Assembly (NCBI GenBank): GCA_028714255.1
Contig: JAQTMR010000001.1
Span: 62,001 to 126,000, forward strand
Length of the DNA: 64,000 nt
DNA from: Phycisphaerae bacterium
GTDB lineage: Bacteria > Planctomycetota > Phycisphaerae > Sedimentisphaerales > Anaerobacaceae
Reading direction: 5' to 3'
The notes beneath the pieces were generated by a model. That model made no database searches. It was not told where the DNA came from and saw only the letters and a list, made by a program, of their open reading frames with translations. Shown piece after piece: positions 1 through 64,000 of the stretch (its first letter is position 1; every line of letters begins with the position of its first letter). A program made the position numbers and the translations under genes.

Positions 1-111
1 TATTTCCAAGTTCCCTATTTTCAAAGCTGGTATGCTATCCATATACATAAGTCCCTTACTAAGCAAGAACACCAGCAGATTAAGAGAAATGACGATAATG
101 ATAAATATCAA
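1..111 (-). CDS. Partial membrane protein, N-terminus only, cut by left edge
   Basis: An open minus-strand frame runs off the left edge of the window. The most likely start is a TTG at 111 with GGAG eight bases upstream, because an in-frame stop lies further upstream and no ATG precedes the hydrophobic stretch. The 37 visible residues begin with a transmembrane segment (LIFIIIVISLNLLVFLL) followed by a short polar region. The family cannot be recognised from so little sequence. It could be the anchor of an envelope protein or a chance hydrophobic frame. Confidence 0.3.
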   Translation of the reverse strand, partial: MIFIIIVISLNLLVFLLSKGLMYMDSIPALKIGNLEI

Positions 112-562
112 GAATGCCGCTCCGGGGCCTTGGCTCTGCTATGTCAACGCTCTATTAAGCAGTCATTTCCTTTTAAAAATTGGAATTATACTGTCAATAC
201 CGCCATAGCACAACAAATATATCATTTTTTACGAAAATATAATCACTTACGAATCTTTTTTGCCGCACATAGCTAAAAACAATGAACAATAGATCTTTTG
301 GCCATTAGCCTTGTCAACGGCATATTTAGCCCACGAAGTTCCTAACTTAGGCGACCCGCCTTGACAGCAATAAACATCAACTACCCATCGAAACATGGAA
401 TTATCAAATAACTGCCTGATTTTTTAAAGTAACTAAACAATCGAAACCGAAGAGAAATATGTGGGTTGTAGTATTCTGCAACATTGGGGTTATTTCTTAA
501 CATCGTAAATATAAATATGTAAGGCATGGGCAGATTGCCCCGCCGACTTCTCCGAGGTCTTA
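112..562. other. Intergenic region, no gene seen
   Basis: This AT-rich stretch separates the truncated left-edge frame from the radical SAM gene. Short frames here overlap one another, lack ribosome-binding sites and run into the radical SAM gene in other frames. I looked for a small precursor-peptide gene on the plus strand, because the downstream enzyme resembles peptide-modifying radical SAM proteins, and found no convincing one. The downstream gene's GAGG ribosome-binding site sits at the right end. Confidence 0.5.
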
Positions 563-2449
563 ATGGCAGCGAAACTGCAAGACCGAATGCAAAAGACCGA
601 CAATGGCTGTTCCGTTCTACTGGTGTCGGCGCCGGGCTTTGCCAATGGCTGGACACCTTTAAATATCGCCAGAATCAAATCTCTCTTAATCCAAAAAGGA
701 CACCACGCCAACACTATGCCGTTATGCGTTTACTTTACCGATTACATAACCCGTCATCATTCACAGTTCAAAAAGTTAGATGAAGAGATTGGCGAGTTCG
801 GCCAGTCCTGGCACGAACTCTATTTCTCGGCCACCCTCTTCGGACACGACAATCCGGAAAAGCTCATTATGAAAAGTCTCGTTGATATGCACTTGAATAA
901 AGACATCTTCTATACCAATATGAACTTTGGAGACAACAAGCTCGAACCAAACCCGGCCATATTAAAAACCGACCATAGACGCATAATGAACTATTGCAGG
1001 CTCCTGCATAAATTCCTGCTTAGAAAAATGAAAACTGTGGACTGGCAAGCCTACGACATCATAGGCTTTTCAACTATGGAAGCGCAGTTCCTGACCAACC
1101 TGTTTATGGCCAGACTCCTAAAACAGCTTTATGGGAAAAAACTTACTATCGTTTTCGGCGGCCCATACTTCCAACCCTACAACACCGAACCCATCAGGAA
1201 AAACTTCAGTGAGATAGACCATATCGTAGTAGGCAATGCGGAACAAGGTTTACTGGATTTCCTCGGAAAGTTTCGTAAAAAAACAAAGCTGCCTAAAATC
1301 TTCGGCACCTTCGCCGACTCTTCATTTGCGAAAGGTTCAGCTATTCTTTCCGCAGATGTCCTGAACAAATTCCCTCCGCCGGATTACGATGATGTCAAAG
1401 CGGCCAAGCCGGGCGATTACTCTCTTACCACATACGTAGGCTCAGGATGTTCTCATTCGAAATGCTCCTTCTGCCCCATCACTACTACCGGCCAGAATCT
1501 CCGCTCCCCGCAAAGAATCTTCGATGAAATCAAATTTTTAAGAAAGCGATACGGAAATAGAACCATACATTTCGGCGATTGGGAAATCAACGGCCACACC
1601 AAAACCATCGAACAGCTTTGCGACCTGCTCATAAAAAACCGCATATCCATAGACAGCTGGGCCGAGATAAATCCGAGGAATACGTCCCCATCTCTCCTGA
1701 AAAAAATGAAAAAAGCCGGCATAGACAACGTGCAAATAGGAATAGAGTCGTTCAGCGAAAACCTGCTCAGAGCAATGGGCAAACCCGCAACCGTTATGGA
1801 TAATGTCAAAGTACTCAAATGGGGAATCGAAGCCGGAATGTATAGCTTGCTATTCAATATTATCTGCAATCACCCTTTGGGCCGAACCGAGGATGTCCAG
1901 GAAAACTTCAGGATTATGCGCCTCATACCTCATCTCCTGCATCGGCCCGTGGTAGCGGTGCTAAACGAGATAGAACTCTACAGGACCAGCCGACTTTTCA
2001 GAGAAGCGGAAAAATTTGGGATTTCAGGCATAAAGGATTTCGAGTATTACAACAGGCTGTACCCGAAGAAAATCCTCAAAAACCAGATACCGATGTTCAA
2101 CCTCGCATTCAGGGGCCTGCATGTTCATCCGATGTGGAAAAGGGTCGAAAAATACCTCGAAAAAATAAAGAAAAAGCCCGTAACCCTAAGCGCAAGAAAA
2201 CTTAAAAAAGGACTGCTGATTTACGATTCACGCAACCGTCGGGTAAAACGCTATAAATTATATGGTCTTGAAGCTGACGTACTGCTGTCAGCGATGGACA
2301 CCATCGAAAACACCGATGACCTTCGCCGGGAACACTGTATCTCCGAAGACAGGATTAATACTTCTGTGAATCGTTTGATAAAAAAAGGACTCATACTCAA
2401 AAAAGGCAATCGCATACTGGCCCTGCCCCTCAAGGCAGGTGCACACTAA
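563..2449 (+). CDS. B12-binding-domain radical SAM enzyme, RiPP-maturase-like
   Basis: This 628-residue protein has a cobalamin-binding-like N-terminal Rossmann region (about residues 15-270, with VVGNAEQGLLDFL), then a radical SAM barrel whose cluster cysteines are C296, C301 and C304. That spacing is CX4CX2C, not the usual CX3CX2C. The C-terminus (about 545-625) is a small winged-helix-like module ending in GNRILALPL, resembling the tail of the B12-radical-SAM 'RiPP maturation protein 1' family. The ATG at 563 follows GAGGTCTTA. Family members modify ribosomal peptides or act as methylases on small substrates; the substrate here is unknown. No precursor peptide, transporter or other maturation gene adjoins it, so the peptide role is only a resemblance. 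Confidence 0.72.
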   Translation: MAAKLQDRMQKTDNGCSVLLVSAPGFANGWTPLNIARIKSLLIQKGHHANTMPLCVYFTDYITRHHSQFKKLDEEIGEFGQSWHELYFSATLFGHDNPEKLIMKSLVDMHLNKDIFYTNMNFGDNKLEPNPAILKTDHRRIMNYCRLLHKFLLRKMKTVDWQAYDIIGFSTMEAQFLTNLFMARLLKQLYGKKLTIVFGGPYFQPYNTEPIRKNFSEIDHIVVGNAEQGLLDFLGKFRKKTKLPKIFGTFADSSFAKGSAILSADVLNKFPPPDYDDVKAAKPGDYSLTTYVGSGCSHSKCSFCPITTTGQNLRSPQRIFDEIKFLRKRYGNRTIHFGDWEINGHTKTIEQLCDLLIKNRISIDSWAEINPRNTSPSLLKKMKKAGIDNVQIGIESFSENLLRAMGKPATVMDNVKVLKWGIEAGMYSLLFNIICNHPLGRTEDVQENFRIMRLIPHLLHRPVVAVLNEIELYRTSRLFREAEKFGISGIKDFEYYNRLYPKKILKNQIPMFNLAFRGLHVHPMWKRVEKYLEKIKKKPVTLSARKLKKGLLIYDSRNRRVKRYKLYGLEADVLLSAMDTIENTDDLRREHCISEDRINTSVNRLIKKGLILKKGNRILALPLKAGAH

Positions 2450-2463
2450 CTCGTTACCCCCTA

Positions 2464-3042
2464 TCAGATAAATCGCCTCAACATCAGCTCCAGAAGCTCC
2501 ATCGGCAAGCCCATCACATTTGTCATGCTGCCGTCAATTTTCTCGATGAATTCATCTCCGCTTTCTTGTATCGCATACGCACCGGCCTTGTCTCGCCACG
2601 TTCCGCTTTCAATATGTTCAGCTATCTGTTCATCCGTCAATCGTTTGGGATAAACTATCGTCGTATCACTTTCAACAATCTCTGCCCCGGCAGATACCCT
2701 GACAATCGCAACGCCTGTTATTACTTTATGTGGCTGGCTAAAAAGTTTTCTCGTAATCCGCTCCGCATCCTTCGCATCAGCAGCTTTGCCGATTATTTCA
2801 CCCTGAGATTCGGCAACGGTGTCCGCACCGATTACCAAACTGTTCGGGAACCTATCTGCCACGGCTTTTGCCTTTGCCAGGGCCAGCCGTTCAGCATATT
2901 CACAAACAGTTATTCCCTCGAATGTAAACGCAGATTCGTCAATTCCCGGCGGGACAACCGTAAATTCGTAACCTGCTTCGGTCAACAATTGTTTCCGCCG
3001 GGGCGAAACGGAAGCTAAAATGATGTTGGCTGAACGCTGCAT
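2464..3042 (-). CDS. maf: Maf-family nucleoside triphosphate pyrophosphatase
   Basis: Maf proteins hydrolyse non-canonical or modified nucleoside triphosphates (dTTP/UTP or m7GTP types) to the monophosphate in the cytoplasm. The family signature opens the protein (ILASVSPRRKQLL), followed by the catalytic Asp region (VIGADTVAES) and the conserved tail DKAGAYAIQ and GLPMELL. Length (192 residues) is normal. I prefer the ATG at 3042, which has AGGA five bases upstream; a GTG at 3057 would add five residues. It is the third gene of a minus-strand run AMMECR1, lipoprotein, maf, and converges on the radical SAM gene across about 14 bases. Confidence 0.9.
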   Translation of the reverse strand: MQRSANIILASVSPRRKQLLTEAGYEFTVVPPGIDESAFTFEGITVCEYAERLALAKAKAVADRFPNSLVIGADTVAESQGEIIGKAADAKDAERITRKLFSQPHKVITGVAIVRVSAGAEIVESDTTIVYPKRLTDEQIAEHIESGTWRDKAGAYAIQESGDEFIEKIDGSMTNVMGLPMELLELMLRRFI

Positions 3043-3058
3043 CTTTTTCCTATGCACG

Positions 3059-4108
3059 TTATTTAGCGAAGTGTACGTGGTAAACTATCTTCCTGCAAAA
3101 CGCCAGATACTCTTTCTCGATTTGGTCGAAATCTTCGCCGATGTAATATTCGAACAGCTTAGTACCTATGGCCCTGTTCCACCGGACTGTCATTGGGATG
3201 TTCCTGTCCGCTGCCATTCTTCTGCCCCCCTCTTCGAGCGGCCATTTACCTTCTACGCCGTCCTCAAGCATCTTGTGATAATTACCAAGCCGTTTTCCAT
3301 AGTCCTCTTCCCGCAGAAACCGCACCAGCGCATACGACTGGCTGTAAAAGGCCATTATAGCATCTTCGCCCGTAACAAGTGCCTCGCCGGGGTTCATCGC
3401 TACCAATTCTTTCAGCGGTATCATCTTGTCTTTCATCAGCGTTATCTTCAACGAACCTAATCGACCCATATTTTGAACCGACTCAAAATAGAACAAGCCC
3501 CGCTCATATCTGTTTGTTTCGAAAAGCATCGCGATGCCTTCGTCAATCCAGCTTGGGATGCGGTACTTAAAATGCCTGCTGTTGAACTGATGCCAGCCCT
3601 CATGTCCGAGAGTGGAAAAAGTCAGCTCCCTGCCGATATTATACACAACACACGAGCCGTTCAGGTAATAAGCCCCTGACTTTATTTTGCAGTAAATCGG
3701 CGCCTGCGGGCCTGCGAAGACCTTCGTAAAATCTTCCCAGTGCTGACGCTGAGCAAAAAGATAAATGGTAAATTTGGTTGTCGTTTCAATCGGCTCCGGC
3801 AACTGGTCATTATAGCCGCGATACGCCGACTCCATAAATCCGGGAACCTGTGAAAGCATCAAGGGTTCCAAAAGCGTGGTAAATATCTCGTAGTGAGCGG
3901 TAGTAAGTTTCAGCCCCGGCCCATATTTGTTTTCCCAAACCTCAACGGATTTCAGCGCAGGCAAATTTTGCTTGTGCAGATATGCAATCATCCCTGCGGG
4001 GGTATTTATTCTCTGAACTCTGGAGCCTCTGCTTTGAGACCGACTTTCAAGACAGCCAACGATAGGGACAACCCCCAGAATGCAAATCAACGCCAGTTTT
4101 CTTGTCAT
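3059..4108 (-). CDS. Lipoprotein with peptidase MA-like (HExxH) domain
   Basis: The 349-residue product begins with a lipoprotein signal (basic MTRK, hydrophobic core, lipobox IVGC with the lipidated Cys at 19). A zinc-metalloprotease motif HEGWH lies at 169-173, and WIDEGIAMLFE follows with Glu190 placed as a third ligand, the gluzincin pattern of M1-like and DUF1570-type proteins common in planctomycetes. It is therefore predicted to be membrane-anchored and exposed to the periplasm. The substrate is unknown. It lies 18 bases downstream of the AMMECR1 gene and immediately before maf, so the three are probably co-transcribed. Confidence 0.7.
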   Translation of the reverse strand: MTRKLALICILGVVPIVGCLESRSQSRGSRVQRINTPAGMIAYLHKQNLPALKSVEVWENKYGPGLKLTTAHYEIFTTLLEPLMLSQVPGFMESAYRGYNDQLPEPIETTTKFTIYLFAQRQHWEDFTKVFAGPQAPIYCKIKSGAYYLNGSCVVYNIGRELTFSTLGHEGWHQFNSRHFKYRIPSWIDEGIAMLFETNRYERGLFYFESVQNMGRLGSLKITLMKDKMIPLKELVAMNPGEALVTGEDAIMAFYSQSYALVRFLREEDYGKRLGNYHKMLEDGVEGKWPLEEGGRRMAADRNIPMTVRWNRAIGTKLFEYYIGEDFDQIEKEYLAFCRKIVYHVHFAK

Positions 4109-4126
4109 AATCGGGTCTTTCCCATT

Positions 4127-4687
4127 TCAGATTTTTTTGAACTCCGAGCCGAACACCTCAGCGGAAAATAGATACACCTCCGTCTTGGAGTCTTTCCATG
4201 CATCGGGGGCCAAACCTGCTTTGTGAGCGCAGCAGTACGAAAGAAACTCCTCTTTGCTCCAGCCGGTCTCGGTCGCAACCTGCGGCAAAAAGCAGCCCGA
4301 AGTGCGTCCCCTTTTTATATAGATTCCGTCTATCCCAAGACGCAGACTCAACGGGTCATCCGTTTTTTGCAGCGGCGAAAGCACCGAGATTTCAACATCA
4401 AGCTGTTCCAACTCGTCGGCGGTAATCGGGTCAGAGAAAAAACGCGGGTCGCCGGTCGCCGAGGCCCTTGCCATTTCAACAACCAACGCAATCAAAGGTC
4501 TGTCGGAAGTGAATTGTCCGATACAGCCCCGCAGCTGCTCTTGGTTTTTCAACGTTACAAAACAGCCGCAGTGGGCGTTTAATTCGGGGTCGCTCGATTT
4601 TGGGGTTGGCTCTGCCCCGCCGGTCAAAACCGCCTTAACCGTATCGCGGGCCGTTTTAAGCAAAATACGTTTCTGGGTATCATTCAT
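4127..4687 (-). CDS. AMMECR1-domain protein
   Basis: The 186-residue protein matches the AMMECR1 domain over nearly its full length. It has the invariant LRGCIG motif around residue 53, followed by RPLIALVVEMARASATGDPRF and the closing EVYLFSAEVF. The domain is widespread in bacteria, archaea and eukaryotes, is often found next to or fused with MEMO-type dioxygenase-like proteins, and has no settled function. No MEMO gene is in view. GGAG lies eight bases before the ATG, and the gene starts only 2 bases after the upstream YqaA-like gene ends, so translation is probably coupled. Confidence 0.88.
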   Translation of the reverse strand: MNDTQKRILLKTARDTVKAVLTGGAEPTPKSSDPELNAHCGCFVTLKNQEQLRGCIGQFTSDRPLIALVVEMARASATGDPRFFSDPITADELEQLDVEISVLSPLQKTDDPLSLRLGIDGIYIKRGRTSGCFLPQVATETGWSKEEFLSYCCAHKAGLAPDAWKDSKTEVYLFSAEVFGSEFKKI

Positions 4688-4689
4688 CC

Positions 4690-5355
4690 CTACTCCGCAA
4701 AAAGATGTTCCAACTGCTTCATCGCATACGCGAGAATCATTAACAATATAATAACAACCACACTTGCGGTATTGAAGTACTTCTCTATCAGCCGCCGTGC
4801 CCTTTCGCCGAAGAAATAAAACAGCAGTGACTCACCGCCGAATCTCATAGTTCTAAACACCAGGCTGACACCGACAAATTTCAGCAGAGAAACTTCAGCC
4901 ATCCCGCCGACCCAGCTGAAAATCATATAAGGCACCGGCGTAAGGGCCGAAATGGCGATTGCCCAGAAGTCATATCTGCGGTAAAGCTCCAAAGCCTGTT
5001 GTGCCTTCTCTCCTAAATGTACCGGCCCGAAGCTGATTTGTTCGAAAAAACTAATGACCCTCTCTGGCCCGATGGCTAAACCAAGAGAAAACGCTATCGT
5101 CCCGCCGAGCACGGAGAAAAACGAACAGGTCAGACCGTACCTCAATGAGCGTTTTGGTTTGCCGAGACAAAGCCCTATGACCATAATGTCGGCTGGTATC
5201 GGCACACAAACCGGCTCAGTTATCGCCAATATAATAAGTGCCAACACGCCGAAGCGCGTATCCGCCCATTGAATCACCCAGTCATACAATCGCCTGTGCC
5301 AGTGCCACCACGCGACTGGTTTACTTTGCCCCGGCTGTTCCATTATATCACTCAT
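4690..5355 (-). CDS. YqaA/DedA-like (VTT domain) inner-membrane protein
   Basis: This 221-residue polytopic membrane protein carries the features of the YqaA branch of the DedA/VTT (SNARE-associated) superfamily: an early PVCVPIPADIMVIGL segment, a glycine-rich GGTIAFSLGLAIG re-entrant region, the ALTPVPYMIFSWVGG motif and a C-terminal hydrophobic helix. DedA relatives act in lipid flipping (undecaprenyl phosphate or phosphatidylethanolamine) and membrane homeostasis; the substrate of the YqaA branch is not established. AGGGTG lies upstream of the ATG. It is divergent from ispE with 64 bases between them, which must hold both promoters. Confidence 0.82.
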   Translation of the reverse strand: MSDIMEQPGQSKPVAWWHWHRRLYDWVIQWADTRFGVLALIILAITEPVCVPIPADIMVIGLCLGKPKRSLRYGLTCSFFSVLGGTIAFSLGLAIGPERVISFFEQISFGPVHLGEKAQQALELYRRYDFWAIAISALTPVPYMIFSWVGGMAEVSLLKFVGVSLVFRTMRFGGESLLFYFFGERARRLIEKYFNTASVVVIILLMILAYAMKQLEHLFAE

Positions 5356-5419
5356 TCTGTCACCCTATAATTTTTGCACCAAGAATAAGAATAACCTGCT
5401 ATAATGTCAACGAGTAATT

Positions 5420-6322
5420 ATGAGCGACAAAAACCAGTTTGAGACTATCGACAACGGCTTGTTAGTGCGGGCGCCGGCGAAAATTAATCTATCTCTGCTG
5501 ATAGCCGGCAAACGCCCGGACGGCTTCCACGAGATAGAGACCATAATGGCCAAGGTCAATTTCTACGATGAAATCCTCATCGAAAAAACTAACAACCCCG
5601 GAATCGAACTTGTTTGTAACGGCTCGCAGTGGGCGCCAGATGGCGAAGAAAATCTCGTCCACAAAGCCGCCAAAATGCTGCTCGAAAAATCCGGCCAACA
5701 TGCTGACATCAAAATCACTCTTACAAAAAATATCCCCGCCGGCTCAGGACTGGGTTCTGCCAGCAGTGACGCCGCGGCAACCCTTCTCGGACTAAACAAA
5801 TATCTGGATTTAAAAATTCCCGATACCGAGCTTGCAAAACTTGCCGCCCAATTAGGTAGTGACGTCGCCTTCTTCTTGGATGGGCCTCTGGCGTTTTGCA
5901 GCGGTAAAGGCGAAAAAATCAAAAAAATAGACGAAAATTTTGTTTTTCTCGCATTAATGGTACTACCCGCTGTAAATTCCTCTACGAAAAAGGTTTACGC
6001 CAATTATACCCACAACCCGGCCCTGTATAAGGAGCTTAATACACAAATAAACGCCTTTTTGGTAAAAAACAGGATTGATTTGGTACTGAAGATGTGCGCA
6101 AATATGCTGGAGATGAGCTGTTTTAGTCTATACGAAGAACTTGCTGACTTGAAAGCTAAAATAGAATCGTTGGGTCTCAGGCCGATGTGCCTGAGTGGGA
6201 GTGGTTCTGCTATGTTTTACATTATTGACAACGGCGACATTGAAAAGGGGCGGGCAAACAAAAGCATACTTGAAAAACAAACCGGCTGCAAAAGCGTTAT
6301 CATAAGCAACAACGAATGGTAG
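5420..6322 (+). CDS. ispE: 4-diphosphocytidyl-2-C-methyl-D-erythritol kinase
   Basis: IspE phosphorylates CDP-methylerythritol with ATP in the MEP isoprenoid pathway. The 300-residue protein has the GHMP-kinase opening RAPAKINLSLLIAGKRPDGFHE, the ATP-binding glycine loop PAGSGLGSASSDAA at 106-119, and the C-terminal LSGSGSAMF motif. The same pathway is represented by dxr at 35-36 kb. The gene downstream encodes a SpoVG-family protein, an arrangement also known from Bacillus, where ispE lies near spoVG. The ribosome-binding site is weak (ACGAG). Confidence 0.95.
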   Translation: MSDKNQFETIDNGLLVRAPAKINLSLLIAGKRPDGFHEIETIMAKVNFYDEILIEKTNNPGIELVCNGSQWAPDGEENLVHKAAKMLLEKSGQHADIKITLTKNIPAGSGLGSASSDAAATLLGLNKYLDLKIPDTELAKLAAQLGSDVAFFLDGPLAFCSGKGEKIKKIDENFVFLALMVLPAVNSSTKKVYANYTHNPALYKELNTQINAFLVKNRIDLVLKMCANMLEMSCFSLYEELADLKAKIESLGLRPMCLSGSGSAMFYIIDNGDIEKGRANKSILEKQTGCKSVIISNNEW

Positions 6323-6359
6323 AGGCGTGGGGGTATGACTTTTAAGCGAGGCAAAGAAA

Positions 6360-6797
6360 ATGCAAATCACTGAAGTTAGAGTCAAATTAGTGGACAACAA
6401 AGACGACAGGCTGAAAGCTTTTTGCTCGGTGACGATGGACAACGAGTTCGTAATCCGTGACATCAAAATCATCGAGGGCACCAGCGGCTATTTCGTCGCC
6501 ATGCCGTCCCGGAAAATGAGCGACCACTGCGAGAAATGCGGCGGTAAAAACCATCTAAGGGCTAGATACTGCAATAACTGCGGCTCAGCCCTTTCTGAAA
6601 ACCGGGCAAAAAAGGATGTCAAAGGCAGAATGAAACTCCATGCCGATATCGCACATCCCATCAATGCCGAATGCAGACGAAAAATCCAGGAAACAGTTAC
6701 CATCGCCTTTGAAGAGGAACTGGAAAAATCCAAACAGCCGGACTACAAACCAACCGAGATGGATGAACCAGACGACGAAGTGCCGGAAGTAATTTAA
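6360..6797 (+). CDS. spoVG: SpoVG-family protein with inserted zinc ribbon
   Basis: The ends of this 145-residue protein are Spo[13 protein letters not shown] and [27 protein letters not shown] at the start, then [17 protein letters not shown] after a break. SpoVG is a small nucleic-acid-binding regulator whose usual length is near 85-100 residues. Here about 40 residues are inserted between the MPSRK and IAHPIN elements, holding C57-x2-C60 and C71-x2-C74, a zinc-ribbon knuckle pair. An acidic tail follows. The insertion sits in the loop that faces nucleic acid in SpoVG, so altered RNA or DNA recognition is a reasonable inference. It follows ispE by 37 bases. Confidence 0.85.
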
Positions 6798-6867
6798 ATC
6801 CGATTTGCTTTACTTATCCCGGCTAAATCTGCCGGATGCAGCCGAATAAGCTGTTTACACACTTGCT

Positions 6868-7149
6868 TTAGATAATAAGGTCCTCAAGAACCTTATCGAG
6901 AGCGACATCCAGCCGCTCATTGAGTTTATACCTGCCTTTGCTTATCCGCTCACGGACGTCAAGAACCTTCTCTTTGCGGACCTCCGGCAGCGAAGCTATC
7001 TTCTTTAATACCTGCCCAACGGGCGTGGCGTTGATATTCTCAAGTATCTGCTCCATAAGCAAATCCTGCTCCGCAACCAGGTTTTCGCCGGCAGAATCGA
7101 ACTGCTGATTTCGCTCTTCAAAACGGTTTTTAGAATCAAAGCTTGGCAT
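6868..7149 (-). CDS. FlgM-like anti-sigma-28 domain protein
   Basis: This 93-residue, charged, helix-rich protein has a C-terminal half (IASLPEVRKEKVLDVRERIS, then a basic helix and DKVLEDLII) that follows the FlgM pattern of a sigma-binding helix and terminal amphipathic helix. FlgM holds the flagellar sigma factor FliA inactive until hook completion. No flagellar genes are in the window, so its partner cannot be seen. AAGGTAA precedes the ATG. It converges on spoVG. The assignment rests on short similarity and could be a general anti-sigma or structural helix protein. Confidence 0.55.
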   Translation of the reverse strand: MPSFDSKNRFEERNQQFDSAGENLVAEQDLLMEQILENINATPVGQVLKKIASLPEVRKEKVLDVRERISKGRYKLNERLDVALDKVLEDLII

Positions 7150-7507
7150 TTAAGTTACCTTAACCTTCTTAGACCGCAGGTGAAAATATCCTTATTTTTC
7201 GCCTGAAATCCGCTATCTACTATATGTTGTATGCCCCCAAATCCTTTCGAGGCACTAAACTGCTTTCACAGTACTGCTATCGACAGAAGCAATTAGAAAA
7301 CTTTAGACAACTTTGCATTTGATACAACCGTCCAAATGACATAAAGTTATGTCAATTCTGCCGGCCAAAACGGGCTTTTTAATACCAAAAATCGCGTTTT
7401 TTAATAAAATTATTTTTCACGAAAAAACCGCATTATCGGGTTAAATCTGGGTAATTTGGGCAACATACAATATATAGTGATTGCGGATGAAAACCCGCTA
7501 ACTTGTC

Positions 7508-7527
7508 ATTCCTGCGGAAGCAGGAAT
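7508..7527. repeat. Interspersed hairpin repeat, ATTCCTGC type
   Basis: The perfect inverted repeat ATTCCTGC/GCAGGAAT with a four-base loop (GGAA) belongs to a family also found at 16841-16860, 16887-16906 and 36316-36335. Flanking bases (GTC before, CC after) are shared as well, so these are copies of one short REP-like element and not chance hairpins. Confidence 0.85.
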
Positions 7528-7556
7528 CCATTCCACATTAACGCCCTATCCGAAAG

Positions 7557-7577
7557 CCCGCCGGTTTATCCGGCGGG
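7557..7577. repeat. GC-rich hairpin, possible terminator
   Basis: CCCGCCGG and CCGGCGGG pair perfectly across a TTTAT loop. The following sequence is only moderately T-rich (TTACTTTATT), so it would be a weak intrinsic terminator for plus-strand transcription. It may instead be a repeat element, like its neighbour at 7508. Confidence 0.5.
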
Positions 7578-7727
7578 TTACTTTATTCTCCAATTCGCTA
7601 ATCCACTAATTCTCCTCACTTTGGTGGCCTACGGAAACAACAGCAAATCACTTCCTCCTTTTTACCGCGAGACAGTTTCCGTTTGGTTTTGAAAGTTGAC
7701 ATACACTTGGGAAGGACTTATAGTTGA

Positions 7728-7910
<183 letters not shown>

Positions 7911-7931
7911 TTAAAATTCTGAATTTTACGT

Positions 7932-8699
7932 ATGCATACCCTCTTAGACATAAAGGCCGCAGATAGATATCACAGCAGTTCTCAAAAGATAAGAGTTATA
8001 ACCGAATCGTGGGTCGGCAATGAAATTTATTGCCCAGCTTGCGGTTTCGGCATCAACCACCACGAAAGCAACAAGCCCGTCGCAGATTTCTTCTGTTCAG
8101 AATGCAAAGAAGAGTATGAGCTGAAAAGCAAAAAAGATTCTGTTGGAATTAAAATTGTTGATGGGGCCTACCGGACGATGATTCAGCGGTTACAAAGTGA
8201 TAGTAACCCAAATTTGTTTGTGTTGAATTACAGTTTGAAGAATTATGAAGTTATGAATTTTCTTGTAATCCCCAAACATTTCTTTACACCAGATATTATT
8301 GAAAAAAGAAAACCACTTTCCCCGTCGGCAAGAAGGGCTGGTTGGGTCGGCTGCAATATATCTTTGCTAAATATCCCGCAGACAGGCAAGATTTTTTATG
8401 TCCAAGAAGGACGTATCGTGCCAAAAAGGGAGATTCTATATAAGTGGAATAAAACATTATTTCTGAGAGAAGAAAAAGAGCCCTTGGAAAAGGGGTGGAT
8501 TTTAGATGTAATGAACTGCGTTGATAAAATTGGTAAAAAAAGATTTAACCTTGATGAAGTATATACTTACGAAAGCGTATTGAAACAAAAACATCCGAAT
8601 AACAGGCACGTCAAGGATAAGATAAGACAACAATTACAGTATTTAAGAGACAAAGGGTACATACGTTTTGTTGCAAGAGGCGTTTATGCACTGGATTAG
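7932..8699 (+). CDS. DpnI-family methyl-directed restriction endonuclease
   Basis: The 255-residue protein is collinear with DpnI, the type IIM enzyme that cuts GATC only when its adenine is methylated. It has a zinc site (C34, C37 and C55, C58), a PD-(D/E)xK catalytic core with D52, E63 and K65 in PVADFF and YELKSKK, the conserved RKPLSPSARRAGWVGCNI block near residue 130, and a C-terminal winged helix (about 185-255) that reads the methylated site. All catalytic residues are present, so it looks intact. The region before the ATG lacks a strong ribosome-binding site. DpnI-type hosts must leave GATC unmethylated; the neighbouring methyltransferase is a dead fragment, which fits. Confidence 0.93.
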   Translation: MHTLLDIKAADRYHSSSQKIRVITESWVGNEIYCPACGFGINHHESNKPVADFFCSECKEEYELKSKKDSVGIKIVDGAYRTMIQRLQSDSNPNLFVLNYSLKNYEVMNFLVIPKHFFTPDIIEKRKPLSPSARRAGWVGCNISLLNIPQTGKIFYVQEGRIVPKREILYKWNKTLFLREEKEPLEKGWILDVMNCVDKIGKKRFNLDEVYTYESVLKQKHPNNRHVKDKIRQQLQYLRDKGYIRFVARGVYALD

Positions 8700-8895
8700 A
8701 AATACCACTATCACTTTAAGCCCATTTTGGGCTAAAATGGTTTTAAGATTTAACCCATTCACACAGACAATTATTGTTTGCAAGGGTTACAACGAAGATT
8801 ATGAAAATTTTACCGAACTTGTCTGGGAAGACGACAAAGATTTAGATTTCTACGATAAAGAATCCTATCCAGAATTTCAACTTTGGGTAAATTAA
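8686..8895 (+). CDS. Small ORF after dpnI, unknown function
   Basis: A 69-codon frame starts inside the end of the DpnI-like gene and ends in TAA at 8893-8895. Its product is rich in aromatic and acidic residues (GYNEDYENFTELVWEDDKDL). I do not recognise it. It is in the same frame as the MutH/Sau3AI fragment that begins right after the stop, but it does not resemble the N-terminus of that family. It may be a fusion junction left by a deletion. It is more likely debris than a functional gene. Confidence 0.35.
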   Translation: MHWIRNTTITLSPFWAKMVLRFNPFTQTIIVCKGYNEDYENFTELVWEDDKDLDFYDKESYPEFQLWVN

Positions 8896-9345
8896 AACAT
8901 ACCTAAGATACCTTTCGGCTCATGGGAGTTAAAGTCTATTCCTCTAAAATATAAAAAAGACGGGAAGCTTGCCTTCAAAGAAACTATGGCAATTACAATG
9001 ATCGACCCTGTAAATGTATGCCAGAAAGAATTTGAGGAAAGCCATCTTCTTGCAAAGCTTAAAAAAATAGTGGTTGTGGCAAGAACTGTTGGGAAAAACG
9101 TGGATGAGCCAAGCTATATTCATTCTGTTATAGAATTTGATTTGCATGGTGAATTGTACGATGCAGTTAAAACAGATTACGATCTTGTCCGGAATACTTT
9201 GCTTGACCCAGATAAAGGATTTAGCTATTTGACAGGCAAGATGGGATATTATATTCAGCCGCGGACAAAAGGTGCCGGGCATGGTTCAACATCAAGGGCC
9301 TTTTACGCAAGGCCAAGATTTTTAGCTAAATTTATAAAATTATAG
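8896..9345 (+). pseudogene. Degenerate MutH/Sau3AI-type GATC endonuclease
   Basis: Read without a start codon from 8896, this frame encodes the middle and end of a MutH/Sau3AI catalytic domain: SWELKSIPLKYKKDGK (the ExK of the active site), KETMAITMIDPVNV, VIEFDLHGELYDAVK, then LTGKMGYYIQPRTKGAGHGS and STSRAFYARPRF. The N-terminal part carrying the first catalytic Asp is missing, and an in-frame TAA stands just upstream. An ATG at 8986 would give 119 residues without the active site. Family members nick or cut GATC that is not methylated. It is therefore the remains of a second GATC enzyme of opposite methylation preference to DpnI. Confidence 0.8.
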
Positions 9346-9356
9346 CGGTGGGAAAA

Positions 9357-9670
9357 ATCAATCAAAAGCTCGCCTACCTGCATACCAAAACCGGCTAATT
9401 TCAAAATTTTTAATCCTTTTCTTCCCTATAGTTACGAGAGACTAACGACGAGCGACGATTACATTTTTCACTCCAAACGCGCAAGTTGGCCCTTAATAAA
9501 GGAGGCTTTTTTTACATCTAAACATTATGAAAAAAATCCGTGTAACCTGTCCTGAGCCTGTCGAAGGAATCCGTGTTCATCCGTGGTTGTTTTTCTCTGT
9601 GCCCTCTGTGTGCTCTGTGGCTAACTTTTCTTTGTGCCTTTGCGCCTTAGCGCCTTTGTGGCCGAAATTC
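9357..9670. repeat. Dispersed ~300-bp repeat module, copy 1
   Basis: This stretch matches 37602-37858 in the same orientation. Shared blocks include ATCAATCAAAAGC, AAAACCGGCTAATTT, AATCCTTTTCTTCCCT, GTTACGAGAGACTA, CGACGAGCGAC, CTTAATAAAGGAGG and GCCTTAGCGCCTTTGTGG. Both copies contain a strong ribosome-binding-like AAAGGAGG followed by ATGAAAA, which creates misleading small ORFs. Copy 1 is longer because of insertions, one of them the repeat at 9551-9568. It begins 11 bases after the MutH-type fragment. Confidence 0.88.
9551..9568. repeat. CCTGAGCCTGTCGAAGGA element nested in copy 1
   Basis: Copy 2 of the module reads continuously through AATCCGTGTAAATCCGTG, but here it is interrupted by about 22 bases including CCTGAGCCTGTCGAAGG. 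Related sequences occur at 9815-9834 (TCCTGAGCGCAGTCGAAGGA) and 36472-36489 (CCTGAGCCTGCCGAAGGG). This is an insertion of one repeat into another. Confidence 0.75.
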
Positions 9671-9692
9671 AATCAATCAAAACAACTAAATT

Positions 9693-9854
9693 ATGCAAAA
9701 CAAACCCAATTTCAGAAAAAGTCAAATGCTTGTAACATTATTAAAAACAACCAATTACAACGAAAAACCCGCTGTGGACACTTGGTCAAAACGAACCCAA
9801 ACGAACCCAATTTATCCTGAGCGCAGTCGAAGGATTTATGGTGAGGGTTTTTTC
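9693..9854. repeat. Repeat-derived spacer that mimics coding sequence
   Basis: The sequence reads as MQNKPNFRKSQMLV and QTNPIYPERSRR in one frame. To my knowledge such Asn-Lys-Pro-rich pseudo-peptides recur as spacer junk in planctomycete genomes. A plus-strand frame of 211 codons starts here but runs antisense through gspM and is not a gene. The TCCTGAGCGCAGTCGAAGGA repeat lies at 9815-9834. Confidence 0.55.
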
Positions 9855-10358
9855 TCAATAGTAGTATTTGAAATCGAGGTCGATGTCCCATATATCAGGC
9901 AGGCCCTTCTTTTTGGTGAGTTTTACGCCGGAGCATTGCAGATTTGCCCAGCGAAGCTGAAGGGTGGAGAGGAACTTGGCGAATTTGGTTATATCGACCT
10001 GTTTCAAGCCGACTTTTGCGCTCTGGCTCTTTTGTCCGCCGGAAGCTGTGATTATGCCGGAGCTAAGTTTGTAATCGGCAGGCGGTATTCCGCAGGAATT
10101 GGCGGTCGCCTCGATGGCGGAGGCATAATCGAATTCGGCGGCGTTGCCGTCGGTATCGGCGAACTTGAGCCTTTCGGGGTCAATATCCAAAATCTCTTTG
10201 ATGATTGTCTGGGCCTGGTGATATTGGTTCTGCTCGGCCTGCCAGTTATCGGCGGCGGCGGGCAGGTACACGCCCCAAATCAGCAGCGGCCACAGGGCGA
10301 CCGCAACGGGGGCGAGTATATAATATAAAGCTGGATTCTTGAATATGTCTTTATCCAT
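9855..10358 (-). CDS. gspM: GspM/PilO-like T2SS assembly protein
   Basis: The 167-residue product has one N-terminal transmembrane helix (about 11-32, LYYILAPVAVALWPLLIWGV) followed by a helical linker and an alpha-beta periplasmic domain, the plan of GspM and PilO. Sequence similarity is weak; position decides the call, since it is the last gene of the gsp operon, 12 bases after gspL, where gspM is expected. GspM partners GspL in the inner-membrane platform. The operon ends here against the repeat region. Confidence 0.65.
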   Translation of the reverse strand: MDKDIFKNPALYYILAPVAVALWPLLIWGVYLPAAADNWQAEQNQYHQAQTIIKEILDIDPERLKFADTDGNAAEFDYASAIEATANSCGIPPADYKLSSGIITASGGQKSQSAKVGLKQVDITKFAKFLSTLQLRWANLQCSGVKLTKKKGLPDIWDIDLDFKYYY

Positions 10359-10370
10359 AAAAAGTCCTAA

Positions 10371-11795
10371 CTATTGCGGCTCAATTGTTATGCTGAAATT
10401 ATCCCGGCCTCCTTTGGCATCGAGATACTGCTGCAGGATTGCCAGCCGGCTTTCTCGGATAGCATCGAAGAGCTTTAGGGTATTTGGCCTGCTGGAGGTA
10501 TCGCCTGCAATGCTGATGGTTCTGGTCGTAACGGTAATCGAATCTATATTTAAATCCGTCTGTTTCGCGCATTTGTTAAAGGCGTCGAGCACCATAGTTA
10601 ATTTCGCCGATATGGATTCTTCGCCTGTAACGCTTAAGAGACCCTGCCTGACATTTTCAATGCGTCTTAATTCGCCCTCGAGTTTTTTTACGGGGTTAGT
10701 TTTCGGGGGCGGCTTTTTGCCGAACATAACAGATGCGTACTGCTGCTGGAATTTTTTATTCAGGCGGTGACGATAGCTGTTTTGCTGGAATAATTGCAGC
10801 TGGAAATACAGTCCGGCGGCGAGCATAAGAACGACGACGGAGATGCTCGAGAATTTCATCGCCTTTTGAAACTGGACCTTTTTGCCCTGATAGGGCATAA
10901 AATCGGCGCGGAAATTCGCGCCGCCGGCCTTTTCCGAATATGCCAAAGCAGCTCCATAAGCGATGGCAAAAGCGACGGGGTCGGGGCAACCGGCGAGTGT
11001 TTCCGGGGCGGCGGCTTCGGCCAAATCTACCGAAGCGGTTTCGATGCCGAGTCTTTCGCCAAGCTGGTGCGGATTTACAGAATCGGCGGAATCAAAGACC
11101 TGAACGGAGCCTACCGGCGCATCACTGCCGGCCAATGCGATGGTCATCGGCACTTCTCTGGCAAGCAGTTCGCTTCTATCCTGGGCGGGTCTAACGAGGA
11201 ACGTCCGCATAGTCAGTATGTCCCGCGATTGCGCGAAGGTGATAAAATAACCGTTCGAGCCGGAAAGTACGCAGAAGAGGGAGTTCGAATCGGTCGGCAG
11301 GGACAGCTTCTGTGAAATAAACCTCGACAGACAGCTAACATCGGGTTCTATTGTTACCGGGTCGATATTGTTAGCCTGCAAAGCAACAAGAATTTCCGAC
11401 AACTGCTTTTTCTGCGCGGTGAAAACAGTCAGGGCCGAGCCGGTCTGGCTGCTCGAAGTTACCTTGAAAGCTAACGCAAGTTCGGTTATGTCCATAGCAA
11501 GAACTTCCTCGGCATCAAACCTGATGGTCGAGGCGATTTGTTTGGGGTCGGTGAACTTGCTGCGGACGTTATGCTGCATAAACATCGAGCAATCCAAAGC
11601 TACGGCGACATCAGAAAATTTCAGTCCCCTGCTGGCGCATCCTTGCGTGATAAGACGCACGAGGGTCTGCGGGTTCTGCTCGCTTTTTTCTTCGACAGCA
11701 ACGCTGAAGGAGCCTGAAACGCTCGCGCCCGCGAGACAGACCACGGTCGCGGAATCTTTTCTCAGATAAATTCCCAAATAGTTCTGACCTTCCAC
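10371..11795 (-). CDS. gspL: GspL/PilM-like T2SS platform protein
   Basis: This 474-residue protein has an actin-like cytoplasmic domain (about 1-310, starting YLGIYLRKDSATVVCLAG, with VAVALDCS and FAIAYGAAL), one transmembrane helix near 325-345 (ISVVVLMLAAGLYF), and a periplasmic coiled and ferredoxin-like part. GspL recruits the ATPase GspE to the membrane and binds GspM. In this lineage the actin-like part looks closer to PilM and the remainder to PilN, so a PilM-PilN fusion describes it equally well. It follows gspK by 13 bases. Confidence 0.78.
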   Translation of the reverse strand: MEGQNYLGIYLRKDSATVVCLAGASVSGSFSVAVEEKSEQNPQTLVRLITQGCASRGLKFSDVAVALDCSMFMQHNVRSKFTDPKQIASTIRFDAEEVLAMDITELALAFKVTSSSQTGSALTVFTAQKKQLSEILVALQANNIDPVTIEPDVSCLSRFISQKLSLPTDSNSLFCVLSGSNGYFITFAQSRDILTMRTFLVRPAQDRSELLAREVPMTIALAGSDAPVGSVQVFDSADSVNPHQLGERLGIETASVDLAEAAAPETLAGCPDPVAFAIAYGAALAYSEKAGGANFRADFMPYQGKKVQFQKAMKFSSISVVVLMLAAGLYFQLQLFQQNSYRHRLNKKFQQQYASVMFGKKPPPKTNPVKKLEGELRRIENVRQGLLSVTGEESISAKLTMVLDAFNKCAKQTDLNIDSITVTTRTISIAGDTSSRPNTLKLFDAIRESRLAILQQYLDAKGGRDNFSITIEPQ

Positions 11796-11808
11796 TTCGA
11801 GTCACCTT

Positions 11809-13140
11809 TCAAAAGCCGGCCTCTCGGCCGGAGATTACAGCGATTTTTTCTATCTTTTCGCCGTTTTTAGTTACCGCTATAATAGTTGACGCTTGCGCCA
11901 CTCCACTTGTCGCAGTTATTCTAACGGTAAAAAACGTACTGGCAGTTGTGATATATTTCTCACTTTTCTTTATCGAATCGGAATACCTTAACAGCGACTT
12001 CCTTAAATCTTCAATATCGGCAAAAGGCTTTATCCGTCTTCGGCGTATAATTTCTTCGGCGATTCTATCAGCATCACCGCCAAAAGTAAAAGCTGATTCC
12101 AATACCTGCCGGGGGGCGGTATTAATATTAACCTTGCTGGAGGCCCACAGCCCCATATATTTCAGAGCTGATTCCTTTCTGGTTCCACTGATTATTGTGG
12201 GCCTGGCAAGCGGCTCGGCATCAATTAGCGAACTGTGAAAAAGTTTTACAAAATCGGCGGAATGGACAGAGGCAGGTATAGTAATTTTTTCCTCGACGGC
12301 CTGTTTTGGGGAAATTTTTCTGCTTCCTTTGCTTCTTCTGCCCCGCCTAGCTATCGTCACGGCCTTGGTTTCCTTTTTTTCACTTGTTGTTACCGGTTCA
12401 AAATCAATTTTGAACGTTTTTATTTCGCTTATTCCTTTAAGTTCTTGTTTTAGAGAATCAATCTGTGTGTCATTGACCTCCATCCACTCGCAAAAAGTTT
12501 CAAGCCCTGCTGAGGCTTCGCGCCGAATTTCTTCATCGTCCAGCAGCATCCAGCCGAGGGGGTATTTCGCATTTTCATCTTCAATTTCCACCTTGACTTT
12601 AGCAGACCCGATTTCGAATTCAACCGGCTGGGTTATAAACGGCCAAGAGGGGCCATAAGGACCACGTACCATCAGAGAATCAGGGTCGTTAAAATCGGCA
12701 GCACTGGTGATATTATAAGTTTGTCCTGTCCTGTTAAGACCATTGACATCATTGGTGTCATTAGTGTCACGGGTGTCTATAGAACTCTCAACTTTGCCGT
12801 AAATTTTTTTGTTCGCGGCCCAGTCGACCAGCAATTGCTTGTATTCGACCTCATTAAGGGTAAACAAATCGGAAAAATCCGGTTCGTTCGGACGCTCTAT
12901 CAATTGCGGCGTATTAATATCCTGCAACTTTGCAAGGGCATATCTGGCCGCGGAGTCACAACCATAGCGAGCAGCCTGATAGTCTATAATATACTGCTGG
13001 CGATGGCGCCAGGCGGCAAGGCTGCTGCTCAAGGTATAACCCAGCACCGAAAGTACAACCAAAACCACCAGCGTCAGCAAAAGCACAATGCCCCTGCGGC
13101 TGCGACTATCAATTTGTCTGGTTAGGTTCTTGTTCTTCAT
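11809..13140 (-). CDS. gspK: T2SS minor pseudopilin GspK
   Basis: From the ATG at 13140 the protein has 443 residues. It has a basic leader, SRRG then IVLLLTLVVLVVLSVLG: a prepilin cleavage site and N-terminal helix without Glu at +5, as is usual for GspK. The large globular part includes a helix-hairpin-helix SAM-like region (VNINTAPRQVLESAF, then GGDADRIAEEIIRRRR and PFADIEDLRKSLL), the GspK hallmark. GspK caps the pseudopilus tip with GspI and GspJ. An upstream start at 13206 would add 22 polar residues before the basic leader and is unlikely. The gene overlaps the end of gspJ. Confidence 0.87.
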   Translation of the reverse strand: MKNKNLTRQIDSRSRRGIVLLLTLVVLVVLSVLGYTLSSSLAAWRHRQQYIIDYQAARYGCDSAARYALAKLQDINTPQLIERPNEPDFSDLFTLNEVEYKQLLVDWAANKKIYGKVESSIDTRDTNDTNDVNGLNRTGQTYNITSAADFNDPDSLMVRGPYGPSWPFITQPVEFEIGSAKVKVEIEDENAKYPLGWMLLDDEEIRREASAGLETFCEWMEVNDTQIDSLKQELKGISEIKTFKIDFEPVTTSEKKETKAVTIARRGRRSKGSRKISPKQAVEEKITIPASVHSADFVKLFHSSLIDAEPLARPTIISGTRKESALKYMGLWASSKVNINTAPRQVLESAFTFGGDADRIAEEIIRRRRIKPFADIEDLRKSLLRYSDSIKKSEKYITTASTFFTVRITATSGVAQASTIIAVTKNGEKIEKIAVISGREAGF

Positions 13141-13861
13141 CAGTTTGTTCTTCTTTGTTCTCTTCTTTTTTTGCCAATATAAATTTAATTTCTCTGGTTC
13201 TGTCAACCGCTATATTCCGTGTGATTTTTTCCTCCTCCGGCACATCCAGAACGCCTGCCAATGTCTTAAAAGGCTCGGCGAAAGAAATAGTCACCACAAC
13301 ACCCTTAGGCAATTCATTTCCTGTCCAGCTCTCCTGAAAGTTTTCGCCAACGGAGACCTGTATCTTAAAAAAAGTAACGCCGGAGCAAACAGGAACAAAA
13401 AGCTCTCTCTCCCAGTCTTCTTTCTGCTCGTCAAGCAGCTTATCTTCTGACGCAATTCCGCTGTGGCTGCGGTATAAAACAAGACTATTGACATCATTAT
13501 TATAGCTGGTCTGCCAGATAATTTTTTCAAACGTCTGTTTTTCATCCTTGTCGTTGTAAAGATTCCTTAGAATCGTCAGTCTGGCGGTCGAGAAACCATT
13601 TTCAAATTTATTCTCAACAGTTACTTTCGTATCGGCACTTGCGGCAACTATTGTGTCGAGGTCTTCGGCGATGCGCTGCAGGACTTCCGAAGGCAGCCTG
13701 GAGCTGTCAAGCTTACGTGTAATCGCAGCAGCGCTGGATTCGGCGCGGCTGTAAATAGTCAGCACAGCAACCAAAACCATTGCGCTTATCGTCATCGCAA
13801 CAAGCACCTCGGCCAATGAAAAAGCCGATTTGTTTTTTAATATGTCAGATGCCCTGTTCAT
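13109..13861 (-). CDS. gspJ: T2SS minor pseudopilin GspJ
   Basis: The 250-residue protein carries a prepilin-type N-terminus, KSA then FSLAEVLVAMTISAMVLVAV, with Glu at position 5 of the mature helix. The residue before the cleavage site is Ala, not the usual Gly; prepilin peptidases tolerate this but less commonly. The C-terminus is a highly charged Glu/Gln-rich tail. Size and position (between gspI and gspK) support GspJ. The start overlaps the gspI stop by four bases (ATGA), indicating coupled translation. Confidence 0.8.
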   Translation of the reverse strand: MNRASDILKNKSAFSLAEVLVAMTISAMVLVAVLTIYSRAESSAAAITRKLDSSRLPSEVLQRIAEDLDTIVAASADTKVTVENKFENGFSTARLTILRNLYNDKDEKQTFEKIIWQTSYNNDVNSLVLYRSHSGIASEDKLLDEQKEDWERELFVPVCSGVTFFKIQVSVGENFQESWTGNELPKGVVVTISFAEPFKTLAGVLDVPEEEKITRNIAVDRTREIKFILAKKEENKEEQTDEEQEPNQTN

Positions 13862-14505
13862 TGCGATTCACCGTTTAACCATATTAGATAAAGCTCGTCC
13901 AGAGATTTGTCTTTAAGCTCTTCTCTGGTGTATCCAAATATCATACCCGTATCCTGATTAGCCGGATTATTCGCGTCATCAGGTTTATTCACATCATTAG
14001 GTTCAGCTGGCTCGTTAGGCTCATTCACGTCATCAAGCCCGTAGTCCTGCTTGTCCTCAATCATTTGAATCAACTGGTCTTTCGTCAAAGCAGTTAACCA
14101 GTGCGTTAGTTCAAGCGACTGTGTCTGGCCTTGCGAGTCGGGATATTCAGCCGAGCAAACCGCCTGTACCCATATCTGCTCTTCGGCCGGCTCATAAAAC
14201 GCCTCTACCGTGGTTTCCCATTGAACCTGTGGATATTTATCACTGGTTCCATATTCGGTAGTTTCTTCAACCGCATCCTTCGAGAGAAGGGCCTCCATAT
14301 TGTCGCGTGCGACCTCAAATGCCTGCATGCGTACCACCGAATCCGCGGCTGAGGCCATACAACGGTTTATAACAACCAGCACACTCGAGCTGATAAGCGC
14401 GAGTATAATCAAGGCAGTTACAGCCTCTACGAGACTGAAAGCCGGCGTAAATATCCGCCTTCGCTTCGGCGGACAAGACAGAATTTTTTTAGAACGGTAG
14501 TTCAT
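13858..14505 (-). CDS. gspI: T2SS minor pseudopilin GspI
   Basis: A basic leader (KRRRIFTPA) precedes FSLVEAVTALIILALISSSVLVVI, the prepilin helix with Glu5; the cleavage site again has Ala at -1. Residues following (MQAFEVARDNMEALL) match the GspI pattern of an early Ala-Arg-x-Asn-x-Glu helix. The product is 215 residues, longer than the ~120-residue classic GspI, because of an Asp/Asn/Pro-rich tail (NEPNEPAEPNDVNKPDD). It overlaps gspH by 17 bases and gspJ by 4. Confidence 0.78.
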   Translation of the reverse strand: MNYRSKKILSCPPKRRRIFTPAFSLVEAVTALIILALISSSVLVVINRCMASAADSVVRMQAFEVARDNMEALLSKDAVEETTEYGTSDKYPQVQWETTVEAFYEPAEEQIWVQAVCSAEYPDSQGQTQSLELTHWLTALTKDQLIQMIEDKQDYGLDDVNEPNEPAEPNDVNKPDDANNPANQDTGMIFGYTREELKDKSLDELYLIWLNGESQ

Positions 14506-15091
14506 CTTGTCTTTTCGGCATTAAAAGTTCGACATCTCCCTGCCGTAATGCAACAATCCTGTTTGCTCGGTTAACTACTACCGAATACGGTTTTTCATCC
14601 TTATCGTAGAGAACAATTTTTCCGCCAGCCTGCCAGCCGGAATGGCCTGCGCGAAAAAACGCCTTTTGATGGCTTTGGTCGGTATTGACCAGGTCATCGA
14701 ACAAGACATAAACAACCCTGCAGTTATCGCTAAAATTGTTTTCGACGATAATCTCTTCTTCGAGAACATCTGACGGCAACTGCGGGGAAGTAATCTGGCG
14801 AAGCGTATATTTCTGCTCTGCGATATCAATAATAACTTCGTATCTCCTATTAGTTTCAGCGGCGGCACTTGCGGCCATCTGCATAGTCGAGACAAAATCA
14901 TTAACCTGCGCCCTGAAGGTGGTTTTTCTAAGTAATCCCGCGAAATTCGTTACTGCCAAAAGGACGAACAGGGAAAGCATCGAAATCACCACTACCAGCT
15001 CGATGAACGTAAATCCGGGCCTGGTATTGCGCAGGTCGAATCGGCCGGGTAGAACGCAATCAGTATGCATCGGTGCTGTACAGGTCGGCAT
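14489..15091 (-). CDS. gspH: T2SS minor pseudopilin GspH
   Basis: The mature pseudopilin begins after RPG with FTFIELVVVISMLSLFVLLAV, which has Glu5 and the usual hydrophobic helix, followed by a beta-rich globular domain. I place the start at 15091, where GGTGAGG lies six bases upstream and gspG overlaps by 32 bases; 15070 is an alternative. A start at 15268 would add a long non-leader extension read through gspG and is rejected. The product is about 200 residues. GspH is thought to link the tip complex to the GspG pseudopilus shaft. Confidence 0.78.
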   Translation of the reverse strand: MPTCTAPMHTDCVLPGRFDLRNTRPGFTFIELVVVISMLSLFVLLAVTNFAGLLRKTTFRAQVNDFVSTMQMAASAAAETNRRYEVIIDIAEQKYTLRQITSPQLPSDVLEEEIIVENNFSDNCRVVYVLFDDLVNTDQSHQKAFFRAGHSGWQAGGKIVLYDKDEKPYSVVVNRANRIVALRQGDVELLMPKRQDELPF

Positions 15092-15500
15092 CGTCGTCCT
15101 CACCACCTTCTTCACCGTCGGCGCCAAGACTTTTGATAACAAATGACTTTCCTGATTCCGGGGAAATCTCGTAAATAAAATCGTTTCCCCAGCCGTCTGT
15201 CGGTATTTCGGTAGTTTCGAGATAACCGCCCGGCTCATACCTGATAACATCACTGGGCTGCTCGACAAGGGCCATAAGGCCTTCCTCTTCGGTGGGGAAT
15301 CTGCCTGTGTCCATCTTGAACTGATTAACGGCGGAATGAAGAACCTTTAAGTTTGCCTTTGTGGTTGTAATACGCGCCTGGTCTATCTTTGTCGCGACTT
15401 TAGTAACTACAAGTGTGGCAAGCAATCCGATGATAATCAGCATGGCCATCAATTCTACCATCGTAAAACCGAATCTGTTTTTTCTTTTTCTATTTTTCAT
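15060..15500 (-). CDS. gspG: T2SS major pseudopilin GspG
   Basis: This 146-residue protein is a clear GspG: basic leader MKNRKRKNRFG, cleavage before FTMVELMAMLIIIGLLATLVV, then the conserved MDTGRFPTEEEGLMALVEQP and TDGWGNDF regions. The C-terminal SLGADGEEGGEDDDADLYS is the calcium-binding loop typical of GspG. It forms the shaft of the T2SS pseudopilus that pushes folded exoproteins through the secretin. Confidence 0.95.
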   Translation of the reverse strand: MKNRKRKNRFGFTMVELMAMLIIIGLLATLVVTKVATKIDQARITTTKANLKVLHSAVNQFKMDTGRFPTEEEGLMALVEQPSDVIRYEPGGYLETTEIPTDGWGNDFIYEISPESGKSFVIKSLGADGEEGGEDDDADLYSTDAY

Positions 15501-15557
15501 TTTTCTATAACACTCCTAAAATAAATTCCCAGTTAAGGACGGAAATTTTCAACGCTA

Positions 15558-16775
15558 TCAGAATTTACCCGCCGAGACTTCAAGAATCGGCAATATCGTA
15601 GCATAAGCGATTAAACCTATTATTGCAGCCATAATAATTATAATAAGCGGCTCAACGGCAGCACTCAACCTTTCAATAACCATATCAGTCGAAGATTCGA
15701 GGTTTTCGCTGATATCTTTAAGCATTTTTTCGAGTTCGCCGCTTTTCTCTCCGACAGCGACCATATGAGCAATCGCAGGGTCGATGACTCCACTGTCTCT
15801 CAAGGGGGTGGCAATATCAGCACCGGCGAGAATCCTCTCCCGCGCCTGCTGCACGGCAGTTTTCATAAGACTATTGCCGGTAACCTCAGAGACGACTCGA
15901 AGAGATTCAGCCATCGCAAGACCTGAGCCGAGAAGTGTCGAAAGCGTGGATGCAAATCTGGCGACGACCCGCTGTTTTATCAGCGGACCGAACAACGGGA
16001 GAGACAGCAGAAGTTTGTCCCGCAAATACGCGCCTCGTTTGGTCTTCAGGAAACGTCTCAAGCTCCATACGATTCCCAAAATAGCGGCAATTAGGACAAG
16101 CAGCCACCAGCTCGTCAGTACGTAACTTACACCCATCAATCCTCTGGTAAGCAGGGGCAATTCCTGCCCGGTCCTTGCAATCTGCTCAGCTATTTTCGGG
16201 ATAACAAACGTAGTCAAAACGAGAATCGCAGCGATACAAAATACAATCAGAACCATCGGGTATATCATCGCGGTCATTACCTTCGATTCGACTCGCTGGC
16301 GTTTCTCCATAAACTTGGCGATGATGGAAAGGCTCTGCCCCAAAGAGCCTGTTACCTCGCCGACGCGAACCATACTGACATAAATAACGTCAAAATAGTC
16401 GCCGTAATCGCCCAGGGCATCGGTGAAAGATTCCCCGCTGATGACCCGGTCGCGGATGTCGGTAATTGCGTTCTTGAAACGCACATCGGTTATCTGCAAA
16501 GTAAGAACCGAAAGGGCTTCGGTCAGCTTGATTCCTGAATTGAGCAGCGTGGTCATCTGCTTGGTAAAATCGATTATCCGGCCTTTTCCGCTGCGAGCGA
16601 AAATTGAGAACAGTGCAGCTTTTCTCTCGGAACCAGAGCCGGATTCTGTGATAGAAGTAGGATGGACACTTCGAATCCTCAGCTGTTTTCGCGCAGCATA
16701 AGGACTTTCGGCGGTGATTGCGCCTTTGACTTTTTTGCCGTCTGCGGCGACTGCTGTATAATTGTACCTTGGCAT
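15558..16775 (-). CDS. gspF: T2SS inner-membrane platform protein GspF
   Basis: The 405-residue protein contains two T2SSF repeats with membrane helices. It opens MPRYNYTAVAADGKKVKG, characteristic of GspF/PilC, and carries FTKQMTTLLNSGIKLTEAL in repeat one and FASTLSTLLGSGLAMAESL in repeat two. It ends in a C-terminal helix (IIIIIMAAIIGLIAYATILP). GspF is the polytopic core on which GspE works. It lies 57 bases upstream of gspG. Confidence 0.95.
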   Translation of the reverse strand: MPRYNYTAVAADGKKVKGAITAESPYAARKQLRIRSVHPTSITESGSGSERKAALFSIFARSGKGRIIDFTKQMTTLLNSGIKLTEALSVLTLQITDVRFKNAITDIRDRVISGESFTDALGDYGDYFDVIYVSMVRVGEVTGSLGQSLSIIAKFMEKRQRVESKVMTAMIYPMVLIVFCIAAILVLTTFVIPKIAEQIARTGQELPLLTRGLMGVSYVLTSWWLLVLIAAILGIVWSLRRFLKTKRGAYLRDKLLLSLPLFGPLIKQRVVARFASTLSTLLGSGLAMAESLRVVSEVTGNSLMKTAVQQARERILAGADIATPLRDSGVIDPAIAHMVAVGEKSGELEKMLKDISENLESSTDMVIERLSAAVEPLIIIIMAAIIGLIAYATILPILEVSAGKF

Positions 16776-16840
16776 TGTCCATTTACCATTGATTATTGAC
16801 TATTGACTATTTTTTCTCGCTGTTTTACGAGCAAACTGTC

Positions 16841-16906
16841 ACTCCTGCGAAAGCAGGAGTCCAGAAAACGTTAACAAAGAAACTGGATTCCCGCTTTCGC
16901 GGGAAT
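16841..16906. repeat. Paired inverted hairpin repeats between gspE and gspF
   Basis: Two hairpins, ACTCCTGC/GCAGGAGT (16841-16860, loop GAAA) and ATTCCCGC/GCGGGAAT (16887-16906, loop TTTC), are mirror images of each other: the flanks TGTCA and TCCAG before the spacer return as CTGGA and ATGACA after it. The whole is a large inverted repeat of two copies of the dispersed ATTCCTGC element, placed inside the gsp operon. A stem-loop here could alter gspE:gspF stoichiometry by stalling or protecting the mRNA. Confidence 0.8.
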
Positions 16907-16994
16907 GACATCCTTCTTGGATTTGCTCGGTAATATTCCATTTAATATCCAACATGCTGATAGATATAAAACACCTATTATTAAATTGTAAATG

Positions 16995-18701
16995 TTATAC
17001 TATGTCTGCCTGTGTTACCCTCAATACTTCTGCAATAGTTGTTACCCCTGCGAGGACTTTTCGAGCGCCATCCATTCGCAGCGTTTGCAGGCCTGCGTTA
17101 ATGGCGGCCTTTTTTATGGCGCCGGCAGTTTCTCTTTTGTATATCATTTCCTGAATTTCTTCATTCACCATCATCAGCTCATAAACGCCGGTTCGGCCTC
17201 GATAGCCGGTCTGGAAACATTTATCACAACCCTTTCCGACAAAGAACCTGCCGGCGTTTTGCTCGACATCCCCAAGTCCAAGCTCTCTTAGCTCGTGAGG
17301 CTTCGGCTCACACGGCTCTTTGCAATCGGGACAGACTTTTCGCACCAATCTCTGCGCCATTATGGCAATTAACGATGAGCTTGCCAAATAAGGCTCGACG
17401 CCCAAATCCAAAAGCCTGCTCACGGCACCTGCGGAGTCATTGGTGTGCAGCGTACTGAATACGAGGTGTCCGGTCAGTGAAGATTGTATCGCCATTCTTG
17501 CCGTTTCGATGTCGCGGACCTCGCCGACCATTATAACATCCGGGTCCTGACGAAGCACGTGCCGAAGTGATGTAACAAAAGTCATTCCTTTTTTACTGGC
17601 GACCTGAATCTGGCTGATGCCTCCGAGTTGATATTCGATAGGGTCTTCTATGGTAATAACATTCTTCTCCGCGGAGTTAATCCTGTTAAGGCAGGCATAA
17701 AGCGTCGTGCTTTTTCCGCTGCCGGTCGGACCCGTTACGAAAATAACTCCGTGCGCGCGGTTCAGGAGAGAATCGAACCTCTTCAAATCCTCTTCCCATA
17801 GGCCGAGTTCATCCAATTCGAAAAGTCCGGTGCTTTTGTCCAATAGCCTAAGAACGCTGCGTTCGCCGAAGCTGGTGGGGACAGTGCTGATACGTAAATC
17901 GACTTCGCGCTCTCCGAGGCGGACGCTGCACCTGCCGTCCTGCGGCATACGGCGTTCGGCAATATCCATTCCAGCCATTACCTTTATACGAGAGATAATC
18001 AGCGGCAGGACATTTTTGTTCAAACTTAAGACATCGTATAAAATGCCGTCTATCCGGTATCGAATCTGAATTTTGGCTTCGTAAGGGTGGACGTGGATAT
18101 CGCTGGCCCGCAACTGTAAGGCACGGAAAAGAATATCATTAACCAGTCTGATAACCGGCGGACGATTAACGACATCAAGAAGGTCATCGGAAGCGCCGAC
18201 TTCATCAATAAGCTGGTCGATATTCTGCGAATCAAGCTCTTCGGCCACTTCTTCGATTACCGTCGTTCTCTGCTCGTAAGCAACATCTATCACGGCGGTA
18301 ATGGTAGTGCGAGTGGCGAGCGCCGGCCTTACGGGCATACCCGTCATCTTCGAGACGTTATCAAGGATGTCGGCGTCTAAAGGTTTTGACAAAACTACGG
18401 TAAGCTCTTTATCATCGGATTCGGTTCTTACGCCGATGAGATAATGCTGCTGAGCGTAGGTCGCAGGGATAGATTCTATGAATTCAGTCGGCACGGCCTT
18501 AGCAGATATGTCTTCTAAAAATTCCCAGCCCAGCACGGCGGCAAACAGTTTCAGCACCGCTGCCTCGGTAAAATAGGGACAGCCGAGCAATAGCTCATCG
18601 AGCCGGGATTTTCCGTCGCCGTTGGCTTTTAGGAACTCGGCCAATCGCTCGGCATCAATCAGACCCGTCCGCCTGGCAGTTTGTATCAATAATTCTTTCA
18701 T
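16995..18701 (-). CDS. gspE: T2SS secretion ATPase GspE
   Basis: GspE is the hexameric cytoplasmic ATPase that powers the pseudopilus. In this 568-residue protein the N-terminal MshEN/N1E-type domain spans about 1-150. The ATPase core has Walker A GPTGSGKS at 324-331, the Asp box (IEDPIEYQ), Walker B ending IMVGEVRD near 390-397 and the His box (GHLVFSTLHTNDS). A tetracysteine zinc module uses C457, C460, C492 and C495, as in classical GspE. All nucleotide-binding elements are intact. A 219-base spacer with paired hairpins separates it from gspF. Confidence 0.96.
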   Translation of the reverse strand: MKELLIQTARRTGLIDAERLAEFLKANGDGKSRLDELLLGCPYFTEAAVLKLFAAVLGWEFLEDISAKAVPTEFIESIPATYAQQHYLIGVRTESDDKELTVVLSKPLDADILDNVSKMTGMPVRPALATRTTITAVIDVAYEQRTTVIEEVAEELDSQNIDQLIDEVGASDDLLDVVNRPPVIRLVNDILFRALQLRASDIHVHPYEAKIQIRYRIDGILYDVLSLNKNVLPLIISRIKVMAGMDIAERRMPQDGRCSVRLGEREVDLRISTVPTSFGERSVLRLLDKSTGLFELDELGLWEEDLKRFDSLLNRAHGVIFVTGPTGSGKSTTLYACLNRINSAEKNVITIEDPIEYQLGGISQIQVASKKGMTFVTSLRHVLRQDPDVIMVGEVRDIETARMAIQSSLTGHLVFSTLHTNDSAGAVSRLLDLGVEPYLASSSLIAIMAQRLVRKVCPDCKEPCEPKPHELRELGLGDVEQNAGRFFVGKGCDKCFQTGYRGRTGVYELMMVNEEIQEMIYKRETAGAIKKAAINAGLQTLRMDGARKVLAGVTTIAEVLRVTQADIV

Positions 18702-18797
18702 AATATTGCAAAGGCAGGACTACGTGCCTGCCATTTTGGTATTCGGAGATTAAGGCAGCGGCATAGTTGTTTAGCGTTGCCCATAATACCCCTCCTC

Positions 18798-21700
18798 TTA
18801 TTCCGAGTCAAGAACACGCAGCGGGTCCATCGGCTCCGGCTCTACGCCCGGCCAGTCCTGGTGCTCCTGAAATTTTCTCTCAAAGTCCTCAACCGCACCT
18901 CGGTTCCTGTCTGATATTTTCTCCAAATCCGGCAATCCTGCAACCGTTTCACTTGGCCTTAAGATATTTGCCTTAACAAATATATACAGCTTCGTTTGCG
19001 AGCTGCTGTTCTTTATCTTTCTAAAAAGTCCGCCCGCAATTGGGATGTCGCCAAGAAACGGCACTTTCCAGTTGTCTTTGGACTGCCCTAACTGTGTTAT
19101 ACCTCCAAGGATTATCGTGCTGTCATCAGGCACGGTAACTATTGTTTCAATATTGTTCTCACTTTTGTCAGGTGGTGGCTCATCTGGTAAAATCTTCACT
19201 CCCGGGGTTATTTGATAACTTGAACGTGTCATTTTTATTTCAAGGCGAAGTAAATCACCTTCACTGATATGAGGCGTAATGTCAAGATTGATACCGGATG
19301 GAAATTGGTCAAAGCTTGTGCTTGTAACTGCAGTATTGGTGGGGGTAGCTGTTGTAACTGTATTTGGAAGATATGTATTTGAGGTCCTTGCTACATATAT
19401 GGTGTTTATTGTATCAATATGGCCCTTCTCATTGTCATTAACGAGTATCTTCGGCCTGGCAAGAACCCGGCCATAACCCTTTGTCTGTATTAACTTCAAC
19501 AACGCCTGGATATGACGGCTCGAGTAAAAACCCTGCGCCGCCGACGCGTCGGAAAGAACAGAAGTTGCCTCGGTAACCATTCGTTCAAGAGGAAACGGCG
19601 TTTCTATGGGAGTGAGGTTTGTCATTGTTCCACCTGGTTCCATCCGGGGGAATTTCGTGACCAACTGTAAATCGTAATCGAAGGCATCGGACTCTCTAAT
19701 TTCAACGAGCATCGCATCCAACAGCACCTGCGGCCTTCTCTTATCCAACTGCTTTATTAAACTGCCTATCCATTCCTGATTTTTCTTGCTCGCATAAACG
19801 AGTATCGAAAAGGTGTTCTTGTCAGGAACGATGATAATATTTTCTTCTGTTTTCCTAATCGTCTGCTCAACTTTGCCTTCCTGGTCCTTAATTGTCTCCT
19901 GTATGAACTTCTGGAGGACTTCGGCCAAGCTCTCCGGGTCCTGGTTTTCGAGCCCATAAATTACATAAGGTATCGCCTGTTCGAGGGTGACGCTATCCAC
20001 GTAGCTGATAATCATAGCTATCTGGACGTGCTGTTCAGAGGTGGCGTTTACCAAAAGCGAGTTCGTTGAATCAATTACCACCACCTGCGGCTCTTCCACA
20101 AGCGGCTCTATTTCGGCGGTGCCCGCTGCAGCTTGAGGAGCTCCCTGCCTGACAGGCCTGCCTTCGGCAGAAATCGTCATCGCAGGTGTCCGGCTACTAC
20201 TACTGGTGCCACTGCTGATTATGCCAAGCTCTCCGAGCTTTTTCACTACTTCCTCGGCTCCGACATGCTGGATATCATATAACCGCAAGGTCCTGAGGTC
20301 CTGCTGTTCGACATCGAGAGAATCAATTAAATCATTAACAACAGCCAACTGCTCTTCGAGACCTATCATCAGGATGCGGTTTGTCCTTTCATCGGAATCC
20401 AAATATACGGCTTCTTTATCCGCCGCCGCGGCAGCCGGTGTTGGTGTCGGCGCAGGTCGCCCCCTTCTGGAAGGTCTGGCCGGTATCGCAGCCGTCGGCG
20501 AAGGCGCAGCAATTGTAATTGATACGGCTCCAAGCTGCTCGGCAAGGGTCTTGATTTTAGGAGCAAGAGTCGTCGCCATCGTATATTTCAACTGCCTGAA
20601 CCTGAATTCTCTCGGCTCACCCGGCTGGTCAACCATCTCCAAAAGTTCTTCTACACGAGCCATACGGTAGGCATATTCGGTGATGATAAGTGTGCCGGTT
20701 TCGGAAATCGGCGTGACATCTGCGCCAAGCTTCATACTAAGCAAAAGATTCTGCGCACTGGCTGTGTCTATATACTTTAACTTAAAAAGACGCGTTATAA
20801 TTACATCTCCGAGCTGGACCCCGCCTTGCTCAGGATGCAGAAGAGGGTCAATACTCACAGCTTCATCGGCAGGAACGATAGTTACAAGATTGCCTCGGCG
20901 AGTCATCACCAGGCCCCTGAACCTCAGTACAGATTCAAGCAGAGGGTACAAGTCCTTTACCTTGATAGGTCCCTGGAGCTTCAGTGCAACTTCGCCCTGT
21001 ACCTGCGTTTCATCATACATATAGTCTAATTGTAAATATTTGCCGACCAAATCCACCAAATCTATGATATTAAGCTTCTCCGGCAAATTCAGTTCGAGCA
21101 TTTGATTCCCATCAACAATGGGCACCGGCTCGTATGAGCTGACTTTTCCGTCTTCGCTTTGCTTCGCCGAGACAAGCGAGACCGGCTCAAGATTCGGCTG
21201 CGTTTGCGGTGTCCCAACCGGCTCGGCCACAAGTTCGGTCCTGGCAATCGAACTGATAAGTTTATCCAAAGGCTCATTGCTATCTGTATCAGCCCGGGCG
21301 GCAGCTTCAGGAGAAGCAGTTATTCTTCGAAGCTCTGCCTCTGCTTCTGCGCTGGCTTTTTCAAGCTCAGTATCTGTTGGCCCGGCCACAGGGATTTTTT
21401 CTGTTTCCGTGTCACTTGTCTTATTCAGTTCAAGCGGAGTTTGGGATTCGCTGCCCTGGAGCTGCTCGATGGCAGAAACAATTTTTCGAAGCTGCTCGGC
21501 CGGAGCAACAGCTATCACGGTATCATTATGAACGTCTATAATTGCTTTGGCCTTTGCAGTACCGCTCGGCGGGCTGAAAAAAGTCCCTATTGATATATCA
21601 TTAACTTCAGTTGCTATTTGCTCATTAGAGGGGAAATTCGCAACGCCTGAAACAGGGGAAATTACTTTTACATCAAAAAGCTCTTCAGCATCAACAAGCT

Positions 21701-21986
21701 CTATAATAGCTTTTGCTTTGATCAAATCTTCCGGCTGAGCCGTCACCAAAAGAACATTAACGCCTGGAAGCTGTGAAACCGTGCCAACCCCGGCCTCGGC
21801 AAGATATTTTTTGCCTTGCTCGGCGGATATGTGTTTTAAGGAAAAAACCCTGTATCGCCCAGCCACAGAAGCAGCTTCCTGCTCGACGGCCCAAAGACAA
21901 CTACCGCTCAAAATAACGGCAGCCGTACAAATAAAAACAAAAATTTTCGCCCTGCCTTGGCCTTGAAGTCGCCGCTTGGCCTCCAT
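18798..21986 (-). CDS. gspD: T2SS outer-membrane secretin GspD, long form
   Basis: The 1062-residue protein is long for GspD (usually 650-750). An N-terminal signal peptide (VFICTAAVILSGSCLWA) is followed by several N-domain repeats (SVAGRYRVFSLKHISAEQGKKYL region; IDLVDLVGKYLQLDYMYDE region) and Pro/Ala/Arg-rich linkers. The secretin core at about 770-1020 holds QVLLDAMLVEIRES, VPFLGDIPIAGGLF and LYIFVKANILRP. It forms the outer-membrane channel. TGGAG sits before the ATG. The extra length is in the periplasmic part and could reflect a wider periplasm or additional N-domains; that is inference. Confidence 0.93.
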   Translation of the reverse strand: MEAKRRLQGQGRAKIFVFICTAAVILSGSCLWAVEQEAASVAGRYRVFSLKHISAEQGKKYLAEAGVGTVSQLPGVNVLLVTAQPEDLIKAKAIIELVDAEELFDVKVISPVSGVANFPSNEQIATEVNDISIGTFFSPPSGTAKAKAIIDVHNDTVIAVAPAEQLRKIVSAIEQLQGSESQTPLELNKTSDTETEKIPVAGPTDTELEKASAEAEAELRRITASPEAAARADTDSNEPLDKLISSIARTELVAEPVGTPQTQPNLEPVSLVSAKQSEDGKVSSYEPVPIVDGNQMLELNLPEKLNIIDLVDLVGKYLQLDYMYDETQVQGEVALKLQGPIKVKDLYPLLESVLRFRGLVMTRRGNLVTIVPADEAVSIDPLLHPEQGGVQLGDVIITRLFKLKYIDTASAQNLLLSMKLGADVTPISETGTLIITEYAYRMARVEELLEMVDQPGEPREFRFRQLKYTMATTLAPKIKTLAEQLGAVSITIAAPSPTAAIPARPSRRGRPAPTPTPAAAAADKEAVYLDSDERTNRILMIGLEEQLAVVNDLIDSLDVEQQDLRTLRLYDIQHVGAEEVVKKLGELGIISSGTSSSSRTPAMTISAEGRPVRQGAPQAAAGTAEIEPLVEEPQVVVIDSTNSLLVNATSEQHVQIAMIISYVDSVTLEQAIPYVIYGLENQDPESLAEVLQKFIQETIKDQEGKVEQTIRKTEENIIIVPDKNTFSILVYASKKNQEWIGSLIKQLDKRRPQVLLDAMLVEIRESDAFDYDLQLVTKFPRMEPGGTMTNLTPIETPFPLERMVTEATSVLSDASAAQGFYSSRHIQALLKLIQTKGYGRVLARPKILVNDNEKGHIDTINTIYVARTSNTYLPNTVTTATPTNTAVTSTSFDQFPSGINLDITPHISEGDLLRLEIKMTRSSYQITPGVKILPDEPPPDKSENNIETIVTVPDDSTIILGGITQLGQSKDNWKVPFLGDIPIAGGLFRKIKNSSSQTKLYIFVKANILRPSETVAGLPDLEKISDRNRGAVEDFERKFQEHQDWPGVEPEPMDPLRVLDSE

Positions 21987-22412
21987 AATTTACTCCAGAG
22001 TTCTTCTAACTAAAATTTACAAACCTGCAATTTTCAATGTTTATCGGACATTGTGCCGAATTGTGAATATAAGTCCTTTTTTTATAAGTCCTTATGTAAG
22101 TATTGGTTTAGATTTTCAGCCTTAATCTTCTCTTGCCATACTAATTCAGACACAGAAAACGCCAAAAAGTTCCTTATTTTCCGTTAATAACCCGATATAA
22201 AGCCACAAAAAGGCCCCCTCTCTATCGGCAAAATTTGGGAAACAATAAACGCACAAAAAAACAAATAAACAGGATTTTGTGTATCTCAAATCAGATAAGT
22301 AAGTATTCGGGCAGGTTAAAACTACAAATAGCCTTTGTCTTGTTCGCCGCCTTCGGCATATAGCTAACGGCTAATATCGGCCTTTGCACGTGCCGGTGAG
22401 CAGGGATTATCG
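21987..22412. other. 426-base gap between gspC-like gene and gspD
   Basis: No gene is supported. Read on the minus strand it holds a directly repeated AAGGACTTATA pair about 80 bases before gspD and AT-rich sequence. The length, unlike the tight spacing elsewhere in the operon, suggests a separate promoter or a processing site for the gspD-M part, but I cannot point to convincing promoter boxes. Confidence 0.4.
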
Positions 22413-23375
22413 TTACCCTGGGATATTCTCATCAAAGTTCGGACTGTTCGGATTTGGCTCAATAAAATCCGCCTGGGGATGGCTTGCGCCATTCGTATCG
22501 CTTTTAGCTATATCGTTTTCAACTCGATTAGGCTGCCTTTGAACATTCCTCAACCTCCGGCCCAAACGCCCCAGCTTCCTTGCTTCCCGTGCACTAATTC
22601 GCATAGTTTCAGAGTTGGCGGGGGCAGCTATTTTTCTCTCTGCTGCGACTTCCTCAGATTCGGGGACAGAACCAGCTCCGTCAGCATCAAAATCTATCGG
22701 AAGGGTTTCTGATTCGGCCTGCATAGCATTCAGTTCGGCAAATATCTTTTCCCTCGCAGCTTCGGCTTCTTCGATGAATGCTGCTTCCTCTTCGGCATCC
22801 ATCTCTGGAAAATCGTCGCCGGTAATACGGCCGTCGGACAATGAGTTTGTTTTAAGAAGGCTTATTTTTTCCGGCCTTTCCGCTATAAGTTCAAAGGTGT
22901 TTTGGCCGTCTCGAACAACTACAAGGCCGTCTTTTACCTGTTCCATAATTAAATGGCCCACCTTGTCGGCTTGTCTTATCCAGTGATAGCCCTTGCCCGG
23001 CTCATCAATCAGGGCCAGCGACCGTTCCGGGTGTAACACATTAAGACTGGTGCCAACAAGCTTAAATTTAGGTGTAACAGAGGCCTTAGGTCTTGGCCTG
23101 CCATTAGACACCGGAGATTCTGCTTGCGGCATAGAGACAGGAGGATTCAAATATAACGCAAACGTCTCTGCCTGCTTCACAAGCGGCGAGATTTCGTGCC
23201 GTCTATCCTCGATTTTATCGCCCCTGGCCTGTTTGAACTCTTCTATTGCCCCGGGCGAATTCAACAATTGTTCAATCTGTTTATCGCCACGAACACCAAA
23301 AATCGCAGGAAAAACAAAACAAACAACTGCCAAAACAACTGCTATAATACTTGTTATCCGCAATGTCTTTATCAT
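22413..23375 (-). CDS. gspC: GspC/PilP-like T2SS inner-membrane protein
   Basis: From the ATG at 23375 the 320-residue product has one N-terminal transmembrane helix (LRITSIIAVVLAVVCFVFPAIFG), a linker, and a small beta domain (FKLVGTSLNVLHPERSLALI, then YHWIRQADKVGHLIMEQVKDG and VVVRDGQ) that follows the homology-region fold of GspC and PilP, the module that contacts the secretin N0 domain. A long charged Glu/Ala-rich tail ends in Asn/Pro repeats. The upstream alternatives are a TTG at 23435 and an ATG at 23396. Its position before gspD supports the call; sequence identity is too low to be certain. Confidence 0.65.
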   Translation of the reverse strand: MIKTLRITSIIAVVLAVVCFVFPAIFGVRGDKQIEQLLNSPGAIEEFKQARGDKIEDRRHEISPLVKQAETFALYLNPPVSMPQAESPVSNGRPRPKASVTPKFKLVGTSLNVLHPERSLALIDEPGKGYHWIRQADKVGHLIMEQVKDGLVVVRDGQNTFELIAERPEKISLLKTNSLSDGRITGDDFPEMDAEEEAAFIEEAEAAREKIFAELNAMQAESETLPIDFDADGAGSVPESEEVAAERKIAAPANSETMRISAREARKLGRLGRRLRNVQRQPNRVENDIAKSDTNGASHPQADFIEPNPNSPNFDENIPG

Positions 23376-23492
23376 ATAGGTATTCCAAATCCCCATTACC
23401 TTTTGACATCGCTGACAACATTTAGTTCCCGCCAATAAACTATTTTTTCAAAATAAAGCCGATTATCTACCGCCCAGCCACGGCACAGCCCC

Positions 23493-24452
23493 CTATTGGG
23501 CAGGCGCAGCGAATACTGCATCCAGCATTTCTTCAAGCTGAGGGGTTTGGCCCTGCCAGAATTTGACCGCCATACCTTCCCGCAGCAGTACAATCAAAGG
23601 GGTTTGCATATACCAAATCTTACTCGAATCGAGCCTGCCCCGCAGGCATGGCGTATCAGTCGGAACGAGATTATCCTCCTCTGAAGCATACGGGGGTATC
23701 TCAACAAACGCGAACTGTATCGCGTCCTCGCTGCCGGCCATATCACGGGCCATCTGGTCGTATAGCGGAACAGTTTCCTGACAGGTATCACATTCGACAC
23801 TGTAAAACACTACGACGACAATATTCGACTGCAGGGAATCAGCGATGTCGATATGTTTGAGCATTAACCATGTTTCTGAGTCAAGCCATTCTTCGGGTTT
23901 TACCACCTCGTACTTGTCTGTCCTATCGAGCGGCTTATGTAATATCAGATACGGCATAATAATGCTAAAAATAATAAATGTCGGTATGGCAATGCTGAAG
24001 AAATGCCATTTGGAAGGCCATGGCGGCGGCAGGAGTTTCAAACCCTTAGGCCGGAAAATTATCAGGCCAAGAAAAAGCGGTATATCAACAATCGAAAGAG
24101 TTATCCATGGGTTGACCTTAACCATCCCGAAACAGCCGCAGGATTCGGCGCCGGAGAGCGCTTTTTGCAGCGTTACCGCTATAAACAATCCGAAAGCCAG
24201 CACCGCGAGCATCCACGCAGCCTTTTTGAACAGTCCGCAGACAAGCCATATACCCAATCCGAGTTCCAAAGGTATTTGGATTAAAAAGAACTCCCACGAC
24301 TCCCAGAAACCTTTGCTGATAATTGGTTCGGTCAGCAACTGATGGATTTTGAGTATCGCGGCGATGATAAGAACCAATCCCGTCACAACTATGATGACCT
24401 GGCTGGCTATTTTCATAAATGAAGATTTCACAAAAAGTTCCTCGCCGTTCAC
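23493..24452 (-). CDS. MauE/DoxX-like membrane protein fused to thioredoxin-like domain
   Basis: The first ~135 residues are a four-helix MauE/DoxX-type membrane domain with SCGCFG (C105, C107) in the third loop. Another two or three helices lead to a C-terminal periplasmic thioredoxin-like domain with IVVVVFYSVECDTCQE, active-site pair C221-x2-C224. MauE-type proteins act with thioredoxin-like partners in periplasmic disulfide formation; here both are in one chain of 319 residues. It follows the DUF1573 gene and precedes gspC. It could supply or repair disulfides in secreted proteins before T2SS export, an inference from context. Confidence 0.78.
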   Translation of the reverse strand: MNGEELFVKSSFMKIASQVIIVVTGLVLIIAAILKIHQLLTEPIISKGFWESWEFFLIQIPLELGLGIWLVCGLFKKAAWMLAVLAFGLFIAVTLQKALSGAESCGCFGMVKVNPWITLSIVDIPLFLGLIIFRPKGLKLLPPPWPSKWHFFSIAIPTFIIFSIIMPYLILHKPLDRTDKYEVVKPEEWLDSETWLMLKHIDIADSLQSNIVVVVFYSVECDTCQETVPLYDQMARDMAGSEDAIQFAFVEIPPYASEEDNLVPTDTPCLRGRLDSSKIWYMQTPLIVLLREGMAVKFWQGQTPQLEEMLDAVFAAPAQ

Positions 24453-24589
24453 ACTCGGTTGCGCCGAGGCGAATAATTATTATAGAGCGAGGCCTTTTAC
24501 CCCACTAAAAATTTCGCCGCTGCTGCAGGGGTCCGGTAACTCGTGAACGGCTGACGCAAGCTACCAATTTGTATCACATCCAAATCTGC

Positions 24590-25693
24590 TTATCTTGGGT
24601 ACAATACCCTGCACACAATTTTCAGCGTCTCACCGCCTTTTATATTCACAAAAAACAGGTCCGTGAAAAACCACTTTTGACCTTTTTTTGTGGGCGGCGG
24701 CGTTATTTCCAGTTCAAGCTTATAACGATTCTCAAGCTTTTCCTGGCTCAAAATCTTTACAGTACCTTTCTGCGACGATGTTGACTCAATCTCGAAATCC
24801 TCATCATAGTTACTCAGTACCCAGACTTCTCTCTTTACCGGCTTTTCCGGTTCAGCTTTGTAAATAATAATGGATGGCGGTGTAACCTTAAATTTCGGCA
24901 ACGCTTCGAAAGGAATGATTATCTCTTCGCCGTCCGGAAGTGTGGTGGCAATTTTAATATTCCCGCTCAATTCCTGTTGCAGAGCTTCCACATCGACCTT
25001 GGGCTGGAGAACAAATTCTGTTGCTTCCAAAGAAGAATTACAATCAATGGTTATTAACTTATCCGTCGATTTAGACCCCCCGGCTAATACCTCAACCCGT
25101 TTTATCGAGAACGGCTTACCCTCAAGACTTTTAATCGTAATCGCCGGGCAACCGGCATTTTCCTTGTTGAGCAAAAGGTCGAGCTTCCTCGGCTGATAAT
25201 CAACCTTCGCTACAATCTCAGCCGTTATGGCCAACTCAACTTTGGGGTTTGCCGCATCGTTGCTCGACACAATCAGCTTTTTCTTCACCTTAGTAGGCAC
25301 ACTGCTCGCATTGTATTCCACTTTCAAAACTCCGCTCTCGCCGGGTTCATATTCCATCTTCTCGAGCGTATATGGCGTGCAGCCGCAGGTCTTGCTAACA
25401 TTTGTTATTTTCAACAAGCTGTTTCCTGTGTTCGTAAATTTGAACTCGCAAATATTTTTTGACTTCGGATCGATATTGCCGAAATCGTGAATAACTTTTT
25501 CAAACGTAATTTCCGGCACACCTTCAGCAGAAGCGGCGTCACTTTCAGTTTTTGCCGGGCTGTTTACCGGCTCGGGTGACGTTAACACAGTTTTAGACTT
25601 CTCCGCCGCGGCAGCTTGTTCTTCACCAATCTGCAAAAAGCAGCAGACAAAAGCAACGACAAAAACAGTTGAAATCAAAGAATAGCGTTTCAT
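24590..25693 (-). CDS. DUF1573-domain secreted protein
   Basis: From the ATG at 25693 (GGAG eight bases upstream) the product has 367 residues. It has a signal peptide (KRYSLISTVFVVAFVCCFLQIG), a linker, then a DUF1573 domain (about 60-165: HDFGNIDPKSKNICEFKFTN, then VSKTCGCTPY and YNASSVPTKVKKKLIV). DUF1573 is an immunoglobulin-like fold related to ASPM/MSP domains, frequent in Bacteroidetes and planctomycetes, function unknown. The KTCGC cysteines are a plausible substrate for the adjacent MauE-thioredoxin protein. A start at 25732 would place extra polar residues before the signal peptide. Confidence 0.8.
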   Translation of the reverse strand: MKRYSLISTVFVVAFVCCFLQIGEEQAAAAEKSKTVLTSPEPVNSPAKTESDAASAEGVPEITFEKVIHDFGNIDPKSKNICEFKFTNTGNSLLKITNVSKTCGCTPYTLEKMEYEPGESGVLKVEYNASSVPTKVKKKLIVSSNDAANPKVELAITAEIVAKVDYQPRKLDLLLNKENAGCPAITIKSLEGKPFSIKRVEVLAGGSKSTDKLITIDCNSSLEATEFVLQPKVDVEALQQELSGNIKIATTLPDGEEIIIPFEALPKFKVTPPSIIIYKAEPEKPVKREVWVLSNYDEDFEIESTSSQKGTVKILSQEKLENRYKLELEITPPPTKKGQKWFFTDLFFVNIKGGETLKIVCRVLYPR

Positions 25694-25910
25694 ATTATTT
25701 TCTCCGGTCAAATAACTATGATATAAATTCACCGTTTGTTCATAGAAAACTTCACTTTAACAGAAAAAACATCTTTAAGCAAGAAATTTCCGACTGGCTT
25801 TGCCCAGCCGGCAAACAGTATTTTAATCGGTTAAATACGGCTTTACAAGCAGACTTTTAAGTATTACCATAATTAAGTATTAACGTAATGCAGATTGACA
25901 GGAATACCTT

Positions 25911-27551
25911 ATGAAAAAAGAGACCTTTTTAAACCAGACAGATAATAATACGCCAAACTTCTGGTTCTGCGGCGGATTGCTGGTCATACTGCTCGCTTCA
26001 ATAACGACTCGTGACATAACCCGCCCCTTCTACGGTCTGCATAGCTGGGCCGAGGCCAGCGGCGCATGGGTAGCACGGGTTCACGTTAAATACGGACTTG
26101 ATTATACAAAAGGTTTAGCCACATGGGCGGTTGGTAACCCTCCAACACAAAATCCATCACATTATTTCGACCACCCTCAATTATCAGCCCTTACTAAAGC
26201 AGGGGTAATGGCGGTCCTCGGCGTCAGCGAATGGAGCTCTCGCATCGTCAGGGTGATAACCTCGGTTCTAATCCTGCTGCTGTTTCTCAAAATCTTAAGA
26301 GGATTGGTGGACGATAAAACTGCCCTGCTGAGCGGTCTGATTTATACGTTATCGCCCTTAACGGGCTATTTCGGCTTGGGTGACTGGCCTGTGGTATTTA
26401 GCTTTCTGGCCCTGTGGAACTATCTTGTCCTGATAGGCGCGGTAAGAAACGGCCACGAACCAACTCGTTTACATAAGTACGGAATTGCGGCCGGCCTTTT
26501 TATGGCCCTGCAATTCGGCTGGCCGGGCTTCTTCTACGCATTCGCTATGGGGCTGCATTATGTCGGGCGATGTGTTTTTCACAGAAAAAAACCGGACAAA
26601 ACGCTTTTAGCCATCCTAATCATCGCACCTTTATCCAGTCTGGCGTTGAATTTTACCGTTATGGCCGCCGGCCAGGAATGGAACTTCCAGAATATAATAG
26701 ACCTCTATAAATGGCGCTCGGCAAAAGGAGAAATGGCGGAATTTCAATGGTCAGCCTGGTTTGCCAAGCTCTGGGAATTCGCAGTAACGAATTTCACATT
26801 GCCGATACTACTGACCGCAATCGTCTATCTGACCTTCGGTCAACTGCTCGTATTTATTAAGCCAAAGCCGGAAAAGCAGCAGCAAGAAATATCCAGACAA
26901 TTCCCTCTATTCTGGCTGTTTGCAATTACACCACTTGCTCAACTGCTGGTTTTGAGGGGGGCTTTATGGAGACACCAAACATGGGAAAGGCCGCTCGGCC
27001 CGCTTATCGCTATCGCCGCGGCTCTGGGCGTAATGCTGCTGACCGACATCTTGAAAAAAATCGGTCGCAAAGTTTCCATCACCGGCCTTGTGCTTTGGGC
27101 CGGCGTCTCACTCATCGCTTGTGTAATCGGAACAAATAATTATTACAGCATCAGATGGCAGCCGCCGGAAAAAATAGAAATGTTTAAAATGCTCAACCAA
27201 AAAATACCACCTGATAAGGCCCTGCTTAGCTACGAGCCGTTTATCGTCAATCAAAACAAGGCAAAAGGCGCTTTTTACAGACCTGAGATAGCCTGGTATC
27301 TGGATAGAGATATTGTCCCGGCAATGAGTTTGGCAGAAGTTCAAAAGTACGCACTGTCAGGCAAATATCCCTATTATCTTATACCGGCGGCGGATTCCTT
27401 ATCTTCTCTCATCAGCCAATTGCGACAACTCTATAAGTTCGAATATGTTAGTGGTGTGCAGGGAAAACAAACCGAAGACGGCAAATTTCTCAAAGCAGGA
27501 ATGTTCTCGTATTTCATTTTCGATTTGAACAGCAGCGCCGCCGGTTCTTAA
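25911..27551 (+). CDS. GT39/PMT-like membrane glycosyltransferase
   Basis: The 546-residue protein has about ten to twelve hydrophobic segments with an early periplasmic loop (DITRPFYGLHSWAEASGAWVA) and the YFDHPQL motif. It resembles dolichyl-phosphate-mannose mannosyltransferase and ArnT-type GT39/GT83 enzymes, in which the first loop carries the catalytic Asp and acceptor site. These transfer a sugar from a polyprenyl phosphate donor to protein or lipid on the outer face. The GT2 protein at 30-31 kb is a natural candidate to make that donor. Its stop codon overlaps the stop of the convergent YbhN-like gene. Confidence 0.75.
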   Translation: MKKETFLNQTDNNTPNFWFCGGLLVILLASITTRDITRPFYGLHSWAEASGAWVARVHVKYGLDYTKGLATWAVGNPPTQNPSHYFDHPQLSALTKAGVMAVLGVSEWSSRIVRVITSVLILLLFLKILRGLVDDKTALLSGLIYTLSPLTGYFGLGDWPVVFSFLALWNYLVLIGAVRNGHEPTRLHKYGIAAGLFMALQFGWPGFFYAFAMGLHYVGRCVFHRKKPDKTLLAILIIAPLSSLALNFTVMAAGQEWNFQNIIDLYKWRSAKGEMAEFQWSAWFAKLWEFAVTNFTLPILLTAIVYLTFGQLLVFIKPKPEKQQQEISRQFPLFWLFAITPLAQLLVLRGALWRHQTWERPLGPLIAIAAALGVMLLTDILKKIGRKVSITGLVLWAGVSLIACVIGTNNYYSIRWQPPEKIEMFKMLNQKIPPDKALLSYEPFIVNQNKAKGAFYRPEIAWYLDRDIVPAMSLAEVQKYALSGKYPYYLIPAADSLSSLISQLRQLYKFEYVSGVQGKQTEDGKFLKAGMFSYFIFDLNSSAAGS

Positions 27552-28513
27552 TCAACCGTTTTGACGTCTTGTGATATGGTGTTGTTCTGCTGTTTTTTGA
27601 AATCAGCCGGGGATTTGTGCCACAGCCACAGGGTACAAACTCCACCAACAACAAAAACATAGCTGAGTATTACCGCCCTGTCAATCATCGCTGCCAGGAT
27701 ACCGACTTCCAGCGGCACACCAAGAACTACCGCACCAGAAGCCAGAACAAGCTCTCTTATTCCAAGTGCCCCCGGCGTTATGCTCACAAACAGAACCACA
27801 AATCCAACCGCCCCCAGAATAAAACAACCGGTCAAGTGAATATCGCTGCCAATACAACGGTAAATAATCCAGAGCCGCAAGCCCGTAAATAAAAAACTTA
27901 CCCCCAAAAATAACATCGAAGTAAAGATAGTTTTAGCCTGTCCGGCTATCTGTCTGCGGCCCGTAATGAAATTTCGCAACAACGACATCAGCCTGCCGCT
28001 GCCTTTGGGAAGCGGCAGCGGCACAAGCAAAAAACACATCGAGCCTATAACTGCCGCGGCGAAGACCCCCGCCATGATTTTGTTTTCATAGCTGGAAAGG
28101 CCGTAGGCCATTACCAGAGTAAGCAATCCTATCCCCGCTGCTGTTGCGGTCATTAAAAACATAAGATACAGGAAAAATGGCGCGAAACGCGAATATACGA
28201 GCCCGTAATGCCGCTTCAGGTAATTTGCCCGGAACAGTGTCCCGAACTTCATAGGCGCATAGTTAAGCAAAAGCGACGCATTTTGGAGCCAGACCATCTC
28301 CCAGAAAGGGGTTTTGGTATCAAGAGTCGCTAACAAAGATTGAACCACACGGGCGGTAGTTAAAGACGCCAGAAATAATAAACCGTACAACACCGGCAGG
28401 TGATTCGGATTCAATTTCAGCATAGCGCTCAACTGCTGCCGATGTCCCGCCAGATACCAGATTAGAAAAGCCAGTATCACTATCGCCAATATGTTTTTAA
28501 GCCACTTACTCAT
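27548..28513 (-). CDS. YbhN/AglD-type lysyltransferase-like membrane protein
   Basis: From the ATG at 28513 (AAGGTG seven bases upstream) the product has 321 residues and about eight hydrophobic helices, including SLLLNYAPMKFGTLFRANYL near residue 80 and ITPGALGIRELVLASGAVVLG near 265. This is the UPF0104/YbhN family, related to the flippase domain of MprF and often linked to polyprenyl-glycan biosynthesis. The start at 28555 would add 14 residues before the first helix. It shares the local glycan gene set. Confidence 0.78.
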   Translation of the reverse strand: MSKWLKNILAIVILAFLIWYLAGHRQQLSAMLKLNPNHLPVLYGLLFLASLTTARVVQSLLATLDTKTPFWEMVWLQNASLLLNYAPMKFGTLFRANYLKRHYGLVYSRFAPFFLYLMFLMTATAAGIGLLTLVMAYGLSSYENKIMAGVFAAAVIGSMCFLLVPLPLPKGSGRLMSLLRNFITGRRQIAGQAKTIFTSMLFLGVSFLFTGLRLWIIYRCIGSDIHLTGCFILGAVGFVVLFVSITPGALGIRELVLASGAVVLGVPLEVGILAAMIDRAVILSYVFVVGGVCTLWLWHKSPADFKKQQNNTISQDVKTVD

Positions 28514-28642
28514 TATCACCTTCCCAGATAGTATATCAAATGCTACCAACAACAAAAACTATTTCTGGCGAACAAAGATTATCCGATTCGGCTTTGCTGC
28601 GAATTTATTGCAAGATTTTATATTCTGTATTATAATTAAGCT

Positions 28643-29206
28643 ATGCTTCACTATTACGAAAAACACAGGCAGCGGGTTATGGCCACTTTGGCCAACGGTA
28701 ATAGTATATTAGATATCGGCTGTGCACAGCAACCAAACCTCAACTTGCGAGGCAACCGCGTAGTAGGGCTGGACAAAAATGACATGGTTGTCCAGCCGCC
28801 ATATACTGAGCATATTGCAGGCGATGCAACTGACATGGATACCCTTCTACCCGGGCAGCAATTTGATACCGTGTTAATGGGCGAGTTTATCGAACACATT
28901 GAACGTCCTTACGATTTTCTTCGGTTGGCTCGTAACCACATCTCTCCCGGCGGTTCGCTGATATTGTCCACCCCAAACCCTCTGGGAATTCCTGTAGTGC
29001 TGGCTGAATATCTCTGTCTTAGAAAGTTTTATTATACATCGGACCACGTCTTTTATTTTAGTCCTCGCTGGGTGTGGCGTCTTCTCGAAGGAAGCGGCTA
29101 CAAAATCATCAAAACAGTCGGCTGCGGCGCTTCAATCGCAGGCGCATGGCTGCCGGTTCCTCTGTCATTAAGTTACATTATTATTTACGTTGCTGCCCCC
29201 ATCTGA
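28643..29206 (+). CDS. Class I SAM-dependent methyltransferase
   Basis: The 187-residue protein has the Rossmann AdoMet-binding motif SILDIGCAQQPNL near residue 23, the acidic strand-2 residue in VVGLDKND, and motif IV/post-I region FDTVLMGEFIEHIERPYDFL, followed by PGGSLILSTPNP. This is the Methyltransf_11/23 pattern found in glycan, lipid and quinone methylation. The substrate is unknown. Surrounding glycosyltransferases suggest a sugar or polyprenol-linked glycan. Confidence 0.82.
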   Translation: MLHYYEKHRQRVMATLANGNSILDIGCAQQPNLNLRGNRVVGLDKNDMVVQPPYTEHIAGDATDMDTLLPGQQFDTVLMGEFIEHIERPYDFLRLARNHISPGGSLILSTPNPLGIPVVLAEYLCLRKFYYTSDHVFYFSPRWVWRLLEGSGYKIIKTVGCGASIAGAWLPVPLSLSYIIIYVAAPI

Positions 29207-29295
29207 AAAAATATATCGATGATTTCGCCAATTCGTTCAACTGTATCGCCATTGTCACAGGCTGAACATCCTTTTATATAAAGCCCCTATATTTA

Positions 29296-30327
29296 TTATG
29301 TTCCCGGACCGAGATAACTTTCGATTGCTGTAACGATATACTCGGTGACATCTATTTTGTCAGCGAGCAGCTTCTCACGAGCGGCGGTACATCGTTCCCG
29401 GGCTGCAGGGTCCGAGAGCCAGTCGATGCAATGCTTTAACGCCTGGTGGGTATCTGTGGTCTGTTTGACCAAACCGTATTTTTCGAGCATGTCGATGTAA
29501 CCTAATTTCAAAGTATTAATGTAAACGGCCGGGACTCCCAAAACCGCAGATTCGGAAACCATCGTAGCGCCTTCACCAACGTAAAGCGCCGCAAATGCCA
29601 AGACGTGATGTACCAGATGAACCGGAACGTCCAACCTGTAACACTCAAGCTCCTGCGGCAAAGGCGCTTCAGAGGTAATATATGGTCTTGCGTATTTGGC
29701 TATCTCTCTGACAAAATTCAATGTTTGTTCGCCGGCAAAACCGTGTTGGCCTACATCATGATGCGCCTGCCAGCTTACAAATCGAATTATACAGTACTTC
29801 TCTTCCGGATTTATGCCCACCTTTTTAACCACTTCAACATCGGCGGCAAAACGGTTCGGGTGCAAATAAGCAAGCTCATGCAAACCAGGATAAAAGTGAT
29901 GTTTTTCGCCGAAAGACTTTTTGTAACAGTCAGGGCTATAAATGGCAGTGACAAATGGATATGCAATCGCGTGAGCCATCGTTGCAATCTCGGTATCGTC
30001 CCAAACAACCACGGGCTTTCGCAGGAGCCATCCAACATGGGCGGCGAAAATACCGCTGATGCCGGTAAGTACATCCGGCTTGAATTTTCGACAGAAATTC
30101 CAAAGGCGAATATCCCGGACAATCATCTCGCTAACAAGAGAAAATACACCACGACCTTTTTTGCTAAGCGTTGTAAAAGGAATTCCCAGATTTTCCAATA
30201 ACCGAACCGTAACATCCTTTTCTCTGGCTGTCACAGCAACTTCGTGTCCACACTTCTGGAAATGCTTTATTGCATTGCGAAAGAAATAAACATGAGCGGG
30301 ATGTGTTATTTCAATTAAAATTCTCAT
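29296..30327 (-). CDS. DUF354 glycosyltransferase-like protein
   Basis: The 343-residue protein begins MRILIEITHPAHVYFFRNAI, the hallmark of DUF354. It continues with the conserved DVLTGISGIFAAHVGWLL, VVVWDDTE and, in the second Rossmann domain, FVGEGATMVSESAVLGVPAVYI-like residues (YVGEGATMVSESAVLG). The fold is GT-B, close to UDP-GlcNAc 2-epimerase and MurG-type enzymes. Biochemical function is not established for most members. It follows the GT2 gene on the same strand by 43 bases. Confidence 0.83.
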   Translation of the reverse strand: MRILIEITHPAHVYFFRNAIKHFQKCGHEVAVTAREKDVTVRLLENLGIPFTTLSKKGRGVFSLVSEMIVRDIRLWNFCRKFKPDVLTGISGIFAAHVGWLLRKPVVVWDDTEIATMAHAIAYPFVTAIYSPDCYKKSFGEKHHFYPGLHELAYLHPNRFAADVEVVKKVGINPEEKYCIIRFVSWQAHHDVGQHGFAGEQTLNFVREIAKYARPYITSEAPLPQELECYRLDVPVHLVHHVLAFAALYVGEGATMVSESAVLGVPAVYINTLKLGYIDMLEKYGLVKQTTDTHQALKHCIDWLSDPAARERCTAAREKLLADKIDVTEYIVTAIESYLGPGT

Positions 30328-30370
30328 TCTTTAGCGCCAAACTGCGGATATGAACCAAACTGCTTAAAAT

Positions 30371-31321
30371 CTACTTCAACTCTTTATTGCTTTCCATATC
30401 AAACCACATAGCAAAAAGCGTAAACTGAGCCGTGCTCATAAACGAAAACATCGCAGCGAGCGCATTCATCGGAAGAATATGGCCGGTTACAAACCACAAA
30501 ACAAACAGCCTTGCGAACAAAATTATCGTTAAAAGCCCGAAGAAAAACCCGAAAAGATAAAAGAAAACCAGCGGATGAAAATCTCTGATAATGTACTTTT
30601 CCTTGACTCTATACAGAAAACACTTAAACAGCAGCCACGAAAGCTTCGGCACGACCTGATGAATTTTTATGCCGCTTTTCTCGCCGATGTTATACACCGG
30701 TTTCACCGGCACATCACGGACTTTGAGATTGTAAATATTGAGTTTAACCAGCAGGTCGTTTGGCATACCGTAACGCTTATAAATCTTATCTATATCGATA
30801 AGTTCGAGAGAGCGGAGATTTATCACCGTATAGCCTGTCTGCGAATCGGCGATATGCCAGTACCCACTGGCAATTTTTGTCAAAAGCGAAAGGAATGAGT
30901 TGCCAAGGTATCTTACCTTCGGAATTATATTCCACGCATTGCCGGTGAAAAGCCGGTTGCCTTTGGCATAATCAATCTCACCGTTTACTACCGGCTCAAG
31001 TAGGGTTGGCAGGTCCTCCGGGTCCATCTGGGCATCACCGGCCATAACGGCGGTAGCAAACATCTTATTATCACACGCCCATTTGTAACCGCTTACAATA
31101 GCGCCTCCGACACCCTGGTTTTCATCGTGCTGAATCAGGATAATCCGACCATCCGATTTATCCGCAGCCTCGCGAACTATTTTCGCCGTATTGTCTGCGC
31201 TTTTATCATCCACCACCACTATTTTGTCAACATACCCCGGCATAGTTTCAAGAACTCTGCCGATAAGTTTTTCTTCGTTATATGCAGGAACAACCACACA
31301 AACCGTATGTTCTTTGTACAT
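30371..31321 (-). CDS. GT2 family glycosyltransferase, DPM1-like
   Basis: This 316-residue enzyme has a GT-A domain opening VCVVVPAYNEEKLIGRVLETM, the nucleotide-binding VVVDDKSADNT, the DXD-like GDAQMDPED and the acceptor loop near YTVINLRSL. Two C-terminal transmembrane helices (about 240-310) follow. The pattern fits polyprenyl-phosphate mannose/glucose synthases, which load a sugar on the membrane carrier. It probably works with the GT39-type enzyme at 25.9 kb. Confidence 0.85.
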   Translation of the reverse strand: MYKEHTVCVVVPAYNEEKLIGRVLETMPGYVDKIVVVDDKSADNTAKIVREAADKSDGRIILIQHDENQGVGGAIVSGYKWACDNKMFATAVMAGDAQMDPEDLPTLLEPVVNGEIDYAKGNRLFTGNAWNIIPKVRYLGNSFLSLLTKIASGYWHIADSQTGYTVINLRSLELIDIDKIYKRYGMPNDLLVKLNIYNLKVRDVPVKPVYNIGEKSGIKIHQVVPKLSWLLFKCFLYRVKEKYIIRDFHPLVFFYLFGFFFGLLTIILFARLFVLWFVTGHILPMNALAAMFSFMSTAQFTLFAMWFDMESNKELK

Positions 31322-31400
31322 TACAGTCTCCCTATGGCATCTGCTTAGCAGAGCCGGTTAAGAATTCGACCTACAACTCGGCAATTTTGAGTAAAAAAAG

Positions 31401-32831
31401 CTAACGCATCGCAAAGCTGTCGCATAACCCAGCCACTTCGGCTTTTACCTGTTCTCTAAACGAACTGTTTATTCTGTATTCGGTCTCGCTTATTATTTCA
31501 ACGCGTTTCAGCACCGCATCTATCAGCCTTGCTATACTCTGCATCTGCTCGGTGCCCATTCCATTTCTCGTAACGATAGGCGTGCCTAATCTGATGCCGC
31601 TGGTAATTGCAGGGGCCTTCTCATCGTAAGGCAGCCGCATTTTATCTACGGTTATACCACACTCTTCAAGACACTTTTGTGCTGTCACGCCCGTCAGGCC
31701 CTGCCGTGAATTTCCTGCGTTTATCAGGACCATATGATTATCTGTCCCTTTTGTCAGCACGTCAAGCCCCAAATCAGCCAAAACGGCCGCAAGTTTTTTG
31801 GCATTTTCTATGATTTTGAATTGTCTGTTCCTGTATTCGTCGGAAAGCATCTCTTTGAAGAAAACCGCCTTGGCAGCTATGTGGTTCAAATATGGTGTCC
31901 CCTGCACACCCGGAAACGTCGTATCCTCAATTCGTTTCCACAGAGGCATATCTTTGCCCTGGATTTTTATATTTTTATCGTACTCTTTACCCATCAGTAT
32001 AAGGCCGCCTCTCGGGCCTCCGGGCTTATACGTACTCGTTGTTATAAAATGCGCATATTCCACCGGTGACGGATGAGCGCCGGCCATAACTAATCCCGAT
32101 ATGTGCGAGATGTCCGCTAAAAGATATGCCCCCACCTCGTCCGCAATGGCCCTGAACTTTTTGAAATCTATCGTCCTGACATAAGCGGAAGCGCCGCATA
32201 TAATCAGTTTTGGTTTTACTTTGACTGCCTTGTCCCTGATAGCATCGTAATCCAGAAGAAAAGTCTTTTTATCGAGATAGTAATTCTCCACGTCAAAAAA
32301 CCTGCCGGTGAGGGAAACCGCATCTCCGTGTGAATAATGTCCCCCCTGCTCCGAACTGAGACCTAATATTTTATCGCCTGCTTCGAGCACCGCGGTAATG
32401 ACAATATGATTTGCGCCCGTTCCGGAATGAGGCTGAACATTCGCATATCGCGTGCCGAACGCCTCTTTGGCCCGGTCAATCGCAAGTCTTTCCACATCGT
32501 CAATAACTTCACAGCCGCCGTGGAATCTCGCTCCCGGAAAACCCTCAGCCGTTTTGTTCTGAACCACCGAACCAAGCGCCGCTAAGACCGCCGGCGAACA
32601 CTGATTCTCCGCAGCGAGAAGCTCTATGTTGTTTTGAAGCCTTTGGTATTCTTTTTTTATCAGTCCGTAAACTTCGGCGTCAGTTTCTTTCAATGCGCCG
32701 AACTGTCCGTTATGATATTCCTCAAAACTTGTTTTTCTTCGCCCGTCTATCTTGTCGTCTTTGCGAAATTTATCTACAAGGTAACGGGGGGGCGATTGTT
32801 CTTTTGTTAAATCCATTTTAGGTTCTGTCAT
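31401..32831 (-). CDS. glyA: Serine hydroxymethyltransferase, divergent
   Basis: GlyA interconverts serine and glycine with tetrahydrofolate, using pyridoxal phosphate. The 476-residue protein has an N-terminal extension of about 40 residues over the usual ~420. It keeps ELLAAENQCSPAVLAALGS, AEGFPGARFHGGCE and VQPHSGTGAN, and the PLP lysine in TTSTYKPGGPRGG. The active-site segment is unusual: most GlyA proteins have TTTTHKTLRGPRGG, so the His before the Lys is Tyr here and TLR is shortened to PG. The reaction may be unchanged, but a related aldolase is possible. It lies 6 bases after rseP. Confidence 0.87.
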   Translation of the reverse strand: MTEPKMDLTKEQSPPRYLVDKFRKDDKIDGRRKTSFEEYHNGQFGALKETDAEVYGLIKKEYQRLQNNIELLAAENQCSPAVLAALGSVVQNKTAEGFPGARFHGGCEVIDDVERLAIDRAKEAFGTRYANVQPHSGTGANHIVITAVLEAGDKILGLSSEQGGHYSHGDAVSLTGRFFDVENYYLDKKTFLLDYDAIRDKAVKVKPKLIICGASAYVRTIDFKKFRAIADEVGAYLLADISHISGLVMAGAHPSPVEYAHFITTSTYKPGGPRGGLILMGKEYDKNIKIQGKDMPLWKRIEDTTFPGVQGTPYLNHIAAKAVFFKEMLSDEYRNRQFKIIENAKKLAAVLADLGLDVLTKGTDNHMVLINAGNSRQGLTGVTAQKCLEECGITVDKMRLPYDEKAPAITSGIRLGTPIVTRNGMGTEQMQSIARLIDAVLKRVEIISETEYRINSSFREQVKAEVAGLCDSFAMR

Positions 32832-32837
32832 AAGCTC

Positions 32838-34997
32838 TCAGCTAAAAAAGTTCCTGATAATATCGTTAAACGTTACGTAAAGAACCAGCATCATCACCAG
32901 TATCCAGCCAACAGATGCGATTTTTTCCTGAATACGCACACTGACCGGTGAGCCTTTGACTTTCTCTATCAGTAAAAACACAATAAATCCTCCGTCAAAG
33001 GGCAGCAGAGGCAAAATATTAAACACCGCAAGAAATGCGCTTATCAAACCAAGAAAATAGACGTAGTCTATCAACGGCCTTTCAGCTACGATTTTGTAAC
33101 TTAAGCTGACGATACCGACAGGCCCCATAAGGCTCTTCGGGCTGACAAGCCCGCCCGCCAGACCCTTTATTGTTATGTACGCCTGAGCAATAAACATAAC
33201 GGTCTTCCTGTATCCCATCCCGATTGCGTTAACAGGGCCTTTGGCTTTGTAAAGTCTTTCCAAAAATTTAAACGGGACATAATCGGCAAAACCCGATTTG
33301 ACATCAGGAAAATTCACATCTGCGCTTACGTCCAGCGCAACTCCGCCGGTCGTTTTCTCATTCATACGATATTTAATCGTAACGCGTTTGCCGGCGCCAT
33401 TTTTTATTTCACGGACAACATCGTAAAAACTCGAAACCTCGGTTTTGTTAACAGCGGTTATTACTGCACCTCTTGAAATATCCAGCTTCTCCGGCCAATC
33501 TTCAGTCGCAATTGTCTTGGCGACAACCGGATGCTCGGCGTCAAACGCAGGTACAAGGAAAATACCGATTACCACACGACCGTCTTTCGAGCGTTTCGGC
33601 GTAACCGTAATAGTAAGCTCTTCTTCCACACCGTTCGCATCCGTACGCAATACCCTTATGGGTAATTCCTTGTCCTCATATCTTGTGGTAACATCACGAA
33701 GCTCTTTATAGGTGGGGACCTCAACGTCCCCAGCCGCGAGAACAATATCTCCGCTTTGTAACTCCGGCTCGGCTTCGGTCTCCTCGTTTTCTCTCTTGTC
33801 GCCAAACCAGGCTTTCAGTTTATCCATAGCCGACGGCTGTTTTTTAGAAACCGCTTCCAACCTCAAACGCGGAACCATCGAACAAATATGGCCGGTCTCG
33901 GATTCAGCCTGGTTTGCTACATCGGCTGCGAGCAAACTCAGTCCAATTTTCGCTTCAACCTCTTCGGTTTTGCCGTCCTGCTCGCTGCGCTCGGCTGTAA
34001 CCATCACCGCAGATGCGATAGTATTCTGAGCTATTTCCTCGAACTCCCAGTAGTTCCGCACGGTTTTACCTTCGACGGATTTAATCGTGTCACCGGGACG
34101 CAGCCTCGTCTTTTCGAGCAGCTTATTAGCATCGGAAACAGCCGCGACAACAAGGCTCTGCGGCGAAACGATACCGAACTCTTTTACTTCAGCTCCGGGT
34201 TTTTGCTCGGCAACAAGCGTATAATCTTCAACATTTCCATTTTCGTGTCTGACCTTTAACGGGATTTCCTCTTTTCTGCCCGACAAAGCCGCCGCTACCG
34301 CGATATCGTAATAATCCAGGTCTTTACTCCTGCCCGCTACCTCAATCACCTCGTCACCTGCAGCCAGACCCGCACGAGCCGCGGGCGAATCCGGCACTAT
34401 ACCTCCGATTACCGCAGGCACCCGGTTTATACCAATCAGAAAAACTATCATAAAAACTATAAGTGCGCTGATAGCATTAAAAACAACTCCCGCCGCAATA
34501 ACGGCCATACGGGCGCCGACCGACTTATTGGCAAACGAGCGCGGGTCATCAGTGACCTGAATCGGGCCGGCGTCTTCCTGGCCGAGCATCTTGACAAAAC
34601 CGCCGAACGGAATAACTCCGATGCGATATTCGGTCTCGCCGGGCTGATGCGTTTTCCTGCCGACGGTGAAACTCAACCTGCCGTCGCCAGAGTCGTCCCC
34701 TTTGGGGAAAAACTGGGGCAAAATACGAATGCGCCAGCCCCTCTCCGTCCGCAAAATGCCAATCAGCGTAGGAGGAAAACCGGCTGAAAAGGCCTCGACC
34801 TTTATCCCGAAGAGCTTGGCAAGAAGAAAATGGCCGAATTCGTGAATCAAAACAAACGCGCCAAAACCAACCGCAACCATAAGCAAATTGCCGAAAGCGC
34901 TAAGATGGCGAGCCGCCCAATAAATAACCCCGACAAAAATAGCTATCCATATAACCGCATAACAATACTGCTTAAACGCATCTTTATTTTTAGACAT
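32838..34997 (-). CDS. rseP: Site-2 metalloprotease RseP
   Basis: RseP cuts anti-sigma factors and signal-peptide remnants within the membrane. The 719-residue protein has the zinc motif HEFGH at 52-56 in the first helix, a PDZ domain near 200-270 (VPDSPAARAGLAAGDEVIEV), a second PDZ-like region near 285-330 and a further one near 400-530. The C-terminal NILPLLPFDGGFIVFLLIE carries the third zinc ligand Asp. It is much longer than the ~450-residue E. coli protein because of the extended periplasmic part. The dxr-rseP order is common in bacteria. The anti-sigma factor at 47.4 kb is a possible substrate by inference only. Confidence 0.93.
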   Translation of the reverse strand: MSKNKDAFKQYCYAVIWIAIFVGVIYWAARHLSAFGNLLMVAVGFGAFVLIHEFGHFLLAKLFGIKVEAFSAGFPPTLIGILRTERGWRIRILPQFFPKGDDSGDGRLSFTVGRKTHQPGETEYRIGVIPFGGFVKMLGQEDAGPIQVTDDPRSFANKSVGARMAVIAAGVVFNAISALIVFMIVFLIGINRVPAVIGGIVPDSPAARAGLAAGDEVIEVAGRSKDLDYYDIAVAAALSGRKEEIPLKVRHENGNVEDYTLVAEQKPGAEVKEFGIVSPQSLVVAAVSDANKLLEKTRLRPGDTIKSVEGKTVRNYWEFEEIAQNTIASAVMVTAERSEQDGKTEEVEAKIGLSLLAADVANQAESETGHICSMVPRLRLEAVSKKQPSAMDKLKAWFGDKRENEETEAEPELQSGDIVLAAGDVEVPTYKELRDVTTRYEDKELPIRVLRTDANGVEEELTITVTPKRSKDGRVVIGIFLVPAFDAEHPVVAKTIATEDWPEKLDISRGAVITAVNKTEVSSFYDVVREIKNGAGKRVTIKYRMNEKTTGGVALDVSADVNFPDVKSGFADYVPFKFLERLYKAKGPVNAIGMGYRKTVMFIAQAYITIKGLAGGLVSPKSLMGPVGIVSLSYKIVAERPLIDYVYFLGLISAFLAVFNILPLLPFDGGFIVFLLIEKVKGSPVSVRIQEKIASVGWILVMMLVLYVTFNDIIRNFFS

Positions 34998-35023
34998 AAA
35001 AAATCCCTAAACTATAAATCCTA

Positions 35024-36196
35024 TTATATCCCTACACTCTTGCGCTGCTGTACTCTTTGTTCAACCTCTTTTCTCGCCCAGCCGTCCGCTTCGAGAAGCT
35101 CTTCGAGCGAAACCTGCTTTTTCACATTGTGTCTATTCAAACAATGCTCGACCAGTTCGACTATACGGACAAATTTAATCCTGCCCGCCAGAAACTGCTC
35201 CACCGCCGTTTCATTCGCAGCGTTAAAAACAACAGCAGCCGTCCCGCCCGTTCGCGCAACCTCGAAACCAAGTGACAGCGCACGGAACGTCTCCAGATTA
35301 GGCTTCTCGAATGTAAGCTTACCGATTTTATCAAGCTGCAAATGCTCGGCGATACCCTTTACTCGCTTCGGGTACGTCAAAGCATACTGAATCGGAAGAC
35401 ACATATCAGGTTTGCTAAGTAGTGCGACCACTGAACCATCTATAAATTCAACAAGCGAATGAATTATCGATTCCGGATGAACGAGAACTTCTATTTTCTC
35501 GACCGGCATACCAAAAAGCCAGTGCGCCTCGATGACTTCGAGAGCCTTATTCATCATAGTTGCTGAATCAATAGTAATTTTCGGCCCCATATCCCAAACC
35601 GGATGCGCAAGAGCCTGCTCGGCCGTTACGTTTTCGATTGTCCCCAGACTCATCTTTCTAAAAGGCCCACCCGAAGACGTTAGAATGATTTTACTTACCT
35701 CGTCGTGCGAACCCGCCTGCATCGCCTGGAAAATCGCCGAGTGTTCGCTATCTACCGGCAGAATCGTCCCCCCGCTGGCCTTGATAGTCCGCATAAGCAA
35801 TTCGCCCGCGATAACCAACGGCTCCTTATTAGCGATAGCGAGCGTTTTCCCCGCCTTTGCCGCCGACAGTACCGCAGGCAAACCCGCCGCCCCGACAATC
35901 GCCGTTAGAACAATATCAACATCCTCAAGTTTGGCAATCTCTTCCAGCCCCCCCGGCCCAGCTAAAACCTCAACATCCAACTCGCTGACCATACTGCGAA
36001 ACTGCTCTGCGAAATCGGTATTTGTAACCGCCGCAAATTTAGGCTTATATTTTCTGACTTGTTCAGCTAATAGTTCGACCTTGCTGTGTGCGCTAAGCGC
36101 AACAACTTCATACCCCGCTCCAAGCGAGTCGATTACGCGAAGCGCGTTTTTGCCTATCGAACCTGTCGAACCAAGTATCGCAATACGTTTACTCAT
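35024..36196 (-). CDS. dxr: 1-deoxy-D-xylulose 5-phosphate reductoisomerase
   Basis: Dxr makes methylerythritol phosphate with NADPH, the committed step of the MEP pathway. The 390-residue protein has the NADPH site IAILGSTGSIGKNAL at its start, the ANKEPLVIAGELL and PVDSEHSAIFQ metal-binding region, SSGGPFR and the WDMGPKITIDSATMMNKALEVIEAHWLF block. All are canonical. It is the first gene of dxr-rseP-glyA on the minus strand, 26 bases upstream of rseP. Confidence 0.97.
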   Translation of the reverse strand: MSKRIAILGSTGSIGKNALRVIDSLGAGYEVVALSAHSKVELLAEQVRKYKPKFAAVTNTDFAEQFRSMVSELDVEVLAGPGGLEEIAKLEDVDIVLTAIVGAAGLPAVLSAAKAGKTLAIANKEPLVIAGELLMRTIKASGGTILPVDSEHSAIFQAMQAGSHDEVSKIILTSSGGPFRKMSLGTIENVTAEQALAHPVWDMGPKITIDSATMMNKALEVIEAHWLFGMPVEKIEVLVHPESIIHSLVEFIDGSVVALLSKPDMCLPIQYALTYPKRVKGIAEHLQLDKIGKLTFEKPNLETFRALSLGFEVARTGGTAAVVFNAANETAVEQFLAGRIKFVRIVELVEHCLNRHNVKKQVSLEELLEADGWARKEVEQRVQQRKSVGI

Positions 36197-36583
36197 AACG
36201 TAATACTATGCCCACAAGCCATTAATGTCAAGAACTTCGGTTAGCCCCGTCATCTTGCATGACGGGGTTCGGTTACCCCTGCCGCTTGCGGCAGGGGTTT
36301 GGTTAGGGGTTTGTCATTCCTGCGAAAGCAGGAATCCAGATGCGTAGGGGCGGACCTATGCCATGCCCTCCGTAGTCCGTCTCGTTGGACAAAGGATGGG
36401 TGTCCACCCTAATTTCTGTCCTATGTGTCCGAAATGTCCTAATTCCCCCCGGTCATTGCGAATCCGCCTGCCCTGAGCCTGCCGAAGGGTAGGCCGCGGC
36501 AATCTCAAAGCCATCCTCTGGCCGGAGGGTATTTCCTTTGCTTTTACAAATACTCAACAATATAATTGAGGTAGGAGCATTTT
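36197..36583. repeat. Hairpin cluster upstream of SIR2-like gene
   Basis: Three perfect hairpins stand in a row: CCCCGTCAT/ATGACGGGG (36245-36267), CCCCTGCCGC/GCGGCAGGGG (36276-36297) and ATTCCTGC/GCAGGAAT (36316-36335, the dispersed family). A CCTGAGCCTGCCGAAGGG element follows at 36472-36489. No gene is seen. Stems this strong would block read-through between dxr and the plus-strand SIR2-like gene. The sequence looks like an accumulation of repeat insertions. Confidence 0.8.
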
Positions 36584-37546
36584 ATGATTAAAGTTCCAAC
36601 TGTTTTAATTTTAGGTGCTGGAGCAAGTATTCCTTATGGTTTCCCTTCTGGGAAAAAACTTGTAGAAAAAATCTGTAATATGCTGGAGGACGATAGTAAT
36701 AACATATATCGATTGTTTTTAATGCTTGGTTTTTCAGAGAGGATAGTTCGAAATTTTAGAGAGACTCTAGCACATTCTGGGCAAAGTTCCGTTGATGCTT
36801 TTCTCGAACATAGAAAAGATTTTGTCGACGTGGGGAAAGTAGCTATTGCTACAGCGTTACTACCGTTTGAAAAAACAAAGAAGCTTTTTGATTTGGGGAT
36901 GGATGAAAATTGGTATCAATATCTTTTCAGCATACTAAATACTTCCTTTCAGGAGTTTGGAGAGAACGATCTCTCCATTATTACCTTCAATTACGACCGG
37001 TCGGTAGAACATTATTTGTTTACTTCCTTAAGGAATACCCACGGAAAATCTGACAAAGAATGTGCTGAAAAGTTAAATTTAATTCCAATCATCCACGTAC
37101 ACGGCAAACTTGGTGATTTAGAATGGAAGCCAGAACACCGTTGGCCTGTGCAATACGATTTAAGTGATCCGTTAGACGCTGACATGGTGGGAAGAGCCAG
37201 CAAAAGTATCAAAATCATCTATGAGGATATTGCAGAAGATAACGAGTTTAAGCAAGCTCGCCAACTGCTAACCAAGGCTGCACGAATATATATTCTCGGT
37301 TTTGGTTTCAACATGACAAATCTCAAGAGGCTCGGCCTGTTAGATTCCGACTTTCGCACTGTGGAAATTCAGGGCACTGCCTACAACCTACCTGCTCAAC
37401 TTTTCACTGAAATAAAACAGATCAAATATGTCGAAAGCATTGAAGATACGCCACCACAAAAAAAGTATCGGGAAAAATGGTTCGGCCTCTACGAGCAGAC
37501 TGTTTACGATTTTCTCTACAAAAACCCCAACGGATATTTAGACTGA
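36584..37546 (+). CDS. Stand-alone SIR2-like domain protein
   Basis: The 320-residue protein has a SIR2-like NAD-binding core: LILGAGASIPYGFPSG at the start, DLSIITFNYDRSVEHYL near 130, IPIIHVHGKLGDLEW near 168 and IYILGFGFNMTNL near 240. SIR2-like domains of this type occur in anti-phage systems, where they destroy NAD+ on infection. This one has no partner gene beside it and no obvious second domain, so a defence role is only suggested. Base composition is more AT-rich than the neighbouring dxr and ABC genes, and repeats flank it on both sides, consistent with acquisition by transfer. Confidence 0.72.
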   Translation: MIKVPTVLILGAGASIPYGFPSGKKLVEKICNMLEDDSNNIYRLFLMLGFSERIVRNFRETLAHSGQSSVDAFLEHRKDFVDVGKVAIATALLPFEKTKKLFDLGMDENWYQYLFSILNTSFQEFGENDLSIITFNYDRSVEHYLFTSLRNTHGKSDKECAEKLNLIPIIHVHGKLGDLEWKPEHRWPVQYDLSDPLDADMVGRASKSIKIIYEDIAEDNEFKQARQLLTKAARIYILGFGFNMTNLKRLGLLDSDFRTVEIQGTAYNLPAQLFTEIKQIKYVESIEDTPPQKKYREKWFGLYEQTVYDFLYKNPNGYLD

Positions 37547-37601
37547 CCCAACCCCGCAAATCCAAATTCCGCAACTCAAAAAACTACGTTAATCAGTGAT
37601 T

Positions 37602-37858
37602 ATCAATCAAAAGCGCAGCTACCCGCACACCAAAACCGGCTAATTTAAAAAATTTTTAATCCTTTTCTTCCCTGGAGTTACGAGAGACTAGCGACGAGCG
37701 ACAATTACAATTTTCGACTCAAACGCGCATCTCCGCACTTAATAAAGGAGGTAGTTTTATTTTTAAAAATTATGAAAACAATCCGTGTAAATCCGTGTTC
37801 ATCCGTGGTTAATTTTTCTTTATCCCTTTGTGCCTTAGCGCCTTTGTGGCTGAAATTC
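37602..37858. repeat. Dispersed ~300-bp repeat module, copy 2
   Basis: This is the shorter, uninterrupted version of the module at 9357-9670, in the same orientation. Its AATCCGTGTAAATCCGTG... segment is closely related (2 differences over 29 bases) to the 29-bp inverted repeat that bounds cassette A in the leu operon. It starts 55 bases after the SIR2-like gene. The 66-codon frame at 37772, with AAAGGAGG upstream, is made of repeat sequence and runs antisense into the ABC permease gene. Confidence 0.88.
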
Positions 37859-37901
37859 TTTCTTGCGAGCGACAAGTCACAAGTCACGGCCTACGGCTCT
37901 G

Positions 37902-39170
37902 CTATTCGTGTCGAAGTGCGACTATGGGGTCAACCTTCGCGGCCCGCACCGCGGGATACAAGCCGAAGATAATACCAACTGCGAAACTTATCACCAAAGG
38001 CAATACAATACTTTTCAGCGTAACAACCGTCGGCATGCCGGCAAAATACGTTATTAAAACCGGCACCAATACCCCAAGACCGATACCGATAAGTCCGCCC
38101 ATTATCGAAAGAACAACCGTCTCTATCAAAAACTGGCTGATAATCTGCTTTCTTTTTGCGCCAATGGCTCGGCGAATCCCTATCTCCCGCGTCCGCTCGG
38201 TTACAGAGGCCAGCATAATATTCATAATCCCTATCCCGCCAACGAGCAGACTGATACCCGCTATCGAACCCAGCACAATATTGAATGTTCGCTTCGTCGC
38301 TTCTGCCTGGCGAAGCAGAGCCAACGGCACGCTTACAAGGTAATCCTTCTTCTTATGGAATCGGCTCAACATATTCTCAATCCCATTGGCAACGGGTTCG
38401 ACGTTTTCTATCGAATCGACCTGCACAATAAGCTGATGCAGTTCTACCATTTCCCGTTCGAACCCGCCGGACGTTCTTCTCGAAGTTACATCGCCGAAAT
38501 ACGCAGTCGCGACATTGATGGGTATATAAACGTCCACCTCCTGGTCTGGGATTTGGATGTTACCTGCCTGGCCGCTTTCACTTTTGACGATTCCGACAAC
38601 TTCGAAACGGTCGCTGCCTATCCTAAGAGTCTGCCCGATTGTGTTTTCCGCAGCCAGCAGCTTTCTCGCGCCGAATTCCGTCAGCACCGCCGCGGGCGCA
38701 TGCTCATTATCATCGGAAGCCATCAAAACCCGCCCTGCTATGATGGGCCTTTGCACCAGCTCGAACCATACCGGCGTTGTCCCCACTATACGCAGTTCCA
38801 GCGCTCTCTCGCCCAATCGGCCTTCCTTGCGTATCAGCTTTACCGGAGCCGTTCGTCTTATCGTCTTGAAAGTTTCAGTTACTCTGGCGTAGTCGTCGTA
38901 TGTCAGGCCGTAGATGCTCATATGAGAATGTGTCGTGCTGGTCGATTCTTCTTCTACGGATTTAACCGAATTGATAATTATATTATTACTGCCGAGTTTG
39001 CGAATCTGGTCCATCGCTTCTTTACTCGCGCCCTCACCGACCGACAGCATCGCCACCACGCTGCCGACGCCGAAGACTATACCCAGCGTCGTAAGAAAAG
39101 AACGAAGCTTGTGCAGAAGAAGGTCTTCGATACCGAGCAGAACGTTTCGGGCGAGCTTGATTTGTCTCAT
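37902..39170 (-). CDS. MacB-type ABC transporter permease
   Basis: The 422-residue protein has an N-terminal helix (LTTLGIVFGVGSVVAML), a MacB periplasmic core domain (about 50-270) and three C-terminal FtsX-domain helices with the conserved VTERTREIGIRRAIGAKRKQI turn. In MacB the ATPase is fused N-terminally; here it is a separate gene that overlaps by four bases. Such systems act as mechanotransmitting exporters with a periplasmic adaptor rather than moving substrate through the membrane domain. Confidence 0.9.
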   Translation of the reverse strand: MRQIKLARNVLLGIEDLLLHKLRSFLTTLGIVFGVGSVVAMLSVGEGASKEAMDQIRKLGSNNIIINSVKSVEEESTSTTHSHMSIYGLTYDDYARVTETFKTIRRTAPVKLIRKEGRLGERALELRIVGTTPVWFELVQRPIIAGRVLMASDDNEHAPAAVLTEFGARKLLAAENTIGQTLRIGSDRFEVVGIVKSESGQAGNIQIPDQEVDVYIPINVATAYFGDVTSRRTSGGFEREMVELHQLIVQVDSIENVEPVANGIENMLSRFHKKKDYLVSVPLALLRQAEATKRTFNIVLGSIAGISLLVGGIGIMNIMLASVTERTREIGIRRAIGAKRKQIISQFLIETVVLSIMGGLIGIGLGVLVPVLITYFAGMPTVVTLKSIVLPLVISFAVGIIFGLYPAVRAAKVDPIVALRHE

Positions 39171-39913
39171 TCCTCTGCCCCCTCGACTCGGCCCACTAAC
39201 CCGTCAAGCATATGGAGCCGTTGTTTTGAGTATGCCGCGACATCCATTTCGTGCGTCACCATAATTATCGTTTTGCCCTGCTCATTAAGCTCTGTCAGCA
39301 ATCCGAGAATCTCTTTTCCCGTAGCCGTATCGAGATTGCCTGTGGGTTCGTCGGCAAAAATAATCTGCGGGTCGTTCGCCAGCGCTCTGGCTACCGCTAC
39401 CCGCTGCATCTGGCCGCCCGAGAGTTCCGAAGGACGATGGTTCAGCCGTTCCTTCAGCCCGACTTTCTCGGCAAGCTCCCTTGCCCGGTCGGCACTTCTT
39501 CCTGCCTCCCATCCTAAATAGTAAAGCGGCAGTTCGATATTTCTTTGGACTGTCAATTGCGGTATAAGATTGAAACTTTGAAAAATAAAACCAAGATGCC
39601 GCAGCCGCATCTCGCTAAGCGAATCGTCGTCAAGTGTGCTTACATCCCTACCTTCGAGAATATATCTGCCGGAGCTTAAATGGTCCAGGCAGCCAAGTAC
39701 ATTCATCATCGTGCTTTTGCCCGAACCGCTCGGCCCCATTATCGCCCAGAAGCTGCCGCGTTTAAATGATAACGTCACGCCCCCGAGTGCATTCACTTTG
39801 CTGCCGCCCATCTGGTAAATCTTCCGGGCGTCTTCGAGCTTGATTATCTCGATATCCGACTTCGCTTTTGCTGCGTCGGACAAGTCAGAATTGGACCCCG
39901 CCTCACGTATCAT
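39167..39913 (-). CDS. ABC transporter ATP-binding protein, MacB/LolD type
   Basis: This 248-residue ATPase carries Walker A GPSGSGKS, the Q-loop region FIFQSFNLIPQLTV, the ABC signature LSGGQMQRVAVARAL, Walker B IIFADEPTGNLD and the switch His in IIMVTHEMDVA. These are typical of the MacB/LolD branch. It shares ATGA overlaps with the adaptor gene upstream and the permease gene downstream, so the three form one translational unit. Confidence 0.95.
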   Translation of the reverse strand: MIREAGSNSDLSDAAKAKSDIEIIKLEDARKIYQMGGSKVNALGGVTLSFKRGSFWAIMGPSGSGKSTMMNVLGCLDHLSSGRYILEGRDVSTLDDDSLSEMRLRHLGFIFQSFNLIPQLTVQRNIELPLYYLGWEAGRSADRARELAEKVGLKERLNHRPSELSGGQMQRVAVARALANDPQIIFADEPTGNLDTATGKEILGLLTELNEQGKTIIMVTHEMDVAAYSKQRLHMLDGLVGRVEGAEE

Positions 39914-41661
39914 TGCCCTTCCCCAGCCTGCCGTTGGCGTCTTCCCTGCCGTTGCTTACGCATCTGCTCTTTTTCTTCGTCAGACATATTCTCAAACTTA
40001 GCCCGCATCTTAGCTTTGTCTTCCTCGGACATATTCTCGAATTTCTCGCCCATCTTTTTCATCTGCTCCGGCGATGGCTCAGCCTCTGTCCCCGGACGCT
40101 CCTGTTCTTTACTCTCGGCCTGCGGCTCTTGCTTCTCGCTAACGGCCCTGTCCGCCGGGCCTTGCTGCTCAACCGTGGCAGAAGCCAGCGGCGGTGTAAG
40201 CAATACAACCTCACCCACCTGCAATCCGTCTATGATTCTTATCATCCGATTATTGTCCAATCCGATTTTAACCTTGCGAGGCTCAAATCCTGTGCCCTTC
40301 CGCACATAAACGGTCGGCTCGCCGGCGACGCGAAGGACCGCCTGAACAGGTATGTATATTACATCGTCATACTCTTCTATGATGATTTCCGCCTTGCAGC
40401 TCATCCCGGTCCGAAGATAATCCCCCTCGCCTTCGAGATAAACCTCGGTATTATATACCTTCAGGTCGGGGTTCATCCAAATCATCTGCGCATCCGGCAA
40501 TGGCGCTATCTTCTCGACCCGGCCGGTAAACGTCCTGCCCGGCAGAGCATCGACCGTAACCACTACCGGCAAACCGAGCTTTACCTTCTGCAGACTGGTT
40601 TCATGTATCTTGACTTCCGCCTTCACCGCTGAGGCCGTGGGAAGATAAATAAGCTCTTCCATCTCGTGAACTTCTCGGCCTTCGTCTAATGGCTCCTGAT
40701 TGCCGCGCCAGCCCTGAGTCTTTGCGCTGGTCGCATAAATCACCAGCCCGTCGGCAGGTGCGTATATCTTTGTCTTGGCTATCTGCTCTTCGTTCTTTTT
40801 CAGCTTGTCCTTCTGCCTCTCGAATTCAGACTCTTTCGCCTTCAACTCCGCCTCGGCCTGCACAACATCGGCTTTGGCCTTGCGATTCGTTCGCTCCAGA
40901 GCCATTTCCGCCTGCTTAACGTCGCTTTCGAGTTTCGCCAGATTCCTCGGATGAGTAAAATCTTCGAGCAAACGCAGATTGTTCTCGGCCAGTTCGACGT
41001 CTAATTTGTTCTTGTGCGCGGACAACTCGTCAATCTGCAGTTCTGTTTGCGAAATGTATTGCTTCTCGAAAAGTTTTTGTGACCATTTTAACTTTTCCTC
41101 GGCCGTCTGAAGCTCTTCCTTGGCTAACGTAATCTCCGACTCCATCTTCTTGCGCTCATTCTGATATTCGCCTTCGATATACTTCCTTAAATCCTGCTTG
41201 GCGAAGTCAAACGCCAGTTCAGCCTTATCGACGTCGCTCTTGGCCTGGTTTTCAACCACAGCTAAATTCTCACGCGCGCCTACAAAAGCGGCCTCGGTGT
41301 TCTGGACCCGAATCTGCTGGTCAATCTTTGCGTCTAATAACGCGCTGCCATCCAATTCAACCAGCAAATCCCCTTTTTTGACCCGTGTTCCTTCCTCTAC
41401 CAGGGTAAGAATAGTTGTCCTTCCCTCGACCTCACATTTGAGAATTATCTGCTCGCGGGCCTGAATGGCGCCGGATTCGGTTACGCTTATCCTCAAAGGC
41501 CCGCGCTTGACCACAAAAGTCGGCATATCAGCATTTAAAGCGGCTTTTGAGCTGGAACGGTTAAAAGCTACAACCACAATTCCAACCAATAGAAATAGAA
41601 TAACCGCAGCCGGGATTAAGAATTTAGGCTGTAAAAAGCGTTTTTTAGCGTTATTTTCCAT
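39910..41661 (-). CDS. MacA/HlyD-type periplasmic adaptor
   Basis: The 583-residue protein has an N-terminal membrane anchor (FLIPAAVILFLLVGIVVVAF) and a lipoyl/barrel half near 60-110. A long coiled-coil hairpin of about 200 residues (115-315) is followed by the returning barrel and membrane-proximal domains. The last 80 residues are a low-complexity charged tail with two near-repeats (EKFENMSEEDKAKMR, then AKFENMSDEEKEQMR) ending in Arg/Gln-rich sequence, not part of the usual family. It would bridge the permease to an outer-membrane TolC-like channel, which is not in the window. Confidence 0.9.
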   Translation of the reverse strand: MENNAKKRFLQPKFLIPAAVILFLLVGIVVVAFNRSSSKAALNADMPTFVVKRGPLRISVTESGAIQAREQIILKCEVEGRTTILTLVEEGTRVKKGDLLVELDGSALLDAKIDQQIRVQNTEAAFVGARENLAVVENQAKSDVDKAELAFDFAKQDLRKYIEGEYQNERKKMESEITLAKEELQTAEEKLKWSQKLFEKQYISQTELQIDELSAHKNKLDVELAENNLRLLEDFTHPRNLAKLESDVKQAEMALERTNRKAKADVVQAEAELKAKESEFERQKDKLKKNEEQIAKTKIYAPADGLVIYATSAKTQGWRGNQEPLDEGREVHEMEELIYLPTASAVKAEVKIHETSLQKVKLGLPVVVTVDALPGRTFTGRVEKIAPLPDAQMIWMNPDLKVYNTEVYLEGEGDYLRTGMSCKAEIIIEEYDDVIYIPVQAVLRVAGEPTVYVRKGTGFEPRKVKIGLDNNRMIRIIDGLQVGEVVLLTPPLASATVEQQGPADRAVSEKQEPQAESKEQERPGTEAEPSPEQMKKMGEKFENMSEEDKAKMRAKFENMSDEEKEQMRKQRQGRRQRQAGEGQ

Positions 41662-42059
41662 ATATTAAGTTCTCGCTGATACTGCTTATATCACCCTTTC
41701 ATCGACTTTTTGACCGCCCTGCTCCTGTTTACAGGTAAGTTTTTCCGCTTTTCCCCCGCATTGAAAGGTATCTTCGCATTGTACCAAAAAATCGCCCTCG
41801 GAATCAAGATTTTGCTTTTTACAGCCGATTTTTAACGTATAAACAGCTTTTTTATGGGGCATATTGAAGTATAGACGTACCGCCGGCCCTATTTATTGCA
41901 CAAAAATCGGGCGAGGACAAGTTTGATATGGGGGAAATAGATAAAATAGGCAATCTCTAAAAGGGGGAAATACGAGGGAACGATTTAGCAAAATGGGCAA
42001 GATGAGTAGAATGGGGTAGCATCATTTGCGCAAGTTTTGGCTTTTAGACGTGCAAAGAC

Positions 42060-42136
42060 TTACAAAGATTTACAATAACTTACAATAGTTTACAAAAACA
42101 TGCCGGAATTTACAAAAACTTGTGCCTAATTTACAA
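42060..42136. repeat. TTACAA iterons at 10-base spacing
   Basis: TTACAA starts at 42060, 42070, 42080, 42090, 42110 and 42131. The first five fall on an exact ten-base grid with one position (42100) missing. Each is preceded by T or C and followed by A or T. Spacing of one helical turn places all copies on one face of the DNA, as in arrays bound by multimeric proteins. Function unknown. Confidence 0.75.
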
Positions 42137-42157
42137 CAATTTTGCCCCCCCTGCGCG

Positions 42158-42196
42158 TTTGATTGATTTTCTGCCCTTTGCAGAAAATCAATCAAA
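42158..42196. repeat. 17-bp perfect inverted repeat with 5-base loop
   Basis: TTTGATTGATTTTCTGC (42158-42174) and its exact complement (42180-42196) flank the loop CCTTT. There is no T-tract on either side in the right position for an intrinsic terminator on either strand. It could be a protein-binding palindrome, a cruciform or a remnant of an inserted element. Confidence 0.8.
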
Positions 42197-42281
42197 AATC
42201 CTAAGCACTAAACTCTAAATCCTAAACAAATTCAAATTACCAAAAGCAAAAATACAAAGAAAATTAGACGCAGATTGCGCG

Positions 42282-42367
42282 GTGCTGCCGGAGGCCGTCA
42301 CGAGGAAACGGACAGTAAGTATGCCGAAGGCATACGGATAAAACAGGTTCCGAGCAGAAGGCAGCAC
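42282..42367. ncRNA. Candidate structured RNA
   Basis: Closing stem GTGCTGCC (42282-42289) pairs with GGCAGCAC (42360-42367) and encloses at least two hairpins: CCGT/ACGG (42295-42311) and GTATGCC-GAA-GGCATAC (42319-42335). A multibranch fold of about 86 bases results. A 13-base piece of its 3' edge, CAGCACAAGCAGA, recurs near 61377, which suggests a repeat family. I do not recognise a known riboswitch or RNA class. Either strand could be transcribed. Confidence 0.35.
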
Positions 42368-42495
42368 AAGCAGAAATTTGGTGTTGACGGGGACGGAAAA
42401 GGGGGTAGAATCGGGTGAGCAACTTCGGGAGGAAGCATCGCTGGGGTTAGTAGTTTTTGGGACACAGATTTGCACATATAGTTAGATTATAGAAA

Positions 42496-43599
42496 ATGAG
42501 CGCAAAAGATTTACACAAAGAATCATTTACCGAAGAAACAATTACCAAGTTAGAAATTTTTGAGAAGTATTTAGAATCTTGGCTACCAGTTGCTATCGAA
42601 TCTCCATTTATCAAAGAGGTAAATATTTGTGATTTCTTTTCTGGGCCAGGCAAAAGTGTTGATGGGGTTAAAGGAAGCCCGCTAAGGGTGATTAGTGTTA
42701 TCAATAAATATTATGATAGAATCATAAAGCAGAAATTACAGATTAATATATTGTTCAATGAGTACATAAAGAAAAAATATGGGCAACTTTGTGATTGTAT
42801 TAAGTTGGAGCAGGAGGGCCTGAAGCGATTAGAAAGTTTTTTGAAAATTGAACTGTTTAACAAAGAGTTCAAAGAACTCTTCAATAGCAAAAAAACTTTG
42901 CTAAAAAATGATTTTAACCTGTTTTTTCTCGATCAAAGTGGTGTTAAGCACATCACAGAAGATGTTTTTTTAGAACTTATTGAATTCCCAAAAACGGATT
43001 TTATGTTTTTTATTTCTTCATCGTCTTTCAAGAGGTTTGCCTCCGATCCGAGTTTTCAAAAGCATTTCAGGGATATTAATTTGCAAGAAATATCTATGAC
43101 GAAACAAACAGAAATGCATAAGTTAATTCTTCAATACTACCGGGGCAAAATACCGAGAACAAGCAAGGTAAAGCTCTATCCATTCACAATTAAAAAAGGG
43201 GTAAATGTATATGGCCTAATTTTTGGAACAAAACACCCTCTTGGAGTTGACAAATTCTTGAAGATAGCTTGGGATACCAACGAGCTCAACGGTGAAGCAA
43301 ATTTTGATATTGACGATGATTGGGAGGCAAAACAAGGGGTATTATTTGGTGTTAGGAAATTGTCAAAAAGAGAAAGGTATGAGCATGAATTAGAAAAATA
43401 TATAATGTCTAAAAAAGACATCTCAAATATTGAATTATTTGATTATACTCTCGAAAATGGTCATATTGCGGCACATACCATAGAAGTCTTAAAAAGATTA
43501 AAGAAAAATAATAAAATAGAATATGAGGGTCATCCGTGTATCAGTTATGATAAGTGTTATAAGAAAAGTGAGTTGAAGCATTTTAAGATAAAACCATGA
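42496..43599 (+). CDS. tcmP: Three-Cys-motif partner protein TcmP
   Basis: The 367-residue protein opens with KDLHKESFTEETITKLEIFEKYLESW and has the VNICDFFSGPGKSVDGVKGSPLR block (near residue 43) that defines TcmP. The C-terminal third contains a winged-helix-like region. The name comes from its habitual neighbour, a protein with a three-cysteine motif, here the next gene, whose start overlaps this stop by four bases (ATGA). The biochemical role is unproven. The DFFSGPG element resembles an AdoMet-binding loop. Composition is AT-rich compared with flanking core genes, suggesting transfer. Confidence 0.88.
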   Translation: MSAKDLHKESFTEETITKLEIFEKYLESWLPVAIESPFIKEVNICDFFSGPGKSVDGVKGSPLRVISVINKYYDRIIKQKLQINILFNEYIKKKYGQLCDCIKLEQEGLKRLESFLKIELFNKEFKELFNSKKTLLKNDFNLFFLDQSGVKHITEDVFLELIEFPKTDFMFFISSSSFKRFASDPSFQKHFRDINLQEISMTKQTEMHKLILQYYRGKIPRTSKVKLYPFTIKKGVNVYGLIFGTKHPLGVDKFLKIAWDTNELNGEANFDIDDDWEAKQGVLFGVRKLSKRERYEHELEKYIMSKKDISNIELFDYTLENGHIAAHTIEVLKRLKKNNKIEYEGHPCISYDKCYKKSELKHFKIKP

Positions 43600-44324
43600 A
43601 GAAAAGTAAAATAGAATGGACAGAATCGACGTGGAATCCCGTAACCGGCTGTACGAAGATAAGTACAGGCTGTAAGAATTGTTACGCGGAAAGAATGGCA
43701 AAAAGATTGCAGGCAATGGGGCAGCCGAATTATCGCAACGGTTTCAAGCCGACCTGCCATCCGCATGTTCTTGATTTGCCATTGCACTGGAAAAAACCAC
43801 AAATGATATTTGTCAACTCAATGAGTGATCTTTTCCATAAACAGGTGCCAAAAGATTTCGTTTTGAAAATTTTCGAGATAATGAACAAAGCCCCACAACA
43901 TACTTTTCAAATTCTGACTAAACGAGCTACATCTTTAGAGAAGTTATCTTCTTCATTGCCATGGAGCGAGAACATATGGATGGGGGTTACAGTTGAAAAT
44001 TCAGACTATAAGGAAAGAATCGATTGTTTGCGCAGAACTGTCGCTTATGTTAAATTTTTATCTTTAGAGCCGTTGTTAGACAATGTTGGAGTTTTGAATT
44101 TGGAGGGTATTGATTGGGTTATCGTGGGAGGGGAATCAGGGCCAAAGGCGAGACCAATAAAAGCAAGCTGGGTTCGTGATATACAAGAGCAATGCAAAGA
44201 ACAAAACGTTTCCTTTTTCTTCAAACAATGGGGCGGAATAAATAAAAAGAAAACCGGCAGATTGTTAGATGGGCAAACGTGGGATGAGTTACCTAAAAAG
44301 ACGGTTGAAGTCCTGTGCGCATAA
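43596..44324 (+). CDS. Gp37/Gp68-family (DUF5131) three-Cys-motif protein
   Basis: The 242-residue protein has IEWTESTWNPVTGCTKISTG and then CKNCYAERMAKRL: cysteines at 19, 26 and 29 (CX6CX2C), a radical-SAM-like cluster motif. WVIVGGESGPKARPI and a C-terminal FFFKQWGG follow. This matches the phage Gp37/Gp68 family. It is translationally coupled to tcmP. The pair is found in phages and mobile regions; the reaction is unknown. A radical AdoMet chemistry on nucleic acid is a reasonable guess but not shown by the sequence. Confidence 0.88.
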   Translation: MKKSKIEWTESTWNPVTGCTKISTGCKNCYAERMAKRLQAMGQPNYRNGFKPTCHPHVLDLPLHWKKPQMIFVNSMSDLFHKQVPKDFVLKIFEIMNKAPQHTFQILTKRATSLEKLSSSLPWSENIWMGVTVENSDYKERIDCLRRTVAYVKFLSLEPLLDNVGVLNLEGIDWVIVGGESGPKARPIKASWVRDIQEQCKEQNVSFFFKQWGGINKKKTGRLLDGQTWDELPKKTVEVLCA

Positions 44325-44545
44325 TATAAAGCAAAACCAATGTTAGCTCCGCAGAACAACCCCTGCAAATCCGTGTTAATCTAAGCATAAAGCAATCCTC
44401 ACGTGGGAATAACTGAATGGTAAGGAAGCCGCAATAAATCCCCCTTCGCCGAGGCTTCGGCGGGACAGGTTGCGGGGCTAAATACTCCACCGAGGGGCTA
44501 AACGAGCATAACCCCCAACATAAAGTTGGGGGCTAACCGTAATAT
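44325..44545. repeat. Repeat-rich gap with CCCCCAAC hairpin
   Basis: It contains an AAATCCGTGTTAAT fragment of the CCGTGG repeat family (near 44367), a GCCGAGGCTTCGGC hairpin (near 44451), two GGGGCTAAA/GGGGCTAAC phrases, and a perfect hairpin CCCCCAAC-ATAAA-GTTGGGGG. The 30 bases 44509-44538 are identical to 61395-61424. The hairpin lies between convergent DUF5131 and cupin genes and could act as a bidirectional terminator, though T-tracts are short. Confidence 0.75.
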
Positions 44546-44818
44546 TTAGCCGAAGTTGTAATGCTTTTTTACGGCTTCGGTGATTCGCCAGGTACACTCG
44601 AGGCCATTCGGGAAGATTACGAGGTCGCCCGGGCCGAAACTTACCGAGGCAGTATCATCGGTTACGGTTACTTTGCCGGTGAGCAGGAGGCAGGTTTCTT
44701 TTTCCGTGTATTCCCATTCAAAGGTGCTCGGGTCACACTTCCATATAGGCCAGGTTTTGCACTTAGCAGCTTCGGCGTCCGAAGGCTTTTTGACGACGAT
44801 GTCTTTAACGGTAGGCAT
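44546..44818 (-). CDS. Small cupin-domain protein (cupin_3/EutQ-like)
   Basis: This 90-residue protein is a single cupin barrel: FEWEYTEKETCLLLTGKVTV (first motif) and VSFGPGDLVIFPNGLECTW (second motif). The first motif lacks the classical HxH metal ligands, having Glu/Thr instead, as in several cupin_3 members related to ureidoglycine aminohydrolase-like folds. AAGGAG lies seven bases before the ATG. Substrate unknown. It stands alone and diverges from the HD gene. Confidence 0.82.
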   Translation of the reverse strand: MPTVKDIVVKKPSDAEAAKCKTWPIWKCDPSTFEWEYTEKETCLLLTGKVTVTDDTASVSFGPGDLVIFPNGLECTWRITEAVKKHYNFG

Positions 44819-44913
44819 TTTGCACTCCTTTGTCTTTCATTTCTGTCATTAATCAGTATAATTACGGCTCTAAAGAAACGAAAGAGAAAAGTCACGGAGC
44901 AAAAACAAAAACT

Positions 44914-45708
44914 ATGGAACAGGAGCAGTTGAAGAAATTCAGGGTATGGTTCGGGGATTACGTGGCAGGGTTTTACGGCGATGATGAGTTTGTGAATGCC
45001 AATTTGGAGTTGAAAGAAAAGCACAGCCTGCGGGTCTGCGGAGAGATGGCATATCTGACAGGTGAACTGGGGCTGACAGAGAATCAAAGGCGGATAGCTG
45101 ATGTGACGGCGCTTTTTCACGATGTCGGGCGGTTCGAGCAGTTTGTCAAATACCGAACATACAGCGACCACAGAAGCATGAATCACTGTCTTTTGGCGGT
45201 GGAGGTCCTTCGCAGGGAGAAGGTGCTCGAACAGGTTGACGGGCGAGAAAGGGAATTGATTGAAAAGGCGATTGAATATCACGGGATAATGGAACTGCCG
45301 AGCGGTCTGGATGAGGAGTGTCTTTTGTTTTCGAAATTGGTACGGGACGCTGATAAGCTGGATATATTTTATGTAGTTCTGGGATATTACGAGCAATACA
45401 GAGACCATCCGAACAAATTCGCTTTGGAGATAGAATATCCCGATAAGCCGAGGTATTCCGAGGAGGTAATCGAGTGGATATTGAGCGGTCAGCGGATAGA
45501 TTACAGTAAGCTGCGGACGCTGAATGACGCGAGGCTTTGTCAGCTCGGATGGGTATATGACGTGAATTTTACGGCGACACTGAAGCGGATAAAACAGCGC
45601 GGGTTTCTGGAGAAAATGTTTGATTTTCTGCCGAAGACCGAGGACATTAGTAAGGTTCGGGAGAAAATACTCGGGTATGTTGATTCGAGGATAGAGAAAG
45701 AGAAGTAA
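44914..45708 (+). CDS. HD-domain phosphohydrolase
   Basis: From the ATG at 44914 the product has 264 residues. The HD superfamily motif is seen as the first His in EKHSLRVCGEM, HDVGRFEQF (the metal-binding His-Asp), HRSMNHCLLAVEVL, and a distal Asp in KLVRDADKLDIFYV. These enzymes hydrolyse phosphate esters, often nucleotides; the substrate is unknown. The 44830 start would read through the divergent cupin promoter region and is rejected. It precedes purC by 29 bases and may share its transcript. Confidence 0.83.
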   Translation: MEQEQLKKFRVWFGDYVAGFYGDDEFVNANLELKEKHSLRVCGEMAYLTGELGLTENQRRIADVTALFHDVGRFEQFVKYRTYSDHRSMNHCLLAVEVLRREKVLEQVDGRERELIEKAIEYHGIMELPSGLDEECLLFSKLVRDADKLDIFYVVLGYYEQYRDHPNKFALEIEYPDKPRYSEEVIEWILSGQRIDYSKLRTLNDARLCQLGWVYDVNFTATLKRIKQRGFLEKMFDFLPKTEDISKVREKILGYVDSRIEKEK

Positions 45709-45737
45709 TGGCTGGTAACTAATTGGGAGAAATTGTT

Positions 45738-46634
45738 ATGGAGACAATTCTGCAAACAAATATAGCAGGGCTTGAGCCGATACGGGGCAAGGTGCGCGAC
45801 ATATATGATTTGGACGATAAGCTGCTGATAGTCGCGACGGACAGGCTAAGCGCGTTCGACGTAGTTATGGTCAGTGGGATACCTTATAAGGGGATTGTGC
45901 TGACGCAGATTTCGAAATTCTGGTTCGATTTGCTCGGTAGAGATATTGAACATCATTTGATTAGCGACGATGTGGCTCAATTTCCTGAGCCTTTTTGTAA
46001 TTTCGAGAAGCAGTTAAGGGGGCGGAGTATGCTGGTCAAAAAGGTGAAGGTTCTGCCGATAGAGTGCGTCGTGCGAGGGTATTTGGCAGGGTCGGGTTGG
46101 AAAGAATATAAGGAACATGGGACAGTTTGCGGACAGAAGCTGCCGGCGGGACTGCGTCAGTGCGAGAAACTGCCGGAGCCGGTTTTTACGCCATCGACTA
46201 AAGCAGAGAGAGGAACACACGATGAGAATATCAGCTTCGAGAAGTGCATTGAAGTTCTCGGGGCAGAGAGAGCGGAATTCGTACACGATAACAGCATAAT
46301 GATTTTCAAAAGAGCAAGCGAGTACGCCAGGAGCAAGGGGATTATCTTGGCTGATACGAAGTTCGAGTGGGGAATTGCTGACGGCAGGATTATTCTGATT
46401 GACGAGGTTCTGACGCCTGACTCTTCGCGGTTCTGGCCTGCGGATAAATATCAGCCCGGCAGAGACCAGGAGAGCTACGACAAGCAGTTTGTCCGCAATT
46501 ACCTCGAGAGTATAAACTTCGACAAGTCGGGTGCGGGCGTTGAGCTGCCTGATGATATTGTGAGAAAGACCGGCGATAAGTATATCGAGGCCTACGAGCA
46601 GTTAACGGGCAAAAAGTTCGGGTTCAGAAATTGA
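45738..46634 (+). CDS. purC: Phosphoribosylaminoimidazole-succinocarboxamide synthase
   Basis: PurC joins CAIR and aspartate in purine synthesis using ATP. The 298-residue protein has GKVRDIYDLDDKLLIVATDRL at its start, the conserved RGYLAGSGWKEYKE, DTKFEWG and IDEVLTPDSSRFWPAD motifs, and a C-terminus of the eukaryote-like length. The ATG at 45738 has GGGAG eight bases upstream; 45723 lacks a site. Confidence 0.95.
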   Translation: METILQTNIAGLEPIRGKVRDIYDLDDKLLIVATDRLSAFDVVMVSGIPYKGIVLTQISKFWFDLLGRDIEHHLISDDVAQFPEPFCNFEKQLRGRSMLVKKVKVLPIECVVRGYLAGSGWKEYKEHGTVCGQKLPAGLRQCEKLPEPVFTPSTKAERGTHDENISFEKCIEVLGAERAEFVHDNSIMIFKRASEYARSKGIILADTKFEWGIADGRIILIDEVLTPDSSRFWPADKYQPGRDQESYDKQFVRNYLESINFDKSGAGVELPDDIVRKTGDKYIEAYEQLTGKKFGFRN

Positions 46635-46667
46635 CATCTTTAAGGTGAAAAACCGGCAATAAGTTAC

Positions 46668-46701
46668 AACGGCTGTCAGATACGGGCGGCCGTTTTTTTT
46701 T
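46668..46701 (+). terminator. Intrinsic terminator after purC
   Basis: AACGGC (46668-46673) pairs with GCCGTT (46689-46694), and an unbroken run of T's follows to 46701. It lies 34 bases after the purC stop and fits a rho-independent terminator. Confidence 0.75.
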
Positions 46702-46813
46702 ATGCGCTTCGGCGGGTAAATTATTTTTTGTTTTTTATGTCGCAAAACCGGGCAAAGCCACACTATATTGTGAGAACACTAATCTTTAAGAGTTTTTTCG
46801 AGGTATGTAAGAT

Positions 46814-47356
46814 ATGTCAGAGAATGATAAATACTATGTAGGGCGTTGTTTGGATGGCCATCCGGACGATTTTCGGCATCTTGTGCGGCGTTACCAGGGG
46901 ATTCTGCTAGCGAATCTGGCCGGTAAATTAGGCGACAAAGAGCGTGCCGAGGAAGCTGCCCAGGAAGCGCTTGTGCGGGCGTATTTTAATATGGGCAAAT
47001 TAAAAAAGCCTGATTCGTTCTTTGCCTGGCTGCTGGTCATCGCTGACCACGTGGCGAAAGAACACCAGCGAAAGGAACAAATCCGGCGCCAGCGTGAAAT
47101 TGTCCGTTCATTCTCGGAAGAAAGCACCACGACAGAGCTTTCAGAGGATTATGTTCTCGAAGCGGCGATTGCGGAACTACCCGATGCGTACAAGGAAATT
47201 ATACTGCTGCGATATTACGGTCAGCGTTCGTGTAACCAGATATCGGAGCAGCTTGATATGCCGTTGGGTACAGTAACAAAAACATTATCAAGAGCCTATG
47301 CCATGCTGCGTGAATCGCTGCAACAGCAAGGGCGTAACAAAGTTTATGAGGTGTAA
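46814..47356 (+). CDS. ECF-type RNA polymerase sigma factor
   Basis: The 180-residue protein has sigma-70 region 2 (DDFRHLVRRYQGILL, then AEEAAQEALVRAYFNMGKL with the Phe/Trp-rich SFFAWLLVIA) and region 4 (ALPDAYKEI-like segment ELPDAYKEIILLRYYGQRS with helix-turn-helix ISEQLDMPLGTVTKTLSRA). It is an extracytoplasmic-function sigma factor. The next gene, one base after its stop, encodes its presumed anti-sigma factor. The promoter it recognises is not evident. Confidence 0.93.
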   Translation: MSENDKYYVGRCLDGHPDDFRHLVRRYQGILLANLAGKLGDKERAEEAAQEALVRAYFNMGKLKKPDSFFAWLLVIADHVAKEHQRKEQIRRQREIVRSFSEESTTTELSEDYVLEAAIAELPDAYKEIILLRYYGQRSCNQISEQLDMPLGTVTKTLSRAYAMLRESLQQQGRNKVYEV

Positions 47357-47357
47357 A

Positions 47358-48662
47358 ATGAACTGCGCAGAATTTAAAGAATTATCAGTTGCTTATGTTG
47401 AAGGTCTTTTGGACGAGCAGGAAAAACGTTCGGCGGAAGAACACCTGAAGGATTGTGCTGTGTGCCGAGCGGAGCTGAAGAGTGTTACAAATTTTCGCAG
47501 CCGATTGGTTGAAAACGGCAAGGCTCTGGGCCAAAGCGGTCTCGAAGAGGATGTAATGAACCAAATTATACGAGAGCAGAATGTGAGGCTTAAAGCGGCT
47601 GAAACAGCCGGGACAGGCTTCACTTTAAGGAGACGAATTATGAAAAGTTCAATAACAAGATTAGCCGCTGCGGCGGCGATAGTTTTGGTGTCGCTTGTGG
47701 GCATCAGTCAATTTTTCGGCGGGACGGTAACGTTTGCAGAAGTCATTAAGCCAATACTCAATGCCCGAACGGTAGTTTTTGATTTTATCACCGGCGAAGA
47801 TGAGAACGGCCCGGTCATACATGATATTGCTGTTGGTTCGAGAACCAGAAGAACATTTTCGAATATGGATACTATCCTGATAATCGACACGGATAATGCC
47901 AAGATGCTTACTCTGGACCCAAAGAGCAAAGGCGCGGCCTATATAGACATAAAGGGGCCGCTGCAGGAAGGAACTAAAAGCTTCATGGAATTTGTGCGGA
48001 ATGTCGTTGGCAATTTGAAAAACAACAATATGCCGGTGCAGGAACTCGGTGAGAAGGAAATTGACGGACAAAAAGCCAGAGGATTTCTGGTTAAGAACTA
48101 TCCAAATATAGAGCTTACGATATGGGCCGATTCGAGGACGGCATTGCCGATACGGATTGAGATGGAGATGGGACAGTCGAGTTACATTCTTAAGAACATC
48201 GAGTTCGATGTACCTGTCGATGAGTCGCTTGTCAGCATGGAACCACCCTCTGATTACACGCTGGCAGGTATGGAATATAATATGACTAATTTCTCCGAAC
48301 AGGATTTCGTTGAATCGCTTCGCATCTGGGCCGAAGTTCTTCGCGATGGCAGTTTCCCTGAAATCCTCAGTGTCGAAGAATGCCTCAAAGCAACTCCTCA
48401 GTTGGGTGAAAAGCTTAAGCAGTCAAATATCCCCCAGGAAGAAGGGACACGTCTCGGTATGACCTTTGGGCGAGGATTATTCATGTTCTTCCAGCAGCTC
48501 ACAATTAGCGGCGCTGATTGGCACTATGCCGGGGCCGGCGTGAAACTGGGCGATGCAGAAAAGGCGATATTCTGGTATCAGCCGAAAGATTCGCAAACCT
48601 ACCGCGTGATTTATGGTGATTTGCACATCGAAGACGCTACTGCAGAGAATCTGCCGAAGTAA
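47358..48662 (+). CDS. Zinc-finger anti-sigma factor with LolA-like periplasmic domain
   Basis: From the ATG at 47358 (GAGGTG eight bases upstream) the 434-residue product opens with an anti-sigma ZAS motif (EEHLKDCAVCRAEL, His-x3-Cys-x2-Cys). One transmembrane helix lies near 102-122 (LAAAAAIVLVSLVGISQFF), followed by a periplasmic domain similar in pattern to LolA/outer-membrane lipoprotein-sorting proteins. The architecture resembles sensors that release the sigma factor after envelope stress. RseP (32.8-35.0 kb) is the usual kind of protease for this, but no link is shown here. Confidence 0.85.
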   Translation: MNCAEFKELSVAYVEGLLDEQEKRSAEEHLKDCAVCRAELKSVTNFRSRLVENGKALGQSGLEEDVMNQIIREQNVRLKAAETAGTGFTLRRRIMKSSITRLAAAAAIVLVSLVGISQFFGGTVTFAEVIKPILNARTVVFDFITGEDENGPVIHDIAVGSRTRRTFSNMDTILIIDTDNAKMLTLDPKSKGAAYIDIKGPLQEGTKSFMEFVRNVVGNLKNNNMPVQELGEKEIDGQKARGFLVKNYPNIELTIWADSRTALPIRIEMEMGQSSYILKNIEFDVPVDESLVSMEPPSDYTLAGMEYNMTNFSEQDFVESLRIWAEVLRDGSFPEILSVEECLKATPQLGEKLKQSNIPQEEGTRLGMTFGRGLFMFFQQLTISGADWHYAGAGVKLGDAEKAIFWYQPKDSQTYRVIYGDLHIEDATAENLPK

Positions 48663-48683
48663 TTTTGCTGAACGAATGCGATG

Positions 48684-48718
48684 CAAAAAAAGGCCGGGTT
48701 ATTACCCGGCCTTTTTTA
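48684..48718. terminator. Bidirectional intrinsic terminator
   Basis: AAGGCCGGGT and ACCCGGCCTT form a ten-pair stem around TATT, with an A-run before and a T-run after. It lies between the convergent anti-sigma and leuB genes and can end transcription from both sides. Confidence 0.9.
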
Positions 48719-48732
48719 TTTTATGTTTTATT

Positions 48733-49821
48733 TTACTCAGCTACTTTTTCGGCAACTATGTCACCAACCTGGCTGGTAGAGAAACCCATTTTCCCGGCGG
48801 CGAGGGATTTTAGCTTGTTTGCGGTCGTGAACATTACAGCTTTTTCGATAACATCGGCTGCTTTTTCCTCGCCGAGGGAGGCGAGGAGCATTTGTGCGGC
48901 GCAGATGGCAGCAAGGGGATTGATGACACCTTTGCCGGTGTATTTCGGTGCGCTGCCGCCGATAGGCTCGAACATACTGACGCCTTCGGGGTTGAGATTG
49001 CCGCCGGCGGCGATGCCCATGCCGCCCTGAATCATTGCGCCAAGGTCGGTGATGATGTCACCGAACAGATTGCCGGTAACAATAACGTCGAACCATTCGG
49101 GGTTTTTCACGAACCACATACAGGTGGCGTCAACGTGGTAGTATTCTCTTTTGATATCGGGGTAATCTTTTTGGCCCATTTCGTGGAAGGCCCGTTCCCA
49201 GAGGTCGTAGATATAGGTTAATACGTTTGTCTTTCCGCAGAGGGCGAGTGTGTTGTGTTCGCCTCGGCCTGTCGCTTTTTTGCCGAACTTGCGGGCGTAT
49301 TCAAACGCGTATTTCAGGCAGCGGTCAACCTGAAAACGGCTATAGACCGCAGACTGGACGGCGACTTCGTGGGGCGTGCCTTTCATTGTGAAGCCGCCGG
49401 TGCCGGTGTAGAGGTCGCCGGTGTTTTCGCGGATAACAGCGAAGTTTATGTCATCAGGGCCTTTATCCTTCAAAGGTGTCGCCACGCCGGGGTAGAGCTT
49501 AACAGGACGCAGGTTTATGTACTGGTCAAGCTCGAAACGTGCCTTGAGCAGGATTCCCTTTTCGAGGATTCCGGGCGCAACATCGGGATGGCCGATAGCG
49601 CCTAATAGAATAGCGTCGAATTTGCGCAGTTCTTCCACTCCGCTATCGGGGAGGGTTTCGCCAGTTCTTTTATACCTTTCGCCGCCAAAATCGAAATTGG
49701 TTAAATCGACTTTGAAATTGAATTTACCTGCGGCGGCTTTCAATACCTTTACCGCTTCTGCGGTTACTTCCGGGCCTGTGCCATCGCCAGGCATTACAGC
49801 AATCTTATACGTCTTAGCCAT
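48733..49821 (-). CDS. leuB: 3-isopropylmalate dehydrogenase
   Basis: LeuB oxidises and decarboxylates 3-isopropylmalate with NAD+. The 362-residue protein is a beta-decarboxylating dehydrogenase: [13 protein letters not shown] at the start, the substrate-binding [14 protein letters not shown], the metal-binding Asp in [15 protein letters not shown] and the NAD-site [21 protein letters not shown]. Isocitrate or tartrate dehydrogenases are close relatives, but the leuA, leuC and leuD genes upstream support leuB. It is the last gene of the operon, behind cassette A. Confidence 0.9.
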
Positions 49822-49840
49822 CTAAATTTTTCCTTTCTCA

Positions 49841-50169
49841 AACCACGGATTGAATCATAGTTAATTTTTTTAACCACGGATTAACACAGATTTTCACGGA
49901 TTATTTAATTTTCAATAAAAATATATAGCTGTTTCTTATATTCAAGCAGTACTCATATACTCACCATCATTCCCCGCATTGTTTTATTAACCACGGATTG
50001 AATCATAGTATTTTTTTAACCACGGATTAACACGGATTTCCACGGATTATTAAATTTTCAATAAAATATATAACTGTTCCTCATATTCAAACAGTACTCA
50101 TGCACTCGCCATCTATATTCTCAGCATTGTTTTATTAAACCACGGATTAACACGGATTTTCACGGATTA
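49841..50169. repeat. Tandem 148-base repeats rich in CCACGGATT
   Basis: Units start at 49841, 49989 and 50138 (spacing 148 and 149 bases). The first two read AACCACGGATTGAATCATAG, T-run, AACCACGGATTAACAC, CACGGATTATT, AATATATA, then a CAGTACTCAT segment and CATTGTTTTATTA. The third is cut short and supplies the left inverted repeat of cassette A. No gene is present. The tandem array may have arisen by slippage or by repeated insertion at one spot. Confidence 0.88.
50140..50168. repeat. Cassette A left inverted repeat (29 bp)
   Basis: The 29 bases starting CCACGGATTAACACGG are perfectly complementary to 51394-51422. The copy lies 7 bases after the end of the HEPN-like gene (minus strand). 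The CACGG core itself occurs three times within the repeat. Confidence 0.92.
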
Positions 50170-50175
50170 TATAAT

Positions 50176-50889
50176 TTAAAGCAATTCTTCAATCAATTCT
50201 CGTATCCCTTTTATCATTGCTCCAACATCTGAGTTGTCGAACTTATCCCACTCGGCATGTAAGGCATGATTTCTAACCCCTGCAAATGACCTGACTCTTT
50301 TTGCCTTTACAGGGGTAAAAACATTCGCCTTTACTAATTCGTCAATGAGGGGGTCAAGAGTTTTTCTTTCTGTTGCCAGCCCATTCTTCTGGGCGATTTT
50401 CTTTACCGTATCCTCCAAAACCGCACTTGCCAAAACCGATGATTCGATTTTTTTATTCCCCTTGTGATACTCGGCTGCGTAATCTAGGAAATCATCAAAT
50501 GTTGCTCCCGCTACAATATATTCAATCCGTCCAAGCAAGCCATGATCCCACTCATCTTTCACACCTTTTAGTACCCCAAGCATAAGCACCAGCACATTTG
50601 ATGGAACCCCTTGTTTCAGGTGTTCATCTGCCATAAGATCGTCACATTCCTTGGCAAGATGCGTTTCGGGCGGCGCAACAAAGTGTGTGAGATTTGATGC
50701 CGAAGTTAGCCATGCTCGAAATTCTGAAACCCTTTTCTGCGGAACCCAATATTCGTATCTGTTATTGTCATATTTTTTATGTCCATCGCCGCTTATTCCT
50801 GCAAGTTCTGGCCCCAGTGTTCCAATTAACCCACGACCATGATTGATTAACTCGTCAAACCTCTTAGTTATATCTTCTTTCATTCCCAT
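50176..50889 (-). CDS. HEPN-like protein with RNase motif
   Basis: From the ATG at 50889 (AAAGG eight bases upstream) the product has 237 residues. The C-terminal helical region holds FAGVRNHALHAEW, with Arg206-x4-His211 and Asn after the Arg: the HEPN RNase motif. Helices before it (ESSVLASAVLEDTVKKIAQKNG) resemble DUF4145/abortive-infection C-terminal proteins. Active HEPN proteins cut RNA in toxin-antitoxin and phage-defence systems. No MNT antitoxin partner is present; the neighbour is a GxxExxY protein. Sits inside the leu operon in the operon's direction. Confidence 0.65.
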   Translation of the reverse strand: MGMKEDITKRFDELINHGRGLIGTLGPELAGISGDGHKKYDNNRYEYWVPQKRVSEFRAWLTSASNLTHFVAPPETHLAKECDDLMADEHLKQGVPSNVLVLMLGVLKGVKDEWDHGLLGRIEYIVAGATFDDFLDYAAEYHKGNKKIESSVLASAVLEDTVKKIAQKNGLATERKTLDPLIDELVKANVFTPVKAKRVRSFAGVRNHALHAEWDKFDNSDVGAMIKGIRELIEELL

Positions 50890-51000
50890 ACCGGTACGCC
50901 TTTCCACTTTATCTGTGCGCAGATACTGGAAATACTATTTAAACTTTTTAATCCGTGGTTAATACTTTTTTTCATCTTATCCGTGGTCAAAATCCGTGGT
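50890..51000. repeat. Internal CCGTGG repeats of cassette A
   Basis: Between the HEPN-like and GxxExxY genes are three TCCGTGGT phrases (near 50951, 50979 and 50993), inverted relative to the left repeat array. Any of these could pair with the left arms, giving alternative RNA stems. Confidence 0.7.
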
Positions 51001-51378
51001 TTACAATACTAATCTTTTATACCTCAACGACTGCTCACCAAAGTTTATCAACAGTCCTACTTGCAGTCCCGTTGCTTTTAGATAATTCAAAAGCTGTGCC
51101 TCTTCGATATTCGTGATAGCTTTTAACGCCTTGAGTTCCACCAATACTTTCTCGCCTACCAGAAAATCGCAAAAGAAATCCTTAGCTTTTTCTCCTTTGT
51201 ACATTACCGATATCGCCTTCTGGCGTTCATAGAGCAGTTTCTGCAAATTAAATTCTATCGCTAAAGCTTCTTCATAAACACTTTCCAAGAAACCCGGCCC
51301 AAGATTTGAGTGTACTTCCATAGCCGCTCCGATGACGGCTCTTGTCAGCTCACTATGCATCAAATCTCGTTCACCCAC
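51001..51378 (-). CDS. GxxExxY protein (PD-(D/E)xK-like)
   Basis: The 125-residue protein carries LGPGFLESVYEEAL, the GxxExxY signature, and a nuclease-like CDFLVGEKVLVELKAL with Asp and Glu-x-Lys in the order of a PD-(D/E)xK core. The tail QVGLLINFGEQSLRYKRLVL is typical. The GTG at 51378 follows AAAGGAC; an ATG at 51360 is an alternative. The family is small, widespread, patchily distributed and of unknown function. It often occurs in repeat-rich spacers. Here it lies between leuD and leuB. Confidence 0.88.
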   Translation of the reverse strand: MGERDLMHSELTRAVIGAAMEVHSNLGPGFLESVYEEALAIEFNLQKLLYERQKAISVMYKGEKAKDFFCDFLVGEKVLVELKALKAITNIEEAQLLNYLKATGLQVGLLINFGEQSLRYKRLVL

Positions 51379-51393
51379 AAATGTCCTTTTTAC

Positions 51394-51422
51394 AATCCGT
51401 GAAAATCCGTGTTAATCCGTGG
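51394..51422. repeat. Cassette A right inverted repeat (29 bp)
   Basis: This is the exact reverse complement of 50140-50168. It overlaps the 3' end of leuD, whose stop codon (51412-51414) and last two to three codons lie within the repeat. The repeat has therefore replaced the native leuD end. Confidence 0.92.
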
Positions 51423-51900
51423 CTCCTTTTTTTATATGTTCGAGCAATCCGCCATCGTTGATAATTTCGAGTGCGAAGTCGGGCAGCGGAGCAAACTTTA
51501 TATCAATGCCGGTAGTTTCATTTTTAATCAAGCCTGCTTTGAAATCAATCGCCAGTTCGTCGCCGTCGCTGATTTTATCAATTTGCTTCGGTAATTCAAT
51601 GACATAAAAGCCATTGTCGATGGCGTTGCGATAGAAGATGCGCGCGAAGGTTTTGGCGATTACGGTCTGCACACCTACACCGCAAATTGCCCAGACGGCG
51701 TGCTCCCTGGATGAGCCGCAGCCGAAGTCCTCGCCGGCAACGATACAATCACCTTTTTTGACTTTTTTTACGAAGTCCTTGTCCAAATCTTCAAGGCAGT
51801 GCCTTGCGAGTTCGGCCCTGTCGTCGGTATTCAAGTACCGAGCAGGGATAATTTCATCAGTATTTATATGGTCGCGTTTGTAAACATGTGCCTTGCTCAT
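51412..51900 (-). CDS. leuD: 3-isopropylmalate dehydratase small subunit
   Basis: LeuD is the swivel subunit of isopropylmalate isomerase. The 162-residue protein has HINTDEIIPARYL, GEDFGCGSSREHAVWAICGVG and the C-terminal LIKNETTGI region of the LeuD fold. It is of normal length, but the last residues (ATD) and the stop are provided by the cassette A repeat. GGAG lies upstream of the ATG, and cassette B starts only 18 bases before the start codon, so the native ribosome-binding site is kept. Confidence 0.95.
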   Translation of the reverse strand: MSKAHVYKRDHINTDEIIPARYLNTDDRAELARHCLEDLDKDFVKKVKKGDCIVAGEDFGCGSSREHAVWAICGVGVQTVIAKTFARIFYRNAIDNGFYVIELPKQIDKISDGDELAIDFKAGLIKNETTGIDIKFAPLPDFALEIINDGGLLEHIKKGATD

Positions 51901-51918
51901 CGCTTAGCTCCTTCGCTC

Positions 51919-51951
51919 GGAAATCCTAAATTCTAATTTCTAAATTCTAAA
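51919..51951. repeat. Cassette B left inverted repeat
   Basis: The 33 bases beginning GGAAATCCTAAATTCTAA match the reverse complement of 52362-52394 at 27 of 33 positions. The CTAAA phrase repeats about every seven to eight bases. Beyond the 33 bases the similarity continues with a gap (CAAATG blocks). Confidence 0.85.
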
Positions 51952-51986
51952 TAATATCAAAATCCTAATAACAAATGTTCCAAATA

Positions 51987-52352
51987 TCACCTGGTCTTGG
52001 TCACAATCGAACCGAAAATATGCGTAAGTTCGTTAGCTTCACCTTCCAAAACCTTTCTTTCCTGCTCAAGGCCTTTATTTGCTCCGGTATCGACCAATCG
52101 CAACCAGTATCGGCTTTCTTTTGCTTCTTTTCGGCATATCTTTGCTCGCATAGCAAAATCCTTCTTGCTCAACGCTTCATTTGCCTCAATGTAGTTTGCT
52201 CCGATTGACCCAGATGACCTTATAAGCTGTTTGCTGTCTTCTACATTAGCCAAAGTCCGACCCAGCTTCGCAACAAACTCCCTGATTCGTCTTGCAAATA
52301 TCAACGTCCTGTCCTCAAGGTCATATTGTTTCGAATTTTGTGTTTTGGTCAT
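51987..52352 (-). CDS. Four-helix-bundle protein (S23/IVP family)
   Basis: The 121-residue helical protein (DLEDRTLIFARRIREFVAKL, RSSGSIGANYIEANEAL, AKICRKEAKESRYWLRLV) belongs to the four-helix-bundle family first seen encoded in 23S rRNA intervening sequences and related to the Avd accessory protein. Function is unknown. It is the sole gene of cassette B between leuC and leuD, co-oriented with the operon. Confidence 0.9.
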   Translation of the reverse strand: MTKTQNSKQYDLEDRTLIFARRIREFVAKLGRTLANVEDSKQLIRSSGSIGANYIEANEALSKKDFAMRAKICRKEAKESRYWLRLVDTGANKGLEQERKVLEGEANELTHIFGSIVTKTR

Positions 52353-52361
52353 TTGTATTTG

Positions 52362-52394
52362 TTTAGAATTCAGGGTTTAGATATTAGGATTTCC
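52362..52394. repeat. Cassette B right inverted repeat
   Basis: This arm ends exactly one base before the leuC stop codon (52395-52397). Its complement begins GGAAATCCTAATATCTAAA. With the left arm it could form an imperfect stem of more than 30 pairs in the leu transcript, with the four-helix-bundle gene in the loop. Confidence 0.85.
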
Positions 52395-53657
52395 TTACAT
52401 ATACTTTCTCGGGTCGGTTAGTTTTCCTTCGACAGCACTTGCGGCGGTGGTGGCGGGCGAGGCTAAATAGACTTCGCTCTTGGGATGGCCCATTCTGCCG
52501 ACGAAGTTTCTGTTAGTAGTGCTGACGCACTTTTCGCCCTGTGCTAATATGCCCATAAAGCCTCCGAGGCACGCGCCGCAGGTCGGGGCGGAAACTACGC
52601 AGCCGGCCGCGTAGAATATATCGAACAGACCTTCATCCATCGCCTGCTTCCAGATTACGGGAGTCGCGGGGACAACGATAGTTCTTATGGCGACTTTTTT
52701 GCCTTTGAAGATTTCAGCGGCGATTCTTAAATCCTCGATTCTGCCGTTGGTGCAGCTTCCGATATAGGCCTGGTCCATTACTTTTCCGGCGCATTGGCCA
52801 ATAGGGACACCATTTCCGGGCAGGTGCGGCAGAGCGACCATCGGTTCCAGTTTCGAGCAATCGAATTCCTCGACGCTCTCATATTCAGCATCCTTATCGG
52901 ATTCATATACGGTGTAATCGGTTTTTTCTTTCAGATGTTCGTCGAGGTATTGTTTTGTAACGTCGTCAAAACCGATGACGCCGTTTTTCGCACCGGCTTC
53001 GATGGCCATATTGGTTATGGTCATTCTTGCTTCCATCGACATTTTCGCCAGAGCAGGGCCTGTAAATTCCATCGCCTTATAGAGCGCACCATCGACGCCG
53101 ATTCGCGTAATTACAGCGATTATTACGTCTTTGCTGTAAATGCCTTTCGGCAGCGAGCCATTTAGCACAAACTTTATTGACGCAGGGACCTTGAACCAAA
53201 GCTGGCCCGTAGCGATAGCTGCGGCTAAATCGGTCGAGCCGATGCCTGTGCTGAACGCAGCGAAAGCGCCATAGGTACACGTATGGGAATCGCCTCCGAC
53301 TATACAATCGCCTGGGCGGATATGTCCCTGTTCGGGCAGCAGCGCGTGGCAGACGCCTGCCCTGCCGAGTTTGTAATAGTGCTTTATGTTTTGCCGTTTT
53401 GCCCATTCGTCGAGACGCTTATGGAGTTCGGCACTTTTGATGTCTTTAGCTGGCTGAAAGTGGTCGGGCGTAACGATAATTTTTTCCGGGTCGAAGACTT
53501 TATCGATGCCGTGTTTAGCGAGCATAGAGATAGCCGGCGGCGTAGTAACGTCGTGACACATAACTATATCTATATTCGCATTGACAAGTTCACCGGCTTT
53601 AATCGTTTTTTTGCCGGCTGCTTTTGCCAAGATTTTCTCAGTAATTGTCATACTCAT
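52395..53657 (-). CDS. leuC: 3-isopropylmalate dehydratase large subunit
   Basis: LeuC carries the [4Fe-4S] cluster of isopropylmalate isomerase. The 420-residue protein has [36 protein letters not shown] and [13 protein letters not shown], and the cluster motif [10 protein letters not shown], that is, cysteines in the aconitase pattern. Length fits the bacterial/archaeal short LeuC class. It is flanked upstream by cassette C and downstream by cassette B. AAGGG before the ATG is just outside the cassette C repeat. Confidence 0.96.
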
Positions 53658-53668
53658 AAATTTTTCCC

Positions 53669-53695
53669 TTAGGGTTCAGGGGATAGGGTTTAGGG
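53669..53695. repeat. Cassette C left inverted repeat (TTAGGG-like)
   Basis: The 27 bases, made of TTAGGGT-type heptamers (TTAGGGTTCAGGGG then ATAGGGTTTAGGG), match the reverse complement of 54895-54921 at 24 of 27 positions. The final codons and stop of the four-helix-bundle gene lie inside this arm. Confidence 0.87.
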
Positions 53696-54077
53696 GGATA
53701 GTTTTACTCGCTTCAATATCCGGTTTTGGATACATTATGCGGTAAAGCATTCCGCCAACTTCTTTTAATAGGCCTTTAATAGCATTATTTTGTTTTGTAT
53801 AACCTAAATCTACCGCCAGCAAATATTGAGTTTCCAATTCCAGCAGAGAACCATAGGCTATGGACAAAAACCTGTGGTAGTCAGTTTTGTGTTTTCTGCC
53901 GTATCCTTCGGCTATATTCGAAGGAATTGATATTGCTGCTCTTCTAACTTGTTGTGTTAATCCGTATGTTTCAGACTTCGGAAAATCACAGGTAAGTTTA
54001 TAAATTTCCAAAACAAGTATATAGGCTTTCTGCCAGACTATAAGTTCTTTGAAACTTTTTAATTTCTTCGTTTCCAT
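53676..54077 (-). CDS. Four-helix-bundle protein (S23/IVP family), second copy
   Basis: The 133-residue protein has the family pattern SFKELIVWQKAYILVLEIYK, FPKSETYGLTQQVRRAAISI, PSNIAEGYGRKHKTDYHRFL and SLLELETQYLLA. It is of the canonical S23 branch, while the cassette B protein is more divergent, so the two were acquired separately or diverged long ago. The C-terminal TIPLNPIP is read from the repeat arm. It lies 26 bases behind an unknown gene in cassette C. Confidence 0.92.
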   Translation of the reverse strand: METKKLKSFKELIVWQKAYILVLEIYKLTCDFPKSETYGLTQQVRRAAISIPSNIAEGYGRKHKTDYHRFLSIAYGSLLELETQYLLAVDLGYTKQNNAIKGLLKEVGGMLYRIMYPKPDIEASKTIPLNPIP

Positions 54078-54103
54078 TTTTTGAGCCTTTTCACCCTGTT
54101 TTG

Positions 54104-54874
54104 CTATTCTCGCTCGTATTCATAAAACCACGCCTTGAATCTATTGCTTGCATCACCTCTCCATTCGCTTCCTTTTTTTATGTCTTTACTACAATATCCC
54201 ACAGGATACGAAAAGAGTTTTGACTCAATAACCATATTGTAATCCGGACAGCCAATAGAATTAGGCTGCCGCCGTCCAAAATCCTCTTTGAGTAACTCAA
54301 AGGGAGAAATGGGCAATCCGCCTGTTTCATCCAAAAATATACAACCTTTTTCCCACAGAATATCCCAACAATCTTCACAACGTATGATTGCCAAAAACAA
54401 GCCACAGAGAGCTTCGACCACATACTTCAGTTTCGCTTTTTCCTGGTTTTTAATGCGATTGTGTTTAACCTTCTGATACGCTTTCCACCATTCTAATTCT
54501 AAATCTTTGCGCCTGTTCCATATTGCCTTAGTAAACTCGGAAGCAGTTAACGAAGACCATGGACTAAACGGCTGAACTTTTTTACCGCTTTCGCCCCAGA
54601 ATACAGCCCATTTGGAAGCTATATCAGAACCGAAATGTGTAAAGTAATCTACAATGTATGGGTTTTTCCCCTTAATTGGTTTTATTTTATTTTTTTCCAT
54701 TTCCCATAACCACAGCGAATCCAGTTGGCTACAGACATCGAGGAAAATTGTTACAAGTCGTGGTGACCATACGTTTTTATGCTCATCACAATATGGTACA
54801 AACTCCAAAAAATCATAAAGATTTTTTTCTGCATCTGTAAACCAGTTAACAACATTTCTCAGCAAATCTGCCAT
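54104..54874 (-). CDS. Unknown cassette C protein with WWKAYQKVKHNR motif
   Basis: From the ATG at 54874 (AAGGA five bases upstream) the product has 256 residues. I do not recognise the family. It is helical and aromatic-rich, with LELEWWKAYQKVKHNR near residue 130, an LFLAIIRCEDCWDILW helix near 165 and a Cys-poor C-terminal part. The motif resembles the KxKH-R helix of some HEPN-like RNA-associated proteins, but a proper Rx4-6H is not seen. Its place in a repeat-bounded cassette with a four-helix-bundle gene suggests an accessory role. Confidence 0.6.
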   Translation of the reverse strand: MADLLRNVVNWFTDAEKNLYDFLEFVPYCDEHKNVWSPRLVTIFLDVCSQLDSLWLWEMEKNKIKPIKGKNPYIVDYFTHFGSDIASKWAVFWGESGKKVQPFSPWSSLTASEFTKAIWNRRKDLELEWWKAYQKVKHNRIKNQEKAKLKYVVEALCGLFLAIIRCEDCWDILWEKGCIFLDETGGLPISPFELLKEDFGRRQPNSIGCPDYNMVIESKLFSYPVGYCSKDIKKGSEWRGDASNRFKAWFYEYERE

Positions 54875-54894
54875 TCGCATTCCTTATTTCTATA

Positions 54895-54921
54895 CCCTAA
54901 ACCCTGTCCCCTATACCCTAA
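54895..54921. repeat. Cassette C right inverted repeat (CCCTAA-like)
   Basis: The arm reads CCCTAAACCCTGTCCCC and TATACCCTAA and complements 53669-53695 at 24 of 27 positions. It lies between the unknown gene and the EamA-type gene. Confidence 0.87.
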
Positions 54922-54937
54922 ATTTTCAGTCTTGCTG

Positions 54938-55378
54938 CTACCTTGCTACAAGGACACCGCCGGAGACTATCAACAAACTACCTATCACTATTCTCATAGC
55001 TCCGGCCAAGTCAGGTACTTCACGCAGAATCATTATCCCAAGCAGCACAGCAACGAGCGTATTGCAGTTGAAAATCGGTACCGCACAGGAGACGTCAGCG
55101 CCGGCTTTGAACGCAAAGAGCGAAAAGACCATTCCCATAGCCCAAAGAATTCCCTGCGATACGCCTGCTGCGGCTGAAGGGGCAGTAATCGTCGGTTTCG
55201 GGTCTTTGCTAAAGATGCCGTATATCCCGACGACAATGATGATTCCGATGAGCATCAATATCGCCGACCATTTGGGGCCCAAGCCACAATACTTATCTAC
55301 GGTTGCGACCTTGGCTACTACTATGTAACTGCCCCAGCAAACCATCGCCAACAATGCGAAAATCAACCATGTTTTCAT
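54938..55378 (-). CDS. Single-EamA-domain membrane protein
   Basis: The 146-residue protein has five predicted helices: FALLAMVCWGSYIVVAKVA, ILMLIGIIIVVGIYGIF, GILWAMGMVFSLFAFKAGA, NTLVAVLLGIMILREVP, and IVIGSLLIVSGGVLVA. It matches one half of an EamA/DMT transporter, so it probably works as a dimer. AGAGGTG lies before the ATG. Its position directly behind leuA raises the possibility of amino-acid or intermediate export, but the substrate is unknown. Confidence 0.8.
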   Translation of the reverse strand: MKTWLIFALLAMVCWGSYIVVAKVATVDKYCGLGPKWSAILMLIGIIIVVGIYGIFSKDPKPTITAPSAAAGVSQGILWAMGMVFSLFAFKAGADVSCAVPIFNCNTLVAVLLGIMILREVPDLAGAMRIVIGSLLIVSGGVLVAR

Positions 55379-55416
55379 TTAGCACCTCTTAGTTCGTTTT
55401 CTTATCCAGTCAATTT

Positions 55417-56982
55417 TTACAGTTCTGCTTTTACGCTCGGCTCATCATCCTGCTGGCCTCTTGCGACCATACGATTTATGGCGTCGATATAAGCTTTTGC
55501 GCTAGCCTCGATAATGTCGGTGGAGACGCCCCTGCCGACAAACGTCCTGTTGTCTGTTTTAATCTTCACAGTCGCTTCGCCGAGGGCTTCTTTGCCGCCG
55601 GTAACTGCGCGAATGGAATAGTTTTCGAGCGTCGGCGAAAAGCCGGTCGCTTCGCGAATCGCTTCATAAGCGGCATCGACGGGGCCGTCGCCTTCGGACT
55701 GGGCCTCTTTCAACTGGCCTTTGCTGCGGATTCTAACTGTCGCCGAGGGATTTATTCCTGTTTCCATCAGCACCCGCAGATACACCATCTCAAAGGTGTG
55801 CTCTACTACCCGCACCTCATCATCGATAATCGCAATGACGTCTTCATCGAATACCTCTTTTTTCTTGTCGGCTATCTGGAGGAATCGCTGATAGGCCTGT
55901 TCAATCTCTTCTTTGGTCAGCTTGTAGCCAAGCTTTTTGCAGTGGCTGGAAAAGCCGTGCCTGCCGGCGTGCCGCCCCAGAACCATCCTCGAGCCGCTAA
56001 GGCCGATAGTTTCCGGTGTCATAATCTCATAGGTGCTTCGCTCCTTGAGGACACCATCAACATGTACGCCGCTTTCGTGTGCGAAGGCATTGGAACCAAC
56101 GATAGCCTTGTTCGGCTGAACGACAAAGCCGGTCAGTCTCGAAACCAACTGGCTGGTCTTGTAAATCTGTTTCGTATCGATACTCGTTGTTAACGGCCTT
56201 GGTCTATCCTTGCCGAAGAAGTCGGGTCTGGTATGTATGGCCATAACGACTTCTTCGAGGGCGGCGTTGCCGGCGCGTTCGCCGAGTCCGTTGACGGAGC
56301 ACTCGACCTGACGGGCTCCGTTTCGTACGCCGGTAAGCGAATTTGCCACGGCCATACCGAGGTCATTGTGGCAATGTGTACTTATTATACATTTGTCTAT
56401 GGCGGGGACATCCGATTTAAGCTGGGCGATGATTCGACCATACTCATACGGCAGGACGTAGCCAACCGTATCCGGGATATTCAATGTGGTCGCACCGGCT
56501 TCGATACAAGCGGTCAGTATTTCAATGAGGAACGGCATTTCGCTTCTGCAGGCATCTTCCGGCGAGAATTCGACATCGTCGGTAAAGGTCTTGGCGAACC
56601 TGACGGCCTCGACAGCCATTTTCAGAACTTCAGCAGGCGTCTTGTTTAACTTGTGCTTCATATGAATCGGCGAGGTCGCGATGAACGTATGTATGCGCCG
56701 CTTCTTTGCCGGGGCGATGGCTTTCCCGGCGGCTTCGATGTCCTTTTCGTTCGCACGCGCCAGGCCCGCTATAGTCGGACCGGTTACCTGTCCGGCAATT
56801 TTGGTGGTTGCTTCAAACTGCACGGGCGAGGAGACCGGAAAGCCCGCTTCGATTATATCGACACCTAAAACCGCTAATTGCTGAGCGATTTCGAGTTTTT
56901 CAGAGATTGAAAGAGATGCACCGGGGGCCTGCTCGCCATCGCGCAAGGTGGTGTCGAAAATTAAGATTTTTTCTTCAGACAT
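55417..56982 (-). CDS. leuA: 2-isopropylmalate synthase
   Basis: LeuA condenses 2-oxoisovalerate and acetyl-CoA, the first committed step to leucine. The 521-residue protein has the catalytic-barrel start IFDTTLRDGEQAPGASLS, the metal-binding STHCHNDLGMAVANSL, the GLGERAGNAALEEVVMA block, and a C-terminal allosteric LeuA-dimer domain (about 385-510, with VTGGKEALGEATVKI). The tail suggests leucine feedback inhibition. It is the first gene of the leu operon; GGAG precedes the ATG. No clear leader peptide or T-box is seen. Confidence 0.95.
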   Translation of the reverse strand: MSEEKILIFDTTLRDGEQAPGASLSISEKLEIAQQLAVLGVDIIEAGFPVSSPVQFEATTKIAGQVTGPTIAGLARANEKDIEAAGKAIAPAKKRRIHTFIATSPIHMKHKLNKTPAEVLKMAVEAVRFAKTFTDDVEFSPEDACRSEMPFLIEILTACIEAGATTLNIPDTVGYVLPYEYGRIIAQLKSDVPAIDKCIISTHCHNDLGMAVANSLTGVRNGARQVECSVNGLGERAGNAALEEVVMAIHTRPDFFGKDRPRPLTTSIDTKQIYKTSQLVSRLTGFVVQPNKAIVGSNAFAHESGVHVDGVLKERSTYEIMTPETIGLSGSRMVLGRHAGRHGFSSHCKKLGYKLTKEEIEQAYQRFLQIADKKKEVFDEDVIAIIDDEVRVVEHTFEMVYLRVLMETGINPSATVRIRSKGQLKEAQSEGDGPVDAAYEAIREATGFSPTLENYSIRAVTGGKEALGEATVKIKTDNRTFVGRGVSTDIIEASAKAYIDAINRMVARGQQDDEPSVKAEL

Positions 56983-57408
56983 TTAATTTCTCCAAAACTA
57001 ACGCCGATTAGAGGTAATTATGCCCCAATCAGTGTTAAATTGCTACGAATTTATCGAAAAACGCTGGAATAGAAATATAGAATTTTGGTGTAAAAGAGTT
57101 ATTGCGCCTTGCGGCGCAAAAGGAGTGCGCTAAGGCACAGAATTGCCTTTTGCGGAGAGCAGGTTGTACGAATTTGCCTCATAACACCGATTATACGAAA
57201 AGGAAAAGCTTTTGCAACAACTATTTTTGCGGAATTTGCGTTTAGAACCCCCAACCTACGTACTTTATCTTGCTTTTGGGGATACGATGCCGCCTTGCTA
57301 TTGCAAAGTGTTAATCCTTGACAGAATCAATGTTTTATGATAGTCTTTGAGTACGGAAGAAACAGCAGGAGGTAAACTGCCACTATTGTGTGTTTTTTTG
57401 GAGGAATG
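56983..57408. other. Divergent intergenic region between leuA and GH5 gene
   Basis: No gene is supported. A TTGCGCC/GGCGCAA hairpin lies at 57102-57119. A TTGACA at 57317 is followed only 12 bases later by TATGAT, too close for a standard promoter. AGGAGGT (57367-57373) and GGAGG (57400-57404) are ribosome-binding sites for the alternative starts of the GH5 gene. Confidence 0.45.
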
Positions 57409-60165
57409 ATGAAGTTTAACCACTTAAGGGTTCTCCAGACCAAATTTATCAAAGTTGTTATTTGTTGCATAGTTTTCTGTTCAATCACGCCGGTTTACTC
57501 CGCCACCCCCTGGCTGCATGTTGTGGGCAATCAAATCCAAGACCCGGCCGGTAATCAGGTCGTCCTGCGGGGCGTTGCATTGATTGATATAGGAATCGTA
57601 GAATTGGATAGAGGCGGGGTAATACCTTTAATTAACCGACTGACGGATAAAACGGATACCCAAGGCTCCTATGTCGGCTGGCAAACTAAGGTCGTCCGGC
57701 TCGCGGTCTATCCATCAGACCAGGGAGGCAGTGGTTCGTGGTGTTTTGATGATGACCCTGATTATTACTACGACAATCTTTTGCGGCCGGTCGTAGATTA
57801 CTGTGCATCGAAAGGTCTTTATGTAATCATCGACTGGCATTATATCTCCAATACCGTTGACCACATTGCATCGACAAGCGCGTTCTGGAACTACATTGCA
57901 CCCAAATTTGCCAACGAAAGTCATGTCATTTACGAGCTTTTTAATGAGCCAACGGATACAAGCTGGCCTGTTGTTAAGGCCAATATGCAAACATGGATAA
58001 ATATCGTACGCTCTTATGCCCCTGATAATCTTATCCTTGTCAGCGGCCCAAGGTGGTCTCAGGATATTGCGGCCTGTGCCACTAACCCCGTTAGCGGAGG
58101 CAACATTGCTTACGTTTCTCATATTTATCCAAGTCACTGGATATATAGTAATGCCTATCATACGAATCAGATTCTTACCTGCGCCGCCGTGCATCCTGTG
58201 GTAATGACTGAATGGGGGTTCACCTCCGACCTTAAGTATGACGACAATAACCATCTACTGATTGGCACGGTTACCAACTATGGTCAGCCCTTGATGGACT
58301 TTATCGAACAGCATAAAATCGGCAACACCGCCTGGTGCGCCGACTACAGTTGGGGGCCTCCGATGTTTAATACGGATTGGACGCTTCGCTGCGGGAATGG
58401 CGAAATGGGCTGTTTTGTAAAGGACACTCTTTATTTGCGGAGGGGCGATGACCAGCCGAGCGATCTTACAAGTAATGAGCCGAAGCCAGTTGACGGTGCG
58501 ACGGATGCGCCGAGGAATGCGGTCCTGAGTTGGGAACCGGGAGTTCTTTCCGCCGGACACGATGTATATTTCGGCACCAGTGAATCCGACGTGACGGCCG
58601 CCAACAGAAGCAATCCTCTGGGCGTGCTGGTCAGTATAGACCAGGCCCCCTGCACTTACGACCCCTGCGGACTTCTTATTGCGGAGACAAATTACTATTG
58701 GCGGATTGATGAGGTCAACTCCAACGACGTCAATGTCTGGCCAGGCAGAGTGTGGGAGTTTAAGACTGGTAAAGGTCTTGCGGTAGAAAGTTTTGACTCA
58801 TACAGTGACAGTAATACTCTGCGTGCTGTATGGAAGTCTAACCTTATCAGCGGCGCGGATGTTTGCCTTGAGACAGCAAAGATTCACTCCTCTGGTCAGT
58901 CAATGAAGTATAATTACGATGATATTAGTTCCTCCAACTACTGTTCAGAGGCCGATGTGAATACTCTTAGTCTGCCAAGCGGCATCGGGCGAGACTGGAC
59001 CGCCGGCGGGGTTAAAGCACTGGCGATATACTTCTATGGCCAAGCAGGCAACGAGTCTAACGAACCAATGTTTGTGAGGCTGTACGACGCCGACAGCAAT
59101 GCGATGGTAACATACGGCGACTACGGTGAAGACACCAGCGGCCTGAAGGAGCCATGGTGGCACGAGTGGAATATTGCCTTGTCAGATTTTGCCGGTGTGG
59201 ACCAAAACAACGTCACAAAGATTACCCTCGGCTTCGGCGACAAGACAGGGCCGGACGCAGAAGGTAACGTGTATTTTGATGATATCCGGCTGTATGCACC
59301 GAGATGCATTTCTGGAAGGACTACAGCAGACGTCAACGGCGACTGTTTCGTTGATTGTGCCGACCTTGAGATATTGACAGATTACTGGCTGGTACCGGTG
59401 TCGGCAACAGCTCCGAGCGATGCCAATCTTGTCGGCAAGTGGATACTTGACGGCGATGCCTGCGACACTTCGGGTTATAACAACGACGGCATCCTCACAG
59501 GCGGGACTATCTGGGTACCCGGCCGCCATCCGGATAAAAACGGTTTGGCGATTGAGTTTTTCGATGAAGATACCGACTACGTTAATTTCGGCACAGACGC
59601 GAGTCTGAATCTTACTACAAAAGCTACGGTCGCAACGTGGATTAAAACTAATGATGCCGGCGACGGTCAAACAAACGCTTACGTGTCGAAAGGACACTTT
59701 ACAGATGTTCCAATAGATAGAAACGGCGCCTATGGTATATGGCACAATGCCGGTAACAACATAGAATTCTTTATCTATGTCGGCCCAACTATGTATTCGG
59801 CGGCTTATCCCGTGGGGAGTTCATTTAACGAAGACTGGCACCATGTAGCCGGGACTTACGATGGCATTAACGTCAAGTTATATATCGACGGCCAATTAAA
59901 AGCTGCTGCCGCCTGTACAGGAAATATAAACATCAATAACAAGAGGCTCCTTATGGGAGCAAGTGAAACCGGCAACTCGAGTAATCAAACTTATTACTGC
60001 GATGCTAAAATAGATGAAGTTTATATTTACAGCAGGGTTCTGTCGCAGGGCGAGATAATGTATCTCTCCGAGAAGCATGTTGACCTGAACAAGGATGGGA
60101 TGGTCAATTTCAAAGACTTTGCTTCTTTGGCGGAAAAGTGGCTCGAAGAAAACCTGTGGCCGTAA
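57409..60165 (+). CDS. Secreted GH5 glycoside hydrolase with LamG and dockerin-like tails
   Basis: From the ATG at 57409 the product has 918 residues; a GTG at 57388 is an alternative. Signal peptide 1-31 (IKVVICCIVFCSITPVYSA). GH5 barrel about 35-345: acid/base E180 in ELFNEPTD and nucleophile E268 in VMTEWGF, with IIDWHY before. FN3-like region about 353-460 (YFGTSESDV, NYYWRIDEV). Beta-sandwich CBM-like domain about 465-640. Dockerin-like segment DVNGDCFVDCADLEILTDYW near 655. LamG domain about 690-880. A second dockerin-like end, DLNKDGMVNFKDFASLAEKW, follows. A cellulase or mannanase-like endo-activity is expected. Probably exported, possibly by the T2SS at 10-23 kb. Confidence 0.9.
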   Translation: MKFNHLRVLQTKFIKVVICCIVFCSITPVYSATPWLHVVGNQIQDPAGNQVVLRGVALIDIGIVELDRGGVIPLINRLTDKTDTQGSYVGWQTKVVRLAVYPSDQGGSGSWCFDDDPDYYYDNLLRPVVDYCASKGLYVIIDWHYISNTVDHIASTSAFWNYIAPKFANESHVIYELFNEPTDTSWPVVKANMQTWINIVRSYAPDNLILVSGPRWSQDIAACATNPVSGGNIAYVSHIYPSHWIYSNAYHTNQILTCAAVHPVVMTEWGFTSDLKYDDNNHLLIGTVTNYGQPLMDFIEQHKIGNTAWCADYSWGPPMFNTDWTLRCGNGEMGCFVKDTLYLRRGDDQPSDLTSNEPKPVDGATDAPRNAVLSWEPGVLSAGHDVYFGTSESDVTAANRSNPLGVLVSIDQAPCTYDPCGLLIAETNYYWRIDEVNSNDVNVWPGRVWEFKTGKGLAVESFDSYSDSNTLRAVWKSNLISGADVCLETAKIHSSGQSMKYNYDDISSSNYCSEADVNTLSLPSGIGRDWTAGGVKALAIYFYGQAGNESNEPMFVRLYDADSNAMVTYGDYGEDTSGLKEPWWHEWNIALSDFAGVDQNNVTKITLGFGDKTGPDAEGNVYFDDIRLYAPRCISGRTTADVNGDCFVDCADLEILTDYWLVPVSATAPSDANLVGKWILDGDACDTSGYNNDGILTGGTIWVPGRHPDKNGLAIEFFDEDTDYVNFGTDASLNLTTKATVATWIKTNDAGDGQTNAYVSKGHFTDVPIDRNGAYGIWHNAGNNIEFFIYVGPTMYSAAYPVGSSFNEDWHHVAGTYDGINVKLYIDGQLKAAAACTGNININNKRLLMGASETGNSSNQTYYCDAKIDEVYIYSRVLSQGEIMYLSEKHVDLNKDGMVNFKDFASLAEKWLEENLWP

Positions 60166-60232
60166 TCAGCAACGGCAGGATTTCTGTCCCCTGCTGTCTG
60201 GACATGGTTCTGCACTTCGATAAAACTCGGTG

Positions 60233-60258
60233 CGGGCGATGCTCTGGCAAGTCGCCCG
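60233..60258 (+). other. Hairpin before secreted-protein gene
   Basis: CGGGCGA and TCGCCCG pair across a 12-base loop between the GH5 gene and the next gene. No T-tract follows. It may stabilise or attenuate the message between the two secreted-protein genes. Confidence 0.35.
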
Positions 60259-60290
60259 TGTAGGCATAAAAATAAAAAAGGAGGCAAAAA

Positions 60291-61364
60291 ATGAAAAAAG
60301 CGATTATTTCCTTCGTTATTTTCCTCAGTCTGCCGGTTTTTGCAATAGATTACAATGACTTTCCCGCCAATATGCAGCAAGTTCTTGACGAGAGAACAGA
60401 CGAGCTTATATCAAACGGGGGCATATTATGCGTTGCAGGCAGGGTTACAATGGACGATGAAGCTTATATCAACAGCGGAAAGGACGTAAAGATAAACTTC
60501 TGCCAACGTGTAGATGAGCACCTTTGTGTATATGACGACGGATGGTTTATCATGAATCAAGTCTTTCAGCCGAGCGCCCCGAAGGAGCCGGCGAAAATGT
60601 TCATACGAGCTTTCGGATATGACCCGATTGATGCGACCATAGCAGTTATGCAGGGCGAAATAACCTATGTGGAATTCGTAATGCATAAAACCGCTTATGA
60701 GAAACTGGCGTCAATCACCGGCAGGATTGTTAATGAACAGGGCGAACCTGTTGACGGCGCCAAGGTCAAACTGTCATTTCCGCGCTGCAACCGAGCGGTT
60801 AATGATGAGCCCGGTATGTCAACAACCACAGATTCTAACGGAGAATATGTATTCGAGGACGTGTCCGAAGCCGAGTATGAGATTCTGATTTCCGCACCGG
60901 GATACGCATATATAACCACGAGAGTTAAAACCGCGGCGGGTGAAATAACAACAAATAACCTGAAGCTATATCTTAACCGGAGAGCCATCATTGACTATGT
61001 TTATCAGGCAGACGGCAGCCAAAGCTTTACCGGCGGAGATATTCGGACGGGGACAATCGAATGGGTCAATGGCGCAAGGGGAATAGACTTCTCCGATGAG
61101 AGCGCGGAACAACCCGAAGAAGAGCAGCGGATGGATATTGGAATAGCACAAGATGGAGATACATTAGAACTGCATCTTTTCTACGACTACGGGGAAAACG
61201 GATTCTATGACGGCGGAGCAGTGGATTTCGAGTCTGTAAGAAAAGCTGCTGGATCGGGTTACTCGAAGATGTTTGAGCCCTGTGCAGTCGGTCATGTCTA
61301 TGTTGTTAAGACCAGCGAAAATAACTACGCAAAATTCGTTGTGCGAAGCATTTTCGTAGAATAG
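60291..61364 (+). CDS. Secreted protein with carboxypeptidase-regulatory-like domain
   Basis: The 357-residue protein has a signal peptide (KKAIISFVIFLSLPVFA) and a first beta region (about 40-135). A carboxypeptidase-regulatory-like/transthyretin fold lies at about 143-235 (ASITGRIVNEQGEPVDGAKV, then TTTDSNGEYVFEDVSEAEYE). The rest, about 245-355, is uncharacterised. AAAGGAGG precedes the ATG. It lies 125 bases after the GH5 gene in the same direction. The domain usually contributes surface or carbohydrate binding; no catalytic motif is seen. Confidence 0.75.
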   Translation: MKKAIISFVIFLSLPVFAIDYNDFPANMQQVLDERTDELISNGGILCVAGRVTMDDEAYINSGKDVKINFCQRVDEHLCVYDDGWFIMNQVFQPSAPKEPAKMFIRAFGYDPIDATIAVMQGEITYVEFVMHKTAYEKLASITGRIVNEQGEPVDGAKVKLSFPRCNRAVNDEPGMSTTTDSNGEYVFEDVSEAEYEILISAPGYAYITTRVKTAAGEITTNNLKLYLNRRAIIDYVYQADGSQSFTGGDIRTGTIEWVNGARGIDFSDESAEQPEEEQRMDIGIAQDGDTLELHLFYDYGENGFYDGGAVDFESVRKAAGSGYSKMFEPCAVGHVYVVKTSENNYAKFVVRSIFVE

Positions 61365-61394
61365 GAAACCACAGACAGCACAAGCAGATATAAG

Positions 61395-61424
61395 TAACCC
61401 CCAACATAAAGTTGGGGGCTAACC
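61395..61424. repeat. CCCCCAAC hairpin repeat, second copy
   Basis: These 30 bases are identical to 44509-44538, including the flanks TAA and CTAACC. The stem CCCCCAAC/GTTGGGGG has an ATAAA loop. It lies upstream of the DNA methyltransferase gene. An adjacent CAGCACAAGCAGA is shared with the candidate RNA at 42.3 kb. Confidence 0.9.
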
Positions 61425-61478
61425 AGCCGGTAAACAAATCCCGCTTGCAATCCTTACTTAGTGCGCTAAAATGGGGGC

Positions 61479-62426
61479 ATGAATAAACTTCTGAATAAAA
61501 TAATCTGCGGGGATTGTATAGAAGTACTCGGCGGTATCAAAAAACCGTTCACAGACCTCATATTCGCAGACCCGCCTTTTAATATCGGGTATAAGTACGA
61601 CAAGTACTACGACAAGGTCAAAAGCAAAAATTATATCGGCTGGACGAAAGAGTGGATGAGTGTCTGCAAGAAAGTCCTTAAGCCGACAGGCTCATTTTAT
61701 ATAGCTATAGGCGATGATTACGCGGCGAATGTAAAAGTTATAGCGGACGAGCTTGGGCTTATTATGCGGAACTGGATAATATGGCATTATACGTTCGGAC
61801 AGCAGACAAAAAGGAAATTCGCCCGAGCACATACGCATATCTTTTACTTCGTTCACGATAAGAAGAATTTTACTTTTAACGAGCATACTGTGCGAGTGCC
61901 ATCGGACAGACAGTTAATTTATAACGACAGTCGTGCCAATCCCGCGGGCAAGATGCCGGATGATGTGTGGGGAGAGTTTTCGCGGGTGTGCGGGACATTC
62001 AAGGAACGGCAGGAATGGCATCCGTGCCAGATGCCGGAGAATTTACTGAAAAGAATTATAGCGGTAAGCAGCAACAGAGGTGATTGCGTGCTCGACCCGT
62101 TCAGCGGTTCGGGGACAACTTTGGCGGCGGCGAAACAATTGGGCAGAAACTACACCGGCGTGGAAATATCCAAAAAGTATGTCGAGAACGCCAAAAAGCG
62201 TCTGGCTGAATTGAAAGAGGAAAATCGCAGCAACCTGTTTTTCTGTCCCGCTGAATTAGGCGAGTTGAGACGGCTTGCGGGCGAGATGGAAATACCCGTG
62301 CGGAAAATAGCAGATGATAAAGAACTTTTGGAACTTTTCACAAAACAATTCGGTTTCAGGATGGATAACGGAAAAAACTATAACGCTGAGAAGGTGGCGG
62401 CGGTTTTGGGAGAGTTAGCAGGTTGA
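61479..62426 (+). CDS. Orphan DNA N-methyltransferase, beta-type motif order
   Basis: The 315-residue protein has catalytic motif IV (LIFADPPFNIGY) near residue 30, the target-recognition region in the middle, and the AdoMet motif (VLDPFSGSGTTLAAAKQLGR) near 205, that is, the beta order of N6-adenine or N4-cytosine methyltransferases. A C-terminal extension of about 60 residues follows and could bind DNA. No restriction enzyme is adjacent, so it is probably an orphan regulatory or protective enzyme. Its target is unknown. If it methylated GATC, the DpnI homologue at 7.9 kb would attack the chromosome, so a different target is expected. Confidence 0.9.
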   Translation: MNKLLNKIICGDCIEVLGGIKKPFTDLIFADPPFNIGYKYDKYYDKVKSKNYIGWTKEWMSVCKKVLKPTGSFYIAIGDDYAANVKVIADELGLIMRNWIIWHYTFGQQTKRKFARAHTHIFYFVHDKKNFTFNEHTVRVPSDRQLIYNDSRANPAGKMPDDVWGEFSRVCGTFKERQEWHPCQMPENLLKRIIAVSSNRGDCVLDPFSGSGTTLAAAKQLGRNYTGVEISKKYVENAKKRLAELKEENRSNLFFCPAELGELRRLAGEMEIPVRKIADDKELLELFTKQFGFRMDNGKNYNAEKVAAVLGELAG

Positions 62427-62437
62427 AAAGTGCAGGT

Positions 62438-64000
62438 ATGAAGAAATTTTTGCTGGTTCGACAAGCTCACCACGGGTTAGTTTTGGTTGCGCTTGTTGGC
62501 AGTAGTGTAATGCTGACGGTGATACAGTCGCCTTTTAACGTATCAGCGCTGGCGTGGGTGTCGCTGGTGCCTTTTATTTGGGCGTGCCGGCCAAAGGTAA
62601 AAATCAAACCCTTACTTATTACGGCGTATATAATTTCACTTTGTTACTGGCTCGGGAACCTGTACTGGATATATCCTGTAACGCCTACGGGGTGGGTCGC
62701 GTTTTGTATGTACACGGCACTGCTTTGGCCAATGCTGGTAGTTTGTCTGCGGTATTGCAGGGAGAAAAAGATACCACTGGTTCTGGCTGTACCGGTTTTG
62801 ATTGTCGGGGCGGAGCGATTACAGGGGCTTTTCCTGGGCGGATTCTTCTGGCGGTTTCTGGCACACAGCCAATACACCAATATCACGCTGATTCAGATAG
62901 CGGACATATTCGGCGCGGCGGGAGTTTCGTTTTTGGTAGCGATGGTCAACGCAATGGCGGCGGAACTGATAATAGCGGCTGAGGAGAAAAAGATTTTCAA
63001 AATCGGCATTTTTTTGAAAGTCGGTTTAGTGTGCGGCCTAATGGCAGCGACTATCTTTTACGGACGGCACAGGATAGCTGAGTCGGAGAAATACATCGAA
63101 GCTGGGCCTATGGTAGCATCGGTACAGACAAATGTTCCGCAATCGGTCAAGAAATCGCATATGGCTTCGGAGGAAATACTCGATGAGCTACTGCAAAACA
63201 GCAATGCAAGCGCCAAAGCAGGTGCGGAATTAGTAGTCTGGCCCGAGACAATGGTGCAGGCGATGCTGGACCCGAAGATACTGGCTTTTTTGCCCCCTTC
63301 TGAAAGCGACAGGCTTTTCGACGAGATTCTTCGCGCACACTCGAGGAACACTGCGTATGTGCTTGCGGGGGCATACGGAGGCACGGTAGGAACGAATGAC
63401 GATGGGACAGTCTATTTAGCCAAACGATATAACTCGGCATTTTTGTACAGGCCCGATGGGACGCAGGCGAAGGAACAATACAGCAAGATTCATTTGGTAG
63501 CATTCGGGGAATATATTCCGTTTAAGGCAAGTCTTCCGCTAATATTTAAGCTGATGATGAAATTTACGCCTTATGACTACGATTATACGCTGGATGCGGG
63601 GAGCGAATATACCGTTTTCGAGATGGCAGGCAAGGAAGGACAGGTTTATAGATTCAGCGCGATGATTTGTTATGAGGACGCTGTGCCTGCGATTGCGAGA
63701 AGATTGGCAATAAATAAAAAGGGGGAAAAAAACATCGACTGGCTTGTCAATATAAGCAACGACGGATGGTTCGTACGATTCAAAGACGGATTCGACAAGC
63801 TCACCGCAGGCGGCAAAACTTACCCGAGCACAGAATTAAGTCAGCACGCAGCGGTTTGCGTTTTCAGGGCGGTCGAGAACCGGCTGGCTGTGGTGCGAAG
63901 CGTTAATACTGGAATAAGCTGTTTTATAGATACTCTCGGCCAAATAAGAAACGGGTATGTCGCAGGGTCTTTACCACATCGGGCGATGGCGAGGACGGGT
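62438..64000 (+). CDS. lnt: Apolipoprotein N-acyltransferase, 3' end beyond window
   Basis: Lnt adds the third acyl chain to lipoproteins in the inner membrane. The open frame continues to the right edge (521 codons, no stop yet). N-terminal hydrophobic helices span about 13-205. The nitrilase-type domain carries the triad E270 (VVWPETMV), K350 (QYSKIHLVAFGEY) and C411 (MICYED), in the order of E. coli Lnt. Two copies of a TTCGACAAGCTCACC repeat lie inside the gene, in different frames (residues 7-13 and about 452-458). The presence of Lnt fits the lipoprotein at 3.1-4.1 kb. It starts 11 bases after the methyltransferase. Confidence 0.93.
   Translation, partial: MKKFLLVRQAHHGLVLVALVGSSVMLTVIQSPFNVSALAWVSLVPFIWACRPKVKIKPLLITAYIISLCYWLGNLYWIYPVTPTGWVAFCMYTALLWPMLVVCLRYCREKKIPLVLAVPVLIVGAERLQGLFLGGFFWRFLAHSQYTNITLIQIADIFGAAGVSFLVAMVNAMAAELIIAAEEKKIFKIGIFLKVGLVCGLMAATIFYGRHRIAESEKYIEAGPMVASVQTNVPQSVKKSHMASEEILDELLQNSNASAKAGAELVVWPETMVQAMLDPKILAFLPPSESDRLFDEILRAHSRNTAYVLAGAYGGTVGTNDDGTVYLAKRYNSAFLYRPDGTQAKEQYSKIHLVAFGEYIPFKASLPLIFKLMMKFTPYDYDYTLDAGSEYTVFEMAGKEGQVYRFSAMICYEDAVPAIARRLAINKKGEKNIDWLVNISNDGWFVRFKDGFDKLTAGGKTYPSTELSQHAAVCVFRAVENRLAVVRSVNTGISCFIDTLGQIRNGYVAGSLPHRAMARTG
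62457..62476. repeat. TTCGACAAGCTCACC element within lnt, copy 1
   Basis: TTCGACAAGCTCACCACGGG is read here as V-R-Q-A-H-H-G near the N-terminus of Lnt. The same 15-base core recurs at 63791 in another frame. Confidence 0.8.
63791..63810. repeat. TTCGACAAGCTCACC element within lnt, copy 2
   Basis: TTCGACAAGCTCACCGCAGG is read here as F-D-K-L-T-A-G in a loop after the NDGWF motif. The 15-base core is identical to that at 62457, but the codon phase differs. Confidence 0.8.

Follow-up and report, generated by a model that had tools for sequence, protein, structure and literature searches.

The intervening sequences (IVSs) of 23S rRNA genes that carry an S23p ORF, found in Leptospira, Coxiella, and Brucella, are the described elements closest to the small cassette between leuC and leuD considered here, which they resemble in protein family, in complementary ends that close a stem, and in sporadic distribution. 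IVSs are 428-444 nt long, similar in size to the cassette, and are thought to be selfish, and the four-helix family of their protein includes the toroidal pentamer XCC0516 (2GSC) (PMC4990558). Avd of the diversity-generating retroelements represents a homologous family of four-helix pentamers (PMC10053308).

Heptanucleotide repeats are known from a number of bacteria, among them GGGAATC in Xanthomonas, GGGGA(C/T)T in Nostoc, the STRR sequences of cyanobacteria, and TAACTGA in Beggiatoaceae (PMC4692102, PMC4679880), and like the arms of the cassette these repeats have seven-base units, lie between genes, and most often number four to an array. Those of Xanthomonas consist mostly of four units, often form inverted pairs in intergenic regions, lie near the 5' neighbour, and are unexplained (PMC4692102). 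The papers on such repeats draw no link to a four-helix gene, whereas here the arrays bracket one, and its arms appear to predict dispersed arrays. A further parallel is offered by REPINs, inverted doublets found across a genome, each group of which is tied to a single-copy RAYT gene with matching flanks (PMC3116915); in the class to which the cassette belongs, inverted doublets that match the flanks of a gene are seen for cassettes of Dyella and Nostoc. A literature search that did not take in preprints or most subscription papers found no paper linking four-helix (PF05635) or GxxExxY genes with heptad repeats, and the class of heptad-armed cassettes seems to be undescribed.

Anatomy of the cassette between leuC and leuD

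The window, by which is meant the whole stretch of 64,000 nucleotides analysed, comes from a genome of 2.41 Mb in 39 contigs; in a protein search, Planctomycetota and Sedimentisphaerales MAGs came out as its closest named relatives. The ORFs on the minus strand run in the order leuC (53657-52395), a gene for a protein of 121 aa (52352-51987), and leuD (51900-51412), followed by a GxxExxY gene (51378-51001), a gene for a protein of 243 aa, and then leuB. The upstream host protein, LeuC, is 75-87% identical in relatives, the downstream host gene, leuD, is present in 60 of 61 of them, and both ORFs are intact, in keeping with the original prediction that the element had damaged neither host gene.

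The gene between them is bounded by two arms, which had been matched at 27 of 33 positions as an inverted repeat (51919-51951 and 52362-52394), a count that is reproduced here; an independent local alignment pairs 51919-51954 with 52359-52394 at a score of 37, the maximum among 300 dinucleotide shuffles being 26. The left arm, on the leuD side, is built of the degenerate heptads TCCTAAA TTCTAAT TTCTAAA TTCTAAA, inverted with respect to the right arm, and forms a period-7 array (51921-51952); the 64 kb contain just one other such array, and five shuffled windows contain none. The exact fit of the element into the intergenic space is likewise borne out, as the right arm adjoins the leuC stop codon and the left arm, which starts 18 nt from the leuD ATG, lies just beyond the Shine-Dalgarno stretch of leuD, GAGCGAAGGAGCTAAGCG (51901-51918, minus strand). 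This ribosome-binding stretch is missing at an empty site in the same genus and similar at other occupied sites. A weaker, inner extension of the inverted repeat runs on the leuD side from the arm to the stop codon of the enclosed gene (51955-51986, with the pair 51960-51975 / 52377-52392) and on the leuC side reaches into the first codons of that gene, and this inner pairing is also present in relatives. When the cassette is folded as RNA, both arms form a terminal stem (z=-3.85), and none of 100 shuffles is equally stable.

The protein encoded within the arms, a four-helix bundle of the 23S_rRNA_IVP family (121 aa, MTKTQNSKQYDLEDRT...), belongs to the family of IVS proteins, as had been inferred from the sequence alone. 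It matches PF05635 with E=3.5e-11 and 43.7 bits, and TIGR02436 with E=3.5e-17 and 62.6 bits, against curated cut-offs of 33.8 and 24, so that family membership is met, and its nearest solved structure is 2RLD (E=1.8e-11). PF05635 was the only domain that a profile search found in the protein; there was no recombinase domain, and the criterion for a Y1 REP-associated tyrosine transposase was not met. The Avd model NF033474 gave no match to the 121-aa protein, and a canonical paralogue in the window scores 27.2 of 80 bits in the comparison with Avd, far below the cut-off. The ORFs read in the vicinity of the cassette included no reverse transcriptase.

The cassette satisfies one criterion for an IVS, in that its complementary ends form a terminal stem around an S23-type ORF. 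Unlike an IVS, it lies in an operon spacer between protein-coding genes and not in an rRNA gene, its arms are heptad arrays, its class is far broader, and excision by RNase III has not been established for it. The comparison with REPINs and RAYTs also has its limits, as the cassette gene encodes neither a Y1 tyrosine transposase nor any known catalytic domain and its ends are heptad arrays rather than REP palindromes. The cassette is therefore a variant of the IVS kind by protein and stem, and REPIN-like by dispersed doublets, yet it is neither, because it is not in rRNA and its protein is not a RAYT.

Other arrays and cassettes occur in the same window. Upstream of leuC, a second four-helix cassette (53669-54921) holds a four-helix gene (53676-54077) and an unknown gene (54104-54880) between arms of inverted GGGTTTA/GGGTATA heptads (score 39, shuffles no higher than 29). 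Beyond leuD, three CCACGGATTAACACGGATT-type arms of period 10 (50020-51422) are arranged around the GxxExxY gene (51001-51378) and the 243-aa gene (50176-50907), which belongs to no known family; the outermost pair of these arms, 50020-50054 and 51388-51422, is inverted. A period-10 array, GACTTACAAAGATTTACAATAACTTACAATAGTTTACAA, lies at 42046-42095, and a gene-less period-7 array, ATTGATTATTGACTATTGACTATT, at 16773-16811, with no partner within the adjacent 400 nt.

Empty and occupied sites

The spacer between leuC and leuD was read first in 29 of the 60 relatives with leuD (61 screened) and then in others; the label casB is used for the four-helix type of the window's CTAAA-armed gene at this junction. 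The original prediction would have failed had empty sites shown the CTAAA sequences to be ancestral, and the empty sites came out in its favour. Spacers of 7-19 nt without CTAAA were found in a genome of the same genus (G002) and in G013, G010, G026, G008, G059, and G038, which means that the CTAAA arms belong to an insert.

CTAAA-armed four-helix cassettes occupy the spacer in G000, G022, G034, and G170 (family f1), G043 and G051 (f2), G320 and G054 (f7), and G060 (f5); within the order, four families have an occupied junction. The arms are of CGAAA type in G032, G216, and G253, and pairs of CTAAA arms without a gene are found in G020, G005, and G024. Quite other occupants are present elsewhere: a GxxExxY gene with CCACGGATT arms in G006, G015, G012, G031, and a second leuC-leuD locus of G059, other four-helix types in G009 and G030, and a CACAGAG-armed gene in G036. 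From this comparison of spacers, the junction is inferred to have been occupied repeatedly, and not once. The breadth of occupancy across four families and the gene-less CTAAA remnants could also be taken to mean that CTAAA is an old feature of the operon, a spacer sequence unrelated to the gene; this is scarcely credible in view of the clean junctions in close relatives, the quite different cassettes at the same junction elsewhere, and the occurrence of the gene with these arms at other loci, and an ancestral spacer sequence is refuted by the empty sites.

A single ancient insertion followed by purely vertical descent was also considered. For the casB proteins at leuC-leuD the LeuC+LeuD tree is rejected (AU p=0.015), with the modest resolution to be had from 121 aa, and this result, together with the unrelated cassettes at the same junction elsewhere, disfavours such a history. 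The casB-type gene is under purifying selection, with a dN/dS of about 0.07-0.25 in three close pairs. Among casB relatives, left and right arms vary together in type (CTAA or CGAA; rho 0.85), a concerted change from CTAAA to CGAAA in both arms that recognition, pairing, or correction by template switching would fit equally well.

Some junctions have a more complicated structure. One leuC-leuD spacer (L044, in G023) holds a chimera, with the left end of a GxxExxY cassette bearing a CCACAGATT arm and a CTAAA arm on the right, as if one cassette had inserted into another. In two others (L021 in G001 and L030 in G024), the true start of leuD is preceded by a degraded second copy of its first ~60 nt, which the palindrome GTGCCTTTAGGCAC splits, and a further spacer (L163, in G042) contains an inverted pair without a gene, CCATGAAGCACATGAAGAGCATGAAG ... 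CTTCATGTCCTTCCTGCTCTTCATGG, which is MITE-like and has arms of GxxExxY type. Recurrence across genera is seen at other junctions as well, with related cassettes that carry different heptads in one case (L096 in G005 and L100 in G032) and unrelated four-helix types at one host junction in different genera in another (L086 in G001 and L099 in G034).

Plasmids of Nostocales provide empty sites near base-level resolution for three cassettes. In pNsp_a of Nostoc sp. ATCC 53789, the spacer that reads TTCTAGGTTATG in related plasmids has become TTCTA-AATCAGGAGTCAGAAGTCAG...gene...CTGACTTCTGGATTCTA-GTTATG, and in pNsp_c the same spacer is empty while the next one holds another cassette, with GGGGAAA-type arms. 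Two Calothrix plasmids have a GGGTGTA-armed cassette in place of a spacer that is empty in plasmids of Tolypothrix, Nostoc carneum, and Aulosira. On a third plasmid from Nostoc (L260), the four-helix gene is split by an element that lacks a gene and has matching CAGAAGT/CAGGAGT heptads, with no clear target duplication at this insertion. Short sequences that might be target duplications at the Nostoc junctions disagree with one another, and neither a constant terminal sequence nor a constant target duplication was found at the four sites compared. Without a constant duplication at these sites or a recombinase domain in the encoded protein, the criteria for a classical transposon are not met.

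Heptad arms and dispersed arrays

Arms were scored by aligning the 160 nt upstream of a gene with the reverse complement of the 160 nt downstream, with p<=0.01 as the criterion. Inverted arms were present at 37 of 60 four-helix genes from the window's genome and 13 relatives, and at 11 of 20 GxxExxY genes from the window's genome and relatives; among neighbouring genes in the relatives, only one of 80 had arms, and it lies near a GxxExxY locus. A GTDB-wide set gave arms at 60 of 76 usable loci, in 19 named phyla, and at one of 48 neighbouring genes (2/128 for the two controls pooled). This wider set was not drawn at random: it was picked by similarity, as the 80 top-ranking relatives of a canonical alignment. 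The proposed survey of four-helix genes for CTAAA flanks thus had a divided outcome: inverted arms are general, but CTAAA is confined to one protein subclade and is ruled out as a general signature, since other four-helix genes carry other heptads in equally clear inverted arms.

The arms have a periodicity of 7, with lag-7 identities of 0.65 (relatives) and 0.58 (GTDB-wide set), high values at lags 14 and 21, and about 0.25-0.40 at other lags; the arms of GxxExxY genes peak at 9-10, not 7. Arrays have a median length of 32 nt, or 4.6 units. The outer edge of an arm typically lies a few nt from the upstream stop codon, and 68 of the 90 cassettes with scored neighbours on both sides lie between co-directional genes. 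Among 91 clear four-helix cassettes there are 81 distinct heptads, and in 83 of the 91 the best match to an arm is its own partner (a mean of 0.67 per base, other cassettes scoring 0.18), arms being alike between cassettes only where the proteins are more than about 65% identical. Within the CTAAA-type cassettes alone, the partner arm is no better a match than the arm of another cassette (p=0.26). The signature of the class is a pair of inverted arrays of about 4-5 heptads, the same within a cassette and different between cassettes, and the cassette in the window meets the criteria for membership, with inverted period-7 arrays around the gene and the unit missing at related empty sites.

These observations bear on two accounts in which the four-helix protein has no part in forming or moving the arms. 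Inverted ends, gene-less copies, and the lack of an internal recombinase would all be expected if the arms were MITE-like ends moved by a conventional transposase encoded elsewhere, with the four-helix gene as cargo, and GxxExxY genes also sit between inverted arms, of a different grammar (period 9-10). Such an origin is very unlikely, because 81 heptads in 91 cassettes would amount to as many end specificities, yet always with the same protein family, and a constant terminal sequence or target duplication is not seen. The second account starts from general processes: tandem repeats slip, and template switching corrects imperfect inverted repeats. Slippage and template switching might keep the arms alike as by-products around a gene with a host function that spreads by ordinary recombination, and the arms of orthologous cassettes do drift together, for example in L084 and L085. 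However, arms and gene are both missing at empty sites, neighbouring genes lack such arms, and a passive process is not expected to single out the same protein family across 19 or more phyla, and the account is accordingly rated as quite unlikely.

Long direct repeats around cassettes of two genomes were examined as possible target duplications. The repeats, of 165 and 110 bp at L072 and L062 (G039) and 44 bp at L055 (G044), hold an arm, a gene remnant, and the opposite arm, with an intact copy alongside, and were rejected as target duplications, having turned out to be degraded tandem copies of the cassette, arms included.

Heptads of the same type are also found away from the cassettes. In Dyella, a four-helix gene (L198) is flanked by GGGAAT arms, and its genome contains 29 array matches, against one for a reversed control, among them three inverted heptad pairs without a gene. 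Among 78 Xanthomonadaceae genomes, the median number of GGGAATC arrays is 29 in the nine with a GGGAAT-armed resident cassette, 1 in the 12 whose cassette bears other arms (Mann-Whitney p=0.0003 against the GGGAAT group), and 2 in the 48 lacking a four-helix gene (p=0.00006 against the GGGAAT group). Arm types were assigned by eye, nine genomes with a four-helix gene were excluded from the arm groups as ambiguous or without clear arms at two ends, and the comparison is inflated by shared ancestry. Four exceptions (G347, G338, G349, and G376) have 46-130 GGGAATC arrays and no detectable four-helix gene, suggesting that arrays either outlast the gene or come from another source. By these counts, which heptad the resident cassette carries is a predictor of the dispersed GGGAATC repeats in Xanthomonadaceae. 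In G000, the CTAAA motif outside the cassette is present only as partial arms, whereas Dyella and Nostoc do have matching inverted doublets without a gene.

Dispersed arrays also weigh on the possibility that the cassette is simply an IVS-like RNA element, in which the arms serve only as an RNA stem, RNase III excises the cassette from the operon transcript and so renders it harmless, and rare movement is left to homologous recombination or horizontal transfer. The protein family shared with IVS ORFs, the pairing of the inverted ends in predicted RNA, and the sense orientation within transcribed operons are all consistent with such an element. It would leave unexplained the period of 7, the copy-specific heptads, and the dispersed gene-less arrays of the same heptad, and it is considered unlikely, if not to be dismissed.

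A proposed class of recombinase-less cassettes

The reading preferred here is that the segment is a member of a class of mobile cassettes, compact, widespread, and without a recombinase, in which a four-helix gene lies between cassette-specific inverted heptad arrays, with recognition of its own heptad by the protein being an inference; this is judged probable, though well short of settled. What is directly shown is that the segment is an insert, that the arms are part of it and pair within their own cassette, that such cassettes lie behind stop codons, mostly in the sense orientation within operons, and that the four-helix protein is kept under purifying selection. On this reading, it is a selfish cassette related to the IVSs of 23S rRNA.

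A mechanism can be sketched for the preferred reading. The cassette would be transcribed along with the host operon, and its basic, probably pentameric four-helix protein, for which the family structure 2GSC is the basis, would bind the heptad array of its own element, either as an RNA stem or as a single-stranded DNA hairpin, although there are no binding data. Together with host polymerases or nucleases, the protein may then promote the spread of array-bearing DNA in cis and in trans, and gene-less derivatives would be mobilised in trans, as RAYT does for REPINs. Copy-specific heptads would prevent each protein from acting on other families of ends, and it is a matter of speculation that an array of ~4.6 units and a pentamer reflect one unit per subunit. 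Against a model of mobility, no movement has been observed, and there is no catalytic domain in the protein.

A more far-reaching proposal can be offered only tentatively, as a possibility that may well prove wrong: that these cassettes are a separate kind of mobile element, with no catalytic recombinase, a four-helix pentamer as specificity factor, and co-evolving heptad ends, whose gene-less derivatives lie behind much of the excess of heptanucleotide repeats, and of which the rRNA IVSs are the cases that landed in rRNA genes.

There are consequences for annotation, because a four-helix gene within an operon, for instance in a cas locus, may have arrived there as a cassette and not be a functional partner. 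PF05635 genes found between cmr genes have been considered as possible cas partners (PMC3936711), and that they may instead be inserted cassettes is a simpler reading, conjectural for those loci. The anatomy of the cassette also joins three open puzzles, namely the function of S23/four-helix proteins, the origin of rRNA IVSs, and the excess of heptanucleotide repeats, and leads to the prediction that each four-helix protein would recognise the heptad of its own flanks.
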